A stretch of 64,000 nt of DNA from Pedobacter sp. L105 (GTDB taxonomy: Bacteria; Bacteroidota; Bacteroidia; Sphingobacteriales; Sphingobacteriaceae), in contig NZ_LMUP01000007.1 in assembly GCF_009765875.1 (NCBI RefSeq), forward strand, positions 124,001 through 188,000, written 5' to 3'. Position 1 is the stretch's first letter; the number at the start of each line of letters is the position of its first letter. This document shows positions 1 to 64,000 of this stretch, in pieces. The notes beneath the pieces were generated by a model, which did not search any database, had not been told where the DNA came from, and saw only the letters and a program-made list of their open reading frames with translations. The position numbers and the translations under genes are program-made.

Positions 1-1179
1 TGCGGCTGAGCTGGCAAACTTACTCATCATAGGGTCAGGATCTACATTCCTGACGTCTGCGCTATCCCTTCTTAAACCCGGGATAGGGAAATAACTTGGG
101 CCAAAAGTTTCCGTTTCGGGTATATCTACCGCAGCATATAAGTCGAGCAGGTTACCTGGAGATCCATGCGACTGGTTCCTGCTGATGCTATGATGGCGGT
201 GCGCCCAGTTGCTCCAGTTTATGGTAAAATTATCCAGTAAAAGCTGGCTCATGGTTTCGCGATAATCAGATTTCAGCCGACTGGGTTCGTTACTGCTGGA
301 ATCTTTACTCATCAGTTCTTTGATGTGCATATCCAGGTCATACCCTTTCAGACGTTTAAACTCAGCAAAAAAAGTGGGCGTCCAGTTTGCGCCATAAACT
401 TCATAGCTATCGTTAAAAAAAGCCCTTACGCCTGTCGGGCGACCAGCAAAGGCCTGATCAAACCTGTTCAGGTAAGCATCTACAGCAGGTTTATCCAAAT
501 GGTCCAATACCAAACCCTGACCACCGGGCGCGGCTCTTTTCACCTGTTGCAGGGTTTTGCCAGAGAACAGCGCATAGATTTCCCAGTCTGAGCCGGGAGC
601 TGTCCAGTTTAATTTTCCGCTGGCATCCACCATATCGATGAGACGTTTCACCTGTCCGTTGGCCGAGTAGGCAGTAACAGATTGTAAAATAGCACCGGCT
701 TTTTTCTGCTTTTCATCTTTTACGGTGATCAATTCTCTCAAAGACTCGTTTTGAGACACTTTATACTGCTGAACGATCAATTTAGAGGCCCCGAACTCCT
801 GAGTTACCTGAGGACCTCCAAATGGCCATCCTGTGCCATTATTCATATCCACACCCATCCCCAGGGCTGCTGCTTCTTTTACGGTATAGTTGAGCATGCC
901 CATCCATTTTGGGGATAGATAATCAATATAACGGTTTTCAAAACCTACAGCACCATAGATAGGCGTAATTTCCACACCGCCAATACCGGCCCTGGCATAA
1001 GTAGCCAAAGCTTCACCCAGATTCTTTTCATCTACGGCATTTCCCATCCACCACCATCTCGTCCAGGGGCGCATTTGCTTTTCTATCACCGGCCAGGGTG
1101 TATTTTTTTGTTTTAACGTTTGTCCTTCAGTGAGTATCACTGAGCTGAAAAAGGTTAAAAATAACAGTGCTTTCTTCAT
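1..1179 (-). CDS. GH106 alpha-L-rhamnosidase, N-terminal part (cut by window edge)
   Basis: The frame is open from the ATG at 1179 to the window edge, giving about 393 residues of a family that is usually 900-1100 long. A signal peptide (MKKALLFLTFFSSVILTEGQ) is followed by the RPWTRWWWMGNAVD opening and a segment with YDIDYLSPKWMGML-like and MNNGTGWPFGGP motifs, typical of GH106 enzymes. Further on, FFNDSYEVYGANWTP matches the acidic region also seen in the second GH106 at 28546-31806. GH106 enzymes remove terminal alpha-L-rhamnose from pectic oligosaccharides, probably in the periplasm. It lies 18 bp after the rhamnose mutarotase and is the last visible gene of the rhamnogalacturonan operon. 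The catalytic half cannot be fully judged because the C-terminus is missing. Confidence 0.88.
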   Translation of the reverse strand, partial: MKKALLFLTFFSSVILTEGQTLKQKNTPWPVIEKQMRPWTRWWWMGNAVDEKNLGEALATYARAGIGGVEITPIYGAVGFENRYIDYLSPKWMGMLNYTVKEAAALGMGVDMNNGTGWPFGGPQVTQEFGASKLIVQQYKVSQNESLRELITVKDEKQKKAGAILQSVTAYSANGQVKRLIDMVDASGKLNWTAPGSDWEIYALFSGKTLQQVKRAAPGGQGLVLDHLDKPAVDAYLNRFDQAFAGRPTGVRAFFNDSYEVYGANWTPTFFAEFKRLKGYDLDMHIKELMSKDSSSNEPSRLKSDYRETMSQLLLDNFTINWSNWAHRHHSISRNQSHGSPGNLLDLYAAVDIPETETFGPSYFPIPGLRRDSADVRNVDPDPMMSKFASSAA

Positions 1180-1197
1180 TATCTTTTTTAATACGTT

Positions 1198-1506
1198 TTA
1201 GTCCAGATGGAATACTTGTTCAAGCGGAATAGCCAGGGGTGAATGGTCTGGGTTGGTCTCCATGATATCGGCCATAAATGCCCACCACCGCTGCACAACT
1301 TCTTCCTGCCCCAAGTTCTGGGAGCTCCCTTCAGACACCTGCTGCACCGCAAACAGGATATCCGTTTCTTCATCCCAAAATATGGTGTAATCATAGACAC
1401 CGTTTCCTTTTAGCAAAGCTAATAGCTCAGGCCATATGGCGTCATGTCTTTTTTTATATTCCTCCCTAAAGCCTGGCTTTAGTTTCATTTTAAAAGCTAT
1501 TTTCAT
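1198..1506 (-). CDS. rhaM: L-rhamnose mutarotase
   Basis: The 102-residue protein interconverts the alpha and beta anomers of L-rhamnose so that released sugar can enter the isomerase pathway. It matches the RhaM family over its full length (E. coli RhaM is about 104 residues). Visible family marks are Tyr17 and His21 in the [14 protein letters not shown] motif, Tyr40, the QRWW motif at 72-75, and the NPDHSP stretch near the C-terminus. There is no signal peptide, so it acts in the cytoplasm. It sits between the GH105 and GH106 genes of the same operon, which ties that operon to rhamnose-containing pectin. No rhamnose isomerase, kinase or aldolase follows inside the window on this side. Confidence 0.93.
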
Positions 1507-1551
1507 ATGACCTTTTGTTTAAATATCTATTTCACTGGCATACATTTCTTT

Positions 1552-2706
1552 TTACTTCTTTAGCTGATAGATTTCTGCTCCTGCAAGCAGCAAACAACCC
1601 AGGCCATAATCTTCAAAATCAGGTCGGCTTACAGCGGTTACCGGCTGGCTGTCCTTTGGTTCTTTTCCTGTACCCTGCACGTAACTCAGCGAGCCATCTT
1701 CATTTACAGCATCTTTCACCAGTGCATTCCATCCTTTAATTACTAAAGGTTTATATACTTTAACATCAAGTATTCCTTTATTTACTCCCCAGGCCATTCC
1801 ATAGATAAAAAGTGCTGTACCTGAAGTCTCTTTACCTCCAAAATGGTCAGGGTCGTGCAAGCTTACATTCCAGAATCCATCCGGTCGCTGTAAGGGTGCC
1901 AATGCTTTCATCATGTCTTTGTAAGTAGTTAGATACTCTTCCCGGTGTGGTGCATCTTTTGGCAAAATACCCAGCACTTTAACCAGTGCGGCAATCACCC
2001 AGCCATTGCCGCGGGCCCAGTAGCAATCATCTCCGTTAGGCTCTTTATAGGGAGGAACAAAAGATTTATCGCGCCACCAAAGGGCGTCTTTTGGATTGTA
2101 CAGACCGCCACCCTCAACTGTTTTTGTATGCCAATATAGCTGGTACAGATATTCAAAATAAGCCTGATCATGATAAACTGCGCCCAGCTTGGCAAACACG
2201 GGCATGGCCATTTGCAGGGCGTCAATCCAGGTCCAGTCATTAATCTTCCCTGATTTCATCATCGAATCTATAGAAGCCTTAATTTCTCTGATGCGCTCCG
2301 GCTGAGGGTCGAGCTGGTACAGATCAATATAAGTCTGGCCACAAGCCTGATTATCTGCGTTACGGGTAGTCGCCCCGCCGCGTAGCCCCCAGTTATGTTT
2401 TTCTCCCCATGATACCGCGTATTGTTCATATTCCTTTTTCGGATCTGTCTGGTATAAACTCATCAGTCCTTCGTAATAAACTGCCCTTGTCCAGATGTTG
2501 CTTGGACGGGTAGTATTGGTAGTGATCGAAGCGCCGGGATCGGGCCATTTATTCATAAAATATGCATTGGCCGATTCCATTATTTTTAGAACTGATTTCT
2601 TTGATGGCACCTGCTGCGCATGCCCGGAAATAGAAAATAAAAGCAGGATTACAAGTATCCCCGCACTTAATTCCCAGCTAAGAGTTAACCGTCTTTTATA
2701 CTTCAT
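1552..2706 (-). CDS. GH105 unsaturated rhamnogalacturonyl hydrolase (YteR-like)
   Basis: This enzyme hydrolyses the 4,5-unsaturated galacturonic acid left at the non-reducing end by rhamnogalacturonan lyases, the expected follow-up to the PL11 enzyme upstream. The (alpha/alpha)6 family marks are present: RNADNQ, the aspartate in DWTWIDALQMAMP (about residue 162 from the chosen start; general acid in YteR), and WARGNGW. I chose the ATG at 2706 because it gives MKYKRRLTLSWELSAGILVILLLFSISGHA as a signal peptide. An in-frame ATG at 2748 would add 14 residues in front and make a poorer signal. The product is about 384 residues and complete. It probably works in the periplasm on imported oligosaccharides. 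Confidence 0.92.
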   Translation of the reverse strand: MKYKRRLTLSWELSAGILVILLLFSISGHAQQVPSKKSVLKIMESANAYFMNKWPDPGASITTNTTRPSNIWTRAVYYEGLMSLYQTDPKKEYEQYAVSWGEKHNWGLRGGATTRNADNQACGQTYIDLYQLDPQPERIREIKASIDSMMKSGKINDWTWIDALQMAMPVFAKLGAVYHDQAYFEYLYQLYWHTKTVEGGGLYNPKDALWWRDKSFVPPYKEPNGDDCYWARGNGWVIAALVKVLGILPKDAPHREEYLTTYKDMMKALAPLQRPDGFWNVSLHDPDHFGGKETSGTALFIYGMAWGVNKGILDVKVYKPLVIKGWNALVKDAVNEDGSLSYVQGTGKEPKDSQPVTAVSRPDFEDYGLGCLLLAGAEIYQLKK

Positions 2707-2779
2707 AATCGATTCAAATAAACTTTGTAAAACCTTGATAAATATCAAACTAAATTAAATACACCTGACACACTGTCAC

Positions 2780-4924
2780 TTAAAACATCGGCTTCAAACC
2801 TTCCCATTTCACCTTCCATTTTCCATTTTTCGGAAAGCCCGGATTCGTTACCGTAGCGCCATCCCAACCGGCGCACATCATGGCCACCGCGGTTAATAAA
2901 CCTCCATTTCCAGGGAGATATAGGCGCAGGCGTCCGTCCTGATAATTGTGCCCATTGTTTAGAAAAGTATTGGTTTTTACCTGCATCATCAGCGCATCAA
3001 TTGCCCGGTCGGGCAAGCCCAAACGAGTTGCCGTCATCGCTGTCATTGGGAAGTCCCACCCCCATGTTGCTTTCCAGTTCCAGCTATCCCAAACCAGGTT
3101 GAAGGTTTTTTTCATCACCTGCCGATCTAACAATCCGGTCTGCGGAAGCATTCCATAAGCAGCCAATACAGAAGGATGATCTGTCTTGTATTCCGGGTTG
3201 GTATAAGAATCCTTTGCACTTTCTGCAGCGAGGTAAACTCCGTTTTGTATAGGTAATGGCGAAAGTTTATTCAGCACATCATCCCATTTCGCCTCCCTTT
3301 TTAAGCCTAGTCTTTCCCTCCATTTTTGTGCAACCGTTAAGGCCCAGTTCCAGTAAGCCAGTTCATAGGTTGGATTAAAGGTTTGTTCTGCCTTGTACCT
3401 TTCCTGCGCGGGAATGAGGCCCGGCCCTAAGCGATAATATCCTGTCTCTTTATCAAAATAGGCAAAAGAAGCCATAAAAGTTGCTGTACCCATTACCAGG
3501 TCTTTATACTTTAGCAATGTCTGCTGATCGGGATGTGCACGGTAAGCAAGTTCCGCAAAAGTAATGATGTGCGGTTCCTGCCAGATGAGCATTGCCCCTA
3601 CTGAGGATGGACTTTCATTCCCGTTATTATCGGTCATTTTTTGCCAGCGCAATCCTTCAAAACCTTGGCGGGCAGCTAATTTTTTCGCTCCGCTGGCCGC
3701 CTTAAAATACCAACCCGCACCTTTTTCCATCAATTCCGGTCGCCCCCACAAGGCAAAATGCAGCATATGCCACCAAGTCATTTCCAGATGGGGCTTTCCA
3801 TACCAGCTATTGTAAGTTAATCCCGTTTCCTGGGGCGGAAAAGAACCTGCACACTGGATTTTAGTGAGGTATTGCGACAATACAATTCGGCGTTCCAGCT
3901 CACTGGCGCGGGGATCAGTGCTTCCTGAAAGGTCAACTGCCCCTCCGCTAAGCCAGAAAGCTAACCAGCCTTTGACACTATTAGCTTCAATAGCAGCAAA
4001 TAAAGGCACTTTATCGGGAGTACTTTGCTGTTTAAACCAGGCACTGAGTTCAAAAGTTGCCGAACTTTTATCCGGAGAAATGATAAATTCGTGTGCCTGT
4101 TTTTCTGCGATAGAGGCCTTTCCCTGCCAGTGCAAAGCGGTAAAATAAGTAGCAGAATCCAGGTGATGGCTCAGCATAGCCTGATGGTCATCGGCAGTGA
4201 TCAGTTTAGACTGATGTTTTTCCGGATGTTGCCAATTGTTGCCTACATCGGACCAGTTACCTGTAGGATAAGGATAACGGAGCCTGATCTTTAACCTGCC
4301 TGCCTGAATCAGTTCTGAGGTAACACGGGTAGAAATAATATCTTCTGCCTGATGGCAAACGGTAAACACTTCCACAGGAATACCTTCTACGGTAAACTCA
4401 CTTTTGATCTCCCCTGTCCACAGGTTAAGATGCTGGTTGATCTGCTGAATATCTTCAGGACGGGCAGCTTTTCCGTTTTTCAGCGTGATTTCAAAGCCCA
4501 GGTTGCCCAATTGCAAGCGGTGAACATTCTGCCTGAACCAGTCGGACGCCGCCTTATTTCTTTCTGGTTTCTTGACCTGAACGGCATAAGTAACTGGTCG
4601 CCCGTACTGCTGGTAAGTTTTCAAAGATTCTTCTAAACGGTAACCTGCGGTATCGGTAAAAGTATCCCATCCCCATTCTGATTGCGTACCCAAAGGTATC
4701 CCGTTTTGATAAGCATCAGGAAAAGTCTGTAAACCTGTAATATCCACTGTAAAGGCAAATTTACCATTGCCAACCGACAAAGACGACAGGGAATCTAACT
4801 GTTTTACGGTTACCTTATGCCTGCCTACCAGTTGCTGCCGGTCAATTTTCTGTGCCTGTGCAGTGATGCCGCAAAGTAAAATCACTCCTATCCATCCTGC
4901 TCGTTTTATACGGTTTGCTATCAT
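2780..4924 (-). CDS. (alpha/alpha)6-barrel glycosidase-like protein of unassigned family
   Basis: A 714-residue secreted protein with a clear signal peptide (ending ITAQAQ) and a mature part laid out like GH65/GH95-type enzymes: an N-terminal beta-sandwich region (roughly 40-330) and a helical toroid (roughly 340-690) with TWWHMLHFALWGR, WQEPHIITFAELAYR, NPTYELAYWNW and WKATWGWDFPMTA. The aromatic-rich helices and the WQEP acidic motif suggest a sugar hydrolase, but I cannot assign a CAZy family. It lies 22 bp after the propeller glycosidase and 73 bp before GH105, inside the rhamnogalacturonan operon. A side-chain or backbone exo-activity is the likely job. Fold class is fairly sure; substrate is inference. 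Confidence 0.7.
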   Translation of the reverse strand: MIANRIKRAGWIGVILLCGITAQAQKIDRQQLVGRHKVTVKQLDSLSSLSVGNGKFAFTVDITGLQTFPDAYQNGIPLGTQSEWGWDTFTDTAGYRLEESLKTYQQYGRPVTYAVQVKKPERNKAASDWFRQNVHRLQLGNLGFEITLKNGKAARPEDIQQINQHLNLWTGEIKSEFTVEGIPVEVFTVCHQAEDIISTRVTSELIQAGRLKIRLRYPYPTGNWSDVGNNWQHPEKHQSKLITADDHQAMLSHHLDSATYFTALHWQGKASIAEKQAHEFIISPDKSSATFELSAWFKQQSTPDKVPLFAAIEANSVKGWLAFWLSGGAVDLSGSTDPRASELERRIVLSQYLTKIQCAGSFPPQETGLTYNSWYGKPHLEMTWWHMLHFALWGRPELMEKGAGWYFKAASGAKKLAARQGFEGLRWQKMTDNNGNESPSSVGAMLIWQEPHIITFAELAYRAHPDQQTLLKYKDLVMGTATFMASFAYFDKETGYYRLGPGLIPAQERYKAEQTFNPTYELAYWNWALTVAQKWRERLGLKREAKWDDVLNKLSPLPIQNGVYLAAESAKDSYTNPEYKTDHPSVLAAYGMLPQTGLLDRQVMKKTFNLVWDSWNWKATWGWDFPMTAMTATRLGLPDRAIDALMMQVKTNTFLNNGHNYQDGRLRLYLPGNGGLLTAVAMMCAGWDGATVTNPGFPKNGKWKVKWEGLKPMF

Positions 4925-4946
4925 TTCTTTAAAAGAATTTAGAAGA

Positions 4947-6017
4947 TCAGGTGATTTTAAAGATAAACGGTGATGAGGTCATGTATTTGCCTCCCTGTGA
5001 AGTGGTAAACAGATAAGTGGCTTTATCTTTTTGAAAAAGCAATTGGGGCCTTTCAAAACGGCCATACTTTTTCAAATAGGAAGGCGGCGGGGGCTGATTG
5101 ATGCCATAATGTTTCGCATCAAAATAAGCGATCTGCGGCTCTTTCCATTTCAATCCCTTATCAGATTCCATGATCAGGCCATCTTCTTCGTTAAACACGC
5201 CCATATCCCTTGCAATGATCTTAAATTCACCTTTCTCCCTCCACACAAATGCATCTTCAAACTGTTTGTTTCCTCCTTTGGAGGAAAAATCAATGACCGG
5301 ATTACCGGAATACTTTTGATAAGGCCCTTCCAGCCGGTCTGCTATGGCCAGCCCATACTTCCTGTTTCCGCGGATCACAGGATCTTTAGAATTTTCATAT
5401 TCGCTGGTGTTCCACGACTTATAATATAACCAGTACTGCCCATTAGGATGTTTAATAAAAGCCGGATTAGTGGTACAGTGGTCATCCCACGCCCCGGCCG
5501 GACCAGCTTCGAGCAAAGGCTGGTCTGGTCTTATCCAGGGGCCATCTAAGGAATCGGCAAATGCCAATCCTATTCTCTTAGTATTGGTTTTCCCATTGGA
5601 ATTACCCATAAAAAAGAGGCAGAACTTACCGTCTACTTTTTTAATCAGCGGGTTATGACAAGTTGTAGCATCCCAGAAACCAGGTCCGCGAGGTGCCAGA
5701 ATAACTTCTTTGAACTTAAATTCCGATTCCGGAGAATCTGCTATGGCATGGGCTATTTCAGAACCATTGATCCATCCGCCCATCTTTTTACTGGCTACCC
5801 ACCTGGAAAAAAACAGGTGGATCTTTCCGTCTTCTGCTTCTATCGGGCTGTTACACCACACATAATAGCCTTCCATTTCCAAGGCCCTGCCTACCGGTTT
5901 AAGGTGTTTGGAAAATTCAGAAACAGGATTGTGTTCTCCTGCTGCAAAAGTAAGATCGGGCAACATGCTGCCTAGCGACAGCATCCCTATACCGGAAATA
6001 AAATGTCTTCGTTTCAT
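4947..6017 (-). CDS. Five-bladed beta-propeller glycoside hydrolase-like protein (GH43/GH117-like clan)
   Basis: A 356-residue exported protein whose N-terminus (MKRRHFISGIGMLSLGSMLPDLTFA) carries an Arg pair and looks Tat-like. The body shows repeated propeller blades: DGKIHLFFSRW, DGKFCLFFMGNSNG, NGQYWLYYKSWN, KGEFKIIARDMG and KATYLFTTSQGG. WDATTCHNPLI and WDDHCTTNPAFIKH resemble the blade starts that carry catalytic acids in the GH43/GH117/GH143-type propellers. It follows the CE12 gene by 20 bp. In such operons it may remove an arabinose, galactose or unusual sugar side group from rhamnogalacturonan. I could not place it in a defined family, so the substrate is open. Confidence 0.7.
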   Translation of the reverse strand: MKRRHFISGIGMLSLGSMLPDLTFAAGEHNPVSEFSKHLKPVGRALEMEGYYVWCNSPIEAEDGKIHLFFSRWVASKKMGGWINGSEIAHAIADSPESEFKFKEVILAPRGPGFWDATTCHNPLIKKVDGKFCLFFMGNSNGKTNTKRIGLAFADSLDGPWIRPDQPLLEAGPAGAWDDHCTTNPAFIKHPNGQYWLYYKSWNTSEYENSKDPVIRGNRKYGLAIADRLEGPYQKYSGNPVIDFSSKGGNKQFEDAFVWREKGEFKIIARDMGVFNEEDGLIMESDKGLKWKEPQIAYFDAKHYGINQPPPPSYLKKYGRFERPQLLFQKDKATYLFTTSQGGKYMTSSPFIFKIT

Positions 6018-6037
6018 CGTGTATGAATTAGTTCAAA

Positions 6038-6826
6038 CTACTTTAAAAGATATTGTGCTAAAGGACATTGTGGTGCAGAACGTATGCCTTCTGCCACAGC
6101 AGCCGCATTGATCTTTGCACCTTCTAAATTGGTATGGGTATGATCACCCGGAAAATAAGCTTTCACCACCTCCTGACCTGATCGATCATATTGATCTGCG
6201 ATCAGGTTATTGAGGTCTACAAAATAAGCCCCCTCCGTTTTTGCGGTTTCTTTAGCCGATGCCGCATATTCTCCCTCATTCCGTGTCACCTTGCCATCCT
6301 TCCAGTTATCCCGGGGAATCAATGAACATACCAATGGGATACCACCCTTTTCCTTAGTTTCTTTGATGAACTTGCGCAGGTACCAGCCATAGGTATACAC
6401 TACTTCTTTCTTTTTGGTGATCGGGTTATAGATCTCCTTACTTTCGGTCCCCACCCCTCTAATCGTTCCTCTTGCACGGGCGGTATCATCCAGCTGACCG
6501 CCATCGTTATGGCCAAACTGCATGATCACAAAATCGCCGGGTTTAATCCTTACGCGCACACTATCCCAAAGTCCTTTGGTTAAGAAGGTTCTGGAACTGG
6601 TGCCGCCCAGGGCATGGTTTTCAATTTTAATTTTATCGGTGTTAAAATACCCGGAAAGCAGGTCGCCCCAGCCCCACATGTTTTTATCCCCGTTTCCTTT
6701 ACCGTTTTTTACGGTAGAATCTCCTATCACAAACAAGGTGGGCTTATCTTTCAGCAAGGTAAATGCGGTGGTTAAACCTAAAATAGCGGCTAGCGCTAAG
6801 CCGAGATACTTTTTCTGTGTAAACAT
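6038..6826 (-). CDS. CE12 rhamnogalacturonan acetylesterase (RhgT/YesT-like)
   Basis: The enzyme removes acetyl groups from galacturonate in rhamnogalacturonan so that lyases can act. It is an SGNH hydrolase of 262 residues: block I is VIGDSTVK with the nucleophile Ser37, the oxyanion Gly in NHALGGTSSRTF, block III is QFGHNDGG (Asn107), and block V is GDHTHTN (Asp228, His231). The hydrophobic N-terminus (residues 6-24) is a signal or anchor. It starts 4 bp after the PL11 stop, so the two are probably translated together. The CE12 assignment rests on the GDSTV and DHTHTNLEGA signatures. Confidence 0.9.
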   Translation of the reverse strand: MFTQKKYLGLALAAILGLTTAFTLLKDKPTLFVIGDSTVKNGKGNGDKNMWGWGDLLSGYFNTDKIKIENHALGGTSSRTFLTKGLWDSVRVRIKPGDFVIMQFGHNDGGQLDDTARARGTIRGVGTESKEIYNPITKKKEVVYTYGWYLRKFIKETKEKGGIPLVCSLIPRDNWKDGKVTRNEGEYAASAKETAKTEGAYFVDLNNLIADQYDRSGQEVVKAYFPGDHTHTNLEGAKINAAAVAEGIRSAPQCPLAQYLLK

Positions 6827-6830
6827 CTGT

Positions 6831-8705
6831 CTAATTTTTTACGGTAATGATATTTGGTTTTGGTTCTTTTTTCATGCCTTTACCTAAGTAAAAGCCGGTA
6901 TGCGGAGGCTGATTGTAACCTACATTCTGCCAGGCAATACTTAAACGGTATTGCGGATCATGCATCAGCGTGTACAACCTGTGTTTTGAAGGAATGGTGG
7001 TGGTATAAATCCTGAGCTGCTGATTATCAGCGGTGCGGTAGATCACTTCCTCGCGCCAGTCGCCAAAAATATCGGCCGTTAATGCCGGGTTAGCTTTAGT
7101 GCCGTTGTTGGACAGGCAACCGGTAGCAGTGAGCAATCTCCCTCCCTGGTATTTATCGATATGGTTATCATCCAGCAGCTCTCTAGACAGATCGGCATCC
7201 CACCAGATCACAAAATTGGTGGAAGCGGGACTTTCGCCTACCCTGTTTCCTTTCATATCGAATAAACCTTTGGAACCTGAGTACCAGAACTGTGCACCAG
7301 TCAATGACGTATCGATATTATCTGCTACACCACGGCCTACATCTATTCCTTCAGACCCCTGCCATAGTATTTTTCCGGTTTTCGCTTCATATACCGCAGC
7401 TCCCGGTCCTTTATAGCCATTTAAGATTTCGTGAATACCAAAAACTTCGAGGCCAGGCCTGTCCGGATCAAGATCGCCCACATGCAGGGCATCTCCATGA
7501 CGCAATCCTGTGGTATATAAACCCTTGCCATTGTCGTCAATGCACATCGACCCAAATATGATCTCATCTTTTCCATCCCCATCTACATCGGCCACCGACA
7601 GGTTATGGTATCCCATTCCTGAATAAGGGCTTGCTGCATCCTTTGAATCGAACACCCAGCGGGAACTCAGTTTTCCATTTTTCCAGTCCCAGGCCGCCAA
7701 TACGGTACGCCCATAATATCCGCGGCACATCACTATGCTGGGATGTTTGCCATCGAGATAAGCAATACAGGCCGTAAAACGATCTACACGGTTTCCATTG
7801 GTATCATTGCCGCCGTTACCGCCTACACCACCCCAGCCGCCTATATTACCTCTTGCGGGAATATAATCTATAGTAGACATCGCTGCACCGGTCCTGCCAT
7901 TAAAAATAGTAAAGTATTCCGGCCCATCCAATATTTTACCATCTGCATTTCTCCAGTCTTTTTTTGCATCACCGATTACTTTTCCTTTACCGTCGGTACT
8001 GCCATCGGCGGTTTTGCAGGCAAACTCAGCTATGCCGTCGCCATCCAGGTCGTACACCATAAACTGGGTATAGTGTGCGCCATCGCGGATATTGATGCCC
8101 AGGTTAATTTCCCATAATAAAGTTCCATCCATTTTATAGGCCTGAAAAATGGCCGGGTCAGTAATTCCTTTTTGTGAATTATCATGCGTGCGACCAGTTT
8201 GGTGCAGTATCACTTCATATTCGCCATCCCCATCCAGATCGCCTACAGAAACATCATTGGGCGTATAACCTGCCGGAGTTTTTAGCGCAATAGTGAGGTA
8301 TTGCTGTACCGCAGGATTTGCAGGAAGGATAAAAGCCCTGCTTTCTTCCTGTTCTTTGCCGTTTAGCACAGGTTTTACAGTATAAGCATTTACCAGATCA
8401 GGATCTACTTTGGCATCTACAAAATCGGTAGTTGCCGTGATCGGCTTTTTATTTAGTTTTACCGCCGCATTACGGCCGGTTTTACGATAAAGGTTAAAAG
8501 CAATTCCATCAGGATCTGTGCCGAGCAAACGCCAGCCCACATAAACGGAATCGCTGCCTTTATAAACAGCTACCACACCACGTCCCAGGTTTTCCATCTG
8601 TCGCTGTGCTTTGCCCGCCAGGCTAAAGAACAGCAGCAAGATCATAAAAATGGGTTTGGCCATTTTCAGGAATAAATAGCGGTTAAAGGGTGATGAAGCT
8701 TTCAT
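6831..8705 (-). CDS. PL11 rhamnogalacturonan endolyase (YesW/YesX-like)
   Basis: A 624-residue secreted lyase that cleaves rhamnose-galacturonate bonds by beta-elimination and leaves unsaturated ends for the GH105 enzyme. It matches PL11 end to end: QMENLGRGVVAVYKG at the mature N-terminus, a small beta domain (about 40-130), then an eight-bladed propeller with calcium-binding repeats such as VGDLDGDGEYE, VYDLDGDGIAE and VADVDGDGKDE, and the closing YRLSIAWQNVGYNQPPHTGFYLG. The signal peptide ends near LAGKAQ; an internal ATG at residue 15 is an alternative start. It follows GH28 by 2 bp. Outer-membrane or periplasmic action cannot be decided from sequence. Confidence 0.95.
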   Translation of the reverse strand: MKASSPFNRYLFLKMAKPIFMILLLFFSLAGKAQRQMENLGRGVVAVYKGSDSVYVGWRLLGTDPDGIAFNLYRKTGRNAAVKLNKKPITATTDFVDAKVDPDLVNAYTVKPVLNGKEQEESRAFILPANPAVQQYLTIALKTPAGYTPNDVSVGDLDGDGEYEVILHQTGRTHDNSQKGITDPAIFQAYKMDGTLLWEINLGINIRDGAHYTQFMVYDLDGDGIAEFACKTADGSTDGKGKVIGDAKKDWRNADGKILDGPEYFTIFNGRTGAAMSTIDYIPARGNIGGWGGVGGNGGNDTNGNRVDRFTACIAYLDGKHPSIVMCRGYYGRTVLAAWDWKNGKLSSRWVFDSKDAASPYSGMGYHNLSVADVDGDGKDEIIFGSMCIDDNGKGLYTTGLRHGDALHVGDLDPDRPGLEVFGIHEILNGYKGPGAAVYEAKTGKILWQGSEGIDVGRGVADNIDTSLTGAQFWYSGSKGLFDMKGNRVGESPASTNFVIWWDADLSRELLDDNHIDKYQGGRLLTATGCLSNNGTKANPALTADIFGDWREEVIYRTADNQQLRIYTTTIPSKHRLYTLMHDPQYRLSIAWQNVGYNQPPHTGFYLGKGMKKEPKPNIITVKN

Positions 8706-8707
8706 AA

Positions 8708-10165
8708 TTACATTTTAATATCCATAGCTGTACCGTCTTTTACCACCAGTTTAGTGCTATCATTGGCCACAATCTTCACATTATTGAACTTCCATCCCTC
8801 TGCATGATCAATTGTACCTGAAGTAGCTGCTGTAACATCCACATTGGTCAGGTTAAAATTCCTGACTTTAGACTGCGGAAAGCCATTTACATTGATGGCA
8901 GTTTTAGCCCCGGTGATATGAACATTGGAAACAAAGACATCTTTAAAAGTTGGAATCCCCCTTTCGGCAGGTTCCACTTTAGTGAGTAGTTTCTTCCAGT
9001 GTGGCGGCAGCGTTTCTTCTTTATACCCCTCAGGCAGTTTAGAGTAACTATAGGCCGGGTTCCAGTTCATATTTACTTCCAGGAAAGTACCGATATTGGT
9101 CATGGTAATATTTTCAAAATAGATATCCTCTACTGTTCCACCTCTTGTAGCGGCCGATTTAATGTTAAGTGCATTTTTTGTGTCATTGCCCCTAAGGTCG
9201 GTTGCCAGCACATGACGGATGCTGCCCGAGGTTTCACTGCCAAAGGTCACCAGTCCTGATCCCCTGCGGGCGATACATTTCCTGATCACTACATACTCTG
9301 TAGGGCGGTTTACCCGCAGGCCATCCCAGTCCCTTCCTGCTTTTAAACAGAAATTATCATCATTGCAGTCGATATCGCAATTCTGGATCAGCACCCAGGA
9401 GGAGGAATCGATATCCACCCCATCCGTACTTGGCCCGTGGCCGCCTATATTATTCTGAATGAGTAAACCATCCACTGTAACATGATCTGAATAGAGCACC
9501 TGCACTGTCCAGAAACCTGCCTGCTGCAGGGTTAAACCTTTTATCGTTACATCAGAAGATCTGGAAACCAATACTGTTCTTGGTCTTTTGGCATCATAAT
9601 CTACAATCCAGCGTAAGCCTTTAGGATCATAGGTTTTGCGCAGGTTCCAGTACATATCCCAAAACACCTTACCCTGAGCATTCACCAGCCCGTTACCTGT
9701 AACAGAAACATTCTTACGGTCTAGCACATTGATCAGTGCTGCCGGCCATTTCATTTCAATTCCCGCAATACGGGTATCAATTTCCGGATAATCAGCTATA
9801 TTCTGGCTGCCCCTTAGTTCTACTCCGGTATTGATTTGCAGATGAACCCCATCTTTTAAAAAGATGGAACCTGTTAAATAGGTTCCTGCATCGAAACTCA
9901 CTATACCGCCCCCTGCCGCCGCACAGGCATCGATTGCTTGCTGAATAGCTTTGGTATCCAGTGTTTTCCCATCATGCACAGCGCCATAGGAATTTACCTT
10001 ATAAACCTTAGTCTTTATGGGGGCTTTCCTGGCGCCCACCTTGTTCACCCATTCTGCCCGCGTTTGTGCATAACCCGAATGGCCGGTTACACCAACTAAG
10101 ACCAACACGCTTAATATAAATTTTCGGGAGAGCTGATTAAAAAATTGGTTCATCATCGTTTTCAT
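8708..10165 (-). CDS. GH28-family pectin hydrolase with altered active-site motifs
   Basis: A 485-residue right-handed beta-helix enzyme with signal peptide (ending SGYAQ). The GH28 landmarks are recognisable: STDGVD (246-251), DDN (269-271), GSGLVTFGSE (302-311) and NIKS (334-337). Standard polygalacturonases have NTD, DD, GHG and RIK; here the His of GHG is Ser and the Arg of RIK is Asn, while both aspartates of DD and the TDGVD aspartate stay. That divergence fits exo-acting rhamnogalacturonan members rather than homogalacturonan polygalacturonases, or a non-standard mechanism. Its ATG overlaps the DUF4450 stop in an ATGA, so the two are translationally coupled. Confidence 0.87.
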   Translation of the reverse strand: MKTMMNQFFNQLSRKFILSVLVLVGVTGHSGYAQTRAEWVNKVGARKAPIKTKVYKVNSYGAVHDGKTLDTKAIQQAIDACAAAGGGIVSFDAGTYLTGSIFLKDGVHLQINTGVELRGSQNIADYPEIDTRIAGIEMKWPAALINVLDRKNVSVTGNGLVNAQGKVFWDMYWNLRKTYDPKGLRWIVDYDAKRPRTVLVSRSSDVTIKGLTLQQAGFWTVQVLYSDHVTVDGLLIQNNIGGHGPSTDGVDIDSSSWVLIQNCDIDCNDDNFCLKAGRDWDGLRVNRPTEYVVIRKCIARRGSGLVTFGSETSGSIRHVLATDLRGNDTKNALNIKSAATRGGTVEDIYFENITMTNIGTFLEVNMNWNPAYSYSKLPEGYKEETLPPHWKKLLTKVEPAERGIPTFKDVFVSNVHITGAKTAINVNGFPQSKVRNFNLTNVDVTAATSGTIDHAEGWKFNNVKIVANDSTKLVVKDGTAMDIKM

Positions 10166-13100
10166 TGTTGAATTAAAGTTATTGCCATCAGTCCTGTTAC
10201 CACATCGTTTGCCAGTGTAATCAGGTGGAGGCTTTTCAAAGTTTTAGTATAATCCAGGGGCAGGTCCAATACTGTAGCCGCACCCCCATCTATCGTTTGC
10301 TGATCGGGTTTAAGTCCGCCAGGTTTTCCATTGCTAAAGATCCCGGTTTTCAAATGAACCCTGGGCGGCCTGGGTGTTTTTAAATTAAAGGCAAAACCAT
10401 CAGTATAATAATCTTCCTGAATGGGCCACCACGTTTCCGGGTTACGCAAAATAAGTGTGGTGGAGGAGCCATCGGTATAAGTCACCACAATTTTACCATT
10501 ATCAAACTGGCTTTGCATCGGGTTGGTAGACCCGGCCATTAAAAAATAGGCATGACCTGCTTTACCAGACAAAGGGATCTCCTGATGATCAGGATAATTG
10601 TCCCATAGGGAGGTGAAGACAATATTTTTTGTTCCTGGCGTACCAGGTGTCAAAAACCTGATGCCCTGCGGCGTTAAAATTTCATTGCCTGTACCTGCCA
10701 GTTTCCGTAATCCGGTATCATCAATAACCGGCGCCGCCTTTGTGTTGGTCCAGTCGCCAATGCCCTGCCAGGGAATCTGTAAGGTAGCTGTTGCAGGCCT
10801 GGGCGTTAAATATTTGGTATTGAATATATCTGTTACCCTGGCGTTAAAAACAGAAGACAGGTCTACAGTTTGCTGTTTAAGCTGCTTTAAATCAATATCC
10901 CAGTTATTCAATTCTAAAGTATCGGTCTTACCATTTACTGCTGTAAATAACACAGCATTGGTTCCCGCCAGCAGGGCTGCTCCTTCCAGTATAAACGACC
11001 TGCTCAAAGCTTTTGGCTGCAGGACAACTGTTGCTTCCTCTCTGCCCAAACGGATAGTCCCGGTAATTTGCCGATTACTATTATTGAACATTTTGAAAAC
11101 CAGTTTGTTTGCTTCCTGCCCGGCTTCAGGTAAAACAGATATGGCTTTTTTAAGCTCAAAACAAAGGGGGTACCAACAGGTCAGCTCTCCCTGTCTCAGT
11201 TGTACAAATGCCGTGCGGTTGCCCGTTTTACCGCTTAACCGGGCTTTAAACCGACCGGCTTTAAATTGAATAGCGCTAAATACCTGCTGCGGATCGTTTA
11301 CCTTTAATACTGAGGCCTGTCCAAAATTTACCTGCAGCAGATCTCCAACAGCATACGTAGGCGACAGAACAGGTTTTTCAAAGAATTTTCCTTTCCAGAC
11401 CACCTTCACATCATATACTTTAGCAGCAGGGGCATTGATTTCAATCATAGGTTCTCCAATCACCTTGTCTTTATTTTTCCAGTCCGTTTTCTTTCCGTTT
11501 ATTTCCACGCTACTCACTGCAGTCCCCCTGGCTTTGATTTCCAATTTTAAGGCTAAGGGCGTGGCAAAGGAAAGCTTGAAACGATAATGATCTGTAGTTC
11601 CGTTCCGGTTAAACTGTTCATCCAGATCAGGAATATGGATGGCCGCATGGTTCCATGCTGCGGGAAATCCAGGTTTGATCACCAGGGTATGCGCTAAAGC
11701 ATCCGGCAGGATACCGAACAGACCACTGACCAATGCCCTTGAACTTATTCCAACAGGATCAGCGAAATCGCGGTAAGCTTCGCCCCTGGCGGCGTCATAA
11801 TAAGAGATCTGTACAAAATTGCCGGGGCTTCCGCCTAAATACATATCGGCCAATATTTCGCTTTTGAACAGGGTAAAAGCTTCTTCATTTCTTCCGGCTT
11901 CCCAATTGGCCAGGGCAGTATGCATCACTTCGGCCATCGCTACATTATTGGTAGACCAGGTATAAGGCATCCAGTTACTTGTAGATAAAGTATAAAATTT
12001 ACCAGCAGGCAGCCCGGCTGAGGATATTGGAAGATGAGGAATCTCCTGATCTATATAACGTAAACTCTGATAAGCCTGGAAGGGATCTGGAAGATCTGAG
12101 TCTATAATGTGGTAAATAGTCCATAAAGCTGCTGCCGGGTGGTTATTTTTGAGGCCCTTTACATCTTTGTATTCTGCATACACCCCTTTTCCAGGCATCC
12201 ATAATTGATGGTTTACTGCATTTAATATTTTTGCGGCTTCCTTTTGATAGGGTATCGGATCTTCATTGATCAATGGGGCAATACGGGCGGCCATTACATT
12301 TGCCCGGTAGTTATAAGCTGTAGAATGGGTTACTGCGCCACCGCCGTAATATAGGGCATCACTGGCCCATATAGCGGCATAGGCATCATATAACCCATCG
12401 TTATCGGGGTCAAAATTCCTTTTCTCCCAGGCCAGATGCCGCTGTATAACCGGCCACATCTTTTTCACAAAATCCAGGTCGCCCGTCCAGTTAAAGTGCC
12501 AGAGCAATTCATCAATATACACCAGGTTCATATCATAATGATGCGGACGAATAGATTTACCTTCAGGATCACGACTGATATAACCTGAACTAAACAATGA
12601 TGTTCCCATTTTCTCCTGCTGACGGGATAGTTGAAAAGCCGTATCTGCAATGACAGGCCCCGCTAAAGGTTCCCTTACCTGCGATTTTGCATAGGCTTCG
12701 AAATGGGTCTTTGCGCGGTCGTGCCAACCCAGGGGATCGGCAGTGTAGGCACCGCGCCAGCCATTGAGCCTTATCCTCCAGCCTATAGCACCGTGCAGAT
12801 AAGATGGGCTTTCCCAAATCGCATCTGATGCGATACTCAACGCTGCACCTATGGTATTGAGGTAAGGATCGGGGGTATCGAGCTTTACCCGTCCGGTTAT
12901 TTGTTCCCTAAACTTTTCTGCATTTATAAACGCTTCTGCGGCTTCAGATTTTTCCCCGGCACCTTTAATCAGGATATACAGGCTTTCGTTATTTTTCAAC
13001 GCTGCAGCCCCTGTAACAACGGGAGCCTTAGCAACTTTACTTTGATAAAATTCAATGGGGCTGGCTAGTTTAGAAGCATCAGAAAGTTTAACTTCCGATG

Positions 13101-13785
13101 GGAATACGCCTTCAAGAACCGTTCCTTTACCATAAGTTAAATTAAAAGTATGGTTAGTTAGCTGGTAGTTGTTATTTAAACAATTCTCTGGTTTAAGGTA
13201 AAAACTAGATTCAGGATCGGGCCCCATATCACCGGAACGGGAGAACTTTTCGCCGCTGGCCCCGCCAAAAGCATATACTAATTTTACCCCTTGCGCCTTA
13301 CCTTCCAGCCAGGTCTTCACGATTATTCCTTCGGCATCTGCCAGCGCCATAACAATTACATGCAACTTTCCGCTACCCAATAAAGGATCTGTAATTTCAT
13401 AACTCATCCTGCCTGGCGTATACCTTGCTGTAATTTGTTTTGCAGCGATCAGCCATTTGCTTTCAGCGCCATTGGGGCCAATCAATCCAAATTTGAGGTT
13501 TCCGCCCATGCCAGGCATGTAGAGGGCGAACTCGGGCAGGTCTCCTGCTTCTACCCTGAACGCCGTATTTGTACCATAAAGTGCACGGTTAAACCTCCGG
13601 TTTCCATTGGTGATCACAAAATCATCCCCTTCAGGATGATAACGTAATTCATGCTGCTGTCCATGCCATAAGCCCTGCTTTAAGCGCATAGCAGGATTTA
13701 GCCCCTGTGCGCTTAAAGCATAAGCATAGAGCAGCATTCCGGCAAAAAGCCGGCACCATAAACCTGTGGGTTTAACCTGCATCAT
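10162..13785 (-). CDS. DUF4450-domain large secreted protein, probable glycosidase
   Basis: A 1207-residue exported protein. After a signal peptide (to about residue 27) comes a DUF4450-type region (about 30-270) with HELRYHPEGDDFVITNGNRRFNR and GDLPEFALYMPGMGGNLKFG. The middle (about 300-740) looks like an (alpha/alpha)6 toroid: DAIWESPSYLHGAIGWR, WRGAYTADPLGWHDRAK, HHYDMNLVYIDELLWHFNW, WASDALYYGGGAVTHSTAYN. The last 450 residues are beta-rich, Lys/Thr/Asn-rich modules that may bind carbohydrate. It starts directly after the SusD stop and overlaps the GH28 start by 4 bp. Position and aromatic motifs point to an enzyme acting on rhamnogalacturonan or its side chains; activity is not established from sequence. 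Confidence 0.75.
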   Translation of the reverse strand: MMQVKPTGLWCRLFAGMLLYAYALSAQGLNPAMRLKQGLWHGQQHELRYHPEGDDFVITNGNRRFNRALYGTNTAFRVEAGDLPEFALYMPGMGGNLKFGLIGPNGAESKWLIAAKQITARYTPGRMSYEITDPLLGSGKLHVIVMALADAEGIIVKTWLEGKAQGVKLVYAFGGASGEKFSRSGDMGPDPESSFYLKPENCLNNNYQLTNHTFNLTYGKGTVLEGVFPSEVKLSDASKLASPIEFYQSKVAKAPVVTGAAALKNNESLYILIKGAGEKSEAAEAFINAEKFREQITGRVKLDTPDPYLNTIGAALSIASDAIWESPSYLHGAIGWRIRLNGWRGAYTADPLGWHDRAKTHFEAYAKSQVREPLAGPVIADTAFQLSRQQEKMGTSLFSSGYISRDPEGKSIRPHHYDMNLVYIDELLWHFNWTGDLDFVKKMWPVIQRHLAWEKRNFDPDNDGLYDAYAAIWASDALYYGGGAVTHSTAYNYRANVMAARIAPLINEDPIPYQKEAAKILNAVNHQLWMPGKGVYAEYKDVKGLKNNHPAAALWTIYHIIDSDLPDPFQAYQSLRYIDQEIPHLPISSAGLPAGKFYTLSTSNWMPYTWSTNNVAMAEVMHTALANWEAGRNEEAFTLFKSEILADMYLGGSPGNFVQISYYDAARGEAYRDFADPVGISSRALVSGLFGILPDALAHTLVIKPGFPAAWNHAAIHIPDLDEQFNRNGTTDHYRFKLSFATPLALKLEIKARGTAVSSVEINGKKTDWKNKDKVIGEPMIEINAPAAKVYDVKVVWKGKFFEKPVLSPTYAVGDLLQVNFGQASVLKVNDPQQVFSAIQFKAGRFKARLSGKTGNRTAFVQLRQGELTCWYPLCFELKKAISVLPEAGQEANKLVFKMFNNSNRQITGTIRLGREEATVVLQPKALSRSFILEGAALLAGTNAVLFTAVNGKTDTLELNNWDIDLKQLKQQTVDLSSVFNARVTDIFNTKYLTPRPATATLQIPWQGIGDWTNTKAAPVIDDTGLRKLAGTGNEILTPQGIRFLTPGTPGTKNIVFTSLWDNYPDHQEIPLSGKAGHAYFLMAGSTNPMQSQFDNGKIVVTYTDGSSTTLILRNPETWWPIQEDYYTDGFAFNLKTPRPPRVHLKTGIFSNGKPGGLKPDQQTIDGGAATVLDLPLDYTKTLKSLHLITLANDVVTGLMAITLIQQ

Positions 13786-15315
13786 TTAATAACCAGCGTT
13801 TTGTGTATATAAACCTGGTTTCACATCCAGCTGGCTTTGAGGAACGGGGTAAATCACATAGTTTGTTTTGAATGGCTGGATCAGCTTTTTAACATCATCT
13901 ACAGCAACCCAAGCGGGCATTACTGTGGTCACCAATCCGCTTCTTACCAGGTCATGCCAGCGTGTGCCTTCAGCAGCAAACTCTTTCCTTCGTTCTTCCA
14001 TCAGTTGCGGAAGGGTTACACCAACCTGGTTCCCTGCTAATCCTGCACGGATACGGATGGTATTGACCACATTGTCTACATCTGTACTTTGCGACCCCGC
14101 AGCGCCATGTAATACACATTCTGCTTTGAGCAGTAATATATCGGTATAACGTGATACAATAAAATTAATCGGCCAGTCGGTCCTGTTTGCAGGAACCTTA
14201 CTGATATCTACATACTTCTTAAAAAATGATTGTGTTTCTACCACACCACCTGCGGCAGTATAACCCGGCTGGATGGTAAAAGCTTTACGCACATCTCCTG
14301 TTTCATAAGAGCTAAGCAGGTTATTGGAAACCGGCCTGATCTCCAGGCCTCCCTGAACGGGCTTGCCAATGGATTGGAAATAGGCATCAGGAACCAACAC
14401 CCATGGATAAGTTGCGCCCAATACAGGAACCGAACCGGATGAATACTCCACATCAAAAACTACCTCGCTATTGTTCTCATTGGTATAAGAGAATATGTTG
14501 GCATAAGCCGTTGTAGCCGTACCGGTATTGGTGATCAGGCTGTACTGGCCGCTGCTAATGATATCATTGAGCTGTGCTTCTGCCAAACTCCATTCATTTA
14601 AAGCTAAACCAGGGCCTTCAACTCCATAAGTTGGGCCAGAGCGGGTCATATAAACGAGGGCCAGCAGGGATTTTGCCGAATATTTGTTTGCCCTTCCCTT
14701 ATCTACTGCTGCATAGGCCGAGGCCTGCGGCAGGTTAGCGATAGCAAATTGCAGATCGGAAATGATCAGGGCATACACATCGGCAACGGCACTTCTTGGA
14801 ATCGTTAAAGCATCTGCGGTCAATATGGGATGGTCAATGAGTGGTACCTTTCCAAACCATCTTACCAAATCAAAATAATACATCGCACGCAGAAACTTTG
14901 CTTCTGCCTGGTACCTGTTCCTTAGCGTAACATCAGGAACAACAGTTCCGTTTTTTGTCAGCTGATCAAGTATGGTATTGGCCCTTGAAATCCCGTTAAA
15001 ATTGGTAGACCAGGCTTCTTCCAGATAAGGGTTTGAAGCCAGGGTACTGAAAAAATCATTGATCCCTTCCCAGTCGCGCACCCCACCCTGCGAAACAGCG
15101 TATAAATTATCCGACCGGGTTTCTGACAAGTTTAACTGGCGATCGGGATAGTTATGCAAGCTGTTGTAAACCGCATTGGTAGCCTGTAAAAAATCGTTTG
15201 GTGTAGTGAAATAAGTATCGGTAGTATTGTTTGAAATGGGTTGCAGGGCAAGGTCTTTTTTACAGGAAGACACCAATAAAGTACCTGCTAAGCATATATA
15301 TAAGAATTGTTTCAT
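13786..15315 (-). CDS. SusD-like glycan-binding lipoprotein (RagB/SusD family), PUL 1
   Basis: The 509-residue surface lipoprotein captures oligosaccharides and closes over the SusC channel. MKQFLYICLAGTLLVSSC gives a lipobox with Cys18. SusD marks include the N-terminal PISNNTTDTYFTTPNDFLQATNAVYNSL, RYQAEAKFLRAMYYFDLVRWFGKVPL, and the C-terminal LMEERRKEFAAEGTRWHDLVRSG and KTNYVIYPVPQSQL. It begins 10 bp after the SusC stop and its own stop abuts the DUF4450 ATG. The pairing with PL11, CE12 and GH105 suggests rhamnogalacturonan-I fragments as ligand. Confidence 0.96.
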   Translation of the reverse strand: MKQFLYICLAGTLLVSSCKKDLALQPISNNTTDTYFTTPNDFLQATNAVYNSLHNYPDRQLNLSETRSDNLYAVSQGGVRDWEGINDFFSTLASNPYLEEAWSTNFNGISRANTILDQLTKNGTVVPDVTLRNRYQAEAKFLRAMYYFDLVRWFGKVPLIDHPILTADALTIPRSAVADVYALIISDLQFAIANLPQASAYAAVDKGRANKYSAKSLLALVYMTRSGPTYGVEGPGLALNEWSLAEAQLNDIISSGQYSLITNTGTATTAYANIFSYTNENNSEVVFDVEYSSGSVPVLGATYPWVLVPDAYFQSIGKPVQGGLEIRPVSNNLLSSYETGDVRKAFTIQPGYTAAGGVVETQSFFKKYVDISKVPANRTDWPINFIVSRYTDILLLKAECVLHGAAGSQSTDVDNVVNTIRIRAGLAGNQVGVTLPQLMEERRKEFAAEGTRWHDLVRSGLVTTVMPAWVAVDDVKKLIQPFKTNYVIYPVPQSQLDVKPGLYTQNAGY

Positions 15316-15325
15316 GATTGCTGGA

Positions 15326-18300
15326 TTAGAATGTAAAGTTTAGACCAAGGATGATTGACTTTGGCAAAGGCAGCCCGCCATAATCACCTGTTTCGGGGAA
15401 GCTGGTGTTACCGCTCAGGTTAGTATTACTGGCTTCAGGGTTAAGGCCACCGGTATAACTGTCATGTTCAAAGAAGTTCTCTGCGGTAATATAAATCCTG
15501 GCACCCCTGATGCTTTTTGTTTTAAACTGTTTTCCCAGATCATAACCGAGGGTAATATCACGAATACTGATATAATTAGAAGAATACAACCAGTTGGTAT
15601 TGGGAATGGCACCAAACAAAGAATAAGCTTTTCCATCTTTTCCATTTCCGGGGCTGTCTGCAGAGCGCCACCTGTCCCTCACTTCTCCCAGTGCATTATC
15701 CGGCACCCCCTGCCCTGTTCTGTCCAGCGCACGGTCTAACAGCGAATAAATAGATCCACCGGCCTGTCCCTGTATTAAAAAGGTAAGATCAAAACCTTTG
15801 TAACGGAAAGTATTAGTGATGCCATAGGTATAGGTAGGATTTGGATGTCCCAGGATCTGACGGTCATTGGCATTGATTACACCATCCCCATTTGCATCCT
15901 GATATTTGGGATCGCCCACGGTTTCGTTGCCAAACAAGGGAACTTTATTGGCGATATCTTTAGCGGAAAGAATACCGATCTGTTTTACCAGGTAATAACT
16001 GTTTAAGGGTTGGCCTACCTGTAAAATGGCATGTGAAATATCAAAGCTGGAAGGGATCAGTATCTGCGACTGCCCCGGGCCTAAAGAAGTTACTTTGTTG
16101 GTATTGTGACTTACATTGATAGACGTATTCCATGATAGCGTACCCGTTAGGTTACGCGTATTTAATTCCAGTTCCAGCCCTTTATTGCTTACGCTTCCCA
16201 CATTGCTAAGTTGTGTGGCAAAACCTGTTGATTCCGGAATAGGCACATTGAGCAACAGGTTGGAGTTGGTTTTATTGTAATAATCTGCCGAGGCCGTGAT
16301 ACGGTTCTGGAACAAACCGATATCCAGACCAAAGTCGGTAGTTTTAGATTTTTCCCATTTCAGGTTAGGGTTGGCCGCTCCGATCAGCGCCTGACCATAA
16401 GCAGGCACCCCGTTTAAACTGTAGTTACTGCCACCCAATAAAGCACGGCTGCTGTAATCACCGATGTTATAATTTCCTGATTCCCCGTAGCTGACCCTCG
16501 CTTTCAGGTCACTGATCTGCGGGATGGCCTTCATGAATTTTTCTTCTGTAATTTTCCATCCTACCGAAGCTGAGGGAAACCATCCGAATTGATTATCAGC
16601 ACCAAAACGTGAAGATCCGTCCCTTCTCATACTGGCCGATAATAAATACTTATTGTCGTAGCTATACTGCACCCTGCCAAAATAAGAAAGTAATACATCA
16701 GCAGTTTCTGACGTGCCACCGGTAATCCCAGAGGCACTGCCTAAAGTAGTTACCCCACTTACGCCAAACCCTCCAACCGAACCGAGGTTTGCCGATTCCA
16801 GTTTATCAGAGTTATAAGATTGCCCCAGTAAGAAGGAGAAGTTATTTACCTTGTTGATCACCTTGGTATAGGAAAGTGTATTTTCATTCACAAAAGTCCG
16901 TTTAGAGTATTCAGAGAAAGAGCCTGATGTACCTACATTGGGCGAATTCTGCCTGGTAGTGATAGAACCGGTAACGCCATAAGGTGAATAGCCTTTTGCA
17001 GTGGTATTGGTATTGTCTAAATTGGCAGTACTCCTAAAAGTTAAACCGTCAATAATTTTGTATTCCCCAAACACTGTTCCCAGGGTACGGAAGATCTTGG
17101 TCTCACCAATGTTATTTTGCAGTTTGGCAATCGGGTCGTTAGTAGTCACTGACCAGATATATTGCGAGTTGTTAAATACGTTTACTGTTCCCGGATTATT
17201 CTGCTGTATGGGCGACATACCCAGCAGCTGGTGCAGGATATTGTCTTTACCTTCTACTCCAGGATCTTCCGTTACCGAATAAGTAGGCGCCAGATTGATA
17301 CCAAACTTTAGCTTATCATTCACTTTTACTTCTACATTGGCCCTGGCAGAATAAGCAGTATAACCTAAACCAATCACCATTCCCTGCTGGTTGGCATAAT
17401 TACCGGATACATAATAATTTACATTGTCCGTTGCACCGCTGGCATTTACCTGATAGTTTTGGGTGATGCCTTTTCTGAAGGCTTCATCCTGCCAGTCTAC
17501 CACTTTTAACCCGCCATAACCTGGCTGTGTCCATCGGTCATCCAGCATATAACTCACATTGTATTGACCAGCACCCAGCCCTAAGATAGCGCGACGCTGA
17601 TCGGTAGTCTGACTGGCTGTCCTTCCGGGACCTGAGGCCACCCATTGTGCATTGATCATTTCCGTGGCCCTGTCAATCCAGTCGGCACCACTTAGCATAT
17701 CCAGTTTCTTACTTGCTTCCAGCACGCCCGAATAGGTATTTACATTGATCGTTGGTTTACCGCTTTTTCCTCTTTTGGTAGTGATCAGTACCACACCATT
17801 GGCGGCCCGCGAACCATATATAGCTGCTGCAGAAGCATCTTTTAATACTTCTATTGATTCAATATCATTAGGATTGATGTTATCCAGCGGGTTTCCTGTA
17901 GAAAAGTTACCCGAACCGTTCGGCGTAGCCGAAGCCAGGGGGAACCCATCGAGTACATAAAGGGGTTCATTACCGGCAGAAATTGAGCCCGAGCCCCTTA
18001 CCTGTATACTGAAAGCTTTTCCCGGAACACCGGTAGTTTGTTTTACAGTAACACCGGCCATCTGGCCAACTAAAGCCTGATCTACCCTTGCGATAGACCG
18101 TTCTTCTAATTTATCGGCCTTAAAGGTAGCCAGTGAACCGGTTACATCACTTTTCTTTTGCGTTCCGTAACCCACCACCACTACCTCTTCCAGGTCGTTT
18201 TTTGTTTCAGAAAGTTTAATATTTAATAAGCCGGCCTTGCTTACTACAACTTCCTGGCTAGTGTAACTCATATACTGAAAAACAAGCGTGGCGCCAATGG

Positions 18301-18526
18301 AGGTTTTGATATTAAAAATACCATTGGCATCGGTAGCGGCACCTTTTGTTGTACCTTTTACGGTGACAGATACAGCAGGAATGGCGAGTCCTTTTTCATC
18401 AGTTACTTTTCCTGTAACCGTTACGTTCTCCTGTGCGAAAACAGCAGAAAAACTAAACAAACACATCACCAGGAGGAGGGAGAATCTTTTGCCGCAGAAA
18501 GATGGCAATAGTTGATTTTTACACAT
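15326..18526 (-). CDS. SusC-like TonB-dependent outer-membrane transporter, PUL 1
   Basis: A 1066-residue SusC/RagA receptor that imports oligosaccharides using TonB energy. In order: signal peptide (to about residue 31), carboxypeptidase-regulatory-like domain (about 34-110), the EEVVVVGYGTQKKSDVTGS linker, plug domain (about 120-230, with AAAIYGSRAANGVVLITTKRGK), then a 22-strand beta barrel ending ILGLNFTF with the terminal Phe. There is no N-terminal STN domain, so it should not signal through an anti-sigma factor. It is the first gene of the rhamnogalacturonan operon, with about 140 bp of upstream DNA before the terminator of the next gene. Confidence 0.97.
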   Translation of the reverse strand: MCKNQLLPSFCGKRFSLLLVMCLFSFSAVFAQENVTVTGKVTDEKGLAIPAVSVTVKGTTKGAATDANGIFNIKTSIGATLVFQYMSYTSQEVVVSKAGLLNIKLSETKNDLEEVVVVGYGTQKKSDVTGSLATFKADKLEERSIARVDQALVGQMAGVTVKQTTGVPGKAFSIQVRGSGSISAGNEPLYVLDGFPLASATPNGSGNFSTGNPLDNINPNDIESIEVLKDASAAAIYGSRAANGVVLITTKRGKSGKPTINVNTYSGVLEASKKLDMLSGADWIDRATEMINAQWVASGPGRTASQTTDQRRAILGLGAGQYNVSYMLDDRWTQPGYGGLKVVDWQDEAFRKGITQNYQVNASGATDNVNYYVSGNYANQQGMVIGLGYTAYSARANVEVKVNDKLKFGINLAPTYSVTEDPGVEGKDNILHQLLGMSPIQQNNPGTVNVFNNSQYIWSVTTNDPIAKLQNNIGETKIFRTLGTVFGEYKIIDGLTFRSTANLDNTNTTAKGYSPYGVTGSITTRQNSPNVGTSGSFSEYSKRTFVNENTLSYTKVINKVNNFSFLLGQSYNSDKLESANLGSVGGFGVSGVTTLGSASGITGGTSETADVLLSYFGRVQYSYDNKYLLSASMRRDGSSRFGADNQFGWFPSASVGWKITEEKFMKAIPQISDLKARVSYGESGNYNIGDYSSRALLGGSNYSLNGVPAYGQALIGAANPNLKWEKSKTTDFGLDIGLFQNRITASADYYNKTNSNLLLNVPIPESTGFATQLSNVGSVSNKGLELELNTRNLTGTLSWNTSINVSHNTNKVTSLGPGQSQILIPSSFDISHAILQVGQPLNSYYLVKQIGILSAKDIANKVPLFGNETVGDPKYQDANGDGVINANDRQILGHPNPTYTYGITNTFRYKGFDLTFLIQGQAGGSIYSLLDRALDRTGQGVPDNALGEVRDRWRSADSPGNGKDGKAYSLFGAIPNTNWLYSSNYISIRDITLGYDLGKQFKTKSIRGARIYITAENFFEHDSYTGGLNPEASNTNLSGNTSFPETGDYGGLPLPKSIILGLNFTF

Positions 18527-18552
18527 AGAAAACAGATTTGATATTTGGTGTG

Positions 18553-18584
18553 ATAAAACTAATTTTAATGTTTATCACTCGCAA
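18553..18584 (-). promoter_or_regulatory. Possible Bacteroidota-type promoter for the SusC operon
   Basis: Read on the minus strand, TTG (18584-18582), a 20-bp spacer and TAGTTTTA (18560-18553) resemble the Bacteroidota -33 TTTG / -7 TAnnTTTG promoter, with one mismatch in the -7 box. It lies 27 bp upstream of the SusC ATG. The match is weak and could be chance in AT-rich DNA. Confidence 0.3.
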
Positions 18585-18612
18585 CCTGTAGTATCCTGCT
18601 CTCTATCTGTTC

Positions 18613-18650
18613 AAAAAAAAATGCCATCCCCTGTTTGGAGGATGGCATTC
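18613..18650 (-). terminator. Rho-independent terminator after the glycine-rich gene
   Basis: A perfect 10-bp stem (AATGCCATCC at 18620-18629 with GGATGGCATT at 18640-18649) and 10-nt loop is followed, on the minus strand, by a run of eight or nine T. It ends the 18671-19573 transcript and isolates it from the SusC operon. Confidence 0.88.
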
Positions 18651-18670
18651 TTAACTATGAATGTTCTTTA

Positions 18671-19573
18671 TTATAAACCTACAACTTTGTAACTCACTTT
18701 GTTATTAGGACCGCTAAACTGTTCGTAATAAACACCGTCTTCAGTCACATATAATTGCTGGCCTTTAACATTGATCTCATGGGTACCATCAGGTAACTCA
18801 TCAACCACATCGCCTATTTTCTGACCGCTGCCTGCGTTAACTTCACCGTTTTCGGTATTGATCACGCCGTTTTTACCTGCAATGACATAAACAGTTTTAC
18901 CTTCTGCATTTTGAGTTTCCTGGTAATACACTCCTTTATATTCATAATAGTTCTGTCCGTTGATGGTAACGTCTGCTGCATCATCAGGGATGCTTGGAAC
19001 TTCACCACCTACCGGAGGTACAACTACTTTATATTTATTGTCTTCAGATTGTTGGTAATACAAACCACCTGAATAATAATATTCATCATCACCATAGTAG
19101 AAAGGATAGTAACCGTATGGCAATACGCCAATACTGAATCCCAGGTAAGGTGCGTAGAAGTTATAATATCCATAATATGGTCTTCCGAATCCATATCCAT
19201 AACCACCATGGCCTCTAAAACCGCCACCATAACCACGGCCACCGTAACCACGTCCGCCAAAGCCACCTCTACCTACTCCTCCTCTAAATCCTGCACCGCC
19301 TCTAACGCCTACATTACCTCTTACGCCAACACTTCCGCGCGCCTGGAAATTTCCACGTGGGCCACCAGAAGAAACTCTTCCTCCGCCACCACCACCAAAA
19401 CCTCGTCCGCCGCCACCGCCGCCGCTAAAGTGACCACCGCCACCTCCACCGCCGGAATGACCACCGCCTCCGCCACCACCACGACCTTGTGCAACAACAC
19501 TTCCTCCGCTTACTATTGTGGCAACCACTATAGAAGCAGCTATAATTACCGATTTAAATTTTAGAGTTTTCAT
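18671..19573 (-). CDS. Glycine-rich secreted protein with DUF6515-like C-terminus
   Basis: About 300 residues. A signal peptide (MKTLKFKSVIIAASIVVATI to SVVAQG) leads into a Gly/His/Ser then Gly/Arg/Phe/Tyr low-complexity stretch (about 30-125), a Tyr-rich patch (YGYGFGRPYYGYYNFY), and three short related C-terminal modules built on a YYQQ/YYQET/YYEQF core, as in DUF6515 proteins. I start at the ATG at 19573; a TTG at 19588 is also in frame but less likely. The function is unknown; a cell-surface or envelope structural part is plausible. The sequence is strongly biased in composition, so database matches over the glycine part would mean little. Confidence 0.8.
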   Translation of the reverse strand: MKTLKFKSVIIAASIVVATIVSGGSVVAQGRGGGGGGGHSGGGGGGGHFSGGGGGGRGFGGGGGGRVSSGGPRGNFQARGSVGVRGNVGVRGGAGFRGGVGRGGFGGRGYGGRGYGGGFRGHGGYGYGFGRPYYGYYNFYAPYLGFSIGVLPYGYYPFYYGDDEYYYSGGLYYQQSEDNKYKVVVPPVGGEVPSIPDDAADVTINGQNYYEYKGVYYQETQNAEGKTVYVIAGKNGVINTENGEVNAGSGQKIGDVVDELPDGTHEINVKGQQLYVTEDGVYYEQFSGPNNKVSYKVVGL

Positions 19574-19751
19574 AATTAAATTATTCAATTTGTGTGAGTA
19601 TGACTATTAACGTTGTAAAAGGATTATTCGTGCAATACAATATAATTTAAAGGTGACATAAATATGATAATCACGTTTTAATGTGGTTTTAATGCACTTT
19701 TCATTCCTCTTTTCTCAAATAGTATAGTACCAAATCCGTGCCGGAAAATAC

Positions 19752-19789
19752 TAATCGCACCGTCTAGCTGTTTCCTGACGATGCGATTA
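19752..19789 (-). terminator. Hairpin, possible weak terminator of the small lipoprotein gene
   Basis: TAATCGCA (19752-19759) pairs with TGCGATTA (19782-19789), extended by CGTC/GACG after a one-base mismatch on each side. It sits 34 bp beyond the stop of the 19823-20047 gene. The T-run on the minus strand is poor (TATTTTCC), so termination would be inefficient. Confidence 0.45.
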
Positions 19790-19822
19790 CTATTGAATGC
19801 CATTTTTTATTAAATTTCCCGC

Positions 19823-20047
19823 CTATGGCTTGGCAGGTACAGACTTACCGGCGCTTACACTGTCTGTGCCCCTGTCGTTCCTAAAAGAATGCGTGCTGTC
19901 GGCAGCACCTACGCGGGTGGTATCCTTTACAGCGCTATCCGCTGCAGCAGTAGAATCTACGTGATCCGTTGATTTTTTATTGCCACTACATGCCCCAAAT
20001 GCCAGTCCGGCTAAAATAAGGGCAACAAAAGTTCTATTATTTTTCAT
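19823..20047 (-). CDS. Small lipoprotein of unknown function
   Basis: The 74-residue product starts MKNNRTFVALILAGLAFGAC, a lipoprotein signal with the lipid-accepting Cys at 20. The remainder is hydrophilic and rich in Ser, Asp, Thr and Lys with no predicted fold, like the many small secreted lipoproteins of Sphingobacteriaceae. It stands alone between the glycine-rich gene and the fucosidase. No function can be assigned. Confidence 0.7.
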   Translation of the reverse strand: MKNNRTFVALILAGLAFGACSGNKKSTDHVDSTAAADSAVKDTTRVGAADSTHSFRNDRGTDSVSAGKSVPAKP

Positions 20048-20080
20048 AAGAATATATTTGTTTTTATTGGTTATGAAGCT

Positions 20081-20125
20081 TGCATAAGATTATTCATTAC
20101 TTTTTGTAAGAAGTAACCTTATGCA
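20081..20125. other. Nested inverted repeat upstream of the small lipoprotein gene
   Basis: TGCATAAG (20081-20088) pairs with CTTATGCA (20118-20125), and inside it TTACTT pairs with AAGTAA around a short loop. The whole can form a two-tier hairpin 34 bp upstream of the 20047 start. It may be a leader structure or an operator; no T-run follows on either strand. Confidence 0.35.
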
Positions 20126-20323
20126 GGTTTCATTATTCATACGGTTTTATACTATTTCAACAAAAAACACCTGCTTATAGTTTTGTGGATCAGAAAAAAC
20201 CTCTGCTATTCAGCGCTGTCTTATATAAAATATATGTTATACTGACGCTTTTTAAGCTTCTCCCGAACGTAAACAGAAAAAGAATTGTATTTTCGAATTG
20301 TTATTTCATCAACTCAACCTAAA

Positions 20324-22252
20324 ATGAACCTTTTTAACAGGCCGGCCCTTTTAATTATCTCTTCTCTTTTTTTTTCTGCTTTTTCTAATGCCCAAACCAC
20401 AGCGCCCAAACCTTACGGTGCTCTTCCAACTGCAAGACAGTTAAAGTGGCAGGAAACAGAAATGTACTGTATCATTCATTTTACCCCTACTACCTTTCAG
20501 AATAAAGAGTGGGGTTATGGCGACGCAGATCCTTCTATCTTTAACCCCACAAAATTCAGCGCCCTGCAAATTGTTAGCGCCGCTAAAGCAGGAGGGTTTA
20601 AAGGTATTGTCTATGTAGCCAAACACCATGATGGCTTTGCTTTATGGCCTACTAAAACCACTACCTATAATATCAGCAAAAGTCCATGGAAAAATGGCAA
20701 GGGAGATATGGTGCGCGAATTTCAGCAGGCCGCAAAACAGGAAGGCATGAAATTCGGAATTTACTGTTCTCCATGGGACAGGCATAACCCTCATTATGGA
20801 ACGCCTGCCTACCTGGTAGATTACCGTAACCAGATCACAGAACTTTACAGCAATTATGGCGACCTGTTTATGAGCTGGCATGATGGCGCTAACGGCGGAG
20901 ATGGTTATTATGGCGGAACCAATGAAAAAAGAAAGGTTGACCAGTCTACGTATTACGACTGGATGAATACCTGGGCCATCACCAGGAAGTTACAGCCTAA
21001 TGCCAGCATTTTTAGTGATATTGGGCTGGATGTACGCTGGGTAGGCAATGAAAAAGGCTTAGCTCCGGAAACTAGCTGGTCTACCATTACCTTCAATGAA
21101 AAAAACGGAAAACCTGCGATGCCAGGATTTATGGATGATTCCAACCTTGGCAGCGGTACCAGAAACGGTAAACAATGGATACCTTTTGAAGGTGATGTAG
21201 CGCTCAGACCGGGATGGTTCTATCATCCTGAACAAGATGAACAGCTAAAGTCTGTTGAAGACTTATTTAATATCTATGTACATACCGTAGGACGGGGCGG
21301 CGCCCTTGACCTTGGCCTGTCGCCCACTAAAGAAGGCATACTTTTTCCTGATGATGTAGAAAGACTGGCTGAGTTTGGCAATTTTCTGAAACAGGTATTT
21401 GCCTATAATTTAGCCAAAGATGCCACCATCACCCTGTCTAACGTTCGTGGCAAAAGCCAAAAAGCATTTGGCGCAGCTAAGTTAACAGATGCCAGCCGTT
21501 ACAGTTATTGGGCAACAGATGATAAAGTACATCAGGCCACAGCAGAGCTAACCTTTAAAAAACCGGTTCGCTTTACTATTATACAGCTTCGTGAAAATAT
21601 TAAGTTAGGGGAGCGTATAGACAGCGTCAATGTTGATGTTTTCAAAAAAGGCCAATGGATTAACCTGGCAAAAGCAACCAGTATTGGTGCCAACAGGATC
21701 ATTCGTCTGGAAAATTCAGAATCAGCGGCTAAGGTCCGCATTCATGTGTATGCACCGGTAGCTATCGCTTTAAGTGAAATAGGCTTGTACATGGAGCCTA
21801 AAATTAAAACGGAGTCTGCTAAGAAAGATAAAAACAGTTATAAAAGCTCAGGATGGAAAGTATTGAACCCTGCTGCGGAGATCACTAATCCTGCCTATGC
21901 ATTAGATGACAATGAGGCTACTGCTGCCCAGCTGATGAGCGGTAATGCTATTGATATTGATTTTGGGAAAGTGCTGACCTTTGCTGCAGTGGGTTATCTT
22001 CCCGCACAGGACGGGTCGTCTGCAGGGGCTATTGAAAAGTATGAGGTGCTTAGCAGTAATGATGGCGTAAAATGGGATAAAATTGCCGAAGGCGAGTTTT
22101 CAAATATTAAGGCTAACCCTATTCTACAGCGTATTGGCTTAACGCAGCCGGTTACCGCAAGATACCTGAGATTGTTATCCAAACAAGCTGTTGCCGGAAA
22201 AGATGGCCAGCCGCAGGTTCGTATAGCAGAACTTAGTGTTTACAAAAAATAA
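20324..22252 (+). CDS. GH29 alpha-L-fucosidase with C-terminal F5/8-type discoidin-like region
   Basis: The enzyme removes alpha-L-fucose from glycans. Family GH29 marks are KHHDGFALWP (about 100-109), LFMSWHDGANGG with the probable nucleophile Asp187, and the APETSWSTI and DLGLSPTKEG segments. A signal peptide (MNLFNRPALLIISSLFFSAF) starts at the ATG at 20324; an in-frame TTG at 20285 is less likely. The last 270 residues contain two beta-sandwich stretches (AKDATITLSNVRGKSQ and AEITNPAYALDDNEATAAQL) that look like F5/8 type C or CBM32-like modules. The gene is monocistronic and points away from both PULs. Its stop overlaps the convergent sigma factor gene by 13 bp. Fucose on pectic or xyloglucan side chains would suit the neighbourhood. 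Confidence 0.93.
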   Translation: MNLFNRPALLIISSLFFSAFSNAQTTAPKPYGALPTARQLKWQETEMYCIIHFTPTTFQNKEWGYGDADPSIFNPTKFSALQIVSAAKAGGFKGIVYVAKHHDGFALWPTKTTTYNISKSPWKNGKGDMVREFQQAAKQEGMKFGIYCSPWDRHNPHYGTPAYLVDYRNQITELYSNYGDLFMSWHDGANGGDGYYGGTNEKRKVDQSTYYDWMNTWAITRKLQPNASIFSDIGLDVRWVGNEKGLAPETSWSTITFNEKNGKPAMPGFMDDSNLGSGTRNGKQWIPFEGDVALRPGWFYHPEQDEQLKSVEDLFNIYVHTVGRGGALDLGLSPTKEGILFPDDVERLAEFGNFLKQVFAYNLAKDATITLSNVRGKSQKAFGAAKLTDASRYSYWATDDKVHQATAELTFKKPVRFTIIQLRENIKLGERIDSVNVDVFKKGQWINLAKATSIGANRIIRLENSESAAKVRIHVYAPVAIALSEIGLYMEPKIKTESAKKDKNSYKSSGWKVLNPAAEITNPAYALDDNEATAAQLMSGNAIDIDFGKVLTFAAVGYLPAQDGSSAGAIEKYEVLSSNDGVKWDKIAEGEFSNIKANPILQRIGLTQPVTARYLRLLSKQAVAGKDGQPQVRIAELSVYKK

Positions 22253-22836
22253 ACCCGCAGCTCTTTTACAGCAAGTCTGATTTTAGATTTTACTGTTCCC
22301 AGAGGGATTTGCAATTCATCAGATACTTCGGCCTGTGTGTACCCATGAAAGTACACCAGGTCCAGTATTTGTTTTTGAGAGGCTGTAAGTACGTGCATCA
22401 AATCTTTCACCCCAATAGAGTCTGTTTTGTCGGGCACATAGTGGTAATGATCTACCTGTGAGTAAACACTATCAATATCTTCATTACGGGTACTTTTGGC
22501 AAAGGTTTTTCCTCTTTTATAGTCTATAGCCGAATTACGGGCCAGCCTGGCCATCCAGGTAAACAATTTTCCTTTTTCCGGGTCATATAGATGAATGGAT
22601 TTCCATATCTTAACAAATGAATCCTGCAAAATATCTTCTGCTATTTCCCTGGCGGGTACTACTCTCATGATAATACCCAGCATAGAGGCTGAATGTAACG
22701 TATATAATCTTCTGAACGACAAACTTTTACGCTCTTTAAGATCCGCAAGAAATTTGCGCTCGAAGCAATTTGAACAAGTAAGATCATCACAATATGTGGT
22801 CATTGGTTGAACCGTATCAAAAGTGGCTATCATCAT
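22240..22836 (-). CDS. ECF-type RNA polymerase sigma factor
   Basis: A 198-residue sigma-70 family protein with region 2 at about 36-104 (SFRRLYTLHSASMLGIIMRVV, EDILQDSFVKIWKSI, FTWMARLARNSAIDYKRGK) and region 4 at about 145-195 (LTASQKQILDLVYFHGYTQ, VSDELQIPLGTVKSKIRLAVKEL). The N-terminus carries three cysteines (16, 21, 24) in CDDLTCSNC, possibly a metal or redox site. No anti-sigma factor gene is adjacent, and neither SusC here has an STN domain. The start is one of two adjacent ATGs. Its targets are unknown. Confidence 0.9.
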   Translation of the reverse strand: MMIATFDTVQPMTTYCDDLTCSNCFERKFLADLKERKSLSFRRLYTLHSASMLGIIMRVVPAREIAEDILQDSFVKIWKSIHLYDPEKGKLFTWMARLARNSAIDYKRGKTFAKSTRNEDIDSVYSQVDHYHYVPDKTDSIGVKDLMHVLTASQKQILDLVYFHGYTQAEVSDELQIPLGTVKSKIRLAVKELRVYFL

Positions 22837-23148
22837 AATATTAAATTATTAATTAATTTAATGTATCCAAAAATACTGCGTTTCATGTTAATTACAAGGG
22901 CGAATTGCCGTTCATTTTATTCATTTTTCAATGAAGATAAATGGTCAAATAATGGAGCTTTTATACATTTCTTCGTGCTGAAACAGCAGTAATTAGTAGC
23001 TTATTAAAAAGGTTAGATCAATGAGGAGATAGATGAAAATATTAGAGCTTATATCAAATGCAAATGAGCGTGCTGCTAAAATGGCTAAACTGATATCTAA
23101 TTATATCTATTTAGCCAGTATATATTTTACCTAATTAATTGCCTTTAT
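22837..23148. other. Intergenic stretch, no convincing gene
   Basis: AT-rich DNA upstream of the sigma factor gene. The only candidate is a 33-codon frame at 23033-23134 (plus strand) preceded by a purine-rich GAGGAGATAG; its product shows no recognisable feature. No hairpin with a T-run was seen. Confidence 0.5.
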
Positions 23149-23694
23149 TTAAAATTGAAAATTCAAATACTCGTTTTGTGATACATCCTTTTTTTTATAG
23201 GACTTCATAAATATCCAGCAATGAATATGATCACCTTTATCAGGGGCAGGTATATTCACAGTAACCGTCAAGTCTTCACGCCTGGCTGCATAAGGGAAAC
23301 TAAACGATTCATTTTTTGTGGAATTGTAAATAAAAATAAAAACGTTATCCTCTATCCATGAACTTCCAGGATGAAAAGAAACTTTCATCCAGTCTAATTT
23401 CAGCTGAGAAGCTATAATGGTTGCCTGCTTATTGTGTCTATCTTCAATAATTTCCATTAATAGGTCTCTTTGCGGCTTATCAAGGTTTTGAAGGCCAAAG
23501 TCATCCAGTATAAGTAAGTTCTGTTTCTCTATTCGTGAGATTTCTTTATACAAAGAGTTATCAGCATTGGCTCCATGTAATCTTGTAAAGAGTTTGGCCA
23601 TATTAAAGTAAGCTACCTTATATCCTATGGCACAGGCGTGATGACCAAGAGCCGAGGCGATAAAGCTTTTACAGACAAATAGAATGAAGCTTTC
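23149..23694 (-). pseudogene. IS21 IstB ATPase remnant joined in frame to a DUF6266 C-terminal fragment
   Basis: On the minus strand the frame reads ESFILFVCKSFIASALGHHA, then GYKVAYFNMAKLFTRL and NLLILDDFGLQNLDKPQRDL, which is the middle of IstB, the helper ATPase of IS21-family transposition. The Walker A loop is damaged (FVCKS in place of a GxTGxGKS loop) and there is no start codon in the right place; the first ATG (23601) lies inside the domain. After ATIIASQL the sequence changes to KVSFHPGSSWIEDNVFIFIYN and PDKGDHIHCWIFMKSY, which looks like the C-terminus of a DUF6266 protein. The IstB C-terminus, the DUF6266 N-terminus and the partner istA are all absent. This is a recombination scar, not a working gene. 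Confidence 0.75.
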
Positions 23695-23816
23695 TACAAA
23701 ATGAACTAATTTAATTAGAATCTAGTAAAATATATTTCATCTCAGGTATTCTTAAATGCTAAACTAGCATAGTTCTAAGCAGATTTTATAAAAATCATTA
23801 TTCCCATTTTCACAGA

Positions 23817-23858
23817 CAAAAAAAGACCTGTACCAAATTGATGATACAGGCCTTTTAT
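23817..23858 (-). terminator. Terminator of the GH2 gene
   Basis: AAAAGACCTGTA (23821-23832) pairs with TACAGGCCTTTT (23845-23856) with one G-T type mismatch, followed on the minus strand by seven T. It ends 16 bp after the GH2 stop at 23873. Confidence 0.85.
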
Positions 23859-23872
23859 AAAATTGGAATCTC

Positions 23873-27075
<3,203 letters not shown>

Positions 27076-27172
27076 TTAGGGATAACGGAATAAATTTATA
27101 GAATAAGAATTATAAACTTAAGCATTTGTGCTGTAAAACTCAGATGTCTTCTACTAATACCAGTGTAGGACA

Positions 27173-27307
27173 GTGTAAACCTATTTTAGTAAAATAACTA
27201 GCCTATTGTAAACTCTATTCAATAATTAAATTTATCATTGTAAACCACAGGCAGTGAAAACAAATTTCATTGTAACCATATTAGTAATTTACTTTCTCAA
27301 TGCAAAC
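27173..27307. repeat. Phased TGTAAAC-type boxes
   Basis: TGTAAAC occurs at 27174, 27207 and 27239, with variants TGTAAC at 27271 and TGCAAAC at 27301. The steps are 33, 32, 32 and 30 bp, about three helical turns each, so all boxes face the same side of the DNA. This suggests an array of protein-binding sites. Confidence 0.55.
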
Positions 27308-27314
27308 TTATGTC

Positions 27315-27500
27315 AGTATAGGACAATTCGACTTTAGTTTGATATTAAAGCGGGATCTAAAGGCAGATCACATAAGGTTGACATACCCGCTACCTATGTC
27401 AACCCTATGTTACCCCCCTTTGACACCTATGTCAAAGGTATGTTAACCTGCCACTTGACACGAACGGTCCTATACTAAGACTAGTTTTTTGTCCTATACT
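27315..27500. repeat. Paired AGTATAGGACA boxes and TATGT[CT]AA operator-like array
   Basis: AGTATAGGACA (27315-27325) is exactly inverted at 27490-27500; near copies lie at 27162-27172 and 27467-27476. Between them are a perfect 10-bp inverted repeat (GGTTGACATA 27376-27385, TATGTCAACC 27395-27404), a 7-bp palindrome (TTTGACA 27419-27425, TGTCAAA 27430-27436), and half-sites TATGTCAA/TATGTTA(A/C) starting at 27395, 27406, 27428 and 27439. The last two pairs form an imperfect 23-bp direct repeat 33 bp apart. Confidence 0.6.
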
Positions 27501-27857
27501 TGTTTAACAGCAGCTCAGTTATAGACTAATGTATCAATTTGATTTTTTAAATTCCTGATTATAACCTTTAAGATTGCTCTTTAGCGATTGACGGGCAACA
27601 TGAATCCTGGTTTGGCAATGCCATAGGTATTTGCAGCATATCAGTACTCTCATGGTTTACCGTGTTGTTTTACCATCTTCTATAACTATTGATCATAGTA
27701 TTCCTCATGATTGTTTACAACAAGCCTTTCAAATTTGTTCCTTTCCCTATTTCAATGACAAAGAACCTAACAAATAGGATTTTGGTCAGCAGACCGTAAA
27801 AATCAAAATTCAAGAAACCACCTGAATGCTTTTCTAAATAAAGAACCTATATTTGAA

Positions 27858-27875
27858 ACATACCACTTAGTATGT
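27858..27875. promoter_or_regulatory. TetR operator palindrome (likely autoregulation)
   Basis: ACATAC, six bases CACTTA, then GTATGT form a perfect palindrome ending one base before the TetR ATG. TetR proteins usually bind such 14-20 bp palindromes in their own promoter, so this is probably the autoregulatory site. Confidence 0.6.
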
Positions 27876-27876
27876 A

Positions 27877-28464
27877 ATGAGAAAATCCGAACAGACACGC
27901 CTGAGCATTATGCAGACTTCAGCCCAGCTGATTTATGTAAAAGGTTATCAGTCTACCAGCATAGATGATATTTTATCTTCCATGCAGGTAACCAAAGGTG
28001 CCTTCTTCTATCATTTCAAAAACAAGGAAGAAATGGCATTGGCTTTTATTAAAGAACTGATGTACCCAGGCATGAGAATGATGATGGTTGAGCCATTGCT
28101 TAATTCCAAAGATCCAATTAAAACAATCAGCAAACAGCTCAAAGATATCCTGAACAATAAGGTACATTTTGATATGCGGTACGGCTGCCCAATGATTAAC
28201 CTGATTGAAGAAATGTCTCCCCTGAGCGAAGCTTTTAGCAATTCCCTTAAAATGATGACACTGACCTGGGTAAATGCAATCAGCGATTGTTTAAAGCGCG
28301 GACAGGCCAATGGACAGCTGAGGCCTGATGTAAATACGTTGGAAGTGGCCAACTATATGGTAACCGGGTATGCCGGTGCCAGAAATATGGGAAAAATATT
28401 CGGGATTAAATCATACCAGAGTTTTCTGAAACAGTTTAGCTTTTACATGGAAAGCCTCAGATAA
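27877..28464 (+). CDS. TetR/AcrR family transcriptional regulator
   Basis: The 195-residue protein has a TetR DNA-binding domain at about 1-55 (RLSIMQTSAQLIYVKGYQST, ILSSMQVTKGAFFYHFKNKEEMALAF) and a helical ligand-binding C-terminus like the LmrA/YxaF group. It stands alone, flanked by the repeat-rich region on the left and the convergent GH106 gene on the right, so its target is not obvious beyond its own promoter palindrome. The start ATG follows the palindrome by one base. Confidence 0.92.
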   Translation: MRKSEQTRLSIMQTSAQLIYVKGYQSTSIDDILSSMQVTKGAFFYHFKNKEEMALAFIKELMYPGMRMMMVEPLLNSKDPIKTISKQLKDILNNKVHFDMRYGCPMINLIEEMSPLSEAFSNSLKMMTLTWVNAISDCLKRGQANGQLRPDVNTLEVANYMVTGYAGARNMGKIFGIKSYQSFLKQFSFYMESLR

Positions 28465-28545
28465 AAGGAAATAAACACGCCATTGAGTATTTTATCAAAA
28501 CCTTATGTTTTCCACTTTTCACAAAACCTTTACCCAATATAAAAG

Positions 28546-31500
28546 CTAATACTGGATTTCTTCAATTTTCACAGGCCCTAATAAGCCGGACGATTCCAAA
28601 CTGCTGGTAGCGTTAGGGCCATAAAGTACCGTTGTTTTGCGCTGATCTGCAGGTAGCCTGCTATCGCCAATTAAGCGGTTTGCCCAGGTATTTACTACCT
28701 TTACTTCCAGCTTATTTCCACCGGCTTTCAGCGCTTTGGTAATATCAACTTTGTATGGATACGTCCATGCCCCACCCATTTCAATGCCGTTAACAATTAC
28801 TTTTGCAATTGACCGTGCCACCCCTAAATCAATGTAATAATTTGCACCTTTTACAAGCTTGCCCACCTTAAAATTGGTATGATAATACGCCGTGCCGGAA
28901 TAATATTTAATACTGTCGTTAGGGTTTGTAGACCAATCTGTTAATGTATTAAACACAACTGGCTTGGCAGGCCCGCGCATGTTGCTGTCAAAATTAACTA
29001 TCCAGGGTTGCGTGAGTTCAATAGTATTTTTAGGCTGGGGATAATTAATCTTGGTGGTATCTCCATTATTTCCAGCCTCTTTAAATACTACAAATGCGCT
29101 TTCAAAAGGTGTGAGCTGCATGGGTATGGAGGTAGTTGATCCTGTTTGTGAATACGCCGGCAGGTTACGCATACTGCCATCGATAGCATTCCACAACTCG
29201 GGACGCTTGCCGGTTACGCGGAAAGCCGTTGATATATTAACCGGGCTGTTTTTTTGATTGGATACGAAATAGACAGAACCATCCTGCAGTTGCCTGTGTA
29301 TAAAAAGGACGGAATCACTTTTCGTTATTTTAAGATCAGGCTGCACTTTGATCAGGTCTAATGCCTGTTGCATGTCCATACCACTTAATACTAAGCCATT
29401 GCCGTAACGATTAACCTTGGTTGCCACACCGTCAATATTTCCCCAAAGATCTGCTGCCAAACTCCGTACCTGTTTATCTGCCGAGGGATAATTTGCGAGG
29501 CTAGGCGACCGGTTAGGCTTTGGACCGAGTATCACAGCTCCCTGCTGCACCAGTTCTTTTATTTTTTCTAACAGTTCCGGCCGTATAGTTTCCAGTTTGG
29601 GTAACACGAGGATGCTGTAGCTGATACCATTAGGCAATACCAGCTTACCGTTACTAACAGTAAGTTTTTGTTTGATGACATCACCATTGATATAATCAAA
29701 TGAGTAGCCCTGTGGCAGGGCCGGATCAGTTACACCTGTCATTTTTGGCGCGTCTTCACCTATAAAGTAAGCTACATCGGCTACATACTGGCCCTGCTGC
29801 AACATCATATTGCACCTTTTTATATATTTCAAAAATACATCCATATCATAAAACCAGGTATTTAAGCGGTTAAATTCCACGCCAAAACCCGCATCCAGCC
29901 CTGGCCTGGTATTATCGTCGGGCTGCTGAATGTATAAATGCAATAAAGTGTTATTAATTCCTTCGGTAAAGAAACGGTCGCCACGTTTTTTGAACATGGC
30001 CGGATAACGGTAAAATGCGCTGCCACCCGCGGTAAATGATTCGGCAGATACTTTGATCTTTCCATAAATATGTGCTGAAGATGAAGCCGCACGGTTTTCT
30101 ATATCACCCAGGTCTCCTTCGCTCCAAAATTCTCCTGCTACTTCATCCGACTGGCCGCCATATTGAAGAAATTCACCCGGAAAACCCCAGTGCCCGTAAT
30201 TTTCAAGCCAGGTGGTAAGGCCGTTCTGGTGGCTGATCTCTCTCAGGCCAGCTACATATTTAAAAGAAACGTCATCAGCAATCAAACGCCTCAGGTCCCA
30301 AAGAAAACGATCTGACATATCTTCGCTGCGCACCACTTTTCCCTGCAATACGGGAATATAGGGTGTAGGATCGTAACTATATTTTTGTTTAAATTCCGCT
30401 ATCAGATCATCTGTCCAATTCTGGCCGCCGGTTTCGTAGCTATCCTCTACAGTAACCTTCCATGTTTTACGGTCTTCGGCAGGGATGCGTTTGATAATTT
30501 CACCTAAAAACGCGTTAAAATGCGCTGTAATGTGAGCCTTGCTCATTTTATCTACTTCAAGGCCCCGCCCTTCAGGTGGCGATGGGGCATTAACAACGTT
30601 TGTAGGCGTCATCCCACTCCTTTCAATGATCCAGTTTCCGGATGGAACATTCCATTTCAAGGTGCCATCAGCAGCCAGATATTTTGATAAATCTACAACA
30701 CTTGCCGGGTCGATGATATATTTTGACGTCTCATCAGGTTGTGGAATCCATTGATAGGTTTCCCAAAACGGATGTGGAGTAGGCCACATTTTAGCCAATG
30801 TCTTCTCCAGATAACTTTCCACTGCAGGCGTAGCTGATAGTTTTAACTCGGTAATACCTGCATGTGAAGATATACCTGTAAAAACTATCCTGAAACTAGT
30901 TGAAATGGTAGCAGGAATAGATATTGTTGCAGGGCCATAAGGTGTAAAACCAACATACAAAGCTGAATTGCTTCGGTCAATTGAAAAATGCCTCACGTTA
31001 ACATACTGATCATTTATTTTAGCCTGTACATCGCCTTGAAAAAGTTGTTGCCGCTGTGTTGTATTGATAATTACGCTGCGTACGGTATAGGGTGACGAGG
31101 TCTGTATAGTTAAAGAAAGTGGCTGATCATGGTTGAGATGAATGGCCGTAGCAGGATTATGATCCATTACATTACTAAGCGAATCGATAAGGGGAACTGA
31201 AGATAAGGACGGCTTTAATGAGCTGATATCGTGATCATAATCTTTATTTACGGGATAAGCCAGCACCTTTACATCCTGAAAATTCGCCTTCGGTTTAGGG
31301 AGCTGTTTGTTAAATAACACTGGCCCTTTTACCATAACTTCTGATGAAGTAAGGTAGCGCATTGCCTGCTCTGGTTTGACCCAGGGGCCGCCCGACTGAC
31401 TCCAGCCAGGGCTATTAAAAATACCAATTTGTATGTTTAAACGCGTGGCTGTTTTTAATGCAGTATGTAAAATATCCCACCATTCTTCTGTAAACATTTT

Positions 31501-31806
31501 AACTTTTCCATAAGGAACCTCTCCATCCAGGCCAATATTGCCTATAAAAGCCCGGTTGATCCCTACTTTTTTCATCGCTTCCAGGTCTTTGATTACACCT
31601 TCTTTTGAGATATTACCAGAAATCCAATACCAATAAACGCTGGTTTGAATGGAATCGGGCACGGTAATAAACCCGGTTGCTAACCGGGTTAACGATACAG
31701 ACGGAGAAACAGATTTTTTTTGGCCCTGGCATTTGGCAATATTAGCGTCAGTTAAAAATATAAGCGTAAAAATTGCGCTTAGACTGATTAGTAAAGTTGA
31801 TCTCAT
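28546..31806 (-). CDS. GH106 alpha-L-rhamnosidase, PUL 2
   Basis: A full-length (1086 residues) secreted GH106 enzyme that removes terminal alpha-L-rhamnose. Visible parts are the signal peptide, TSVYWYWISGNISKEGVIKD and GIFNSPGWSQSGGPWV in the N-terminal half, WKVTVEDSYETGGQNW and GEFWSEGDLGDIENRA in the catalytic region, and a C-terminal jelly-roll (YYIDLGVARSIAKVIVNG, NKLEVKVVNTWANRLIGD) like the GH2-type sugar-binding domain. It differs clearly from the partial GH106 at the left edge, so this is a paralogue for another linkage. It is the last gene of the second SusCD operon, 196 bp after the isomerase. Confidence 0.93.
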   Translation of the reverse strand: MRSTLLISLSAIFTLIFLTDANIAKCQGQKKSVSPSVSLTRLATGFITVPDSIQTSVYWYWISGNISKEGVIKDLEAMKKVGINRAFIGNIGLDGEVPYGKVKMFTEEWWDILHTALKTATRLNIQIGIFNSPGWSQSGGPWVKPEQAMRYLTSSEVMVKGPVLFNKQLPKPKANFQDVKVLAYPVNKDYDHDISSLKPSLSSVPLIDSLSNVMDHNPATAIHLNHDQPLSLTIQTSSPYTVRSVIINTTQRQQLFQGDVQAKINDQYVNVRHFSIDRSNSALYVGFTPYGPATISIPATISTSFRIVFTGISSHAGITELKLSATPAVESYLEKTLAKMWPTPHPFWETYQWIPQPDETSKYIIDPASVVDLSKYLAADGTLKWNVPSGNWIIERSGMTPTNVVNAPSPPEGRGLEVDKMSKAHITAHFNAFLGEIIKRIPAEDRKTWKVTVEDSYETGGQNWTDDLIAEFKQKYSYDPTPYIPVLQGKVVRSEDMSDRFLWDLRRLIADDVSFKYVAGLREISHQNGLTTWLENYGHWGFPGEFLQYGGQSDEVAGEFWSEGDLGDIENRAASSSAHIYGKIKVSAESFTAGGSAFYRYPAMFKKRGDRFFTEGINNTLLHLYIQQPDDNTRPGLDAGFGVEFNRLNTWFYDMDVFLKYIKRCNMMLQQGQYVADVAYFIGEDAPKMTGVTDPALPQGYSFDYINGDVIKQKLTVSNGKLVLPNGISYSILVLPKLETIRPELLEKIKELVQQGAVILGPKPNRSPSLANYPSADKQVRSLAADLWGNIDGVATKVNRYGNGLVLSGMDMQQALDLIKVQPDLKITKSDSVLFIHRQLQDGSVYFVSNQKNSPVNISTAFRVTGKRPELWNAIDGSMRNLPAYSQTGSTTSIPMQLTPFESAFVVFKEAGNNGDTTKINYPQPKNTIELTQPWIVNFDSNMRGPAKPVVFNTLTDWSTNPNDSIKYYSGTAYYHTNFKVGKLVKGANYYIDLGVARSIAKVIVNGIEMGGAWTYPYKVDITKALKAGGNKLEVKVVNTWANRLIGDSRLPADQRKTTVLYGPNATSSLESSGLLGPVKIEEIQY

Positions 31807-32002
31807 TTAAATTGTATTATTGGTTGACAAATAATGATCATGTTTGCTTTAACAAAATTAATAGTTAGCGATTCACCTGATTTGAAATGTTAATCCTATT
31901 ACGGAGATATAACACTGCTTAGGTATTAAAGTCTTCACGCTTTTTTATTCTAGTGATGAGCATAAAAAGTACTTCTTGTGGGATTTAAAGAAATTCACGC
32001 TA

Positions 32003-33436
32003 TCAGCACACTTTGATATATTCAATTTTTAGCACTGCCGCCAGCTTCTGTAGTTTCGAACTGATATGACCCTTTCCCACCGCACAATGATGCGCCGGCC
32101 CATGCAGGTTCCAGTTTTCTATAAAAGCTTTGGCACCGATTGAAAACTTATAGCGGCTATTGGTATTACCAATTTCCAATATATCGCCGCCCACAGATTG
32201 CCCTTCAGCTATTAAAAACTTCATGCGGCCATTACCGTCTTCAATGACGGAAAGCAATGTAACGTCTCCATGTTTTACCGACATTTCTACCGACAGCCCA
32301 TTCCCTACTTTGCCATGGTAAACCTGTAGAGGCTTTACTTTGATCTTTCCTTCTGCAATGCCGGGGTGGCATGGCCCATCGTGCCCCATCAGCACTACAT
32401 CGTCCGTAAAATCCATTGCATAATATTCTGTAAAGGACCCTCCCGCCCCAAACGTGTCTATGATTTTCATGGCAATGGCATTCTTCACCTCATATTCACC
32501 GGCCACAGGGATATTCCGGCCTGTTAGAAGTGAATTACCCAATATTATCGATGACATGGTATCCTCATTTTCTGCATTACCGCTGCCTTTATGGTAATAA
32601 GCAAATGCGCCCAGTTGATATTGCGAAATTATTTTGTCCAGTGCCACTGCGGTTTTGGCCGCCCGTTTAATCTCTAGTTCAGAACAATCGCTTTGAACAT
32701 CAAACGCCTCGTATATTTCTGTCACCTTACGGTTCAGCTCATCCTCAGTAACCGAACGTTTTGAAGCAGACAGCGCATCAACCTCAATGATTTCCATATG
32801 ACCGCCAAAGGTGGCGTTAACAGCTGTCAGATCAGTATAGATATCCATCATCCCACCGTAGTAATTGCCCATTAACCCTAACCTGTTGTAATGAAGAACC
32901 CTGGATACATGTGCCGCTTCTATCCATTCTGTAATCTCTTTCCAAACACTATCATCATTGTACAATACCCCGGTAACCTGGTGAAACGGGATATGGCAAC
33001 GTTTAAATACATTTGCAATTTCGGGCACAGGACATGCCGAGCAGTAGGCAAGCCATTCGCCGGTCATTTTAGTCCTGTCATTCAAACTATTAAACCATTT
33101 ATAGTTTATAGCGGGTTCTGGCGATAGATTGAGCACAATAACAGGTACGCCGGCTTTTTTTATAACGGGTAAAACTGTGGCAGAAAGCGCATAGGTTGAC
33201 ACATAAAGAAAAACCAGGTCTACATCTTCTTTCTTTAAAATATCACCTGCAGCGAAAGCTTTATCTATGGAATCGATCAATCCAAGGTTAACCAGGTGGG
33301 CACCTTTGTTTTTTATTCCTTCGGCCACAACATCAAGGTAACCGCTTAACCGCTTTTCCAAACCTTCAAACTGATCCCAGTAAGCATCCAGCCCAATTCC
33401 AAACAAGCCAACTCTTGTTATATTATTTTTGCTCAT
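32003..33436 (-). CDS. L-arabinose/L-fucose isomerase-like protein
   Basis: A 477-residue cytoplasmic protein of the arabinose/fucose isomerase superfamily, which converts aldoses to ketoses using Mn2+. The family frame is clear: an N-terminal Rossmann-like region (DVDLVFLYVSTYALSATVLP), a middle region (RLGLMGNYYGGMMDIYTD), the metal-site segment (FTEYYAMDFTDDVVLMGHDG, then PCHPG) and a C-terminal HGPAHHCAVGKGH. It is closest in style to AraA-like proteins of unknown sugar preference. Between a haloperoxidase and a GH106 rhamnosidase it may act on rhamnose or another deoxy sugar released by the locus; that is inference. No kinase or aldolase partner lies nearby. Confidence 0.85.
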   Translation of the reverse strand: MSKNNITRVGLFGIGLDAYWDQFEGLEKRLSGYLDVVAEGIKNKGAHLVNLGLIDSIDKAFAAGDILKKEDVDLVFLYVSTYALSATVLPVIKKAGVPVIVLNLSPEPAINYKWFNSLNDRTKMTGEWLAYCSACPVPEIANVFKRCHIPFHQVTGVLYNDDSVWKEITEWIEAAHVSRVLHYNRLGLMGNYYGGMMDIYTDLTAVNATFGGHMEIIEVDALSASKRSVTEDELNRKVTEIYEAFDVQSDCSELEIKRAAKTAVALDKIISQYQLGAFAYYHKGSGNAENEDTMSSIILGNSLLTGRNIPVAGEYEVKNAIAMKIIDTFGAGGSFTEYYAMDFTDDVVLMGHDGPCHPGIAEGKIKVKPLQVYHGKVGNGLSVEMSVKHGDVTLLSVIEDGNGRMKFLIAEGQSVGGDILEIGNTNSRYKFSIGAKAFIENWNLHGPAHHCAVGKGHISSKLQKLAAVLKIEYIKVC

Positions 33437-33617
33437 TAAAATCTTTCATAAAGGTGTGACAATATATTCCTGGTGAAATAGCAGCAAAAAAAAATTGTAA
33501 AATACAGATTTCCCCAGGCAGAATAAAGTTCATAAATGGTTATTAACTGATTGATAAGTATCAAATGTGCGTAAGGAACGGTTAAAAAAAAATAGACTTT
33601 GTGCTGTTAAAGATGGA

Positions 33618-34937
33618 CTATCTTACTTTATCTACTACCCATTCGCCTACCTGATGTCCCTGGATCAAACCATGGTTTATGGCATCCATAAAATGTATAC
33701 CTCCCCAAAACCTGGATATGCCCGCCTCGTTGGCTGCCTGTTGAAAAGAACTAAAATGCCGTGTCGGAATACCAAAGTCTTGCTCAACATTATCGGTATA
33801 ACTAAAGTTACCCCCAAAAAAATAAGTGAGGATTGTTGACGATGTTGCAGATACAACGGAGTGCCCGCTAATATACTCCGGAAATGGAGGAGTTTGCAGC
33901 AGTGGTTTCCAGTTAGGATCGATGTATTGCCGTATGGCCGTTTCCGGACGGATCCTGTTAGTGCGGTATTTATCATCCCAACAACAAATAAAAGCGTCCA
34001 ACAAACCGATAGCTTCTACGGTATTTACCCGAATGGTTTGCGAAAAGCCGGCCTTTGTTTTTGCGCAGGCGATGTTGGCAATTCCCATCCAATGCGCTCC
34101 CGGCGAGATCTTTTTAAGCCCAACCAGCATATGCCCGTTATTTTGAACAGCAAATGGATTGCAGTCCCAAAAATTTGCGATATCTCTTTCTTCCTGTGTT
34201 AAACCATTACCACTCTTGTGATAACTTAATAAAATGTACTTATAAAAAGCAGAGCCCTTGCTGGTAGAAAAAGGGACAGGGGCATCCGGCACAAATTGCC
34301 CGGCAGAATCAATTGATAAAGGCCTCACGGTATTAAAATAAGGCTCAACGGGCACCATATAAGACGGTGCGGTAGGTGCCCAGCTTCCCGGAACACCGGT
34401 GGGGCTATAACGGCGATAATTACTAATTCGGTTATAATGGTCAGACTTGGCATAAGCCAATATCTTTTTGCTGATCAACTGTGCATAATGTTGGGAGCTG
34501 TCGATTGTTTCTCTATCAACACCTAATTTTTGACAGGAATCAATAAACCGCTGCTCGTTTATTGCCATCAGGGTGCTACCAGAAGGCTGGAGCTTTTCGG
34601 CAGTTTTATACATTGCCAGCACCGCACTGAGCTGAAAATCATAGTTGCCAAGCTTTTCAGGTATACTGATAGACGGATATTCATTTAACACACCATGCAT
34701 GCTTTTAACATGTTTATCATTTTCTGATACGATTTCATAGCCAGACAAACAAGTGTAAGCGAAAAATCTTGCAGCCAGGGGCGGATTGGTTACATCGTGT
34801 ATCATCACATCGCTCATCTGGTGAATTACTTTAGCAATATCCCTATTGCTGAGCGATATTTTTTTTTGATGGTGGTGACAGCCACTGATGACCAGACAAA
34901 TTACCCAGGTAGCCGATATAAAATTAATTTTTTTCAT
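33618..34937 (-). CDS. Vanadium-dependent haloperoxidase / PAP2-type lipoprotein
   Basis: A 439-residue lipoprotein (lipobox ending ISGC, Cys20) of the vanadium haloperoxidase/PAP2 phosphatase superfamily. The complete three-part active site is present: Lys323-x6-Arg330-Pro, Ser357-Gly358-His359 in PEYISGHS, and Ser408-Arg409-x5-His415 with Asp418 in SRFWGGIHFMD. Relatives oxidise halides with peroxide, or hydrolyse phosphate esters; sequence alone does not separate the two. It starts 4 bp after the VCBS gene stop, so they are coupled. Its job in a sugar utilisation operon is unknown. Confidence 0.88.
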   Translation of the reverse strand: MKKINFISATWVICLVISGCHHHQKKISLSNRDIAKVIHQMSDVMIHDVTNPPLAARFFAYTCLSGYEIVSENDKHVKSMHGVLNEYPSISIPEKLGNYDFQLSAVLAMYKTAEKLQPSGSTLMAINEQRFIDSCQKLGVDRETIDSSQHYAQLISKKILAYAKSDHYNRISNYRRYSPTGVPGSWAPTAPSYMVPVEPYFNTVRPLSIDSAGQFVPDAPVPFSTSKGSAFYKYILLSYHKSGNGLTQEERDIANFWDCNPFAVQNNGHMLVGLKKISPGAHWMGIANIACAKTKAGFSQTIRVNTVEAIGLLDAFICCWDDKYRTNRIRPETAIRQYIDPNWKPLLQTPPFPEYISGHSVVSATSSTILTYFFGGNFSYTDNVEQDFGIPTRHFSSFQQAANEAGISRFWGGIHFMDAINHGLIQGHQVGEWVVDKVR

Positions 34938-34941
34938 GAGA

Positions 34942-37900
34942 TCAGTTTAATTTATAAGCCGCCATACTGCTGCTGTTTATACCGAAAAGAAGGGTGTTGT
35001 TTATGTTCACTACGCTCCTTACATCGCCCTTGAGCTTAAAACCGGATTGCAACTGTGGTACATAGGTAAAATCGCCTTTTCCGTTACCTTTTAATAACAC
35101 GCCGTAATTAGCATCGTATTTACCAAAATGGATCCGTGCCTGATTCATATTTCCGCACAATAGAAGATCTGCATTGCCGTCATGATCATAGTCTAACGCG
35201 GTGATAGAAAACACAGGAGAATATTGCGCCTGCAAAGGCAGTGGTACCTCCCTTAGTTTTTTCCCTTTATTGCTTACAAAAAGTACTGTTGACAATGTAT
35301 TAGCCGACAAATGCCCGGCCCCTTGCATTTCCTCCGGTGTAAATATCTGATTGATTGTAGCCTCCGCATAACTTTTATAATCCGGAAAACGGGTTCGCAT
35401 CATACTGATCTGGTCCAGCAATTCATCACGGGTTACACAGGGATAGCTCTTATGCTGAATGTAAAAACATAGTATCGGATCTACTGAGCCATTTCCATCA
35501 AAATCCTTAAAATAGATCTCTGCCGGCTCCTTATCAGTTGCTTTGCATTGAGAGTTTAAACCAAGATTACCCACCACCAGATCTGGCCGCCCATCGTGAT
35601 TGAAGTCACCCACCTGCAGACAATTCCACCATCCTGAATATTTTTTGTCGAAATATTTTGCGCTGGCATCGATCAATTTCCCGTTTAGATTCTCAAAAAC
35701 CGTCACCGGCATCCACTCCCCTACTACAATCAGATCTGGCTTTCCGTCGCCATTCATATCTTGCCAGGCGGCATCTGTTACCATACCGATATGTTTTAAT
35801 GATGGGTTTATCTTGTTGGTCTGGTCTGTGAAATGCCCTTTGCCGTCATTGATCAAAATAAAGCTTTCCGGTATTTCAGGATAACGCCCGGGAATTAACC
35901 TGCCCCCGATAAACAGATCTAATTTACCATCTCCGTTAATATCCGCTGCTTTTACACAGCCTTTGCTACTCAGCATTTTAGGTAAGGCATTCGCTGATTT
36001 TATAAAATTGCCCTTTCCATCATTGATATACAACCTGTCCATCAGTAAAGGATCATCAGCTGCATAATCTCCATAACCACCTGAGCAGACGTACAGATCG
36101 GGTTTACCATCCCCATTGGCATCAAAAAAAATTGCAGCTGCATCAGTACTCTTTTTATCATTATCAAATGCAGGCTCCTCTTTTAAGCTAAATGCACCAT
36201 TCTTTTGCTGAATATAAAGGCTGCCAGCTTTACCGTTACCGCCACCAATGTACAGGTCTTCCAACCCGTCGCCATTAACATCTCCCTTTGCCACACACGG
36301 ACCGGAAAAAGAAAGGGGATTGACTAACAAAGGCTGCCGCTTAAAATCATTGATGGTATTTTTTGCCTCGCGATAATTTACCGGGGAGTTGATTTCTTTA
36401 AATAATGGCTTTGAAATTGCCGGCTTTAGCTCGCTACCCGAAGCATTTTTCTCTTCGAGCGTTAGCAGCTGATCGCCCTTAATAGCTAACAAAACCTGCC
36501 TTTTGCCACGAGGCCATATGATTTTTAACGAATCAACCTTCTTATCCTTGCCTAAGCCAAAATGCAGGACAGGAGATACACTGGATTGATAACCACGTGT
36601 TGGCATTTGTTCCAGATATTGTTTTTTAGCGCCAACATATATTTCTATTTTGGCCCCGATACCCTGCGTATTTTTGCCGGCCCCTTTTAAAGAAATAGCC
36701 AGGTAATGATTTTTATTCTGGCTTTCTGCCTGGTTATGATAAATGAAAGCAGGTTTATTAATATTGTTTACCACCAGGTCCAGGCTGCCGTCATTATCAA
36801 GGTCGACATAAGCCGCCCCATTACTATTAGAGGGTTGATTAGCCCCCCATATGGCGCTAACATTAGTAAAAACAAGGTTACCATTGTTCCGAAAAAAATA
36901 GTTTTGCACATCTGATGAAGGCATCTGGCGAACGAGCTGAAGCAGGTCTTTCCGCATCACACGCCTGTCCCGCAGGTTATCGCCCATAAATTTCAGGAAA
37001 TCCATGTTGGTTACATCGCGTGTATAACCGTTAGATACAAAAAGATCTTTCCAGCCATCATTGTCGTAATCTGCAAAAAGTGGTGCCCAGCTCCAGTCTG
37101 TATTGGAGATACCGGCTACCTGCCCGATTTCACTGAAAGTATTATTCCCGTTATTGAGTTGAAGCATATTGCGCATATACTGGTAGTAAAAGCCCTCCCG
37201 CAAATTGAGGTTGAAGCCTTCATAATTATCTGCCCCGAATAATAATTTTTGTCGTTTATTATCTTCAGGGAGCATATCAAGTGTGTAAATATCGGGCTTG
37301 GAGTCATTATTAATATCGGTTACATCATTCCCCATAGAATAAAATGAGGTATGCCCCAGCTGTTGCTGCAATTCATCACTGAACGTACCATTACCCTTGT
37401 TGATATATAAACGATCGGGCACGTTGTAATCGTTAGAAATATAGATATCTGGCCAGCCATCGCCATTAACATCACTTATACCTGCCGCTAAACCATAAGA
37501 TAACGTTGTATTGACGATACCGGCTTGTTTGGTGGTTTCATGGAATACATTATTATCATTTTTGAACAGCCTTATTCCCGCCTCACTATCATTAGTTTGC
37601 ATTAAATTACGTACCGTAATATCATCGGCCAGGTTAATGCGCTGAGGATTATGGTTTACCAATAGCATATCCAGATCGCCATCCCTGTCATAATCAAAAA
37701 AATAAGCCTGCAGGCTGTATGATGAGAAGTTGAGCCCGTACTGTGCAGCAGATTCTTTAAAAACCGGCGCGCCACTTTTATCGTTACCCTGGTTTATAAA
37801 CAGCTGGTTTACCCTTTTTTCTGATTTGAGATGTCCGGAATAACAAACGAAAATATCCAGTTTGCCATCGCCATTGATATCTACAGCCGTTACGCCGGTT

Positions 37901-38271
37901 TTCCATGGACCGGGCCGGCCGGCAACTCCTGCTGATGCGGTAACATCGGCAAATTGCATATGCCCTTTGTTGAGATACAGTTTATTATCCGTCATGTTAG
38001 CGGTAAAATAAATATCCTGCAAACCATCCCCGTTAAAATCGCCTATGGCAACCCCGCCGCCGTTATAAAAATATTCGTACATCAAAGAATTTGTATTTAA
38101 CCCTTCCGTTAATGTATTGGTAAAATCTATATGGGTCATCTGCTGGCTTAGCAGTTTGAATAAAGCTGGTGATTTTTTAACGGAATGGTCATTTTTGCAT
38201 CCGGTTCCCATAAAAATACAGACCAAAACTACAGCGATAATAAATTTGTAAGATGGTAACAGTTTCATCAT
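34942..38271 (-). CDS. VCBS/FG-GAP repeat lipoprotein with ASPIC/UnbV domain
   Basis: A 1109-residue surface lipoprotein (MKLLPSYKFIIAVVLVCIFM, Cys near 25). It has many calcium-binding propeller repeats of the form DxNxDGxxD, for example AIGDFNGDGLQDIYF, AVDINGDGKLDIFV and ADINGDGKLDLFIGG, in two blocks (about 70-500 and 640-1060), split by an ASPIC/UnbV domain (about 540-610, HFGLGKDKKVDSLKIIWPRG). Such proteins are common beside SusCD pairs and haloperoxidases in Bacteroidota and may bind glycan or hold surface complexes. It follows SusD after a 62-bp gap holding a strong hairpin. No catalytic role is visible. Confidence 0.9.
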   Translation of the reverse strand: MMKLLPSYKFIIAVVLVCIFMGTGCKNDHSVKKSPALFKLLSQQMTHIDFTNTLTEGLNTNSLMYEYFYNGGGVAIGDFNGDGLQDIYFTANMTDNKLYLNKGHMQFADVTASAGVAGRPGPWKTGVTAVDINGDGKLDIFVCYSGHLKSEKRVNQLFINQGNDKSGAPVFKESAAQYGLNFSSYSLQAYFFDYDRDGDLDMLLVNHNPQRINLADDITVRNLMQTNDSEAGIRLFKNDNNVFHETTKQAGIVNTTLSYGLAAGISDVNGDGWPDIYISNDYNVPDRLYINKGNGTFSDELQQQLGHTSFYSMGNDVTDINNDSKPDIYTLDMLPEDNKRQKLLFGADNYEGFNLNLREGFYYQYMRNMLQLNNGNNTFSEIGQVAGISNTDWSWAPLFADYDNDGWKDLFVSNGYTRDVTNMDFLKFMGDNLRDRRVMRKDLLQLVRQMPSSDVQNYFFRNNGNLVFTNVSAIWGANQPSNSNGAAYVDLDNDGSLDLVVNNINKPAFIYHNQAESQNKNHYLAISLKGAGKNTQGIGAKIEIYVGAKKQYLEQMPTRGYQSSVSPVLHFGLGKDKKVDSLKIIWPRGKRQVLLAIKGDQLLTLEEKNASGSELKPAISKPLFKEINSPVNYREAKNTINDFKRQPLLVNPLSFSGPCVAKGDVNGDGLEDLYIGGGNGKAGSLYIQQKNGAFSLKEEPAFDNDKKSTDAAAIFFDANGDGKPDLYVCSGGYGDYAADDPLLMDRLYINDGKGNFIKSANALPKMLSSKGCVKAADINGDGKLDLFIGGRLIPGRYPEIPESFILINDGKGHFTDQTNKINPSLKHIGMVTDAAWQDMNGDGKPDLIVVGEWMPVTVFENLNGKLIDASAKYFDKKYSGWWNCLQVGDFNHDGRPDLVVGNLGLNSQCKATDKEPAEIYFKDFDGNGSVDPILCFYIQHKSYPCVTRDELLDQISMMRTRFPDYKSYAEATINQIFTPEEMQGAGHLSANTLSTVLFVSNKGKKLREVPLPLQAQYSPVFSITALDYDHDGNADLLLCGNMNQARIHFGKYDANYGVLLKGNGKGDFTYVPQLQSGFKLKGDVRSVVNINNTLLFGINSSSMAAYKLN

Positions 38272-38285
38272 CAGCGGGGTTTAAA

Positions 38286-38324
38286 TGATAACCAGAACCT
38301 TTCTTTAATAGGTTCTGGTTATCA
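38286..38324 (-). terminator. Intra-operon hairpin between susD and the VCBS gene
   Basis: A perfect 15-bp stem (38286-38300 with 38310-38324) around a 9-base loop lies 9 bp beyond the SusD stop. On the minus strand only three T follow, so it is more likely an attenuator or an mRNA 3'-end stabiliser that keeps SusCD levels above those of the downstream genes than a full terminator. Confidence 0.6.
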
Positions 38325-38333
38325 GGATAAATA

Positions 38334-39998
38334 TTAATAGCCAGGATTTTGAACCAGCTTTTTATTTTGATCTATAGCGCTCTGCGGAATTGGGAATACG
38401 TAGTTTTTACTTGCGTTAAACCTTCTGTCACCGCCGGGCGTGGTTACGGGCGTATAGCTTAAGCCACCCTGGGCATTGGCTTTTATGGCAATTCCGTGTA
38501 ATGGTTTGTTAATATTGACCTCGGCAAGGCGCCATCTGATTAAATCCCAATAACGCTTGTCTTCGAACACCAATTCAATTCGTCGTTCGCGCCTTATCGC
38601 AGTTCTCATTTGATCTTTGGCTAATCCAAAGGTTAAGTTTGGCAAGGCAGACCTAGTGCGGATTTTGTTTATGGCATCGTAAACTGTCCCGTCGGGCCCT
38701 GAAGCTTCATTTTGTGCTTCAGCATAATTTAACAACACCTCTGCATACCTGAAATAATAATAATTCTGCCCCCCACTTTTGTTATTCCAGTTGTCTGGCC
38801 CGAGGTTATTGGAGTTGATATTCTTGCAGGTATAGTAGCCGGTTTGCGTAGCATCACTATGGTCGGAAAGATCAATTTCATTCGCACTGTTTACGCCCTG
38901 GCGGGTAAAAATGGTGTCATTGTACCAGAATGTATTGTCATAAACTATTGTTTGATAAAAACGCTGTTCACGGTGTAAATAAGGGTTATTAGGATCAAAA
39001 CCCGAGGTAGGATCTGTGATCTCTTTGCCGTTATCCATTTCGTAATCATCAACCAGCTCCTGTGTAGGGCCAATACCTCCCCAGCTGGTTTCTACACCGC
39101 CTTTAGTAAAAGTAGGGCCATTAACACCAGAATACCAGTTGCCTTTTACATAAGGAATATATTGCCTGTAAAAAATAGCTTCTACATTGGCTGTATTGTC
39201 TAGAAACAGCTGACCATAATTTGAATATAAATTGTAAACCTTTCCGTTACCTAAACTATCTATTACCATTTTGTTGGTAGCTGCCGAAGCCGCGTAGTCA
39301 TTAGAGAAAAGCTCTACCCAGCCGCGTAAAGTTAAGGCAGCTCCTTGTGTGGCCCTGCCAGCATCAGCCGCAGTTTTAGGCAAATCATGAGAGGCTGCGG
39401 TTAGCTCTGATTGTATAAACTTATAGGTATCGGCAGCGCTACTTCTGGCTACGAAAACATCATTTCCCTGGGTATTGATATTAAGCGGTGTGGTGATGAT
39501 GGGAACGCCACCATAGGCCATATACAACAGATGATAAAAATAGGCCCTTAAAAACCGGGCTTCAGCAGTTCGCAGTTTTTTATAATCTGCGGTTAAGGTT
39601 GGTGACGACGCTACGTTAGTGATAAATAAATTACATTTACGTATATAGGTATAATTAGACGACCAATCCAGATTTATTGAGGGCCAGCCGATGTTTGAAG
39701 GTGTATATTCTGCCTGTGCAAATAACGTTCTTGAAATATCCTGCGAAACACCATTTATAGAATTATCTGATATATTATCAAGAGGATCTGCAGAATTATT
39801 TTCGTCAGGAAGGCTGCCGTAAATATCATTCAGAAACAGATCGGTGGCCGCATTTGTGGCAAAAGCTTCACCTCCGGCTATTCGGTCATTCGGCGTAACA
39901 TCAAGTGATTTATCCAGCGCCTTCTTACAGGAGAAGTTTAAAAGACTTACAATCAGCAGTAAAGCACAACTGAAGTTAAAATATGCATTATTTTTCAT
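38334..39998 (-). CDS. SusD-like glycan-binding lipoprotein, PUL 2
   Basis: A 554-residue RagB/SusD lipoprotein (LLNFSC lipobox, Cys24). Characteristic parts are DKSLDVTPNDRIAGGEAFAT, LRTAEARFLRAYFYHLLYMAYGGVPIIT, NYYYFRYAEVLLNYAEAQNE, RRERRIELVFEDKRYWDLIRW and the C-terminal KNYVFPIPQSAIDQNKKLVQNPGY. It lies 20 bp after its SusC partner. The ligand is unknown; a rhamnose-bearing glycan is suggested by the GH106 at the end of the operon. Confidence 0.95.
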   Translation of the reverse strand: MKNNAYFNFSCALLLIVSLLNFSCKKALDKSLDVTPNDRIAGGEAFATNAATDLFLNDIYGSLPDENNSADPLDNISDNSINGVSQDISRTLFAQAEYTPSNIGWPSINLDWSSNYTYIRKCNLFITNVASSPTLTADYKKLRTAEARFLRAYFYHLLYMAYGGVPIITTPLNINTQGNDVFVARSSAADTYKFIQSELTAASHDLPKTAADAGRATQGAALTLRGWVELFSNDYAASAATNKMVIDSLGNGKVYNLYSNYGQLFLDNTANVEAIFYRQYIPYVKGNWYSGVNGPTFTKGGVETSWGGIGPTQELVDDYEMDNGKEITDPTSGFDPNNPYLHREQRFYQTIVYDNTFWYNDTIFTRQGVNSANEIDLSDHSDATQTGYYTCKNINSNNLGPDNWNNKSGGQNYYYFRYAEVLLNYAEAQNEASGPDGTVYDAINKIRTRSALPNLTFGLAKDQMRTAIRRERRIELVFEDKRYWDLIRWRLAEVNINKPLHGIAIKANAQGGLSYTPVTTPGGDRRFNASKNYVFPIPQSAIDQNKKLVQNPGY

Positions 39999-40018
39999 TT
40001 TTGTAATCTTTAAGAATT

Positions 40019-43000
40019 TTAAAATGTTACGTTTAACCCTAGGGTAACTATCTTGGTCTGCGGATAATACTGGCCGGTGCTTGTACTTGAGGCTACTTCA
40101 GGGTCAAAGTTTTTGATTGGGCTCCAGGTAAATAAGTTTTGCCCTGAAACATAGAACCTTACAGATTGCAAACTGATAGACTTAAGCACACTAGGCGGCA
40201 AGGTATAGCCAAAGTTTATCGTTTTTAACCTGATATACCTGCCATCCCTAACCCACCAGGAAGATGTTTGAGTATTATTTGTTGTCGGGGCCGTGGCTAT
40301 GCGCGGATTAGGTGCGTTTGTATTAGTGGGGGTCCAGTAATTTAACTCATCAATTGTGGCAGAACCATTTTGTTGAAATGGATACACCTGGTCATACCAA
40401 TCGGCCTTTGCCGCTCCCTGAAATAAAAACGACAGGTCAAAATGTTTATAATTTACGCTTGGCGTAAGCCCATAAATAATTTGCGGATTAGAGGAAGTTC
40501 CTATCGGCACAATGTCGTTATCATCTATTTTACCATCGCCGTTAACATCCTTATAGCGTAAATCGCCGGGAGCTACAGTTCCCCAGGGTTGAGTTGCAAT
40601 GCCGGTTTTCAAATTTCCCTTGCCGTCAAAATCAGATTGTTGAAAATAGCCGAGGGCCTGAAAACCGAACAGCTGTCCAAGCGGCCTTCCTGTTTGCCGG
40701 CGATTTGGATTGTTAAAGGTTGTTGAGGTTTCATAAACCTGTAACAACTTGTTATGGGCGTAAGTAATATTTCCGGAAATACTAAGGCTGAGGTCTTTAT
40801 TAAATCTATGAGATGTACCCAATGTTAATTCAAGGCCCTGGTTTTGCATCGCTCCCCCATTTACCTGAGATAAGCCAATACCGTATTCTCCAGGAACGGT
40901 TGTAGCCGGGTTTACCAGCATGTCATTCCTTTTTTCAAAAAAGTATTCGGTTATAAAAGTTAAGCCGCCATTCCACAAGCTTCCTTCCAAAGCGATATCG
41001 GTTTTCTTAGCACGCTCCCAGGTAATATTTGTATTTGCTTGTGCGTTTTCATATAAACCCTGTGTACTTTGTCCGCCTATGATTGCAGAATTACCATAGA
41101 GTGTATAAGAGGTAAGGTATTGAAATGGCGTACCCGCCAAATTACCAGATTCACCCCATGATCCTCTTAACTTCAGATTATCTACCCATTTCAAATTATT
41201 TTTGATGAAGGGTTCCTGAGATAATTGCCATGATGCCGAGAAAGCGGGAAAAAATCCAAGTCTGCTGCCAGGTGCGAAATAGTAGTGCCCATCATAGCGG
41301 CCTGCTGCTTCAAAAGAGTATTTGTTGTCATAGGTATAAGAAGCACGGTAAATGGCTGATTTCTGCTTTGCTTCTGATGAAGAACCGCTATTGCTGATGT
41401 CGGCGTTATTTGAACTGCCATTGTTTAACTCTGGTATGGGAATATTATAATTAATCCTGGTGGCGCCGAAACTATCAATTTTTGAATTCCTGCTTTCTAA
41501 TACCAGTGTGCCTGTGATTTCACTTTTTCCAAAAGTATTATGATAGTTGATATAACCCTGATAAGTGAAGGCTTGAGTCTGTAAAAAATTTTCAGCATAA
41601 CTCGGCTTTACCGGCCCGTCATTACCGCTTAGGGTAATCGCCTTAGTAGTAGGATCGTAAGTATAAATTGGAATTGGGGTTAGCCAGGTCCTTTGAAAAG
41701 ACGGACTTCCGGCAGCATTATCTGGATTATAGTCATAACTTACCACCGCTTTAACACTTAAACCTTTAACAAAGGGTAGCTGCTGTTCAATACTCAACTG
41801 ATTAAGCAAAGTAAAATCTTCGTTAATAATATAACCACTGTCATATATATTTCCGTAAACAGACCGGCCAATATAACTTCCAGGTGAGCCATCTGTGAAG
41901 GTTACGGCCTGGTTTGGCGGTGTACGGAAAGCCTGGTAAAATATATTGGCAGATGAAACACCTGGGTAATGCCCATTTTCTACCCTTCCATTCATGGAAA
42001 CGTAGATTTTGGTTGTTTTAGTCACATCCGCATCCAGGTTCATATCAAGATTATACCGTCTGAAATTTTCAGTTCCCCATAAACCATCCTGCGAAAGATA
42101 TCCCAGAGAGGCAAAATATCGGGTACTTTCATTTCCGCCTGATAATTGCAGGTTATTACTTGACATGGGTGTATTACGATTGTATAGTTCTTTTAACACA
42201 TCATTATCAGGATGGCCATTCGGATCAGTATGGTTCTGGTATAGCGCAAGGTCTGTTGCTGAGTAGGCATGTGGCGCACCCATATTATCGTCGGCAGCAT
42301 TATACAGCGTTGCATATTGAAAAGCATTGACAAACTTTGTGGTAACTGTGGGATTTTGTAAACCGTAATAGCTATTGTAGGTAAGTGTAGGTTTACCTGC
42401 TTTCCCTTTTTTTGTAGTGACCAAGATAACGCCGTTTGCTCCTGCCAATCCGTACGGGGCAACGGCAGCAGCATCTTTTAAAATGGTAACAGATTCAATG
42501 CTATTAGGATCAAGCTGGTTATAGGCTCTTGGAACACCATCCACAATGGTCAGGGGCGCTGAACTGCCCGTTGTACCAACTCCCCGGATCATAATATTCG
42601 CGTTATCAAAACCAGGGTCACCATCAGGCTGAGTGAATAATACCCCGGCCACGTGCCCGCCCAGGGCATTACTGATGTTCGGCACAGGCTGAGATGATAT
42701 ATCTGAACCTTTTATCGTGGATACGGCTGACGTTAGCGAGCTTTTCTTTTGCGTGCCGTAAGCAACAACTACAACTTCATCCAGGTTGTTGGAACTCGAA
42801 ACCATTTTCACGTCTATTTTGAGGCGGCCTTTGGGATCAATTTCCTGCGGGGCATATCCGGTCATGTGAAATTCAAGTATAACTTGACCGCTGGGCACAT
42901 TAATGGAGAAGTTACCCTGATTATCTGCTGATACACCGATCTTCGTTCCTTTTACGGATACAGTAGCACCTGGCAATATTCCTTTTTCATCCGTAACTGT

Positions 43001-43147
43001 ACCAGTAATGGGTTTTGATTGTGCCTGCACCGAGCAAATGCCCAGAAGCAGTAGAACAACAAATAAGATTCCTTTTTTGACGATTGCTCCCTTCGGGAAA
43101 ACAAACGGGTAGCGGGAAATCTTTACAGGAGTAAAAATTGAGTTCAT
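40019..43147 (-). CDS. SusC-like TonB-dependent outer-membrane transporter, PUL 2
   Basis: A 1042-residue SusC/RagA receptor. It has a late signal peptide (KKGILFVVLLLLGICSVQAQ, after a 24-residue leader), a carboxypeptidase-regulatory-like domain (PITGTVTDEKGILPGATVSV), the DEVVVVAYGTQKKSSLTSAV linker, a plug with PYGLAGANGVILVTTKKGKAG, and a barrel that ends KIVTLGLNVTF. No STN domain. The 24 residues before the signal peptide are unusual, and an internal non-ATG start is possible. It leads the operon SusC-SusD-VCBS-haloperoxidase-isomerase-GH106. Confidence 0.96.
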   Translation of the reverse strand: MNSIFTPVKISRYPFVFPKGAIVKKGILFVVLLLLGICSVQAQSKPITGTVTDEKGILPGATVSVKGTKIGVSADNQGNFSINVPSGQVILEFHMTGYAPQEIDPKGRLKIDVKMVSSSNNLDEVVVVAYGTQKKSSLTSAVSTIKGSDISSQPVPNISNALGGHVAGVLFTQPDGDPGFDNANIMIRGVGTTGSSAPLTIVDGVPRAYNQLDPNSIESVTILKDAAAVAPYGLAGANGVILVTTKKGKAGKPTLTYNSYYGLQNPTVTTKFVNAFQYATLYNAADDNMGAPHAYSATDLALYQNHTDPNGHPDNDVLKELYNRNTPMSSNNLQLSGGNESTRYFASLGYLSQDGLWGTENFRRYNLDMNLDADVTKTTKIYVSMNGRVENGHYPGVSSANIFYQAFRTPPNQAVTFTDGSPGSYIGRSVYGNIYDSGYIINEDFTLLNQLSIEQQLPFVKGLSVKAVVSYDYNPDNAAGSPSFQRTWLTPIPIYTYDPTTKAITLSGNDGPVKPSYAENFLQTQAFTYQGYINYHNTFGKSEITGTLVLESRNSKIDSFGATRINYNIPIPELNNGSSNNADISNSGSSSEAKQKSAIYRASYTYDNKYSFEAAGRYDGHYYFAPGSRLGFFPAFSASWQLSQEPFIKNNLKWVDNLKLRGSWGESGNLAGTPFQYLTSYTLYGNSAIIGGQSTQGLYENAQANTNITWERAKKTDIALEGSLWNGGLTFITEYFFEKRNDMLVNPATTVPGEYGIGLSQVNGGAMQNQGLELTLGTSHRFNKDLSLSISGNITYAHNKLLQVYETSTTFNNPNRRQTGRPLGQLFGFQALGYFQQSDFDGKGNLKTGIATQPWGTVAPGDLRYKDVNGDGKIDDNDIVPIGTSSNPQIIYGLTPSVNYKHFDLSFLFQGAAKADWYDQVYPFQQNGSATIDELNYWTPTNTNAPNPRIATAPTTNNTQTSSWWVRDGRYIRLKTINFGYTLPPSVLKSISLQSVRFYVSGQNLFTWSPIKNFDPEVASSTSTGQYYPQTKIVTLGLNVTF

Positions 43148-43396
43148 ATATATTTGGTTTTAAAGTTTACAGGCTATCGCTGCAACAAATATGATACTCA
43201 TAGCCTTACGAGTAAATAGATATTTATACTATAAAACTGGATTATCTTATTATAGAAGAGGAACGGTAATTCAGAAGGTCAATTTCAAAGGGGCAACAGG
43301 AATTAATTCTTACTCTTCCTGGTTATTTAACCCCTGGTAAGCACACCTGATTTTAGAAATTACAATGATTATATAATCTTTTACAGCTATATCATC

Positions 43397-44722
43397 TTAA
43401 TGGAAAGAAGATGTGATTTCGATGGGAGCAGTTTTTTGATGTGCGTCTTTTGACGAATATTCATAGGCCTTAATCAGTTTGCCCATTTTATCGAATACTA
43501 ACATCTGCGTGGAAAAAGATGGAATGTGTCCTTTAAATTCCCGGTCCAGGTCGGCATTAATACTAATTACAGCGGGATCTGATTGAACTGGTCCACGCTT
43601 AAAAGCCAAAGTATAATTCAGGTTTTCGGTTTTATTTTTGTTCAGGATCATTACCGAAATACCACTTTCATCTCCGGTAGGGATAACCACCAGATCATCG
43701 GTATTTGGGCTATGTAATAAGTATTTACTTTTGATAAAATGAGCAAGCAGCGCCGTATGGTAATAATTAGACCGGGGTTTATAAACACCGTCTTCCAGAT
43801 CAAACAAACTTAGATCTGTACCTGTACGTTCGGCACCTCCTTCCAGCATGCTCCAGGGGCACATGGCAAATGCGCCTTCACGCATGCCTAAGTCATACAT
43901 TTCAGCATAGATCTGCCCATTGTGAAAATTATAAGGCAAGTAAGCTTCGTTCAATGTCAGGTCTACCATCCAGTGCGTATTAAACTCTGTAATTGCCCAT
44001 CCAATTTGCTCTCCGGCAGGACGTTTTGCATTGATGGAGGCCAATCTGGATTTTAAATCTTTAACGTTTTCCTCAATTTTGGTGATGTTCATGAATTTGT
44101 ATTGATGGAACGTTACCTTATCCAGGTAGTAATACTGTTTTCCGGGAACTTTGCCTGTAACGTCAAGGTTTCCACCCAGTAAGCGGTTTAGGTAAGATAA
44201 ATTATAAGAAGCCAGGTCAAAACCCATCACTACGGCCGTTGGATCGTAACGTTTGATCTGCATGCTGATTTTAGTAAAATACTCCCGCACCTGTTCTGGA
44301 GTGGCAGGCTGGTGTTTATGGTCGGGCTCATTTCCTATGCTCCAGAAACGGATATGTTTTCCCATGGTGCCATTGATATAGGTGACCGCTTTAAATGCAG
44401 CATCGTTATCTTTTAGCTGCCGGGGAAGCTGAACAATAGGCTCCGCACCGGAAGCCCTCACGTAATCGATCAGCGCCAAAGCCGACTGACTGATAAAATC
44501 AGCCTTTTCATAAGTGTTCCCTCCTATTCTTACCGACTGAAAACGCACCTCCGATATCTGGTCTTTCACTTTTGAAATGGAATGCTGTTCCCAGGCATTC
44601 TGCCCGATTAAGTAAGGACTGATTGTTATTTGCGCCGAGCTGATTAACGGCAAAATGAATCCCGCAAGTAACATCATGCCTGTTTTTAACGAAGATCTTA
44701 TCGCTTTTCCTGATAAATACAT
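43397..44722 (-). CDS. Clan GH-A glycoside hydrolase of unassigned family
   Basis: A secreted TIM-barrel glycosidase of about 441 residues. The start at 44722 gives a good signal peptide (KTGMMLLAGFILPLISSAQ); ATGs upstream (44806, 44752) would add a non-signal leader. The acid/base Glu132 lies in FWSIGNEP and the probable nucleophile Glu246 in WAITEFNTHW, the spacing and barrel positions expected for clan GH-A (GH39/GH51/GH30-like). A small beta domain follows (TDDLVVIPTGDESGISVMIL). It is co-directional with the second SusCD operon but 249 bp upstream of it, so it may have its own promoter. Substrate unknown. Confidence 0.78.
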   Translation of the reverse strand: MYLSGKAIRSSLKTGMMLLAGFILPLISSAQITISPYLIGQNAWEQHSISKVKDQISEVRFQSVRIGGNTYEKADFISQSALALIDYVRASGAEPIVQLPRQLKDNDAAFKAVTYINGTMGKHIRFWSIGNEPDHKHQPATPEQVREYFTKISMQIKRYDPTAVVMGFDLASYNLSYLNRLLGGNLDVTGKVPGKQYYYLDKVTFHQYKFMNITKIEENVKDLKSRLASINAKRPAGEQIGWAITEFNTHWMVDLTLNEAYLPYNFHNGQIYAEMYDLGMREGAFAMCPWSMLEGGAERTGTDLSLFDLEDGVYKPRSNYYHTALLAHFIKSKYLLHSPNTDDLVVIPTGDESGISVMILNKNKTENLNYTLAFKRGPVQSDPAVISINADLDREFKGHIPSFSTQMLVFDKMGKLIKAYEYSSKDAHQKTAPIEITSSFH

Positions 44723-45109
44723 ACAATTCTTTATTTCCTTTTTACAACCCATTTTATTTGAAAAACCGCAATAAATACCTCCATAACCGGGAAAGACCTT
44801 TGACAATTAAAGGATATCATTTGACGGGTACATATTCGCTATTTTTAAATTAAAACAGTGTTAAAATTGTTAGCACTACAGATTACGTCTCATTTTCTAT
44901 CTCTTTTATAGAGTATTACCAGAAAAAATCTCTTTTATCAGAATAAAGTCAATTTAGAAGCGAGGTTTCAAAGGAATCATGAAACGAGGAGCTTTTTATG
45001 TACCTGAATACATCTTTAAATAGGAAAGGGAAGAAATAACACAAACATTTCCCCTTAGATATTTGTAGTGACAAATAATTTAATGAAAAATTTCTAAAAA
45101 ATTTGCCCT
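44723..45109. other. Divergent intergenic region, no gene
   Basis: Between the GH-A gene and the rightward outer-membrane protein gene. It holds a small hairpin (GTTTCA 44965-44970 with TGAAAC 44980-44985) and AT-rich DNA suited to promoters, but no site I can name. Confidence 0.5.
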
Positions 45110-45694
45110 ATGAAAAAGATTACACTTATTGCAGCACTTGCTGCCACTGCGCTTAGTTTTAATGCACATGCCCAAATTCAAAAAGGAAATGTATTTGTTG
45201 GCGGAAATTTTGCCGACCTGAACCTGGGTCTTGATAACCCAAAAGTATTTAACCTTAATGTAACGCCTAAAGCAGCATGGTTTGTTGAAGATAACCTTGC
45301 ATTGGGTGGATACGTAAACTTTGGTTTAGAAACTACTAAACATGCCCCAACTACTACCTCTTACGGTGCCGGTGCCTTAGGCAGATATTATACCGGTAAA
45401 GATGTTGAAATCTTAAAACACGGCAGGCTTTTCGCAGAAGCTACAGTTGGTTTTGGCGGCGTAAATGTGAGCGAGGGTGGTGGAAAGACAAATGGCCTGA
45501 ATCTGAGCGTAGGTCCTGGATTTGCTTACTTTATTACACCTAACATCGGATTGGAAACATTGTTGAAATACAATGGCCTGGTAGGTTTTGGCAATGCGAC
45601 TTCACAAAATAACCTTGGCCTTACTTTCGGACTGCAGATTTATCTGCCAGGACAAAGTACAGCTAATAAAGTAAAGGGAGATTATAACCACTAG
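45110..45694 (+). CDS. Small outer-membrane beta-barrel protein
   Basis: A 194-residue protein with a signal peptide (MKKITLIAALAATALSFNAH, cleavage after AQ) and alternating polar/aromatic beta strands ending with FGLQIYLPG, like the 8- to 10-stranded porin-family barrels that Bacteroidota make in number. It is monocistronic and followed by a perfect palindrome that can terminate both it and the convergent response regulator gene. Function unknown; a structural or adhesion role is typical. Confidence 0.85.
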   Translation: MKKITLIAALAATALSFNAHAQIQKGNVFVGGNFADLNLGLDNPKVFNLNVTPKAAWFVEDNLALGGYVNFGLETTKHAPTTTSYGAGALGRYYTGKDVEILKHGRLFAEATVGFGGVNVSEGGGKTNGLNLSVGPGFAYFITPNIGLETLLKYNGLVGFGNATSQNNLGLTFGLQIYLPGQSTANKVKGDYNH

Positions 45695-45701
45695 CTGTTG
45701 C

Positions 45702-45735
45702 AGATTGAACCGTATCCATGGATACGGTTCAATCT
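45702..45735. terminator. Perfect 34-bp palindrome, likely bidirectional terminator
   Basis: Each half is the exact reverse complement of the other around the central CCATGG. It lies 8 bp after the outer-membrane protein stop and 31 bp from the response regulator stop, between convergent genes. No T-run follows, so it may work as an mRNA end stabiliser as well. Confidence 0.7.
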
Positions 45736-45765
45736 ACTTATTAATATCAGTCTTAATTTATTTGA

Positions 45766-46488
45766 TTATCTCCCTAAAATCTTTTTTACCACAAAATTAT
45801 CAAAGAAATAGCTCCGGTATGAATTGCCGATCGGGATTTCAAACTTCCGGATTAAAACAGTATTGTTATCAAATGAAGTGATCTCATTGACATTGATCAC
45901 GTAAGACTTGCTGATCCTTACAAAAATATGTTGCGGCAATTGCTCATGGATGGTTTTTACATTCATCGCGGTGATGACCCTCTGGTCTTCAGTTTGCATC
46001 ACTACATAATCTTTTAAGCCCTCAATAAAAAGAATGTCTTTGAATTGAACTTTTATAAAACGTCGCTCTGACTTCACAAAAAAGTAATCATCTCCTTTAT
46101 GCTGGATTTCACTGGTCGGGATTTCACTTTCTAACAACTTGTTATATGCGAAGGCTTTGTTCAGGGCTTTTTGAAAACGCTCTTCTTTTACCGGTTTCAT
46201 CAGGTAATCCAATGCATCCAGTTCAAAACCTTCCAGTGCATATTCGGGATAGGCGGTAGTAAAAATAATCAGCGTATGCTTAGGAACGGTTTTAGCAAAC
46301 TCTATCCCATTTAGGCCGGGCATCTGAATATCAAGAAAAATAAGGTCGACCTTTTCTTCCTGCATATATTTCCCTGCTGTCAATGCATTACTAAAATCGC
46401 CCACAATTTCTAAGTTAGCAACTTCAGCAGCCAACAACAATATGGCTTGCCTGGCTAAAGGTTCGTCATCAATGATTATAGCCTTCAT
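45766..46488 (-). CDS. LytTR-type response regulator
   Basis: A 240-residue regulator: receiver domain (about 1-120) with the acidic pocket Asp7/Asp8, the phospho-acceptor Asp53 in LIFLDIQMPGLNG and the Lys of YLMKPVKEE, then a LytTR DNA-binding domain (about 140-240; FFVKSERRFIKVQFKDILFIEGLKDYV, RISKSYVINVNEI). Its start overlaps the kinase stop by 4 bp. LytTR proteins bind two direct repeats spaced about two helical turns; the divergent promoter region upstream has exactly such pairs (47598-47631 and 47727-47760). Confidence 0.95.
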   Translation of the reverse strand: MKAIIIDDEPLARQAILLLAAEVANLEIVGDFSNALTAGKYMQEEKVDLIFLDIQMPGLNGIEFAKTVPKHTLIIFTTAYPEYALEGFELDALDYLMKPVKEERFQKALNKAFAYNKLLESEIPTSEIQHKGDDYFFVKSERRFIKVQFKDILFIEGLKDYVVMQTEDQRVITAMNVKTIHEQLPQHIFVRISKSYVINVNEITSFDNNTVLIRKFEIPIGNSYRSYFFDNFVVKKILGR

Positions 46489-47543
46489 ATCTTGATTTTT
46501 AAATGCACATCGAAGGTTTTCGCATCATCAGTAATGATTAACTGGTACCGGTTTGGATAAATCAATTCTAACCTTCGTTTTACGTTGGCTAATCCCAGGC
46601 CCCCACCGCCATTTTGGGCAACTTTGATACGTGGTATGGAGTTGATGCAGCGAAAATGAAGTTCCCCATCTACAACGAAGAAAAAAACATCAACAAAAGA
46701 AGGTTCTTCTGCATCGATATTGTGTTTGATGGCGTTTTCGACAAAGGTAATGAATAATAAAGGCGCTATTTCAACACCCTCCAGCGCGCCATCCTTACAA
46801 ATGGTGAAATCAAAATTATCACGTCTGATTTTTTCCAGGTTTAAGAAATCTTCCAGAAACTGAATGTCTGAGGTCAGAAACACGTTACTCTGCACACTAT
46901 CATACAATTGATAGCGCAACAGATCGCTCAATTTTATTAAAACCTGCGACGCTCTTACCGGGTCTATCTGCGTTAAGACATTGGCATTGTTGAGCATATT
47001 AAACAAGAAATGAGGATTGATCTGTTTTTTTAAATGCTCCAGCTCTGACTGGATAGTAGCCGTTTCCAGGTCATTGATCCTTTGCGAATCAACGATCCAG
47101 CGCTGGAATAGTTTTACCGCAGCCGATGCGCCAAAGAGTATCATAAATATAAAACTGAACGCGAATAGGTTAGGCCCGTCATGCGGCCGGGCGTAAACAG
47201 TTTTAATATGAAAAAACATAAATTCTTTAATCTTAGAAACAAGCGTTTGAACCAGCACAAACCAGCCTATGATCCATAAAAAATAACCCAGATAGTTATC
47301 TCTGAAAAGCAGTCTTGGAACTAACAGGTACATATTGATATAAAACAACGAAAGCAACATGGAGAACATGGCAATCTTGGCATAAGTGTTTACGGGTTCC
47401 GTAAATTCCACATTACCATTATAGAATGCAGCCACCAGCAGCACAATTAAACTTAAATGCCGGAATATACGGTACCTGGGACTGATCAGGAACTTAAGGA
47501 TGATCTCATTATGAAACGGCTTGGCCGTAGGTGCAGCACTCAT
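46485..47543 (-). CDS. LytS/YehU-type sensor histidine kinase
   Basis: The 352-residue kinase has four hydrophobic membrane segments (about 25-45, 55-78, 85-105, 125-145), a linker helix, the His_kinase motif LKKQINPHFLFNMLNNAN with His178, and a C-terminal ATPase domain with FVENAIKHN and GGGLGLANVKRRL. There is no large periplasmic sensor domain, so the signal is probably sensed in the membrane or through a partner. It forms a two-gene operon with the LytTR regulator and is divergent from the TonB/MacAB operon. Confidence 0.94.
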   Translation of the reverse strand: MSAAPTAKPFHNEIILKFLISPRYRIFRHLSLIVLLVAAFYNGNVEFTEPVNTYAKIAMFSMLLSLFYINMYLLVPRLLFRDNYLGYFLWIIGWFVLVQTLVSKIKEFMFFHIKTVYARPHDGPNLFAFSFIFMILFGASAAVKLFQRWIVDSQRINDLETATIQSELEHLKKQINPHFLFNMLNNANVLTQIDPVRASQVLIKLSDLLRYQLYDSVQSNVFLTSDIQFLEDFLNLEKIRRDNFDFTICKDGALEGVEIAPLLFITFVENAIKHNIDAEEPSFVDVFFFVVDGELHFRCINSIPRIKVAQNGGGGLGLANVKRRLELIYPNRYQLIITDDAKTFDVHLKIKI

Positions 47544-47597
47544 AGTATTTCTAAATAACTAATCTAAAGGTACACAATTGAACCAAGCGCCTTTTTG

Positions 47598-47631
47598 CTA
47601 TTATACCAAAGCGGATAACTATTATACCAAA
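47598..47631. promoter_or_regulatory. Direct pair of CTATTATACCAAA boxes (candidate LytTR site, kinase side)
   Basis: CTATTATACCAAA occurs exactly at 47598-47610 and again at 47619-47631, a 21-bp step, 55 bp upstream of the kinase start. Known LytTR regulators bind paired direct repeats with about this step, so it may be the autoregulatory site. Confidence 0.6.
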
Positions 47632-47726
47632 ATATTTTTTTTAACAAATGGCGGTAAAAAACTAACCTGACCAACTCTCCATACAAATTAATTAAATCCA
47701 TTTTTATTGATATAACCAAAATCCAT

Positions 47727-47760
47727 TTTTGTATAATAAGTGACTTCTTTGGTATAATAG
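47727..47760. promoter_or_regulatory. Direct pair of TTTGGTATAATAG boxes (candidate LytTR site, TonB side)
   Basis: TTTGGTATAATAG at 47748-47760 is the exact reverse complement of the boxes at 47598 and 47619. A near copy (TTTTGTATAATAA, 11 of 13 matching) lies 21 bp upstream at 47727-47739. The pair ends 50 bp before the receptor ATG. Confidence 0.6.
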
Positions 47761-47810
47761 GAAGATTTGGTATTGGTGCGGCCCATAGTTTAGTGCCAAA
47801 TCAAAAAAAT

Positions 47811-50132
47811 ATGCTTAGAATACCTTTACTTTTATGCTTTGTTTTTAGCGTGATTTTCGCCTTTGGGCAGAAAAGATATAGCATTAGCGGCACCGTTAAA
47901 GATAATACCACGGGTGAAACACTCATTGGTGCATCTGTCAGGATCAAAGAGATTCCGCAGGGCGGAACATCAACCAACAGTTATGGATTTTATTCCGTAT
48001 CGGCTCCCGATGGCGATTATACCCTGCTCTACAGTTACCTCGGGTATGAAACAGTTTCCCGTCAGGTTTCCATCCATAAAAGCCAGGTTATTGATATCCG
48101 CATTACGCCAAACAGTTCTTTAAAAGAGGTAGTAATCAGCGCCAATAAACCAAATAACGATCAGATATCTTCGCCACAAATGGGGCTTGAAAAACTGAAC
48201 ATGGCCCAAATTAACGCTGTGCCTGTGGTTTTTGGTGAAAAAGATGTGTTGAAGACCATTACCTTAATGCCGGGAGTGAAGTCTGGTGGCGAGGGTAATA
48301 CAGGGTTTTATGTGCGTGGAGGGGCTTCTGATCAGAACCTGATTTTACTGGACGAGGCACCCGTTTATAATGCCTCTCACTTGTTTGGGTTTTTCTCTAC
48401 TTTCAATTCTGATGCGATTAAAGATGTGAGCATCTATAAAGGAGGTATGCCTGCAGAATATGGCGGACGCCTGTCATCGGTACTGGACATCAAAATGTTT
48501 GACGGAAATACCGAAAAGTTTACCGTACAGGGCGGCCTTGGCCTGATTGCCTCAAGGCTTAAAGTTGAAGGGCCAATAGACAATGGCAAAGGGTCATACA
48601 TGGTGAGTGCAAGAAGAACATATATTGATCTTTTCACCAAAGCCTCAAAGGATTCTACCGTTAAAGGAAGCTCACTTTATTTTTATGATGTAAATGCTAA
48701 AGCGAATTACCACTTTGACAGCAATAATGCTATTTTCTTTTCGGGTTATTTTGGAAAGGATGTGATTGCTTTAAAAAACACTTTCGGCACCAACTGGGGC
48801 AATACAACAGGAACAGTGAGGTTTAATCATGTTTTTAGCCCAACGCTGTTTTCTAACACCTCATTGATTTACAGTAACTATAATTACGTTGTTCAAAGTT
48901 TTCAAACCGACAACAGCTTTAAAGCGACTTCAAAAATAACTGACCTTAACCTTAAAGAAGACTTTCAATGGTCGGCCAGTGACGATCACCGGGTTAAGTT
49001 TGGGTTCAACGTGATTCACCATAACATTGAGCCGGGAAATATTTCATCCGATGCAGATAATGTGAACGATATCAACGTACAGAAGCGTAATGGCTACGAA
49101 GATGCAATTTATGTTAGCGACGAGTGGAAGGCAAGCAGTAAATTAACAATACTATATGGACTGAGGTTAAGTGGCTTCTCTCTGGTTGGCCCGGGAACAA
49201 TTGATACGTATAATACCGCAGGAGAGGTAACGGATACTAAAACCTATAGTTCTGGTCAGACGGTTAAAAGTTATTATTATCTGGAACCACGGTTTTCTGC
49301 CGGCTATCAGCTGAATGACGAAAACTCCATCAAAGTTTCTTACAACCGCAATACCCAAAACATCCACCTGTTATCCAATTCAACCACCAGTTCGCCAACA
49401 GATCTGTATGTGATGAGCAGCAATAACATTAAACCTGAAATTGCCGACCAGGTATCTACGGGTTATTTTAAAAATTTTAGCGACAATAAGTTTGAGTTCT
49501 CTGCAGAGGTTTATTATAAATGGCTGCAAAACCAGATTGACTATAAAGACGGTGCCCAGTTAATTGCCAACCAGGATGTAGAATCGCAATTGGTATATGG
49601 TTCTGGAAGGGCTTATGGACTGGAACTTTTCTTAAAGAAAAAGTATGGTAAGTTTAACGGATGGGTGGGTTATACCTTATCTAAAACGGAGGATAAATTT
49701 GCTGCGATCAATAATGGCAATTATTTCCCGGCCAGACAAGACCGTACACATGATGTTTCAGTGGTTGGTATTTACCAATATAACAAACGCTGGTCCTTTT
49801 CAAGCGCATTTATCTATGGAACAGGGAATGCGGTTACTTATCCCACTGGTAAATACAGCACGGGCGGCTTAACCACTTTTTCTTATTCCGGACGTAATGG
49901 TTTCCGCGAACCCGCAACTAACCGTTTGGATGTAGGCGCTACGCTTGAAGGCAAGGAACATAAAAAATATCATTCCAGCTGGACCTTTAGCATCTATAAC
50001 ATTTACGGAAGCAGAGAACCTTATTCCATCACTTTCCGCGATAGCAAGACTGTAGCCAACACTACCGAAGCTGTAGAAACCAGCATTTTCGCTACCCCTA
50101 TCCCATCAGTAACCTGGAACTTTAAATTTTAA
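47811..50132 (+). CDS. TonB-dependent receptor with carboxypeptidase-regulatory-like domain
   Basis: About 773 residues. A signal peptide (MLRIPLLLCFVFSVIFAFGQ) starts at the ATG at 47811; an in-frame GTG at 47793 would add six residues. Then come a carboxypeptidase-regulatory-like domain (ISGTVKDNTTGETLIGASVR), plug (GVKSGGEGNTGFYVRGGASDQNLILLDEAPVYNASH) and a barrel ending VTWNFKF. It is not a SusC; it belongs to the shorter receptors that pair with DUF4249 lipoproteins. It opens an operon with DUF4249, TolC and MacA-like genes, under probable control of the divergent LytTR system. Confidence 0.94.
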   Translation: MLRIPLLLCFVFSVIFAFGQKRYSISGTVKDNTTGETLIGASVRIKEIPQGGTSTNSYGFYSVSAPDGDYTLLYSYLGYETVSRQVSIHKSQVIDIRITPNSSLKEVVISANKPNNDQISSPQMGLEKLNMAQINAVPVVFGEKDVLKTITLMPGVKSGGEGNTGFYVRGGASDQNLILLDEAPVYNASHLFGFFSTFNSDAIKDVSIYKGGMPAEYGGRLSSVLDIKMFDGNTEKFTVQGGLGLIASRLKVEGPIDNGKGSYMVSARRTYIDLFTKASKDSTVKGSSLYFYDVNAKANYHFDSNNAIFFSGYFGKDVIALKNTFGTNWGNTTGTVRFNHVFSPTLFSNTSLIYSNYNYVVQSFQTDNSFKATSKITDLNLKEDFQWSASDDHRVKFGFNVIHHNIEPGNISSDADNVNDINVQKRNGYEDAIYVSDEWKASSKLTILYGLRLSGFSLVGPGTIDTYNTAGEVTDTKTYSSGQTVKSYYYLEPRFSAGYQLNDENSIKVSYNRNTQNIHLLSNSTTSSPTDLYVMSSNNIKPEIADQVSTGYFKNFSDNKFEFSAEVYYKWLQNQIDYKDGAQLIANQDVESQLVYGSGRAYGLELFLKKKYGKFNGWVGYTLSKTEDKFAAINNGNYFPARQDRTHDVSVVGIYQYNKRWSFSSAFIYGTGNAVTYPTGKYSTGGLTTFSYSGRNGFREPATNRLDVGATLEGKEHKKYHSSWTFSIYNIYGSREPYSITFRDSKTVANTTEAVETSIFATPIPSVTWNFKF

Positions 50133-50136
50133 TCCA

Positions 50137-50934
50137 ATGAAGACTATTCAATCTTATATAAGCCTATCCATCATATTGCTTTTTGCAACAGCCTGCACCA
50201 AGGTAGTTGATATCAAGGTGGGTAATGACACCGGCAGACTGGACATTGAAGCCAATGTGACGAATACAAGCTTACCGCAAGTGATCAGATTAAGTAAAAA
50301 CGTACCCTTTACGGATACCAATACTTATCCGGCCGTTACCGGGGCAACGGTATCGGTCACTGATCAAAGCGGACAGGTTTATCCCTTTGTAGAGGGACCC
50401 ACTGGAACCTATACCAGCAATTCATTAACCGGTGTGGCCGGTAATACTTATAAAATGACTGTGCTGACCAATGGCAACACCTATAATGCAAGTTCCGTAA
50501 TGCCGGCACAGGTGATGTTAGATACTTTAACTTCTCAAAACACACCAACCCCGGGCAGCGACAACAAGAAGGAAATTTCAGTGCACTACCATGATCCTAT
50601 TGGCGTTGACAATCATTACCGTTTTGTTTTGTGGGTGAACGGCGTACAGGAGAGAGTTGTTTTTGCAGCTGATGATCAGTTTAACGATGGAAAAGATGTA
50701 AGCGTGATTTTAAGACAGGATGACGTAGATATCCATGCCGGCGACAAGGCGGTTGTAGAAATGCAATGTTTAGATCAGCCTATTTATTTATACTGGTTTA
50801 CCTTATCACAACAGAGTGCTGACGGACCGGGTGGCAGTGTAACCCCATCAGATCCCCCAACAAATATTAGTCCTGTATCCCTGGGTTACTTTAGTGCCCA
50901 TACCACCCAAACAAAAAGTATAATTGTCAAATAA
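50137..50934 (+). CDS. DUF4249 lipoprotein, partner of the TonB receptor
   Basis: A 265-residue lipoprotein (LLFATAC lipobox, Cys20) with the DUF4249 pattern: RLDIEANVTNTSLPQVIRLSK, GATVSVTDQSGQVYPF and GNTYKMTVLTNGNTYNASS. These proteins sit beside TonB receptors and are thought to be their surface lids, by analogy with SusD. It starts 4 bp after the receptor and is followed after 1 bp by the TolC gene. It is rather short for the family, and the C-terminal Ser/Pro/Gly-rich tail may be a linker. Confidence 0.9.
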   Translation: MKTIQSYISLSIILLFATACTKVVDIKVGNDTGRLDIEANVTNTSLPQVIRLSKNVPFTDTNTYPAVTGATVSVTDQSGQVYPFVEGPTGTYTSNSLTGVAGNTYKMTVLTNGNTYNASSVMPAQVMLDTLTSQNTPTPGSDNKKEISVHYHDPIGVDNHYRFVLWVNGVQERVVFAADDQFNDGKDVSVILRQDDVDIHAGDKAVVEMQCLDQPIYLYWFTLSQQSADGPGGSVTPSDPPTNISPVSLGYFSAHTTQTKSIIVK

Positions 50935-50935
50935 A

Positions 50936-52276
50936 ATGAAAACCAGGAAGTTATTACAACTGATGGTAGTGGTTTGTCTGATGGGTTGGTCGACCGGACT
51001 ATTTGCCCAGGACAGTTTAAATGTATCTCCCGGTGCATGGCATTTGCAAAAGTGCCTGGATTACGCCAGGAAAAATAATATTCAACTCAACTCCTTAAGG
51101 CTGGATCAAAAGACCAGCCAGCAGGAGTTGTTATTGTCCAAGAGTGCAGTACTCCCCGGCTTGTCGGGCTCTGCAAGCCAAAACTACGCCCACGGCAAAA
51201 ATCTGGATGTCAACACCGGGAACTATCAGTCAGGATTTACTCCGAGTGGCAGTTATAGCCTGAATAGCTCTGTAGTGCTTTACCAGGGAGGCTACCTTAA
51301 AAATGATATCCAACAAAAAAACTTATCCCTTCAATCGGCAAATCTAAGTGTGCAGGAACAGGAAAATAATATCACCCTGACCATTACGCAGTCTTACCTG
51401 AATATTCTGCTGGACAAAGAAACCATTATTTACGAGGAGGAAATTGTAAATACATCCCAGGCACAGCTTGACAATGCGAAGCAAAAGCTGGTTGCCGGAA
51501 GTATAGCCGGCAAAGACGTTGCCCAGCTGGAATCACAATTGGCAAATGACAAATATACCCTGGTATCGGCAAAAAACACCCGTCGCCAGGATCTGCTGGC
51601 ATTGAAGCAGTTGTTACAGTTACCCATTAGCTATTCACTGGAGATTGTTGACCCCGATACGGTGATTGCCAAAAAAGCGGTACCGGCCTTAAACCTTGTT
51701 GTGGACAATGCCATGTCATTCAGACCGGAAGTTAGAATAAGTGAGCTCGGTGTTGAAAGTGCGAACATTAGCCTGGCAAAAGCCAAAACTGGCTTTAAAC
51801 CAACGTTAACCGCCAATGGTTCTGTGGGATCAAGTTATGCCGGTACCACGCCGGGATATTTCCGGCAGCTGAACAATTATTTTAACCAGCAGGTGGGAAT
51901 CACCTTGTCTGTGCCCATTTTCAGTAAGCGGGTAACCAAAACCAATGTGGAAGAAGCCAAAATTAATATCGACCAGGCGGTGCTTACCCTGCAGGATACC
52001 AAAACTACGCTTTCGCAAAATGTTGAAAAATCATATATCAATGTCCTTACTGCAGAAAGTCAATATGATGCCGCTGCCGAAGCTTTGCGATATAACAAAG
52101 AGACCTACCGCATTGCCGATGAGCAACTATCGCTGGGTGCAACTGCGATGGTAGATTTCCTGCAGCAAAAGGCTTTGTACGTGCAGGCACTCCAGAATTT
52201 TATACAAGCAAAATACAATGCGGCATTGACTATTGAAATATACGATTTCTATAATGGCGTGCCTGTGCAACTTTAA
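50936..52276 (+). CDS. TolC-family outer-membrane efflux protein
   Basis: A 446-residue outer-membrane factor that forms the exit duct for the adjoining adaptor and ABC pump. The ATG at 50936 gives MKTRKLLQLMVVVCLMGWST as signal; an earlier TTG is less likely. The two repeated OEP halves (WHLQKCLDYARKNNIQLNSLRL; SFRPEVRISELGVESANISLAK) and long coiled-coil helices (EIVNTSQAQLDNAKQKLVAG, YNKETYRIADEQLSLGATAM) are visible. It overlaps no gene but follows DUF4249 by one base. Confidence 0.94.
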   Translation: MKTRKLLQLMVVVCLMGWSTGLFAQDSLNVSPGAWHLQKCLDYARKNNIQLNSLRLDQKTSQQELLLSKSAVLPGLSGSASQNYAHGKNLDVNTGNYQSGFTPSGSYSLNSSVVLYQGGYLKNDIQQKNLSLQSANLSVQEQENNITLTITQSYLNILLDKETIIYEEEIVNTSQAQLDNAKQKLVAGSIAGKDVAQLESQLANDKYTLVSAKNTRRQDLLALKQLLQLPISYSLEIVDPDTVIAKKAVPALNLVVDNAMSFRPEVRISELGVESANISLAKAKTGFKPTLTANGSVGSSYAGTTPGYFRQLNNYFNQQVGITLSVPIFSKRVTKTNVEEAKINIDQAVLTLQDTKTTLSQNVEKSYINVLTAESQYDAAAEALRYNKETYRIADEQLSLGATAMVDFLQQKALYVQALQNFIQAKYNAALTIEIYDFYNGVPVQL

Positions 52277-52288
52277 TATCCAGCAACA

Positions 52289-53482
52289 ATGAAAAAGTCT
52301 ACCAAAAATATATTACTAACCGTTATACTGATCGTCGCAGCTGTCTGCATTTGGGTGTTGTTTTTTCATAAACGAAGCAAACCCATTGCCCTGGTAACGG
52401 AGAAACCTGTTTACGGCAACATTGCGCAAAGTGTTACCGCTACCGGCACCATCGAACCTGTAGATACCGTATCCGTGGGTACGCAGGTTTCCGGAACAAT
52501 CAGTGTGTTGAATGCCGATTTCAACTCCAAGGTGAAAAAGGGGGAGTTACTGGCGCAATTGGATAAATCACTATTACAGGCGGTGGTTGATCAGGATAAA
52601 GCAAATTTGCGCACACAGAAGAGTTCACTGGCCTTTAATGAAAGTACATACCGCCGGCAAAAATTACTTTATGGCGTTAAAGCAATTAGCAGGGCCGACT
52701 ATGAAACGGCGCTTAATAATTACAATGCTGCAAGTGCCGGCGTAGCTAATGCGGAAGCAGCTTTAAGATCTGCCGTGAAGAACCTATCTTATGCGGATAT
52801 CTTTTCACCAATTGATGGTGTAGTTTTGTCAAGGAACATCAGTATTGGTCAGACAGTAGCTGCTTCTTTTAGCACGCCAACCCTGTTTGTTTTAGCAAAG
52901 GACATTACCAAAATGCAGGTAGAGGCCGCTGTAGATGAAGCCGATATAGGCACTGTGCATCAGGGCCAGCGGGCTACTTTTACCGTGGATGCTTATATGG
53001 ATGATTCATTTAGCGGCATGGTGGCTGATGTGCGTTTGCATCCAAAAGTTTCCTCCAATGTGGTTACTTATGCTACGATCATCAAAGCCCCTAATGAGGA
53101 TATGAAGCTAAAGCCAGGGATGACCGCTAACATCGTAGTATATACCAAAGAGGTGAAGCATGTTTTGCTGATCAGTTCCAAAGCTTTAAATTTTTCACCT
53201 GATTCTACACTGAAGAAGGATTATGTCATTGACACGGCTGTGAAGAGGCTTCCAAAAACAACAGTTCCAAAAGCAAAACCAGGTGCTGTATGGGTACTAT
53301 CCGGAAACAGGCTCAATGAAGTGCAGGTACTTACAGGCCTGGATGACAATACGCATGTTCAGATTCTGGAAGGCCTGAGCGCCGATCAGCAGGTGGTGAC
53401 CTCCTATCCTATTCCGGGAGAAACGGCCAGCTCTTCTTCGCTATTCCCTAAACCACCTGAAAGCAATTCAAAGAAGAAATAA
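52289..53482 (+). CDS. MacA/HlyD-type periplasmic adaptor (membrane fusion protein)
   Basis: The 397-residue adaptor links the ABC pump to TolC. It has an N-terminal membrane anchor (8-27), the barrel-sandwich start TGTIEPVDTVSVGTQVSGTI, a lipoyl-like half at FSPIDGVVLSRNISIGQTVA flanking a coiled coil (about 100-165), a beta-barrel (VEAAVDEADIGTVHQGQRAT) and a MacA-style C-terminal part (RLNEVQVLTGLDDNTHVQIL). It begins 12 bp after TolC. Confidence 0.93.
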   Translation: MKKSTKNILLTVILIVAAVCIWVLFFHKRSKPIALVTEKPVYGNIAQSVTATGTIEPVDTVSVGTQVSGTISVLNADFNSKVKKGELLAQLDKSLLQAVVDQDKANLRTQKSSLAFNESTYRRQKLLYGVKAISRADYETALNNYNAASAGVANAEAALRSAVKNLSYADIFSPIDGVVLSRNISIGQTVAASFSTPTLFVLAKDITKMQVEAAVDEADIGTVHQGQRATFTVDAYMDDSFSGMVADVRLHPKVSSNVVTYATIIKAPNEDMKLKPGMTANIVVYTKEVKHVLLISSKALNFSPDSTLKKDYVIDTAVKRLPKTTVPKAKPGAVWVLSGNRLNEVQVLTGLDDNTHVQILEGLSADQQVVTSYPIPGETASSSSLFPKPPESNSKKK

Positions 53483-53782
53483 CAGACCATAAACCGCTGC
53501 GAAAGATCAATTCAAATGTGTTGCTGAAGCCAGCATCAGCTTACAGGTTACAAATTTAACAAAACGAGTTGATGCTGGTTTCACAACAGATAGTTAATGA
53601 TAAGACCAGCATCCGCTTACTGATTACAATTTAATAAACCGGGTTTACGGGCTCTTGAACATAAGAGCAACAATAAAAAAGATGAAAAACAAGCTGATAA
53701 TAACTTCATCACTTACAAACCGCAGAAGGCAACCAGAAGACATTGTAAAAACAATAAATAAACTTCTAAAAAATATTTACTG
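53483..53782 (+). other. 300-bp leader region upstream of the ABC ATPase gene, with alternative hairpins
   Basis: TGATGCTGG (53570-53578) can pair with CCAGCATCA (53530-53538) or, as GATGCTGG, with CCAGCATC (53606-53613), giving mutually exclusive hairpins. A third hairpin, GCTCTT (53651-53656) with AAGAGC (53663-53668), is followed by CGCAGAAGGCAACCAGA (53721-53737). The same GCTCTT hairpin and a CGCTGAAGGCAGCAGA segment occur in the leader at 59140-59379. No ORF is seen. Whether the region separates or links the adaptor and ATPase transcripts is unknown. Confidence 0.5.
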
Positions 53783-54532
53783 ATGAATAACAAGATCCTT
53801 GAACTGAATGATATCAAAAGGCATTTCCAAATGGGGACAGAAGTGGTTAACGCACTGAAAGGCGTATCCTTTGACGTGTATGCTGGCGAGTTCGTGACCA
53901 TTATGGGAAGCAGCGGTTCTGGTAAAACTACCCTGTTGAACACCTTAGGATGCCTTGATAAACCAAGTGAGGGCACTTATTCCCTGGATGGGATCAATAT
54001 TGGTCTGCTGAACCGGGACCAGCTGGCCAAATTACGCAATGAAAAGATCGGTTTTGTTTTCCAGGCTTATAATCTGCTGCCCCGTACTTCAGCACTCGAA
54101 AATGTAGAATTGCCTCTTTTTTATAATCCTTCGGTCAGTGCTGCCGAAAGGAAAGAGAGGGCGATTGCCGCATTGGAGGCGGTTAAACTTGCCGAAAGAA
54201 TGTACCATATGCCCAACGAATTATCTGGCGGACAGCAACAGCGGGTAGCCATTGCAAGGGCACTGGTAAATGAGCCGGTGATGATACTGGCGGATGAGGC
54301 TACCGGAAACCTGGATACCAGGACGTCCTACGAAATTATGGCACTGATGCAGGAACTGAACCAGTCAAAAGGAAAAACTATCGTTTTTGTAACACATGAA
54401 CCTGATATCGCTGCATTTAGCGGTCGCACGATTACGCTTAGAGATGGTAGGGTGATGAAAGACAATACCAATGAAAACAAGCGGGATGCAAAGGAAATGC
54501 TGGCTTCACTCCCGGTTACGGAAGATTATTAA
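53783..54532 (+). CDS. MacB-like ABC transporter ATP-binding protein
   Basis: The 249-residue ATPase has Walker A GSSGSGKT (42-49), Q-loop FVFQAYNLLPR, signature LSGGQ (147-151), Walker B MILADE (167-172) and switch His in VFVTHEPD. It belongs to the LolD/MacB type with the short C-terminal tail. With the permease 35 bp downstream and the adaptor plus TolC upstream it makes a tripartite MacAB-TolC-type pump; such pumps export peptides, lipoproteins or macrolides. Confidence 0.96.
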   Translation: MNNKILELNDIKRHFQMGTEVVNALKGVSFDVYAGEFVTIMGSSGSGKTTLLNTLGCLDKPSEGTYSLDGINIGLLNRDQLAKLRNEKIGFVFQAYNLLPRTSALENVELPLFYNPSVSAAERKERAIAALEAVKLAERMYHMPNELSGGQQQRVAIARALVNEPVMILADEATGNLDTRTSYEIMALMQELNQSKGKTIVFVTHEPDIAAFSGRTITLRDGRVMKDNTNENKRDAKEMLASLPVTEDY

Positions 54533-54567
54533 CAAAACAGCTTACACAGGTTTAAAAATCAAAACAG

Positions 54568-55788
54568 ATGAAACTAATCAACCTTGTGCTGCTTGCGATA
54601 AAAGCGCTACAACGGAATAAATTAAGGGCCTTTTTAACCATGCTGGGTATTATTATCGGCGTAGCGTCGGTGATCACTATTGGTGCTATAGGAAATGGCT
54701 CCACTATCAGCATCCATAGATCTTTGTCTGGCCTGGGTTCTAACCTGATTACTATTCTGCCCAATAGTAACGTTCCGGGCGGTGCAAGGCTACAGGGTGC
54801 TGACGTGGAGACCCTCACTTTTAAAGATATTACGGCAATCAAACAACATGCTGTTTATGTTGCGTATGTATCCCCTTCTTCACAGGCAAAAGGACAGGTG
54901 ATCAATGGATCGTTAAACTGGCCAACAACTATCAATGGCGTAAATTCGGATTTTTTAACGATCCGTAACTTGTCTGTACAGGATGGAATTTCATTTTCCG
55001 AGCGGGACATACGCACCTATGCAAAGGTTTGCCTGTTGGGTAAAACTGTAGTAAAAAACGTTTTTCCGAAAGGTGTTAACCCAATTGGTAAGGTGATTCG
55101 ATTTAACAAAATCCCCTTCCAGGTAATTGGTGTATTGGCACCCAAAGGGCAGAACACTTTTGGCCAGGATGAAGATGATGTCATTTTATCTCCCTATACT
55201 ACCGTTCAAAAGAGAATAGTTTCATCAATATATTTTGGAAGTATCTATGCATCGGCCAAGTCGGAAGATTTATCTGATCAGGCATCAAAAGAATTAACCC
55301 GGATTATGAGGGCATCTCATCGCCTGCGCGATAATGCAGATGATGATTTTGTGATCAGGACGCAGGAGGAACTGATTAAAACACTAAGTTCTATTACCAA
55401 TTTATTAACTTATTTATTGACCGGAATTGCGGCCATCTCTTTGTTGATTGGCGGAATTGGCATCATGAATATCATGTATGTATCAGTTGTAGAAAGAACC
55501 AAGGAAATAGGCTTAAGAATGTCTATCGGGGCCAGAGGTATTGATATATTAAGCCAGTTTCTGGCTGAAGCAGTGATCATTAGTGTTGCCGGCGGATTAA
55601 TAGGGATAATTTTAGGTGAAGGCCTTGGTTATATGATTTTTCATCTTTTAAAGTGGCCACCTGTAGTGAACACCACATCAATACTGGTATCCTTTTCTTT
55701 TTGTACGGTAATAGGTGTTTTCTTTGGTTATTATCCTGCTTTAAAAGCATCGAGATTAGACCCTATTGAAGCCCTTCGCTATGAATAA
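54568..55788 (+). CDS. MacB-like ABC transporter permease (FtsX family)
   Basis: A 406-residue permease. The N-terminal LINLVLLAIKALQRNKLRAF and LTMLGIIIGVASVITIGAIG form the first helix, then comes a large periplasmic MacB-type domain (about 40-270), and three C-terminal helices (about 275-300, 325-350, 365-390) typical of FtsX domains end in LKASRLDPIEALRYE. The product drives mechanotransmission rather than forming a channel in characterised relatives. It ends the operon. Confidence 0.95.
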   Translation: MKLINLVLLAIKALQRNKLRAFLTMLGIIIGVASVITIGAIGNGSTISIHRSLSGLGSNLITILPNSNVPGGARLQGADVETLTFKDITAIKQHAVYVAYVSPSSQAKGQVINGSLNWPTTINGVNSDFLTIRNLSVQDGISFSERDIRTYAKVCLLGKTVVKNVFPKGVNPIGKVIRFNKIPFQVIGVLAPKGQNTFGQDEDDVILSPYTTVQKRIVSSIYFGSIYASAKSEDLSDQASKELTRIMRASHRLRDNADDDFVIRTQEELIKTLSSITNLLTYLLTGIAAISLLIGGIGIMNIMYVSVVERTKEIGLRMSIGARGIDILSQFLAEAVIISVAGGLIGIILGEGLGYMIFHLLKWPPVVNTTSILVSFSFCTVIGVFFGYYPALKASRLDPIEALRYE

Positions 55789-56019
55789 CAGGGATAAAAT
55801 AAACCGATAAAATTAAATTCCATAGGAACAAAATTATGAATAGTATGTTATAGTGTTACAACATATAAATGACTGCCCTTTCGCTCAAAAACAGATTTAA
55901 TCTTTTGACAGATGATCATTTTAAATAGGATTATTGCAGGAGTGGATGTCTGAACAGCGGGAAGGACGTGGAGATTTATAGGTTGAAATAAAATATATTA
56001 TTCATAAATACAATAAACG

Positions 56020-56814
56020 ATGGATTTGCAGTTGAACAACAAAACAGCCCTGGTTACCGGTTCTACAGATGGAATAGGCTTTGCCATTGCAGAGGGCTTA
56101 TTAAAAGAAGGTACCAAAGTATATATTAACGGACGCAGCCAGACTAAGATTGATGAGGCTATTAAAAAGTTAAAAACAGCAGTTCCCAAGGGAGATGTTG
56201 AAGGTATTGTGGCAGATTTCAGCAAAATTGAAGAGGTGGATGCATTACTTGAGCAATTGCCCGAAGTAGATATCCTGGTGAACAATGTGGGGATTTTTGG
56301 CGACCAGCCTTTTGAAACTACAGATGATGAAACCTGGTTTAATTCTTTCAATGTTAATGTGATGAGTGGGGTTCGTTTGTCGCGTCATTATGCGCCCATT
56401 ATGAAAAAGAAAAACTGGGGACGCATTATTTTCTTATCCAGCGAGTCGGCGGTTAATATTCCTGATGATATGATTTTATATGGGGTTACCAAAACAGCTT
56501 ACCTTTCATTAAGCCGAGGACTAGCGAAACATTTGCGTGGAACCAATGTAACGGTAAACGCCATCCTTCCCGGCCCAACATGGTCTGCCGGAAATAAAAA
56601 AGGTATGGAAAAGGTAGTCAAAGAAAAAGGAATAACCCTGGAAGAAGCTTCTTTACAGTTCATTAAAGAAAAAAGGCCTTCTTCTATTATCCAACGATTT
56701 GCAAGTGCAGAGGAAGTTGCCAATCTGGTTGTTTATACCGCCAGTGAATTATCTTCTGCTACAACCGGAGCAGCCCTGCGGGTAGATGGCGGTGTAATAG
56801 ATTCGGCATTTTAA
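56020..56814 (+). CDS. SDR-family oxidoreductase
   Basis: The 264-residue short-chain dehydrogenase carries TGSTDGIG (cofactor site, 14-21), NNVG in the middle, catalytic Ser140/141, and Tyr154-x3-Lys158 (YGVTK). The C-terminus (ATTGAALRVDGGVIDSAF) is intact. NADPH use is suggested by the Arg in YINGRSQTK. It is monocistronic, convergent with the AraC regulator, and ends at a shared terminator. Substrate unknown; aldehyde/ketone reduction is likely. Confidence 0.93.
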   Translation: MDLQLNNKTALVTGSTDGIGFAIAEGLLKEGTKVYINGRSQTKIDEAIKKLKTAVPKGDVEGIVADFSKIEEVDALLEQLPEVDILVNNVGIFGDQPFETTDDETWFNSFNVNVMSGVRLSRHYAPIMKKKNWGRIIFLSSESAVNIPDDMILYGVTKTAYLSLSRGLAKHLRGTNVTVNAILPGPTWSAGNKKGMEKVVKEKGITLEEASLQFIKEKRPSSIIQRFASAEEVANLVVYTASELSSATTGAALRVDGGVIDSAF

Positions 56815-56820
56815 AGAAAA

Positions 56821-56858
56821 ATCAGCATACGGACATTGCCAGGTGCCCGTATGCTGAT
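56821..56858 (-). terminator. Terminator between convergent SDR and AraC genes
   Basis: A perfect 12-bp stem (ATCAGCATACGG at 56821-56832 with its inverse at 56847-56858) has a T-rich run on the minus strand (TTTTTCTTT). It best serves the AraC gene but may also stop the SDR transcript. Confidence 0.8.
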
Positions 56859-56898
56859 GATAAAATTTCCAATATTCGGCAATGGTATTAATCTTTTA

Positions 56899-57882
56899 TC
56901 AGGCACCCGCAGAATACTTTTTGGGCTTTTGCAGATGATGACGTTCAAATAGCCGTGTAAAATGGCTGAGGTTGGTAAAACCCAGGGCATAACCCGTTTC
57001 TGATACAGAATAGCCTTTGCTTTTGAGCAAAAAAGCAGCTTCTTCCATACGCGCATTTTGGTAATAACTGTAAATGCTATTACCAAATACCTGTCTGAAA
57101 AGATCCTTCATTTTTGTTTCACTAAATCCCGCAGTTTTAGCTAGCTGGGGCAGGCTTGGCTGGACACTCAGATCATTTAGAATTTCGGTTCGGATGATGA
57201 ATAGCTTTTCCACATCCGCTTTGTTGATGGGATTGTGCCGAAGCGATTGCCGGTTATGCAACTGGCTGAAAACATATAACAACAAGGATTCTACTTTTAC
57301 ACGGTAAAAGAAATTGGTCAGCCCGCTTTCTTCTTTGGGTTCAGATATTTCCTTCAGCGTGATCTGGGCTTCCGGACTCATACTTTCATAAAAAAGATAT
57401 GAATCTTTCGAATTTATGATGGTTTGAATTAAAGGATCTGGTTTACTCATCCGCAGTAAAGGGCCCAAATTGGCTGCCCTGATGGCTACAACGGTAAAGT
57501 AAATCTCAGAATTTGCAGGAAACGTAATGGTAGAATCCAGTGTATTTGAAAAGATCTGAACGGCAAGATCGTTATAGCGGGTAAATACCTGTTTCTGCTG
57601 GTGATCTGCAATCAAAGTAAAAGGTTCTTCATTGCTATAAAAGATAATGCTGACAAAGGTGGTAGGCTCTTTAGTCCCTATCCTCCTTAAAACCAGCTCT
57701 TCTTTAAGCCGGTAGCGGTGCACCAGCATTCTGAAATCGGTATCAATATCTATCCAGCGCACAAAACCTTCCCCCAGGGAAGAAGGAATTTCAAGCCGGT
57801 TATCGATCACCGGAACATTGAGGCGCCCGGCAAAAAAGTGTAAAAAATTAAGATCTACGTCGGTTACAAATTCAATAAGCAT
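56899..57882 (-). CDS. AraC-family transcriptional regulator
   Basis: A 327-residue regulator. The C-terminal 100 residues are the two helix-turn-helix units of AraC (LPQLAKTAGFSETKMKDLFR, FGNSIYSYYQNARMEEAAFLL, SVSETGYALGFTNLSHFTRLF). The N-terminal part is like the YqhC/PchR-type sensing domains with no clear ligand motif. It is divergent from the old yellow enzyme gene, with 189 bp between, and this gap holds two 21-bp direct repeats suited to an AraC dimer. Confidence 0.93.
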   Translation of the reverse strand: MLIEFVTDVDLNFLHFFAGRLNVPVIDNRLEIPSSLGEGFVRWIDIDTDFRMLVHRYRLKEELVLRRIGTKEPTTFVSIIFYSNEEPFTLIADHQQKQVFTRYNDLAVQIFSNTLDSTITFPANSEIYFTVVAIRAANLGPLLRMSKPDPLIQTIINSKDSYLFYESMSPEAQITLKEISEPKEESGLTNFFYRVKVESLLLYVFSQLHNRQSLRHNPINKADVEKLFIIRTEILNDLSVQPSLPQLAKTAGFSETKMKDLFRQVFGNSIYSYYQNARMEEAAFLLKSKGYSVSETGYALGFTNLSHFTRLFERHHLQKPKKYSAGA

Positions 57883-57982
57883 AATAAGGTATACGTTTTA
57901 AAATTAATGATCATTGTTGATGGAATGCTATAAAAGGAAACATATTTTTTACAGCACGAGTTATGACCAGCAATTTAATCCC

Positions 57983-58024
57983 GGCGGAACCGACTATTTT
58001 TAAGGCGGAGCGCGCTATTTTAAA
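57983..58024 (+). promoter_or_regulatory. Tandem 21-bp direct repeat, candidate AraC-regulator binding site
   Basis: Two adjacent 21-bp units (57983-58003 and 58004-58024) begin GGCGGA and contain CTATTTT; 16 of 21 positions match. A 21-bp step is the classic spacing of paired AraC half-sites. They end about 47 bp before the old yellow enzyme ATG. Confidence 0.6.
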
Positions 58025-58071
58025 ATCGTCATTGACATGATATTTGACCTATCATTTAAAACAAATATGTC

Positions 58072-59139
58072 ATGAAAAAATTATTGATGCCTTATCATAC
58101 TGAAACTTTAAAATTAAAAAACCACCTGGTAATGGCCCCGATGACCAGAAGCCGGGCTCTAGGAAATGTACCCAATGCACTGATAGCCGATTATTATAAG
58201 CAGCGAAGCGGAGCCGGACTGATCATTGCTGAAGGTACTGCCACTGCTCCCGAAGCATTAGGTTATCCACGTATCCCTGGCATTTTCTCAGCAGAACAGA
58301 TAGCTGGCTGGAAAACGGTAACTGAAGCGGTTCACGCTAACGGTACTAAAATATTTTTGCAATTGATGCATACCGGCCGTATTGGCCATGTAGACAATTT
58401 ACCAACCGGCGTTTTCTTATACGGCCCCTCTAACATCACTGCAGCCGGTCAGATATTTACGGATACTGCAGGTCTACAGAATCATTCAAATCCTGTTGCA
58501 TTGACCACTGAACAAGTTGAAAATGTGATTCAGGAATATGTTCAGGCAGCAAAAAATGCAATTGAAGCAGGATTTGACGGTGTTGAATTACATGCTGCCA
58601 ATGGTTATCTGATAGAACAGTTCCTAAACCCGAACGTAAATAACAGGACTGATATTTATGGTGGAAATATAGAGAACCGCAGCTGGTTTGCCATAAAAAT
58701 TGCCGAACAGGTAGCCGAAGCCATAGGTAAAGAAAAAGTTGGTATCCGCATTTCACCTGATTCAACACTTGGTGATCTACAGCCCTATGATGCCGAAACC
58801 GTACATGAAACCTATATTCATCTCGCTAAGGCTTTCAACAGGATTGGACTAGTGTATGTTCATATCAGTCTCAACCCACAGGTTACAAAAGAAACGCTAA
58901 GTGCAATCCGAACTGAATTTGAGGGCACACTGATACACTGTAATAATTTCACTACCGAAAAGGCCGAACAGGAATTAGGCAATGGCGACGCAGATTTGAT
59001 TGCATTTGGCCGTCTGTTCCTCGCTAACCCCGATCTGGAACGAAGATTAGATCAGGGAGCAGTGTTAAATGCACCAGATTTCTCTACTTTATTTACTCCT
59101 GGTGCCAAAGGTTTTACAGATTATCCAGGGCTATCCTGA
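58072..59139 (+). CDS. Old yellow enzyme family alkene reductase (NemA-like)
   Basis: The 355-residue flavoprotein reduces activated C=C or nitro groups with NAD(P)H. FMN-barrel marks are NHLVMAPMTRSRA, the active-site His174/Asn177 with Tyr179 in ELHAANGYLIEQFL, NNRTDIYGGNIENRSWF, and the late FGRLFLANPDLERR. No signal peptide. It is probably controlled by the divergent AraC regulator. It follows a common redox-stress or detoxification scheme together with the quinone oxidoreductase downstream. Confidence 0.96.
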   Translation: MKKLLMPYHTETLKLKNHLVMAPMTRSRALGNVPNALIADYYKQRSGAGLIIAEGTATAPEALGYPRIPGIFSAEQIAGWKTVTEAVHANGTKIFLQLMHTGRIGHVDNLPTGVFLYGPSNITAAGQIFTDTAGLQNHSNPVALTTEQVENVIQEYVQAAKNAIEAGFDGVELHAANGYLIEQFLNPNVNNRTDIYGGNIENRSWFAIKIAEQVAEAIGKEKVGIRISPDSTLGDLQPYDAETVHETYIHLAKAFNRIGLVYVHISLNPQVTKETLSAIRTEFEGTLIHCNNFTTEKAEQELGNGDADLIAFGRLFLANPDLERRLDQGAVLNAPDFSTLFTPGAKGFTDYPGLS

Positions 59140-59379
59140 TAACCAGCACAGTTTTTGAATAGACAGTAGCAACTGAGAAACAATTCTTGTGAAAGCATCA
59201 TGATCGTAGAATCACAAACAGTAATGAACCGGAAATATGAGCTCTTGAAAACAATAAGAGCTGGTGAGAAAAAGATCATGATCGCTTCATAAACACTAAA
59301 TCGCTGAAGGCAGCAGATGGTTAAAAGACCTGAGCGCTACTGATTAAACAAATAGATATACTGATTAAAATATATTCTT
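59140..59379 (+). other. Leader region upstream of the quinone oxidoreductase gene
   Basis: AGCTCTT (59240-59246) pairs with AAGAGCT (59256-59262), and CGCTGAAGGCAGCAGATGG follows at 59302-59320; both resemble elements of the 53483-53782 leader. ATCATGATCG at 59198 and again at 59275 (77 bp apart) flanks the hairpin and is almost self-complementary. No ORF is seen. Confidence 0.45.
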
Positions 59380-60327
59380 ATGAAAAACGAAAGTCAAGAA
59401 CAAACCAATCATGCCGTTAGATATGATAAATTTGGAGGTACAGAAGTATTATATATAGCTGAAACACCGATGCCGGAAGTTGGATCAGATAAAGTGCTGG
59501 TCAGGATAAAAGCTGCCGGCATCAACCCTGGTGAAACATCCATCAGGTTAGGAAAATTGGAACATATGTTTAAATCCACCTTGCCAACCGGTCAGGGAAG
59601 CGACTTTGCCGGAACAATTACAGCTATTGGAGATCAGGTTAAAGATTTTAAGATTGGAGATGAGGTAATTGGTTTTTCTAACAACCGTAATGCCCAGGCG
59701 GAATATATTGCCGTAGGTCAGGATCAGCTGGTGATCAAACCTGAACAAATGACCTGGGAACAGGCCGGTGGATTATTTGTAGCGGGAACCACTGCTTATG
59801 CCGGGGTGGATGTACTTTCTTTATCGCCTGGTGATGTGGTAATCATTTCTGGTGCTGCTGGTGGTGTAGGATCAATCGCCGTGCAGATTGCAAAAAACCT
59901 GGGTGTAGAGGTGATCGGTTTTGCAAGTGAGGCTAATCACGAATGGTTAAAAAAACATGGTGTAATCCCTGTAACTTATGGCGAAGACAATTTAAAAGCA
60001 GTTCAGGAGGTTTTAGATGGGCGAACACCTTCCGCTTTATTTGATGTTTCAGGCAATGGATATGTGAAATTAGGTATCGATCTGGGGATTCCCAAAGAAC
60101 GGATCAATACAATCATAGATTTTGAAGCAGCTTCTACCTATAGCGTGAATACTGCAGGAAATTCTGCCGGGGCATCTGCAGCCGTCATGGAAAAATTGAC
60201 AAAAATGATTGACGAGGGAAAACTGGAAATACTGGTTGCTGGCTCTTATCCACTAGCTGAGGTAAAAGCTGCTTACGATGATCTGGCAAGCAAACATACA
60301 CATGGAAAAATAGTTTTGATTCCTTAA
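59380..60327 (+). CDS. Zinc-free quinone oxidoreductase-like MDR enzyme
   Basis: The 315-residue NADPH-dependent reductase of the quinone oxidoreductase branch of the MDR superfamily carries SGAAGGVGSIAVQIAK (157-172), the NADPH site, and no Zn-binding cysteine set. GQGSDFAGTITAIG and LYGS-type motifs fit QOR-like proteins. It is separated from the old yellow enzyme gene by a 240-bp leader with a hairpin. It ends at a strong terminator shared with the convergent NmrA-like gene. Confidence 0.92.
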   Translation: MKNESQEQTNHAVRYDKFGGTEVLYIAETPMPEVGSDKVLVRIKAAGINPGETSIRLGKLEHMFKSTLPTGQGSDFAGTITAIGDQVKDFKIGDEVIGFSNNRNAQAEYIAVGQDQLVIKPEQMTWEQAGGLFVAGTTAYAGVDVLSLSPGDVVIISGAAGGVGSIAVQIAKNLGVEVIGFASEANHEWLKKHGVIPVTYGEDNLKAVQEVLDGRTPSALFDVSGNGYVKLGIDLGIPKERINTIIDFEAASTYSVNTAGNSAGASAAVMEKLTKMIDEGKLEILVAGSYPLAEVKAAYDDLASKHTHGKIVLIP

Positions 60328-60369
60328 AAAATCGCGCCATACAAACCAATGTGACCTAGTAATTTAAAA

Positions 60370-60405
60370 TAAAGCCAGTTGTAATAGGAATTACAACTGG
60401 CTTTA
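60370..60405. terminator. Bidirectional terminator between convergent genes
   Basis: A perfect 16-bp stem (60370-60385 with 60390-60405) around a 4-base loop, followed by A/T-rich runs on both sides. It stops the quinone oxidoreductase and the NmrA-like gene transcripts. Confidence 0.9.
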
Positions 60406-60413
60406 AAAAAAAC

Positions 60414-61280
60414 TTAAATACCATAAATAGTTTTCAGGAATTCTTTTAATTCCAATGGTTTCCTACCCAATAATTTTGCAAGGTCGCTGCGATTGGTATC
60501 AAATTCACCGTTTTTGATGGCTTCACCGAAACCAGCAAAAAAAGCAGCGTTTTCTTTGGGAACGCCAACCTTTACTAGTTGTTCAATATAAGCAGTTGCA
60601 TCAGGATGATGATACAACACTTCTTTACCAGTAATCTCTGAAAGCATTTCAGCTATTTCACTAAATGAGTAAGCCGTTTCTGCTGTGATTGCATATTCCT
60701 GGTTTTCATGTCCGGAGGTAGTTAGCACCACTGCAGCTGCTTCTGCCATTTCTGTTCTTGCAACGAATGGTGTTTTACCCTCTCCTGCCGGGAAGAAAAT
60801 GCCTGTTTCCAGAACTTTTTCGCCCGAAAATAACGGTACCAGATCAGCGTATAACGTGTTGTCCAGAAGCGTATAAGGGATGCCAATTTCTTTTAGGTAA
60901 TTGGCTGTGTCAATATGGATTTGACTCACGTAAGGAATAGCAGTTCCTTCAAAGCTTTTAATGTCTATACTGGTGTAGACGATATGTTTCACGCCATTTT
61001 CTTTGGCAGCATTGATCACATTTTTATGCTGTGTAAGCCTGTCGTCCAAATCGGATGAAGAAACGAGTAATAACTTATCCACTCCCTGAAGGGCGGATTT
61101 TAAAGAATCATAATTTTTGTAGTCACCGATTTTGAGCTGCACCCCTTTTTCGCTTAATTCGGCAGCTTTGTTTTCATCCCTAGCCAATGCAGCGATGTCA
61201 TTGGCTGGAATACCTTTTTCCAGAAGAGATTTGATAGTAGCATTTCCTAAATGGCCTGTTGCGCCTGTTATTAAAATCAT
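60414..61280 (-). CDS. NmrA-like NAD(P)H oxidoreductase (QorB/YtfG-like)
   Basis: The 288-residue protein has TGATGHLGN (5-13) and an atypical-SDR layout without the usual YxxxK active site, typical of NmrA-like and QorB-type quinone reductases (YVSQIHIDTANYLKEIGIPY, LLDNTLYADL). It is divergent from an HxlR regulator, the same pair as ytfG/ytfH of E. coli, with a palindrome in the 121-bp gap. Quinone or electrophile stress is the likely trigger. Confidence 0.92.
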   Translation of the reverse strand: MILITGATGHLGNATIKSLLEKGIPANDIAALARDENKAAELSEKGVQLKIGDYKNYDSLKSALQGVDKLLLVSSSDLDDRLTQHKNVINAAKENGVKHIVYTSIDIKSFEGTAIPYVSQIHIDTANYLKEIGIPYTLLDNTLYADLVPLFSGEKVLETGIFFPAGEGKTPFVARTEMAEAAAVVLTTSGHENQEYAITAETAYSFSEIAEMLSEITGKEVLYHHPDATAYIEQLVKVGVPKENAAFFAGFGEAIKNGEFDTNRSDLAKLLGRKPLELKEFLKTIYGI

Positions 61281-61352
61281 AGTTTCGTCTATTTTAAAAT
61301 GAATAATTACCTTTGTTACGCAAAGAAACTAATAATGATTTCAAATTGTAAC

Positions 61353-61372
61353 TTGTTACCTTTTGGTAACAA
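61353..61372. promoter_or_regulatory. HxlR operator palindrome
   Basis: TTGTTACC and GGTAACAA flank TTTT as a perfect 8-bp inverted repeat, with extra half-sites GGTAACC at 61383 and ATTACC near 61306. It lies 29 bp before the HxlR ATG and 72 bp before the NmrA-like start. The position between divergent genes suggests the regulator's binding site for both. Confidence 0.6.
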
Positions 61373-61401
61373 TGAAAATAGTGGTAACCTAAAAGTGACT
61401 A

Positions 61402-61779
61402 ATGGAAGATAAATTTGAACATTCGGCATGTCCTGTTACAGCAACGATTGCTTTAATTGGTGGAAGATGGAAAACAATTATTATGTACATCCTTTCCGAC
61501 CATACCAGGCGGTTTGGCGAAATAGCAGCACGAATGCCTTCTATTTCCAGAAAAGTACTGACTGAACAGCTAAAAGAACTCGAAGCCGATGGATTGATTA
61601 GCCGAAAGCAGTACAAGGAAATTCCGCCACGCGTAGAATATTCATTAACAGATTTAGGCAATAGTTTATCGCCGATACTGAGTGAAATGGCAACATGGGG
61701 ACAGGAAAAGGTATTGAATGTGCAAAAAAATTTAGTTCCTGAATACCTGCCTGCCGCACCGCTTCACGATAGCCTTTGA
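61402..61779 (+). CDS. HxlR (DUF24)-family transcriptional regulator
   Basis: The 125-residue winged-helix protein has the family opening ACPVTATIALIGGRWKTIIM, with Cys10, the N-terminal cysteine that relatives such as HypR and YodB use to sense quinones or disulfide stress. The winged-helix continues with RRFGEIAARMPSISRKVLTE and RVEYSLTDLGNSLSPILSEM. It is paired head to head with the NmrA-like reductase gene and probably represses it until oxidised or alkylated. Confidence 0.95.
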   Translation: MEDKFEHSACPVTATIALIGGRWKTIIMYILSDHTRRFGEIAARMPSISRKVLTEQLKELEADGLISRKQYKEIPPRVEYSLTDLGNSLSPILSEMATWGQEKVLNVQKNLVPEYLPAAPLHDSL

Positions 61780-61840
61780 TTTTTTCCACTAAACCAGCTA
61801 TTTGAGTTTATCAATTGAATTTGATAAATTAGGCTGATAT

Positions 61841-63205
61841 ATGATCAGTAAATCTATCCCTTTAAAAAATCAGTTTAATCTTTTTATAGCCCTGGTTATC
61901 ATTTTAAATACAATTGTATTTACGGGTAAAGCGCAAACTTTAGATCATATTTCCACAGCAGCAATCCCCTTAGGCGGTAATACATGGCGGTACGATCATG
62001 GAAAAACCGACCTGAGTTTTATAGCTAACCAAAGTGCACCCATAGGTGGAAACATAAGCAATGATGGAATTGTAAACTGGAGTTTAAAAAGTATAACTTT
62101 TAAGACCTTTGTAAGGTTTGCCCAAACAGGACCAATAAGGGCTTCGCTTACACTCAAGGTTCCTACAGGAAAAAGTGAAATAGAAGTTATCGCAGCAGGG
62201 AAATCATTGAAATTAAAAGTTGAGGGAGATACAGCGAAGGTATATGATTTAGGAAAGTGGAATGTAAGGGATACCGGGTATTACAGCTTCAAAATTAAAG
62301 GGCTTTCTAAAACAGGGAAGAGTTTCGCCGAGATTTCCAACCTGACCATTAAGGATATGGACGGCAATAAACTTTCTTATGTTCAAAATAATGAGGGCAA
62401 CTATTTCCATTGGGGAAGACGTGGGCCATCGGTACACCTGAGTTATAAAGTACCAGCAAACCTAAAGGCAGAGTGGTTTTATAATGAAGTCACTGTACCT
62501 GTCCATCAGGATATTATTGGTTCATATTTTATGGCCGATGGTTTTGGAGAAGGGTATTTTGGTATGCAGGTAAATTCTCCAACAGAACGGAGAGTCCTTT
62601 TTTCTGTGTGGAGCCCTTTTAAAACGGATGATCCGGGTAAAATACCAGACAATCAGCAAATTCGTCTGATCAGTAAAGGTAAGGACGTACATGCCGGATC
62701 TTTTGGAGATGAAGGCTCAGGCGGACAAAGCTATTTGAACTATCTATGGCAGGCTGGTGTTACTTACCGCTTTTTATTACACGGGGAACCTCTGGCAGAT
62801 AATTATACCCGATATACCGCTTATTTTTATGACCCTAAATTGAGCAAGTGGTTACTGATTGCCAGTTTCAGCAGGCCCGCCACACAAACGTATTTAACAC
62901 ACCTGCATTCTTTCCTGGAGAATTTTGAACCAGAAGCCGGTAATGTACAAAGAAGTGTTGATTTCACTTCCCAATGGGTAAGAAGTAAGGAAGGTGAATG
63001 GATAGAATTAAATACTGCCATGCTTACCGGAGATGCTACAGCGCATAAAAAGTTCAGAATGGATTATGGCGGAGGATTAAGAAATGGTTCTTTTTATCTT
63101 CATAATGGCGGTTTTTTTAATGATTATACCCCATTGAATACAATTTATAAAAGGTCAAAAACAGGTAAAAAACCTGATATTGACCTTTCTGCTTTGCCAG
63201 AGTAA
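61841..63205 (+). CDS. DUF5077/DUF3472 secreted protein
   Basis: A 454-residue protein with a signal peptide (FNLFIALVIILNTIVFTGKA) and two domains: a DUF5077-like beta domain (about 40-180, LGGNTWRYDHGKTDLSF) and a DUF3472 domain (about 200-430, GSYFMADGFGEGYFGMQVNS, VLFSVWSPFKTDDPGKIP, YFYDPKLSKWLLIASFSRP). Such proteins are often surface-associated glycan binders in Bacteroidota. It stands apart from the redox genes around it. No catalytic residues can be named. Confidence 0.9.
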   Translation: MISKSIPLKNQFNLFIALVIILNTIVFTGKAQTLDHISTAAIPLGGNTWRYDHGKTDLSFIANQSAPIGGNISNDGIVNWSLKSITFKTFVRFAQTGPIRASLTLKVPTGKSEIEVIAAGKSLKLKVEGDTAKVYDLGKWNVRDTGYYSFKIKGLSKTGKSFAEISNLTIKDMDGNKLSYVQNNEGNYFHWGRRGPSVHLSYKVPANLKAEWFYNEVTVPVHQDIIGSYFMADGFGEGYFGMQVNSPTERRVLFSVWSPFKTDDPGKIPDNQQIRLISKGKDVHAGSFGDEGSGGQSYLNYLWQAGVTYRFLLHGEPLADNYTRYTAYFYDPKLSKWLLIASFSRPATQTYLTHLHSFLENFEPEAGNVQRSVDFTSQWVRSKEGEWIELNTAMLTGDATAHKKFRMDYGGGLRNGSFYLHNGGFFNDYTPLNTIYKRSKTGKKPDIDLSALPE

Positions 63206-63222
63206 AATCAATCGATGATAAA

Positions 63223-63990
63223 TTACCAGGGGTTTGTTGCGGTGTGCTCAAGTCTGTGTGTAAAGAAGCAGCCTGTGGGCCCATCAGCATCCAGGCAAGC
63301 CAGCCAAACAGCAGGTTTAGCCCCTTGCGCTACCGTATTCGGTGCAGTAGGACCGCCCGCATCTGTCTGCGTCAATCCTGGATCAGCACTATTCACTTTG
63401 ATTGAGGTACCAGCCAGTTCTTTTGCAAGCTGGACAGTAAACATATTTAAAGCAGCTTTTGAAGCCGCATAAGCCAGGAAAGGAGGTTTTGGGCCATTTT
63501 CATGTAAATGTTCGCTTGCTATGGTAACTGAACCTATAGAGGAAGACATATTGACAATTCTTCCTGCTTGGCTTTTTTTAATCAATGGAAGAAAAGCCTG
63601 GGTAACTGCTACCTGCGCCATAAAGTTGGTATTTATATAACCATAAAGCAATTCGGCACTGATATCAGATGGTAAAAATTTTTGACTTTCTGCCTCTTTT
63701 CGATTCGGCAAGCGGGCTGCGTTATTGACCAGAATATCCAAACGTCCAAACTGTTCTTCTACCAGAGCAGCAGCATTTCTAATGCTTTCCTGCTGAAGGA
63801 TATCCAGCTGAACAAAATGGACTTCGATATTTTGTGTGCTTAATTGGCTTACAGCAGCTTTACCAGCGTCTGCATTACGCGCACCTAAAATGACAACCAT
63901 ATCTTTTTCGCCAAGCTGCCTGGCGATCTCATACCCCAAACCACGGTTTGCACCAGTGATTAGGACAATTTTCTTTTCTGTGTTTTTCAT
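63223..63990 (-). CDS. SDR-family oxidoreductase (carbonyl-reductase-like)
   Basis: The 255-residue short-chain dehydrogenase has TGANRGLG (13-20), NNAA, catalytic Ser149-151 region and Tyr174-x3-Lys178 (YAASK). The layout and the ANRGLGYEIARQL start are like carbonyl reductase 1-type proteins. It is complete, convergent with the DUF3472 gene with 17 bp between, and ends the window. Substrate unknown. Confidence 0.93.
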   Translation of the reverse strand: MKNTEKKIVLITGANRGLGYEIARQLGEKDMVVILGARNADAGKAAVSQLSTQNIEVHFVQLDILQQESIRNAAALVEEQFGRLDILVNNAARLPNRKEAESQKFLPSDISAELLYGYINTNFMAQVAVTQAFLPLIKKSQAGRIVNMSSSIGSVTIASEHLHENGPKPPFLAYAASKAALNMFTVQLAKELAGTSIKVNSADPGLTQTDAGGPTAPNTVAQGAKPAVWLACLDADGPTGCFFTHRLEHTATNPW

Positions 63991-64000
63991 ATCCCAAAGT

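Follow-up and report, generated by a model that had tools for sequence, protein, structure and literature searches.

Described LytTR operators and the intergene of the window

In the available portion of PMC4847170, almost all LytTR regulators are described as binding repeats of 9-11 nt separated by spacers of 11-13 nt, with no consensus common to them. As at the locus considered here, the operators of YpdB, AgrA and AlgR consist, in the published material available, of two direct repeats of ~10 bp, 11 bp apart and upstream of the promoter. The LytTR Regulatory Systems (LRS) in the part of PMC6193735 that was available autoregulate through repeats just upstream of their promoters; two LRS-like operons of Bacteroides are included, with B. 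thetaiotaomicron carrying two 11-bp repeats, 11 bp apart, before a -7 element that Table 3 of that paper prints as TATCTTTG. As for possible targets, receptors of the BT2172-type subfamily are, in the accessible part of PMC11003636, nearly always neighbours of a DUF4249 gene, and disrupting either one has similar effects; that part discusses no regulator or operator for the BT2172/BT2173 operon of Bacteroides thetaiotaomicron.

The window, a 64,000-nucleotide stretch of DNA from Pedobacter sp. L105, contains the same TonB-DUF4249 pairing. Its intergene 47544-47810 lies between a leftward kinase-regulator pair and a rightward TonB/DUF4249/TolC/HlyD-adaptor/MacB operon. The features are as follows.

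45766-46488, minus strand: response regulator with receiver and LytTR domains, 240 aa, the proposed binder of the boxes (Pfam Response_reg 3.7e-20, LytTR 4.3e-17)
46485-47543, minus strand: sensor histidine kinase of LytS type, 352 aa, opening the regulator operon (Pfam His_kinase 1.6e-20)
47565-47572, minus strand: putative -7 element of the kinase promoter, TACCTTTA, one letter off TAnnTTTG, 38 bp from the start of the proximal box
47598-47610, minus strand: kinase-side proximal box, 13-mer CTATTATACCAAA on the plus strand, core TTTGGTATAA at 47610-47601 on the minus strand
47619-47631, minus strand: kinase-side distal box, identical 13-mer CTATTATACCAAA, 21 bp away
47706-47715, plus strand: weaker third box on the TonB side, ATTGATATAA, keeping the 21-bp phase, two mismatches to the consensus
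47727-47739, plus strand: TonB-side distal box, core TTTTGTATAA, two mismatches to the reverse complement of CTATTATACCAAA
47748-47760, plus strand: TonB-side proximal box, core TTTGGTATAA, exact reverse complement of CTATTATACCAAA
47786-47793, plus strand: putative -7 element of the TonB promoter, TAGTTTAG, one letter off TAnnTTTG, 38 bp from the start of the proximal box
47811-50132, plus strand: TonB-dependent receptor with an N-terminal carboxypeptidase-regulatory-like domain (Pfam CarbopepD_reg_2, Plug, TonB_dep_Rec_b-barrel)
50137-50934, plus strand: DUF4249 protein (Pfam PF14054 5.5e-24)
50924-52276, plus strand: TolC-like outer membrane efflux protein (Pfam OEP 3.5e-54)
52289-53482, plus strand: MacA/HlyD-like periplasmic adaptor (Pfam HlyD_D23 1.3e-20)
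53783-54532, plus strand: MacB-type ABC ATPase, after a 300-bp gap (Pfam ABC_tran 3.2e-33)
54568-55788, plus strand: MacB-type permease (Pfam MacB_PCD 4.2e-47)

The arrangement of boxes bears out what an earlier note on this DNA had claimed from its letters: CTATTATACCAAA is present twice, exactly, 21 bp apart, and its mirror copies, one exact and one with two mismatches, share the 21-bp period. The distances of about 50-55 bp to the two gene starts likewise hold, as the outer box edges lie 55 bp from the kinase start (47543) and 51 bp from the TonB ATG (47811); the open reading frame of the receptor is listed from a GTG at 47793, and the ATG was taken as its start. Read towards each gene, the consensus is TTTNGTATAA-N11-TTTNGTATAA with a period of 21 bp, and both pairs match it without mismatch. 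Given that the fourth letter of the box is variable, the TonB-side "near copy" pair is in fact a perfect consensus pair. This format of 10-bp boxes with an 11-nt spacer falls within the LytTR range, in agreement with the claim that LytTR regulators bind direct repeats two turns apart and with the repeat format in the available portion of PMC4847170.

The kind of operator is therefore already known, since LytTR and LRS direct repeats before promoters appear in the available parts of PMC4847170 and PMC6193735. Compared with the LytTR operators in the former, what characterizes the present locus is the TTTNGTATAA box, its recurrence among Bacteroidota and its fixed distance to the -7 element. As regards the LRS of the latter, direct repeats precede the predicted promoter of the kinase-regulator pair here, which may be autoregulated. 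An LRS regulator pairs with a membrane inhibitor, whereas the neighbour here is a His_kinase protein, which places the operon outside the LRS definition; the Bacteroides LRS regulators have transmembrane segments, and that of the window is a receiver-LytTR protein. By the printed spacers, the Bacteroides LRS repeats have a period of 22 bp and lie 45 bp from the start of the second repeat to the -7 element, as opposed to 21 and 38 bp here, and the letters of the boxes differ as well (TCCGGTATTCA).

Neither the motif, nor the 21/38 geometry, nor paralog-specific boxes were found in the partly accessible literature on LytTR, DUF4249 and BT2172, in which few subscription journals were represented. 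Within that same coverage, no regulator for TonB/DUF4249 operons was found, and apparently no site for a kinase-paired Bacteroidota LytTR regulator. LytTR regulators can be numerous in Bacteroidota genomes and belong to a poorly understood family, for one group of which these boxes may serve as an address label.

Single boxes are not rare, with five in the window at ≤2 mismatches versus 3.5 expected. Pairs behave differently: TTTNGTATAA-N11-TTTNGTATAA at ≤3 mismatches has three matches in the window versus 0.16 expected, all of them in 47544-47810 and two sharing one box. Three such matches occurred in none of 100 shuffles of the whole window, and not one of 5,000 shuffles of the intergene gave even a single pair at ≤1 mismatch of 20. 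Nevertheless, the box letters were derived from this very intergene, and hence the independent test is the comparative one. Across the whole 6.39-Mb genome there are three pairs at ≤3 mismatches of 26, and none in a control with the reversed pattern. The third genomic pair (L034, 6766-6799) is of the same kind, lies at the same distance to TAGTTTAG and carries the same CCATAGTTTAG as the TonB promoter. No convincing gene was found downstream of it, and it may be left over from a copy of the target operon that has been lost.

Recurrence and promoter geometry beside regulator orthologs

The window regulator has 13 orthologs in same-genus genomes, at 46-60% identity. To these genomes were added the best 80 of 560 candidates from named Bacteroidota genomes, and the sample therefore represents the nearest relatives and not all of them. 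From 94 oriented loci, 79 regions were retained after the exclusion of eight loci without a kinase match or regulator (L106, L107, L111, L113, L115, L129, L141, L152), six with truncated or fused kinase ORFs (L099, L102, L109, L110, L117, L139, of which L109 also repeats L042) and one that was too short (L158). L048, which is 43% identical and whose best pair has six mismatches, was left out of the oriented loci, and the kinase start of L042 was placed by hand. In the latter locus, from Pedobacter rhizosphaerae (L042:7902-8963), the kinase is divided between two ORFs, with both mirror operator pairs still in place.

A TTATACCAAA pair at spacing 21, with ≤4 mismatches of 20, is present upstream of the kinase gene in 51 of the 79 regions. 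Boxes had been expected beside orthologous LytS/LytTR operons by the earlier note, and they are indeed there rather than absent; the concrete motif it had proposed for this LytTR subgroup also stands, as the TTTNGTATAA pair recurs with the orthologs of the regulator. Other spacings from 10 to 45 give 0-13 of the 79 regions, except for 20 at spacing 42, which fits third boxes because 42 is twice 21. Sixty shuffles of the 79 regions yielded a mean of 0.27 with a pair and a maximum of two; among controls, a pair occurs in the kinase coding sequence in 1/79 and in other windows of the same loci in 23/3,229. Of the 65 regions from named genomes, which were retrieved by protein once the motif was settled, 40 contain the pair. 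When the regulators are dereplicated below 90, 80, 75, 70 and 65% identity, the pair is found in 40/64, 26/48, 24/44, 18/34 and 13/28, respectively. By class, it precedes the kinase in Flavobacteriia (19/20), Chitinophagia (9/10), Sphingobacteriia (9/12) and Cytophagia (1/1), in same-genus loci (10/13) and in rows without a class, the window included (3/4); none was found before the kinase in Bacteroidia (0/18) or Saprospiria (0/1).

The 28 regions without a pair before the kinase were searched at their operon heads and for degenerate pairs, both post hoc, after the misses were known, and with looser rules. Nine have a pair at the operon head: ahead of TonB in a TonB-first operon (L035, L084, L096, L140), ahead of the gene preceding the kinase (L150), and in L091, L092, L098 and L114. 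One has its pair before a downstream operon (L040), a kind of which L150 has a second pair. Five have a degenerate pair only, though at offset 38 (L093, L095, L097, L126, L133). For the remaining 13 the operon-head search found none (L041, L101, L103, L105, L112, L121, L124, L127, L131, L134, L149, L153, L157), with several of these operon heads being uncertain or off the contig; the sole pair of L041 has five mismatches. The degenerate-pair search covered 21 loci, 14 of them with a TonB-sized gene upstream, six of these 14 being not assigned to Bacteroidia. The best-scoring pair lies at exactly 38 in 10 of the 14, with three offsets allowed (L035, L092, L093, L095, L096, L097, L098, L114, L126, L133). 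Scores were poor for L101, L153, L084 and L140, in the last two because their -7 element is non-standard. Exact or degenerate boxes with a perfect -7 element at offset 38 are seen in the Bacteroidia loci L092, L093, L096, L097, L098 and L126 and in the unplaced MAG L114. The candidate Bacteroidia sites are mostly degenerate, and in rearranged loci the boxes are often found with the promoter at the new operon head.

Promoters of Bacteroidota have the consensus -33 TTG and -7 TAnnTTTG. A sigma-70 scan gave nothing useful, the scan model not covering promoters of this phylum. The geometry was read from 91 oriented sites in the 51 pair-bearing loci, 48 facing the kinase and 43 facing the divergent side. 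TAnnTTTG (≤1 mismatch) begins at an offset of exactly 38 from the proximal box start in 59 of the 91 sites and at offsets 37-39 in 80, versus a mean of 0.76 elsewhere. Judged by this offset, the predicted operator lies upstream of the core promoter. A conserved -33 element is absent: TTG occurs in at most 5 of the 91 sites at any position 10-24 bp past the box start. In most sites the proximal box spans 38 to 28 bp 5' of the -7 element and is thus clear of it; given this and the lack of a conserved -33 TTG, the layout is that expected of an activator-dependent promoter.

The same signature was of little use as a pattern for whole genomes. Scans for TTATACCAAA pairs at three mismatches (among the matches listed) and for the promoter signature at two mismatches both came near the reversed control in most genomes, and a genome-wide regulon defined by pattern was abandoned. 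Since the signature scan at two mismatches approximates its reversed control, weak sites are not callable genome-wide, and only sites with 0-1 mismatch, or sites beside a LytTR gene, were used. Seven matches to the signature have no mismatch, six at ortholog loci and one before the RND operon of L287.

Predicted target operons

Divergent operons in the subgroup closest to the window usually consist of a TonB receptor of ~790 aa and a DUF4249 protein. These targets were identified by BLAST in L037, L038, L039 and L035 (in which both precede the kinase), and were judged in the remaining loci from gene lengths (~790 and 273 aa). A second subgroup has as its target an outer-membrane-barrel-like protein of ~330 aa, either by itself or preceded by a protein of ~144 aa. 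Members of this family opposite the orthologous kinase-regulator pair include L125:5672-6643 (minus strand), L044:11399-12391 (plus strand) and seven more that were aligned. Five of the nine members were run against Pfam (E up to 0.01) and six of the nine against NCBIfam (E up to 0.1), without a match in either; L045 and L120 were left out of both runs. For the ~330-aa protein, structure prediction gives a beta barrel with moderate confidence (pLDDT 68), and its TM-scores against the PDB are ≤0.43 among the 50 matches listed. These are generic barrels, and we therefore claim no function for the protein.

Pumps are found at three places among the loci examined, namely MacAB-TolC in the window; L036, where TolC, adaptor, permease and ATPase genes are present and another TonB gene has a further pair upstream; and L287 of genome G001, where a type A pair (that of the window regulator's group) is followed by genes for a 147-aa protein, TolC, HlyD and an AcrB-type RND pump. 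The pair and RND operon of L287 (2450-8684) are on a contig other than that of the regulator. The prediction that one regulator controls both its own genes and the pump operon is supported, within limits. The box pairs and their recurrence with the orthologs point to control of the kinase-regulator genes and of the operon opposite; however, the commonest partner of the regulator orthologs is the TonB/DUF4249 pair or the barrel protein, and not a pump. In the window, moreover, the MacB genes follow only after 300 bp, and because this gap splits the adaptor from the ATPase, co-transcription of the full pump is presumed. No terminator-like site was found in the gap.

What the boxes may provide is a link between one orthologous group of regulators and TonB/DUF4249 operons and, in some species, efflux pumps and an outer-membrane-barrel family. 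Together, the motif and its fixed promoter geometry would make such targets predictable from sequence.

Proposed mode of action and the box types of paralogs

We consider it very likely, going by sequence and its conservation, that both mirror pairs are operators of the adjacent LytTR regulator, through which it activates both promoters. Each TTTNGTATAA pair, with one box per 21 bp (two helical turns), would bind the regulator on one face of the DNA, so positioned that the bound protein sits just upstream of a promoter that has a -7 TAnnTTTG and no good -33 element. The LytS-type kinase, presumably by phosphorylation in response to a signal, would activate the regulator, which may then recruit RNA polymerase at both promoters. 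The result would be autoregulation of the kinase and regulator together with expression of the divergent TonB/DUF4249 operon, here with the MacAB-TolC pump.

The sign of this regulation is not fixed by any sequence feature, and the regulator could repress from the same boxes, or act differently on each side, such that loss of the signal opens the pump operon. We regard this as improbable, as the proximal box keeps clear of the -7 element at promoters without a conserved -33 TTG, and HdrR, a LytTR regulator whose promoter has repeats immediately 5' of it, activates its own expression in the available part of PMC6193735. A different arrangement, in which both pairs are joined in a single large palindromic complex or DNA loop and the promoters are obligatorily coupled, would suit the presence of both mirror pairs in 40 of the 51 pair-bearing loci. 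Nevertheless, the gap between the mirror pairs ranges from 5 to 251 bp without a single helical phase, and single-sided loci and operon-head sites exist; such a complex was rejected as very improbable, and, since the distance varies, each promoter looks like a separate copy of the same module. Finally, the box begins with TTTG-like letters in an A+T-rich intergene, and the repeats might be taken for core promoter elements (-33/-7) or for chance repeats. Yet a separate TAnnTTTG-like element is present 38 bp downstream, with the proximal box ending 28 bp before it, and neither the shuffles nor other spacings give the pair; this reading, too, was rejected, and we give it almost no weight.

It is also conceivable, though quite unlikely in our estimation, that the boxes are read by another regulator, for example another LytTR protein of the same genome, which has 26 LytTR-domain matches (one of them short). 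Three types of box were distinguished: type A is TTTNGTATAA, type B is GTTSGTNGAA and type C is NTTGGGATAA. Types A and C differ in few letters: the type C threshold is also reached by 6 of the 11 type A loci. An A-like pair at ≤5 mismatches is present, too, in 13 of the 30 type B loci. On the other hand, the type A box recurs with the orthologs of the window regulator across genomes, operon rearrangements and classes, and another paralog group has a best box of its own. The paralog in L192, with orthologs in 59 of 60 same-genus genomes, was followed through 30 fetched loci, in which GTTSGTNGAA recurs at period 21; type B fits 30/30 at ≤5 mismatches of 20 and is the best type in 29, its consensus having been read from these same loci, whose regulators, the query aside, share 82-93% identity with the query. 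A -7-like element (≤1 mismatch) was identified by reading 36-38 bp on in 23/30 of them (range 33-44 searched), and a repeat of at least 9 of 10 letters at spacing 21 occurs in only 10/30, other spacings giving at most four. Among 17 other paralog loci, type C (GTTGGGATAA) gives the best fit in six, type A in two and type B in two, while none does so in seven. L012 and L018, without a kinase or regulator ORF, were dropped from this comparison. The L202 paralog was discarded as a further box group, as its orthologs have no consistent pair and 0/17 loci fit types A-C.

A quick tree was made of 83 regulators (from 136, near-copies of >80% identity removed), with the type B and L202 loci represented in part. 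The 48 dereplicated orthologs fall on one side of a starred branch, and the box labels need 8 changes versus 28.5 when shuffled. Type A is the label of 29 of the 48 orthologs, and of 7/24 in the window's own subclade (4 mismatches), the rest being mostly Bacteroidia; outside the ortholog clade, type A was called off-type for L021, L033, L207 and L235. Thirteen positions of the LytTR region separate type A from type B regulators, among them 142, 143, 174, 175, 179, 193 and 208 in the numbering of the window regulator.

Activation by the adjacent regulator from the type A boxes remains our preferred reading for the window. Whether it belongs to a wider pattern, in which many Bacteroidota kinase-LytTR pairs share one scaffold while each paralog group has its own box letters, is in our view a matter of even chances. 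The scaffold would comprise a 21-bp box period, a -7 element ~37-38 bp on and no -33 element, often mirrored over a divergent target. It is seen with different letters in two of the paralog groups and is missing from a third. Upstream of 25 paralogs in the window genome, six have a 12-mer repeat (at least 10/12) at spacing 21, versus 0-3 at other spacings of 13-40, and the scaffold is therefore not universal. If the pattern holds, the full regulon of a regulator would be predictable from its own promoter, and box letters could be matched to the LytTR residues by which the groups differ. The box types offer a natural data set for studying DNA recognition by the unusual LytTR fold.

A few other places carry similar repeats. 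In L292 (4246-4353), the GTTGGGATAA boxes of another LytTR paralog show the mirror layout, with its kinase-regulator genes on one side and a gene of 814 aa on the other, and in the same genome a similar pair precedes a DUF5694 gene (L290:5494). In L204 (C23 of the window genome), two identical ATTCATCACATTTT repeats lie 21 bp apart, 90 bp before the first gene of an operon that comprises a 498-aa ORF and a 227-aa LytTR regulator. Lastly, TTGATCTA...TTGGTATAA, a mixed pair followed at the same offset by TTTG, was identified by reading in 23 genomes, including C23:508430 of the window genome and L291 (G009:C1:5347528), where it lies on the divergent side of a type B regulator and faces ABC transporter-like genes.
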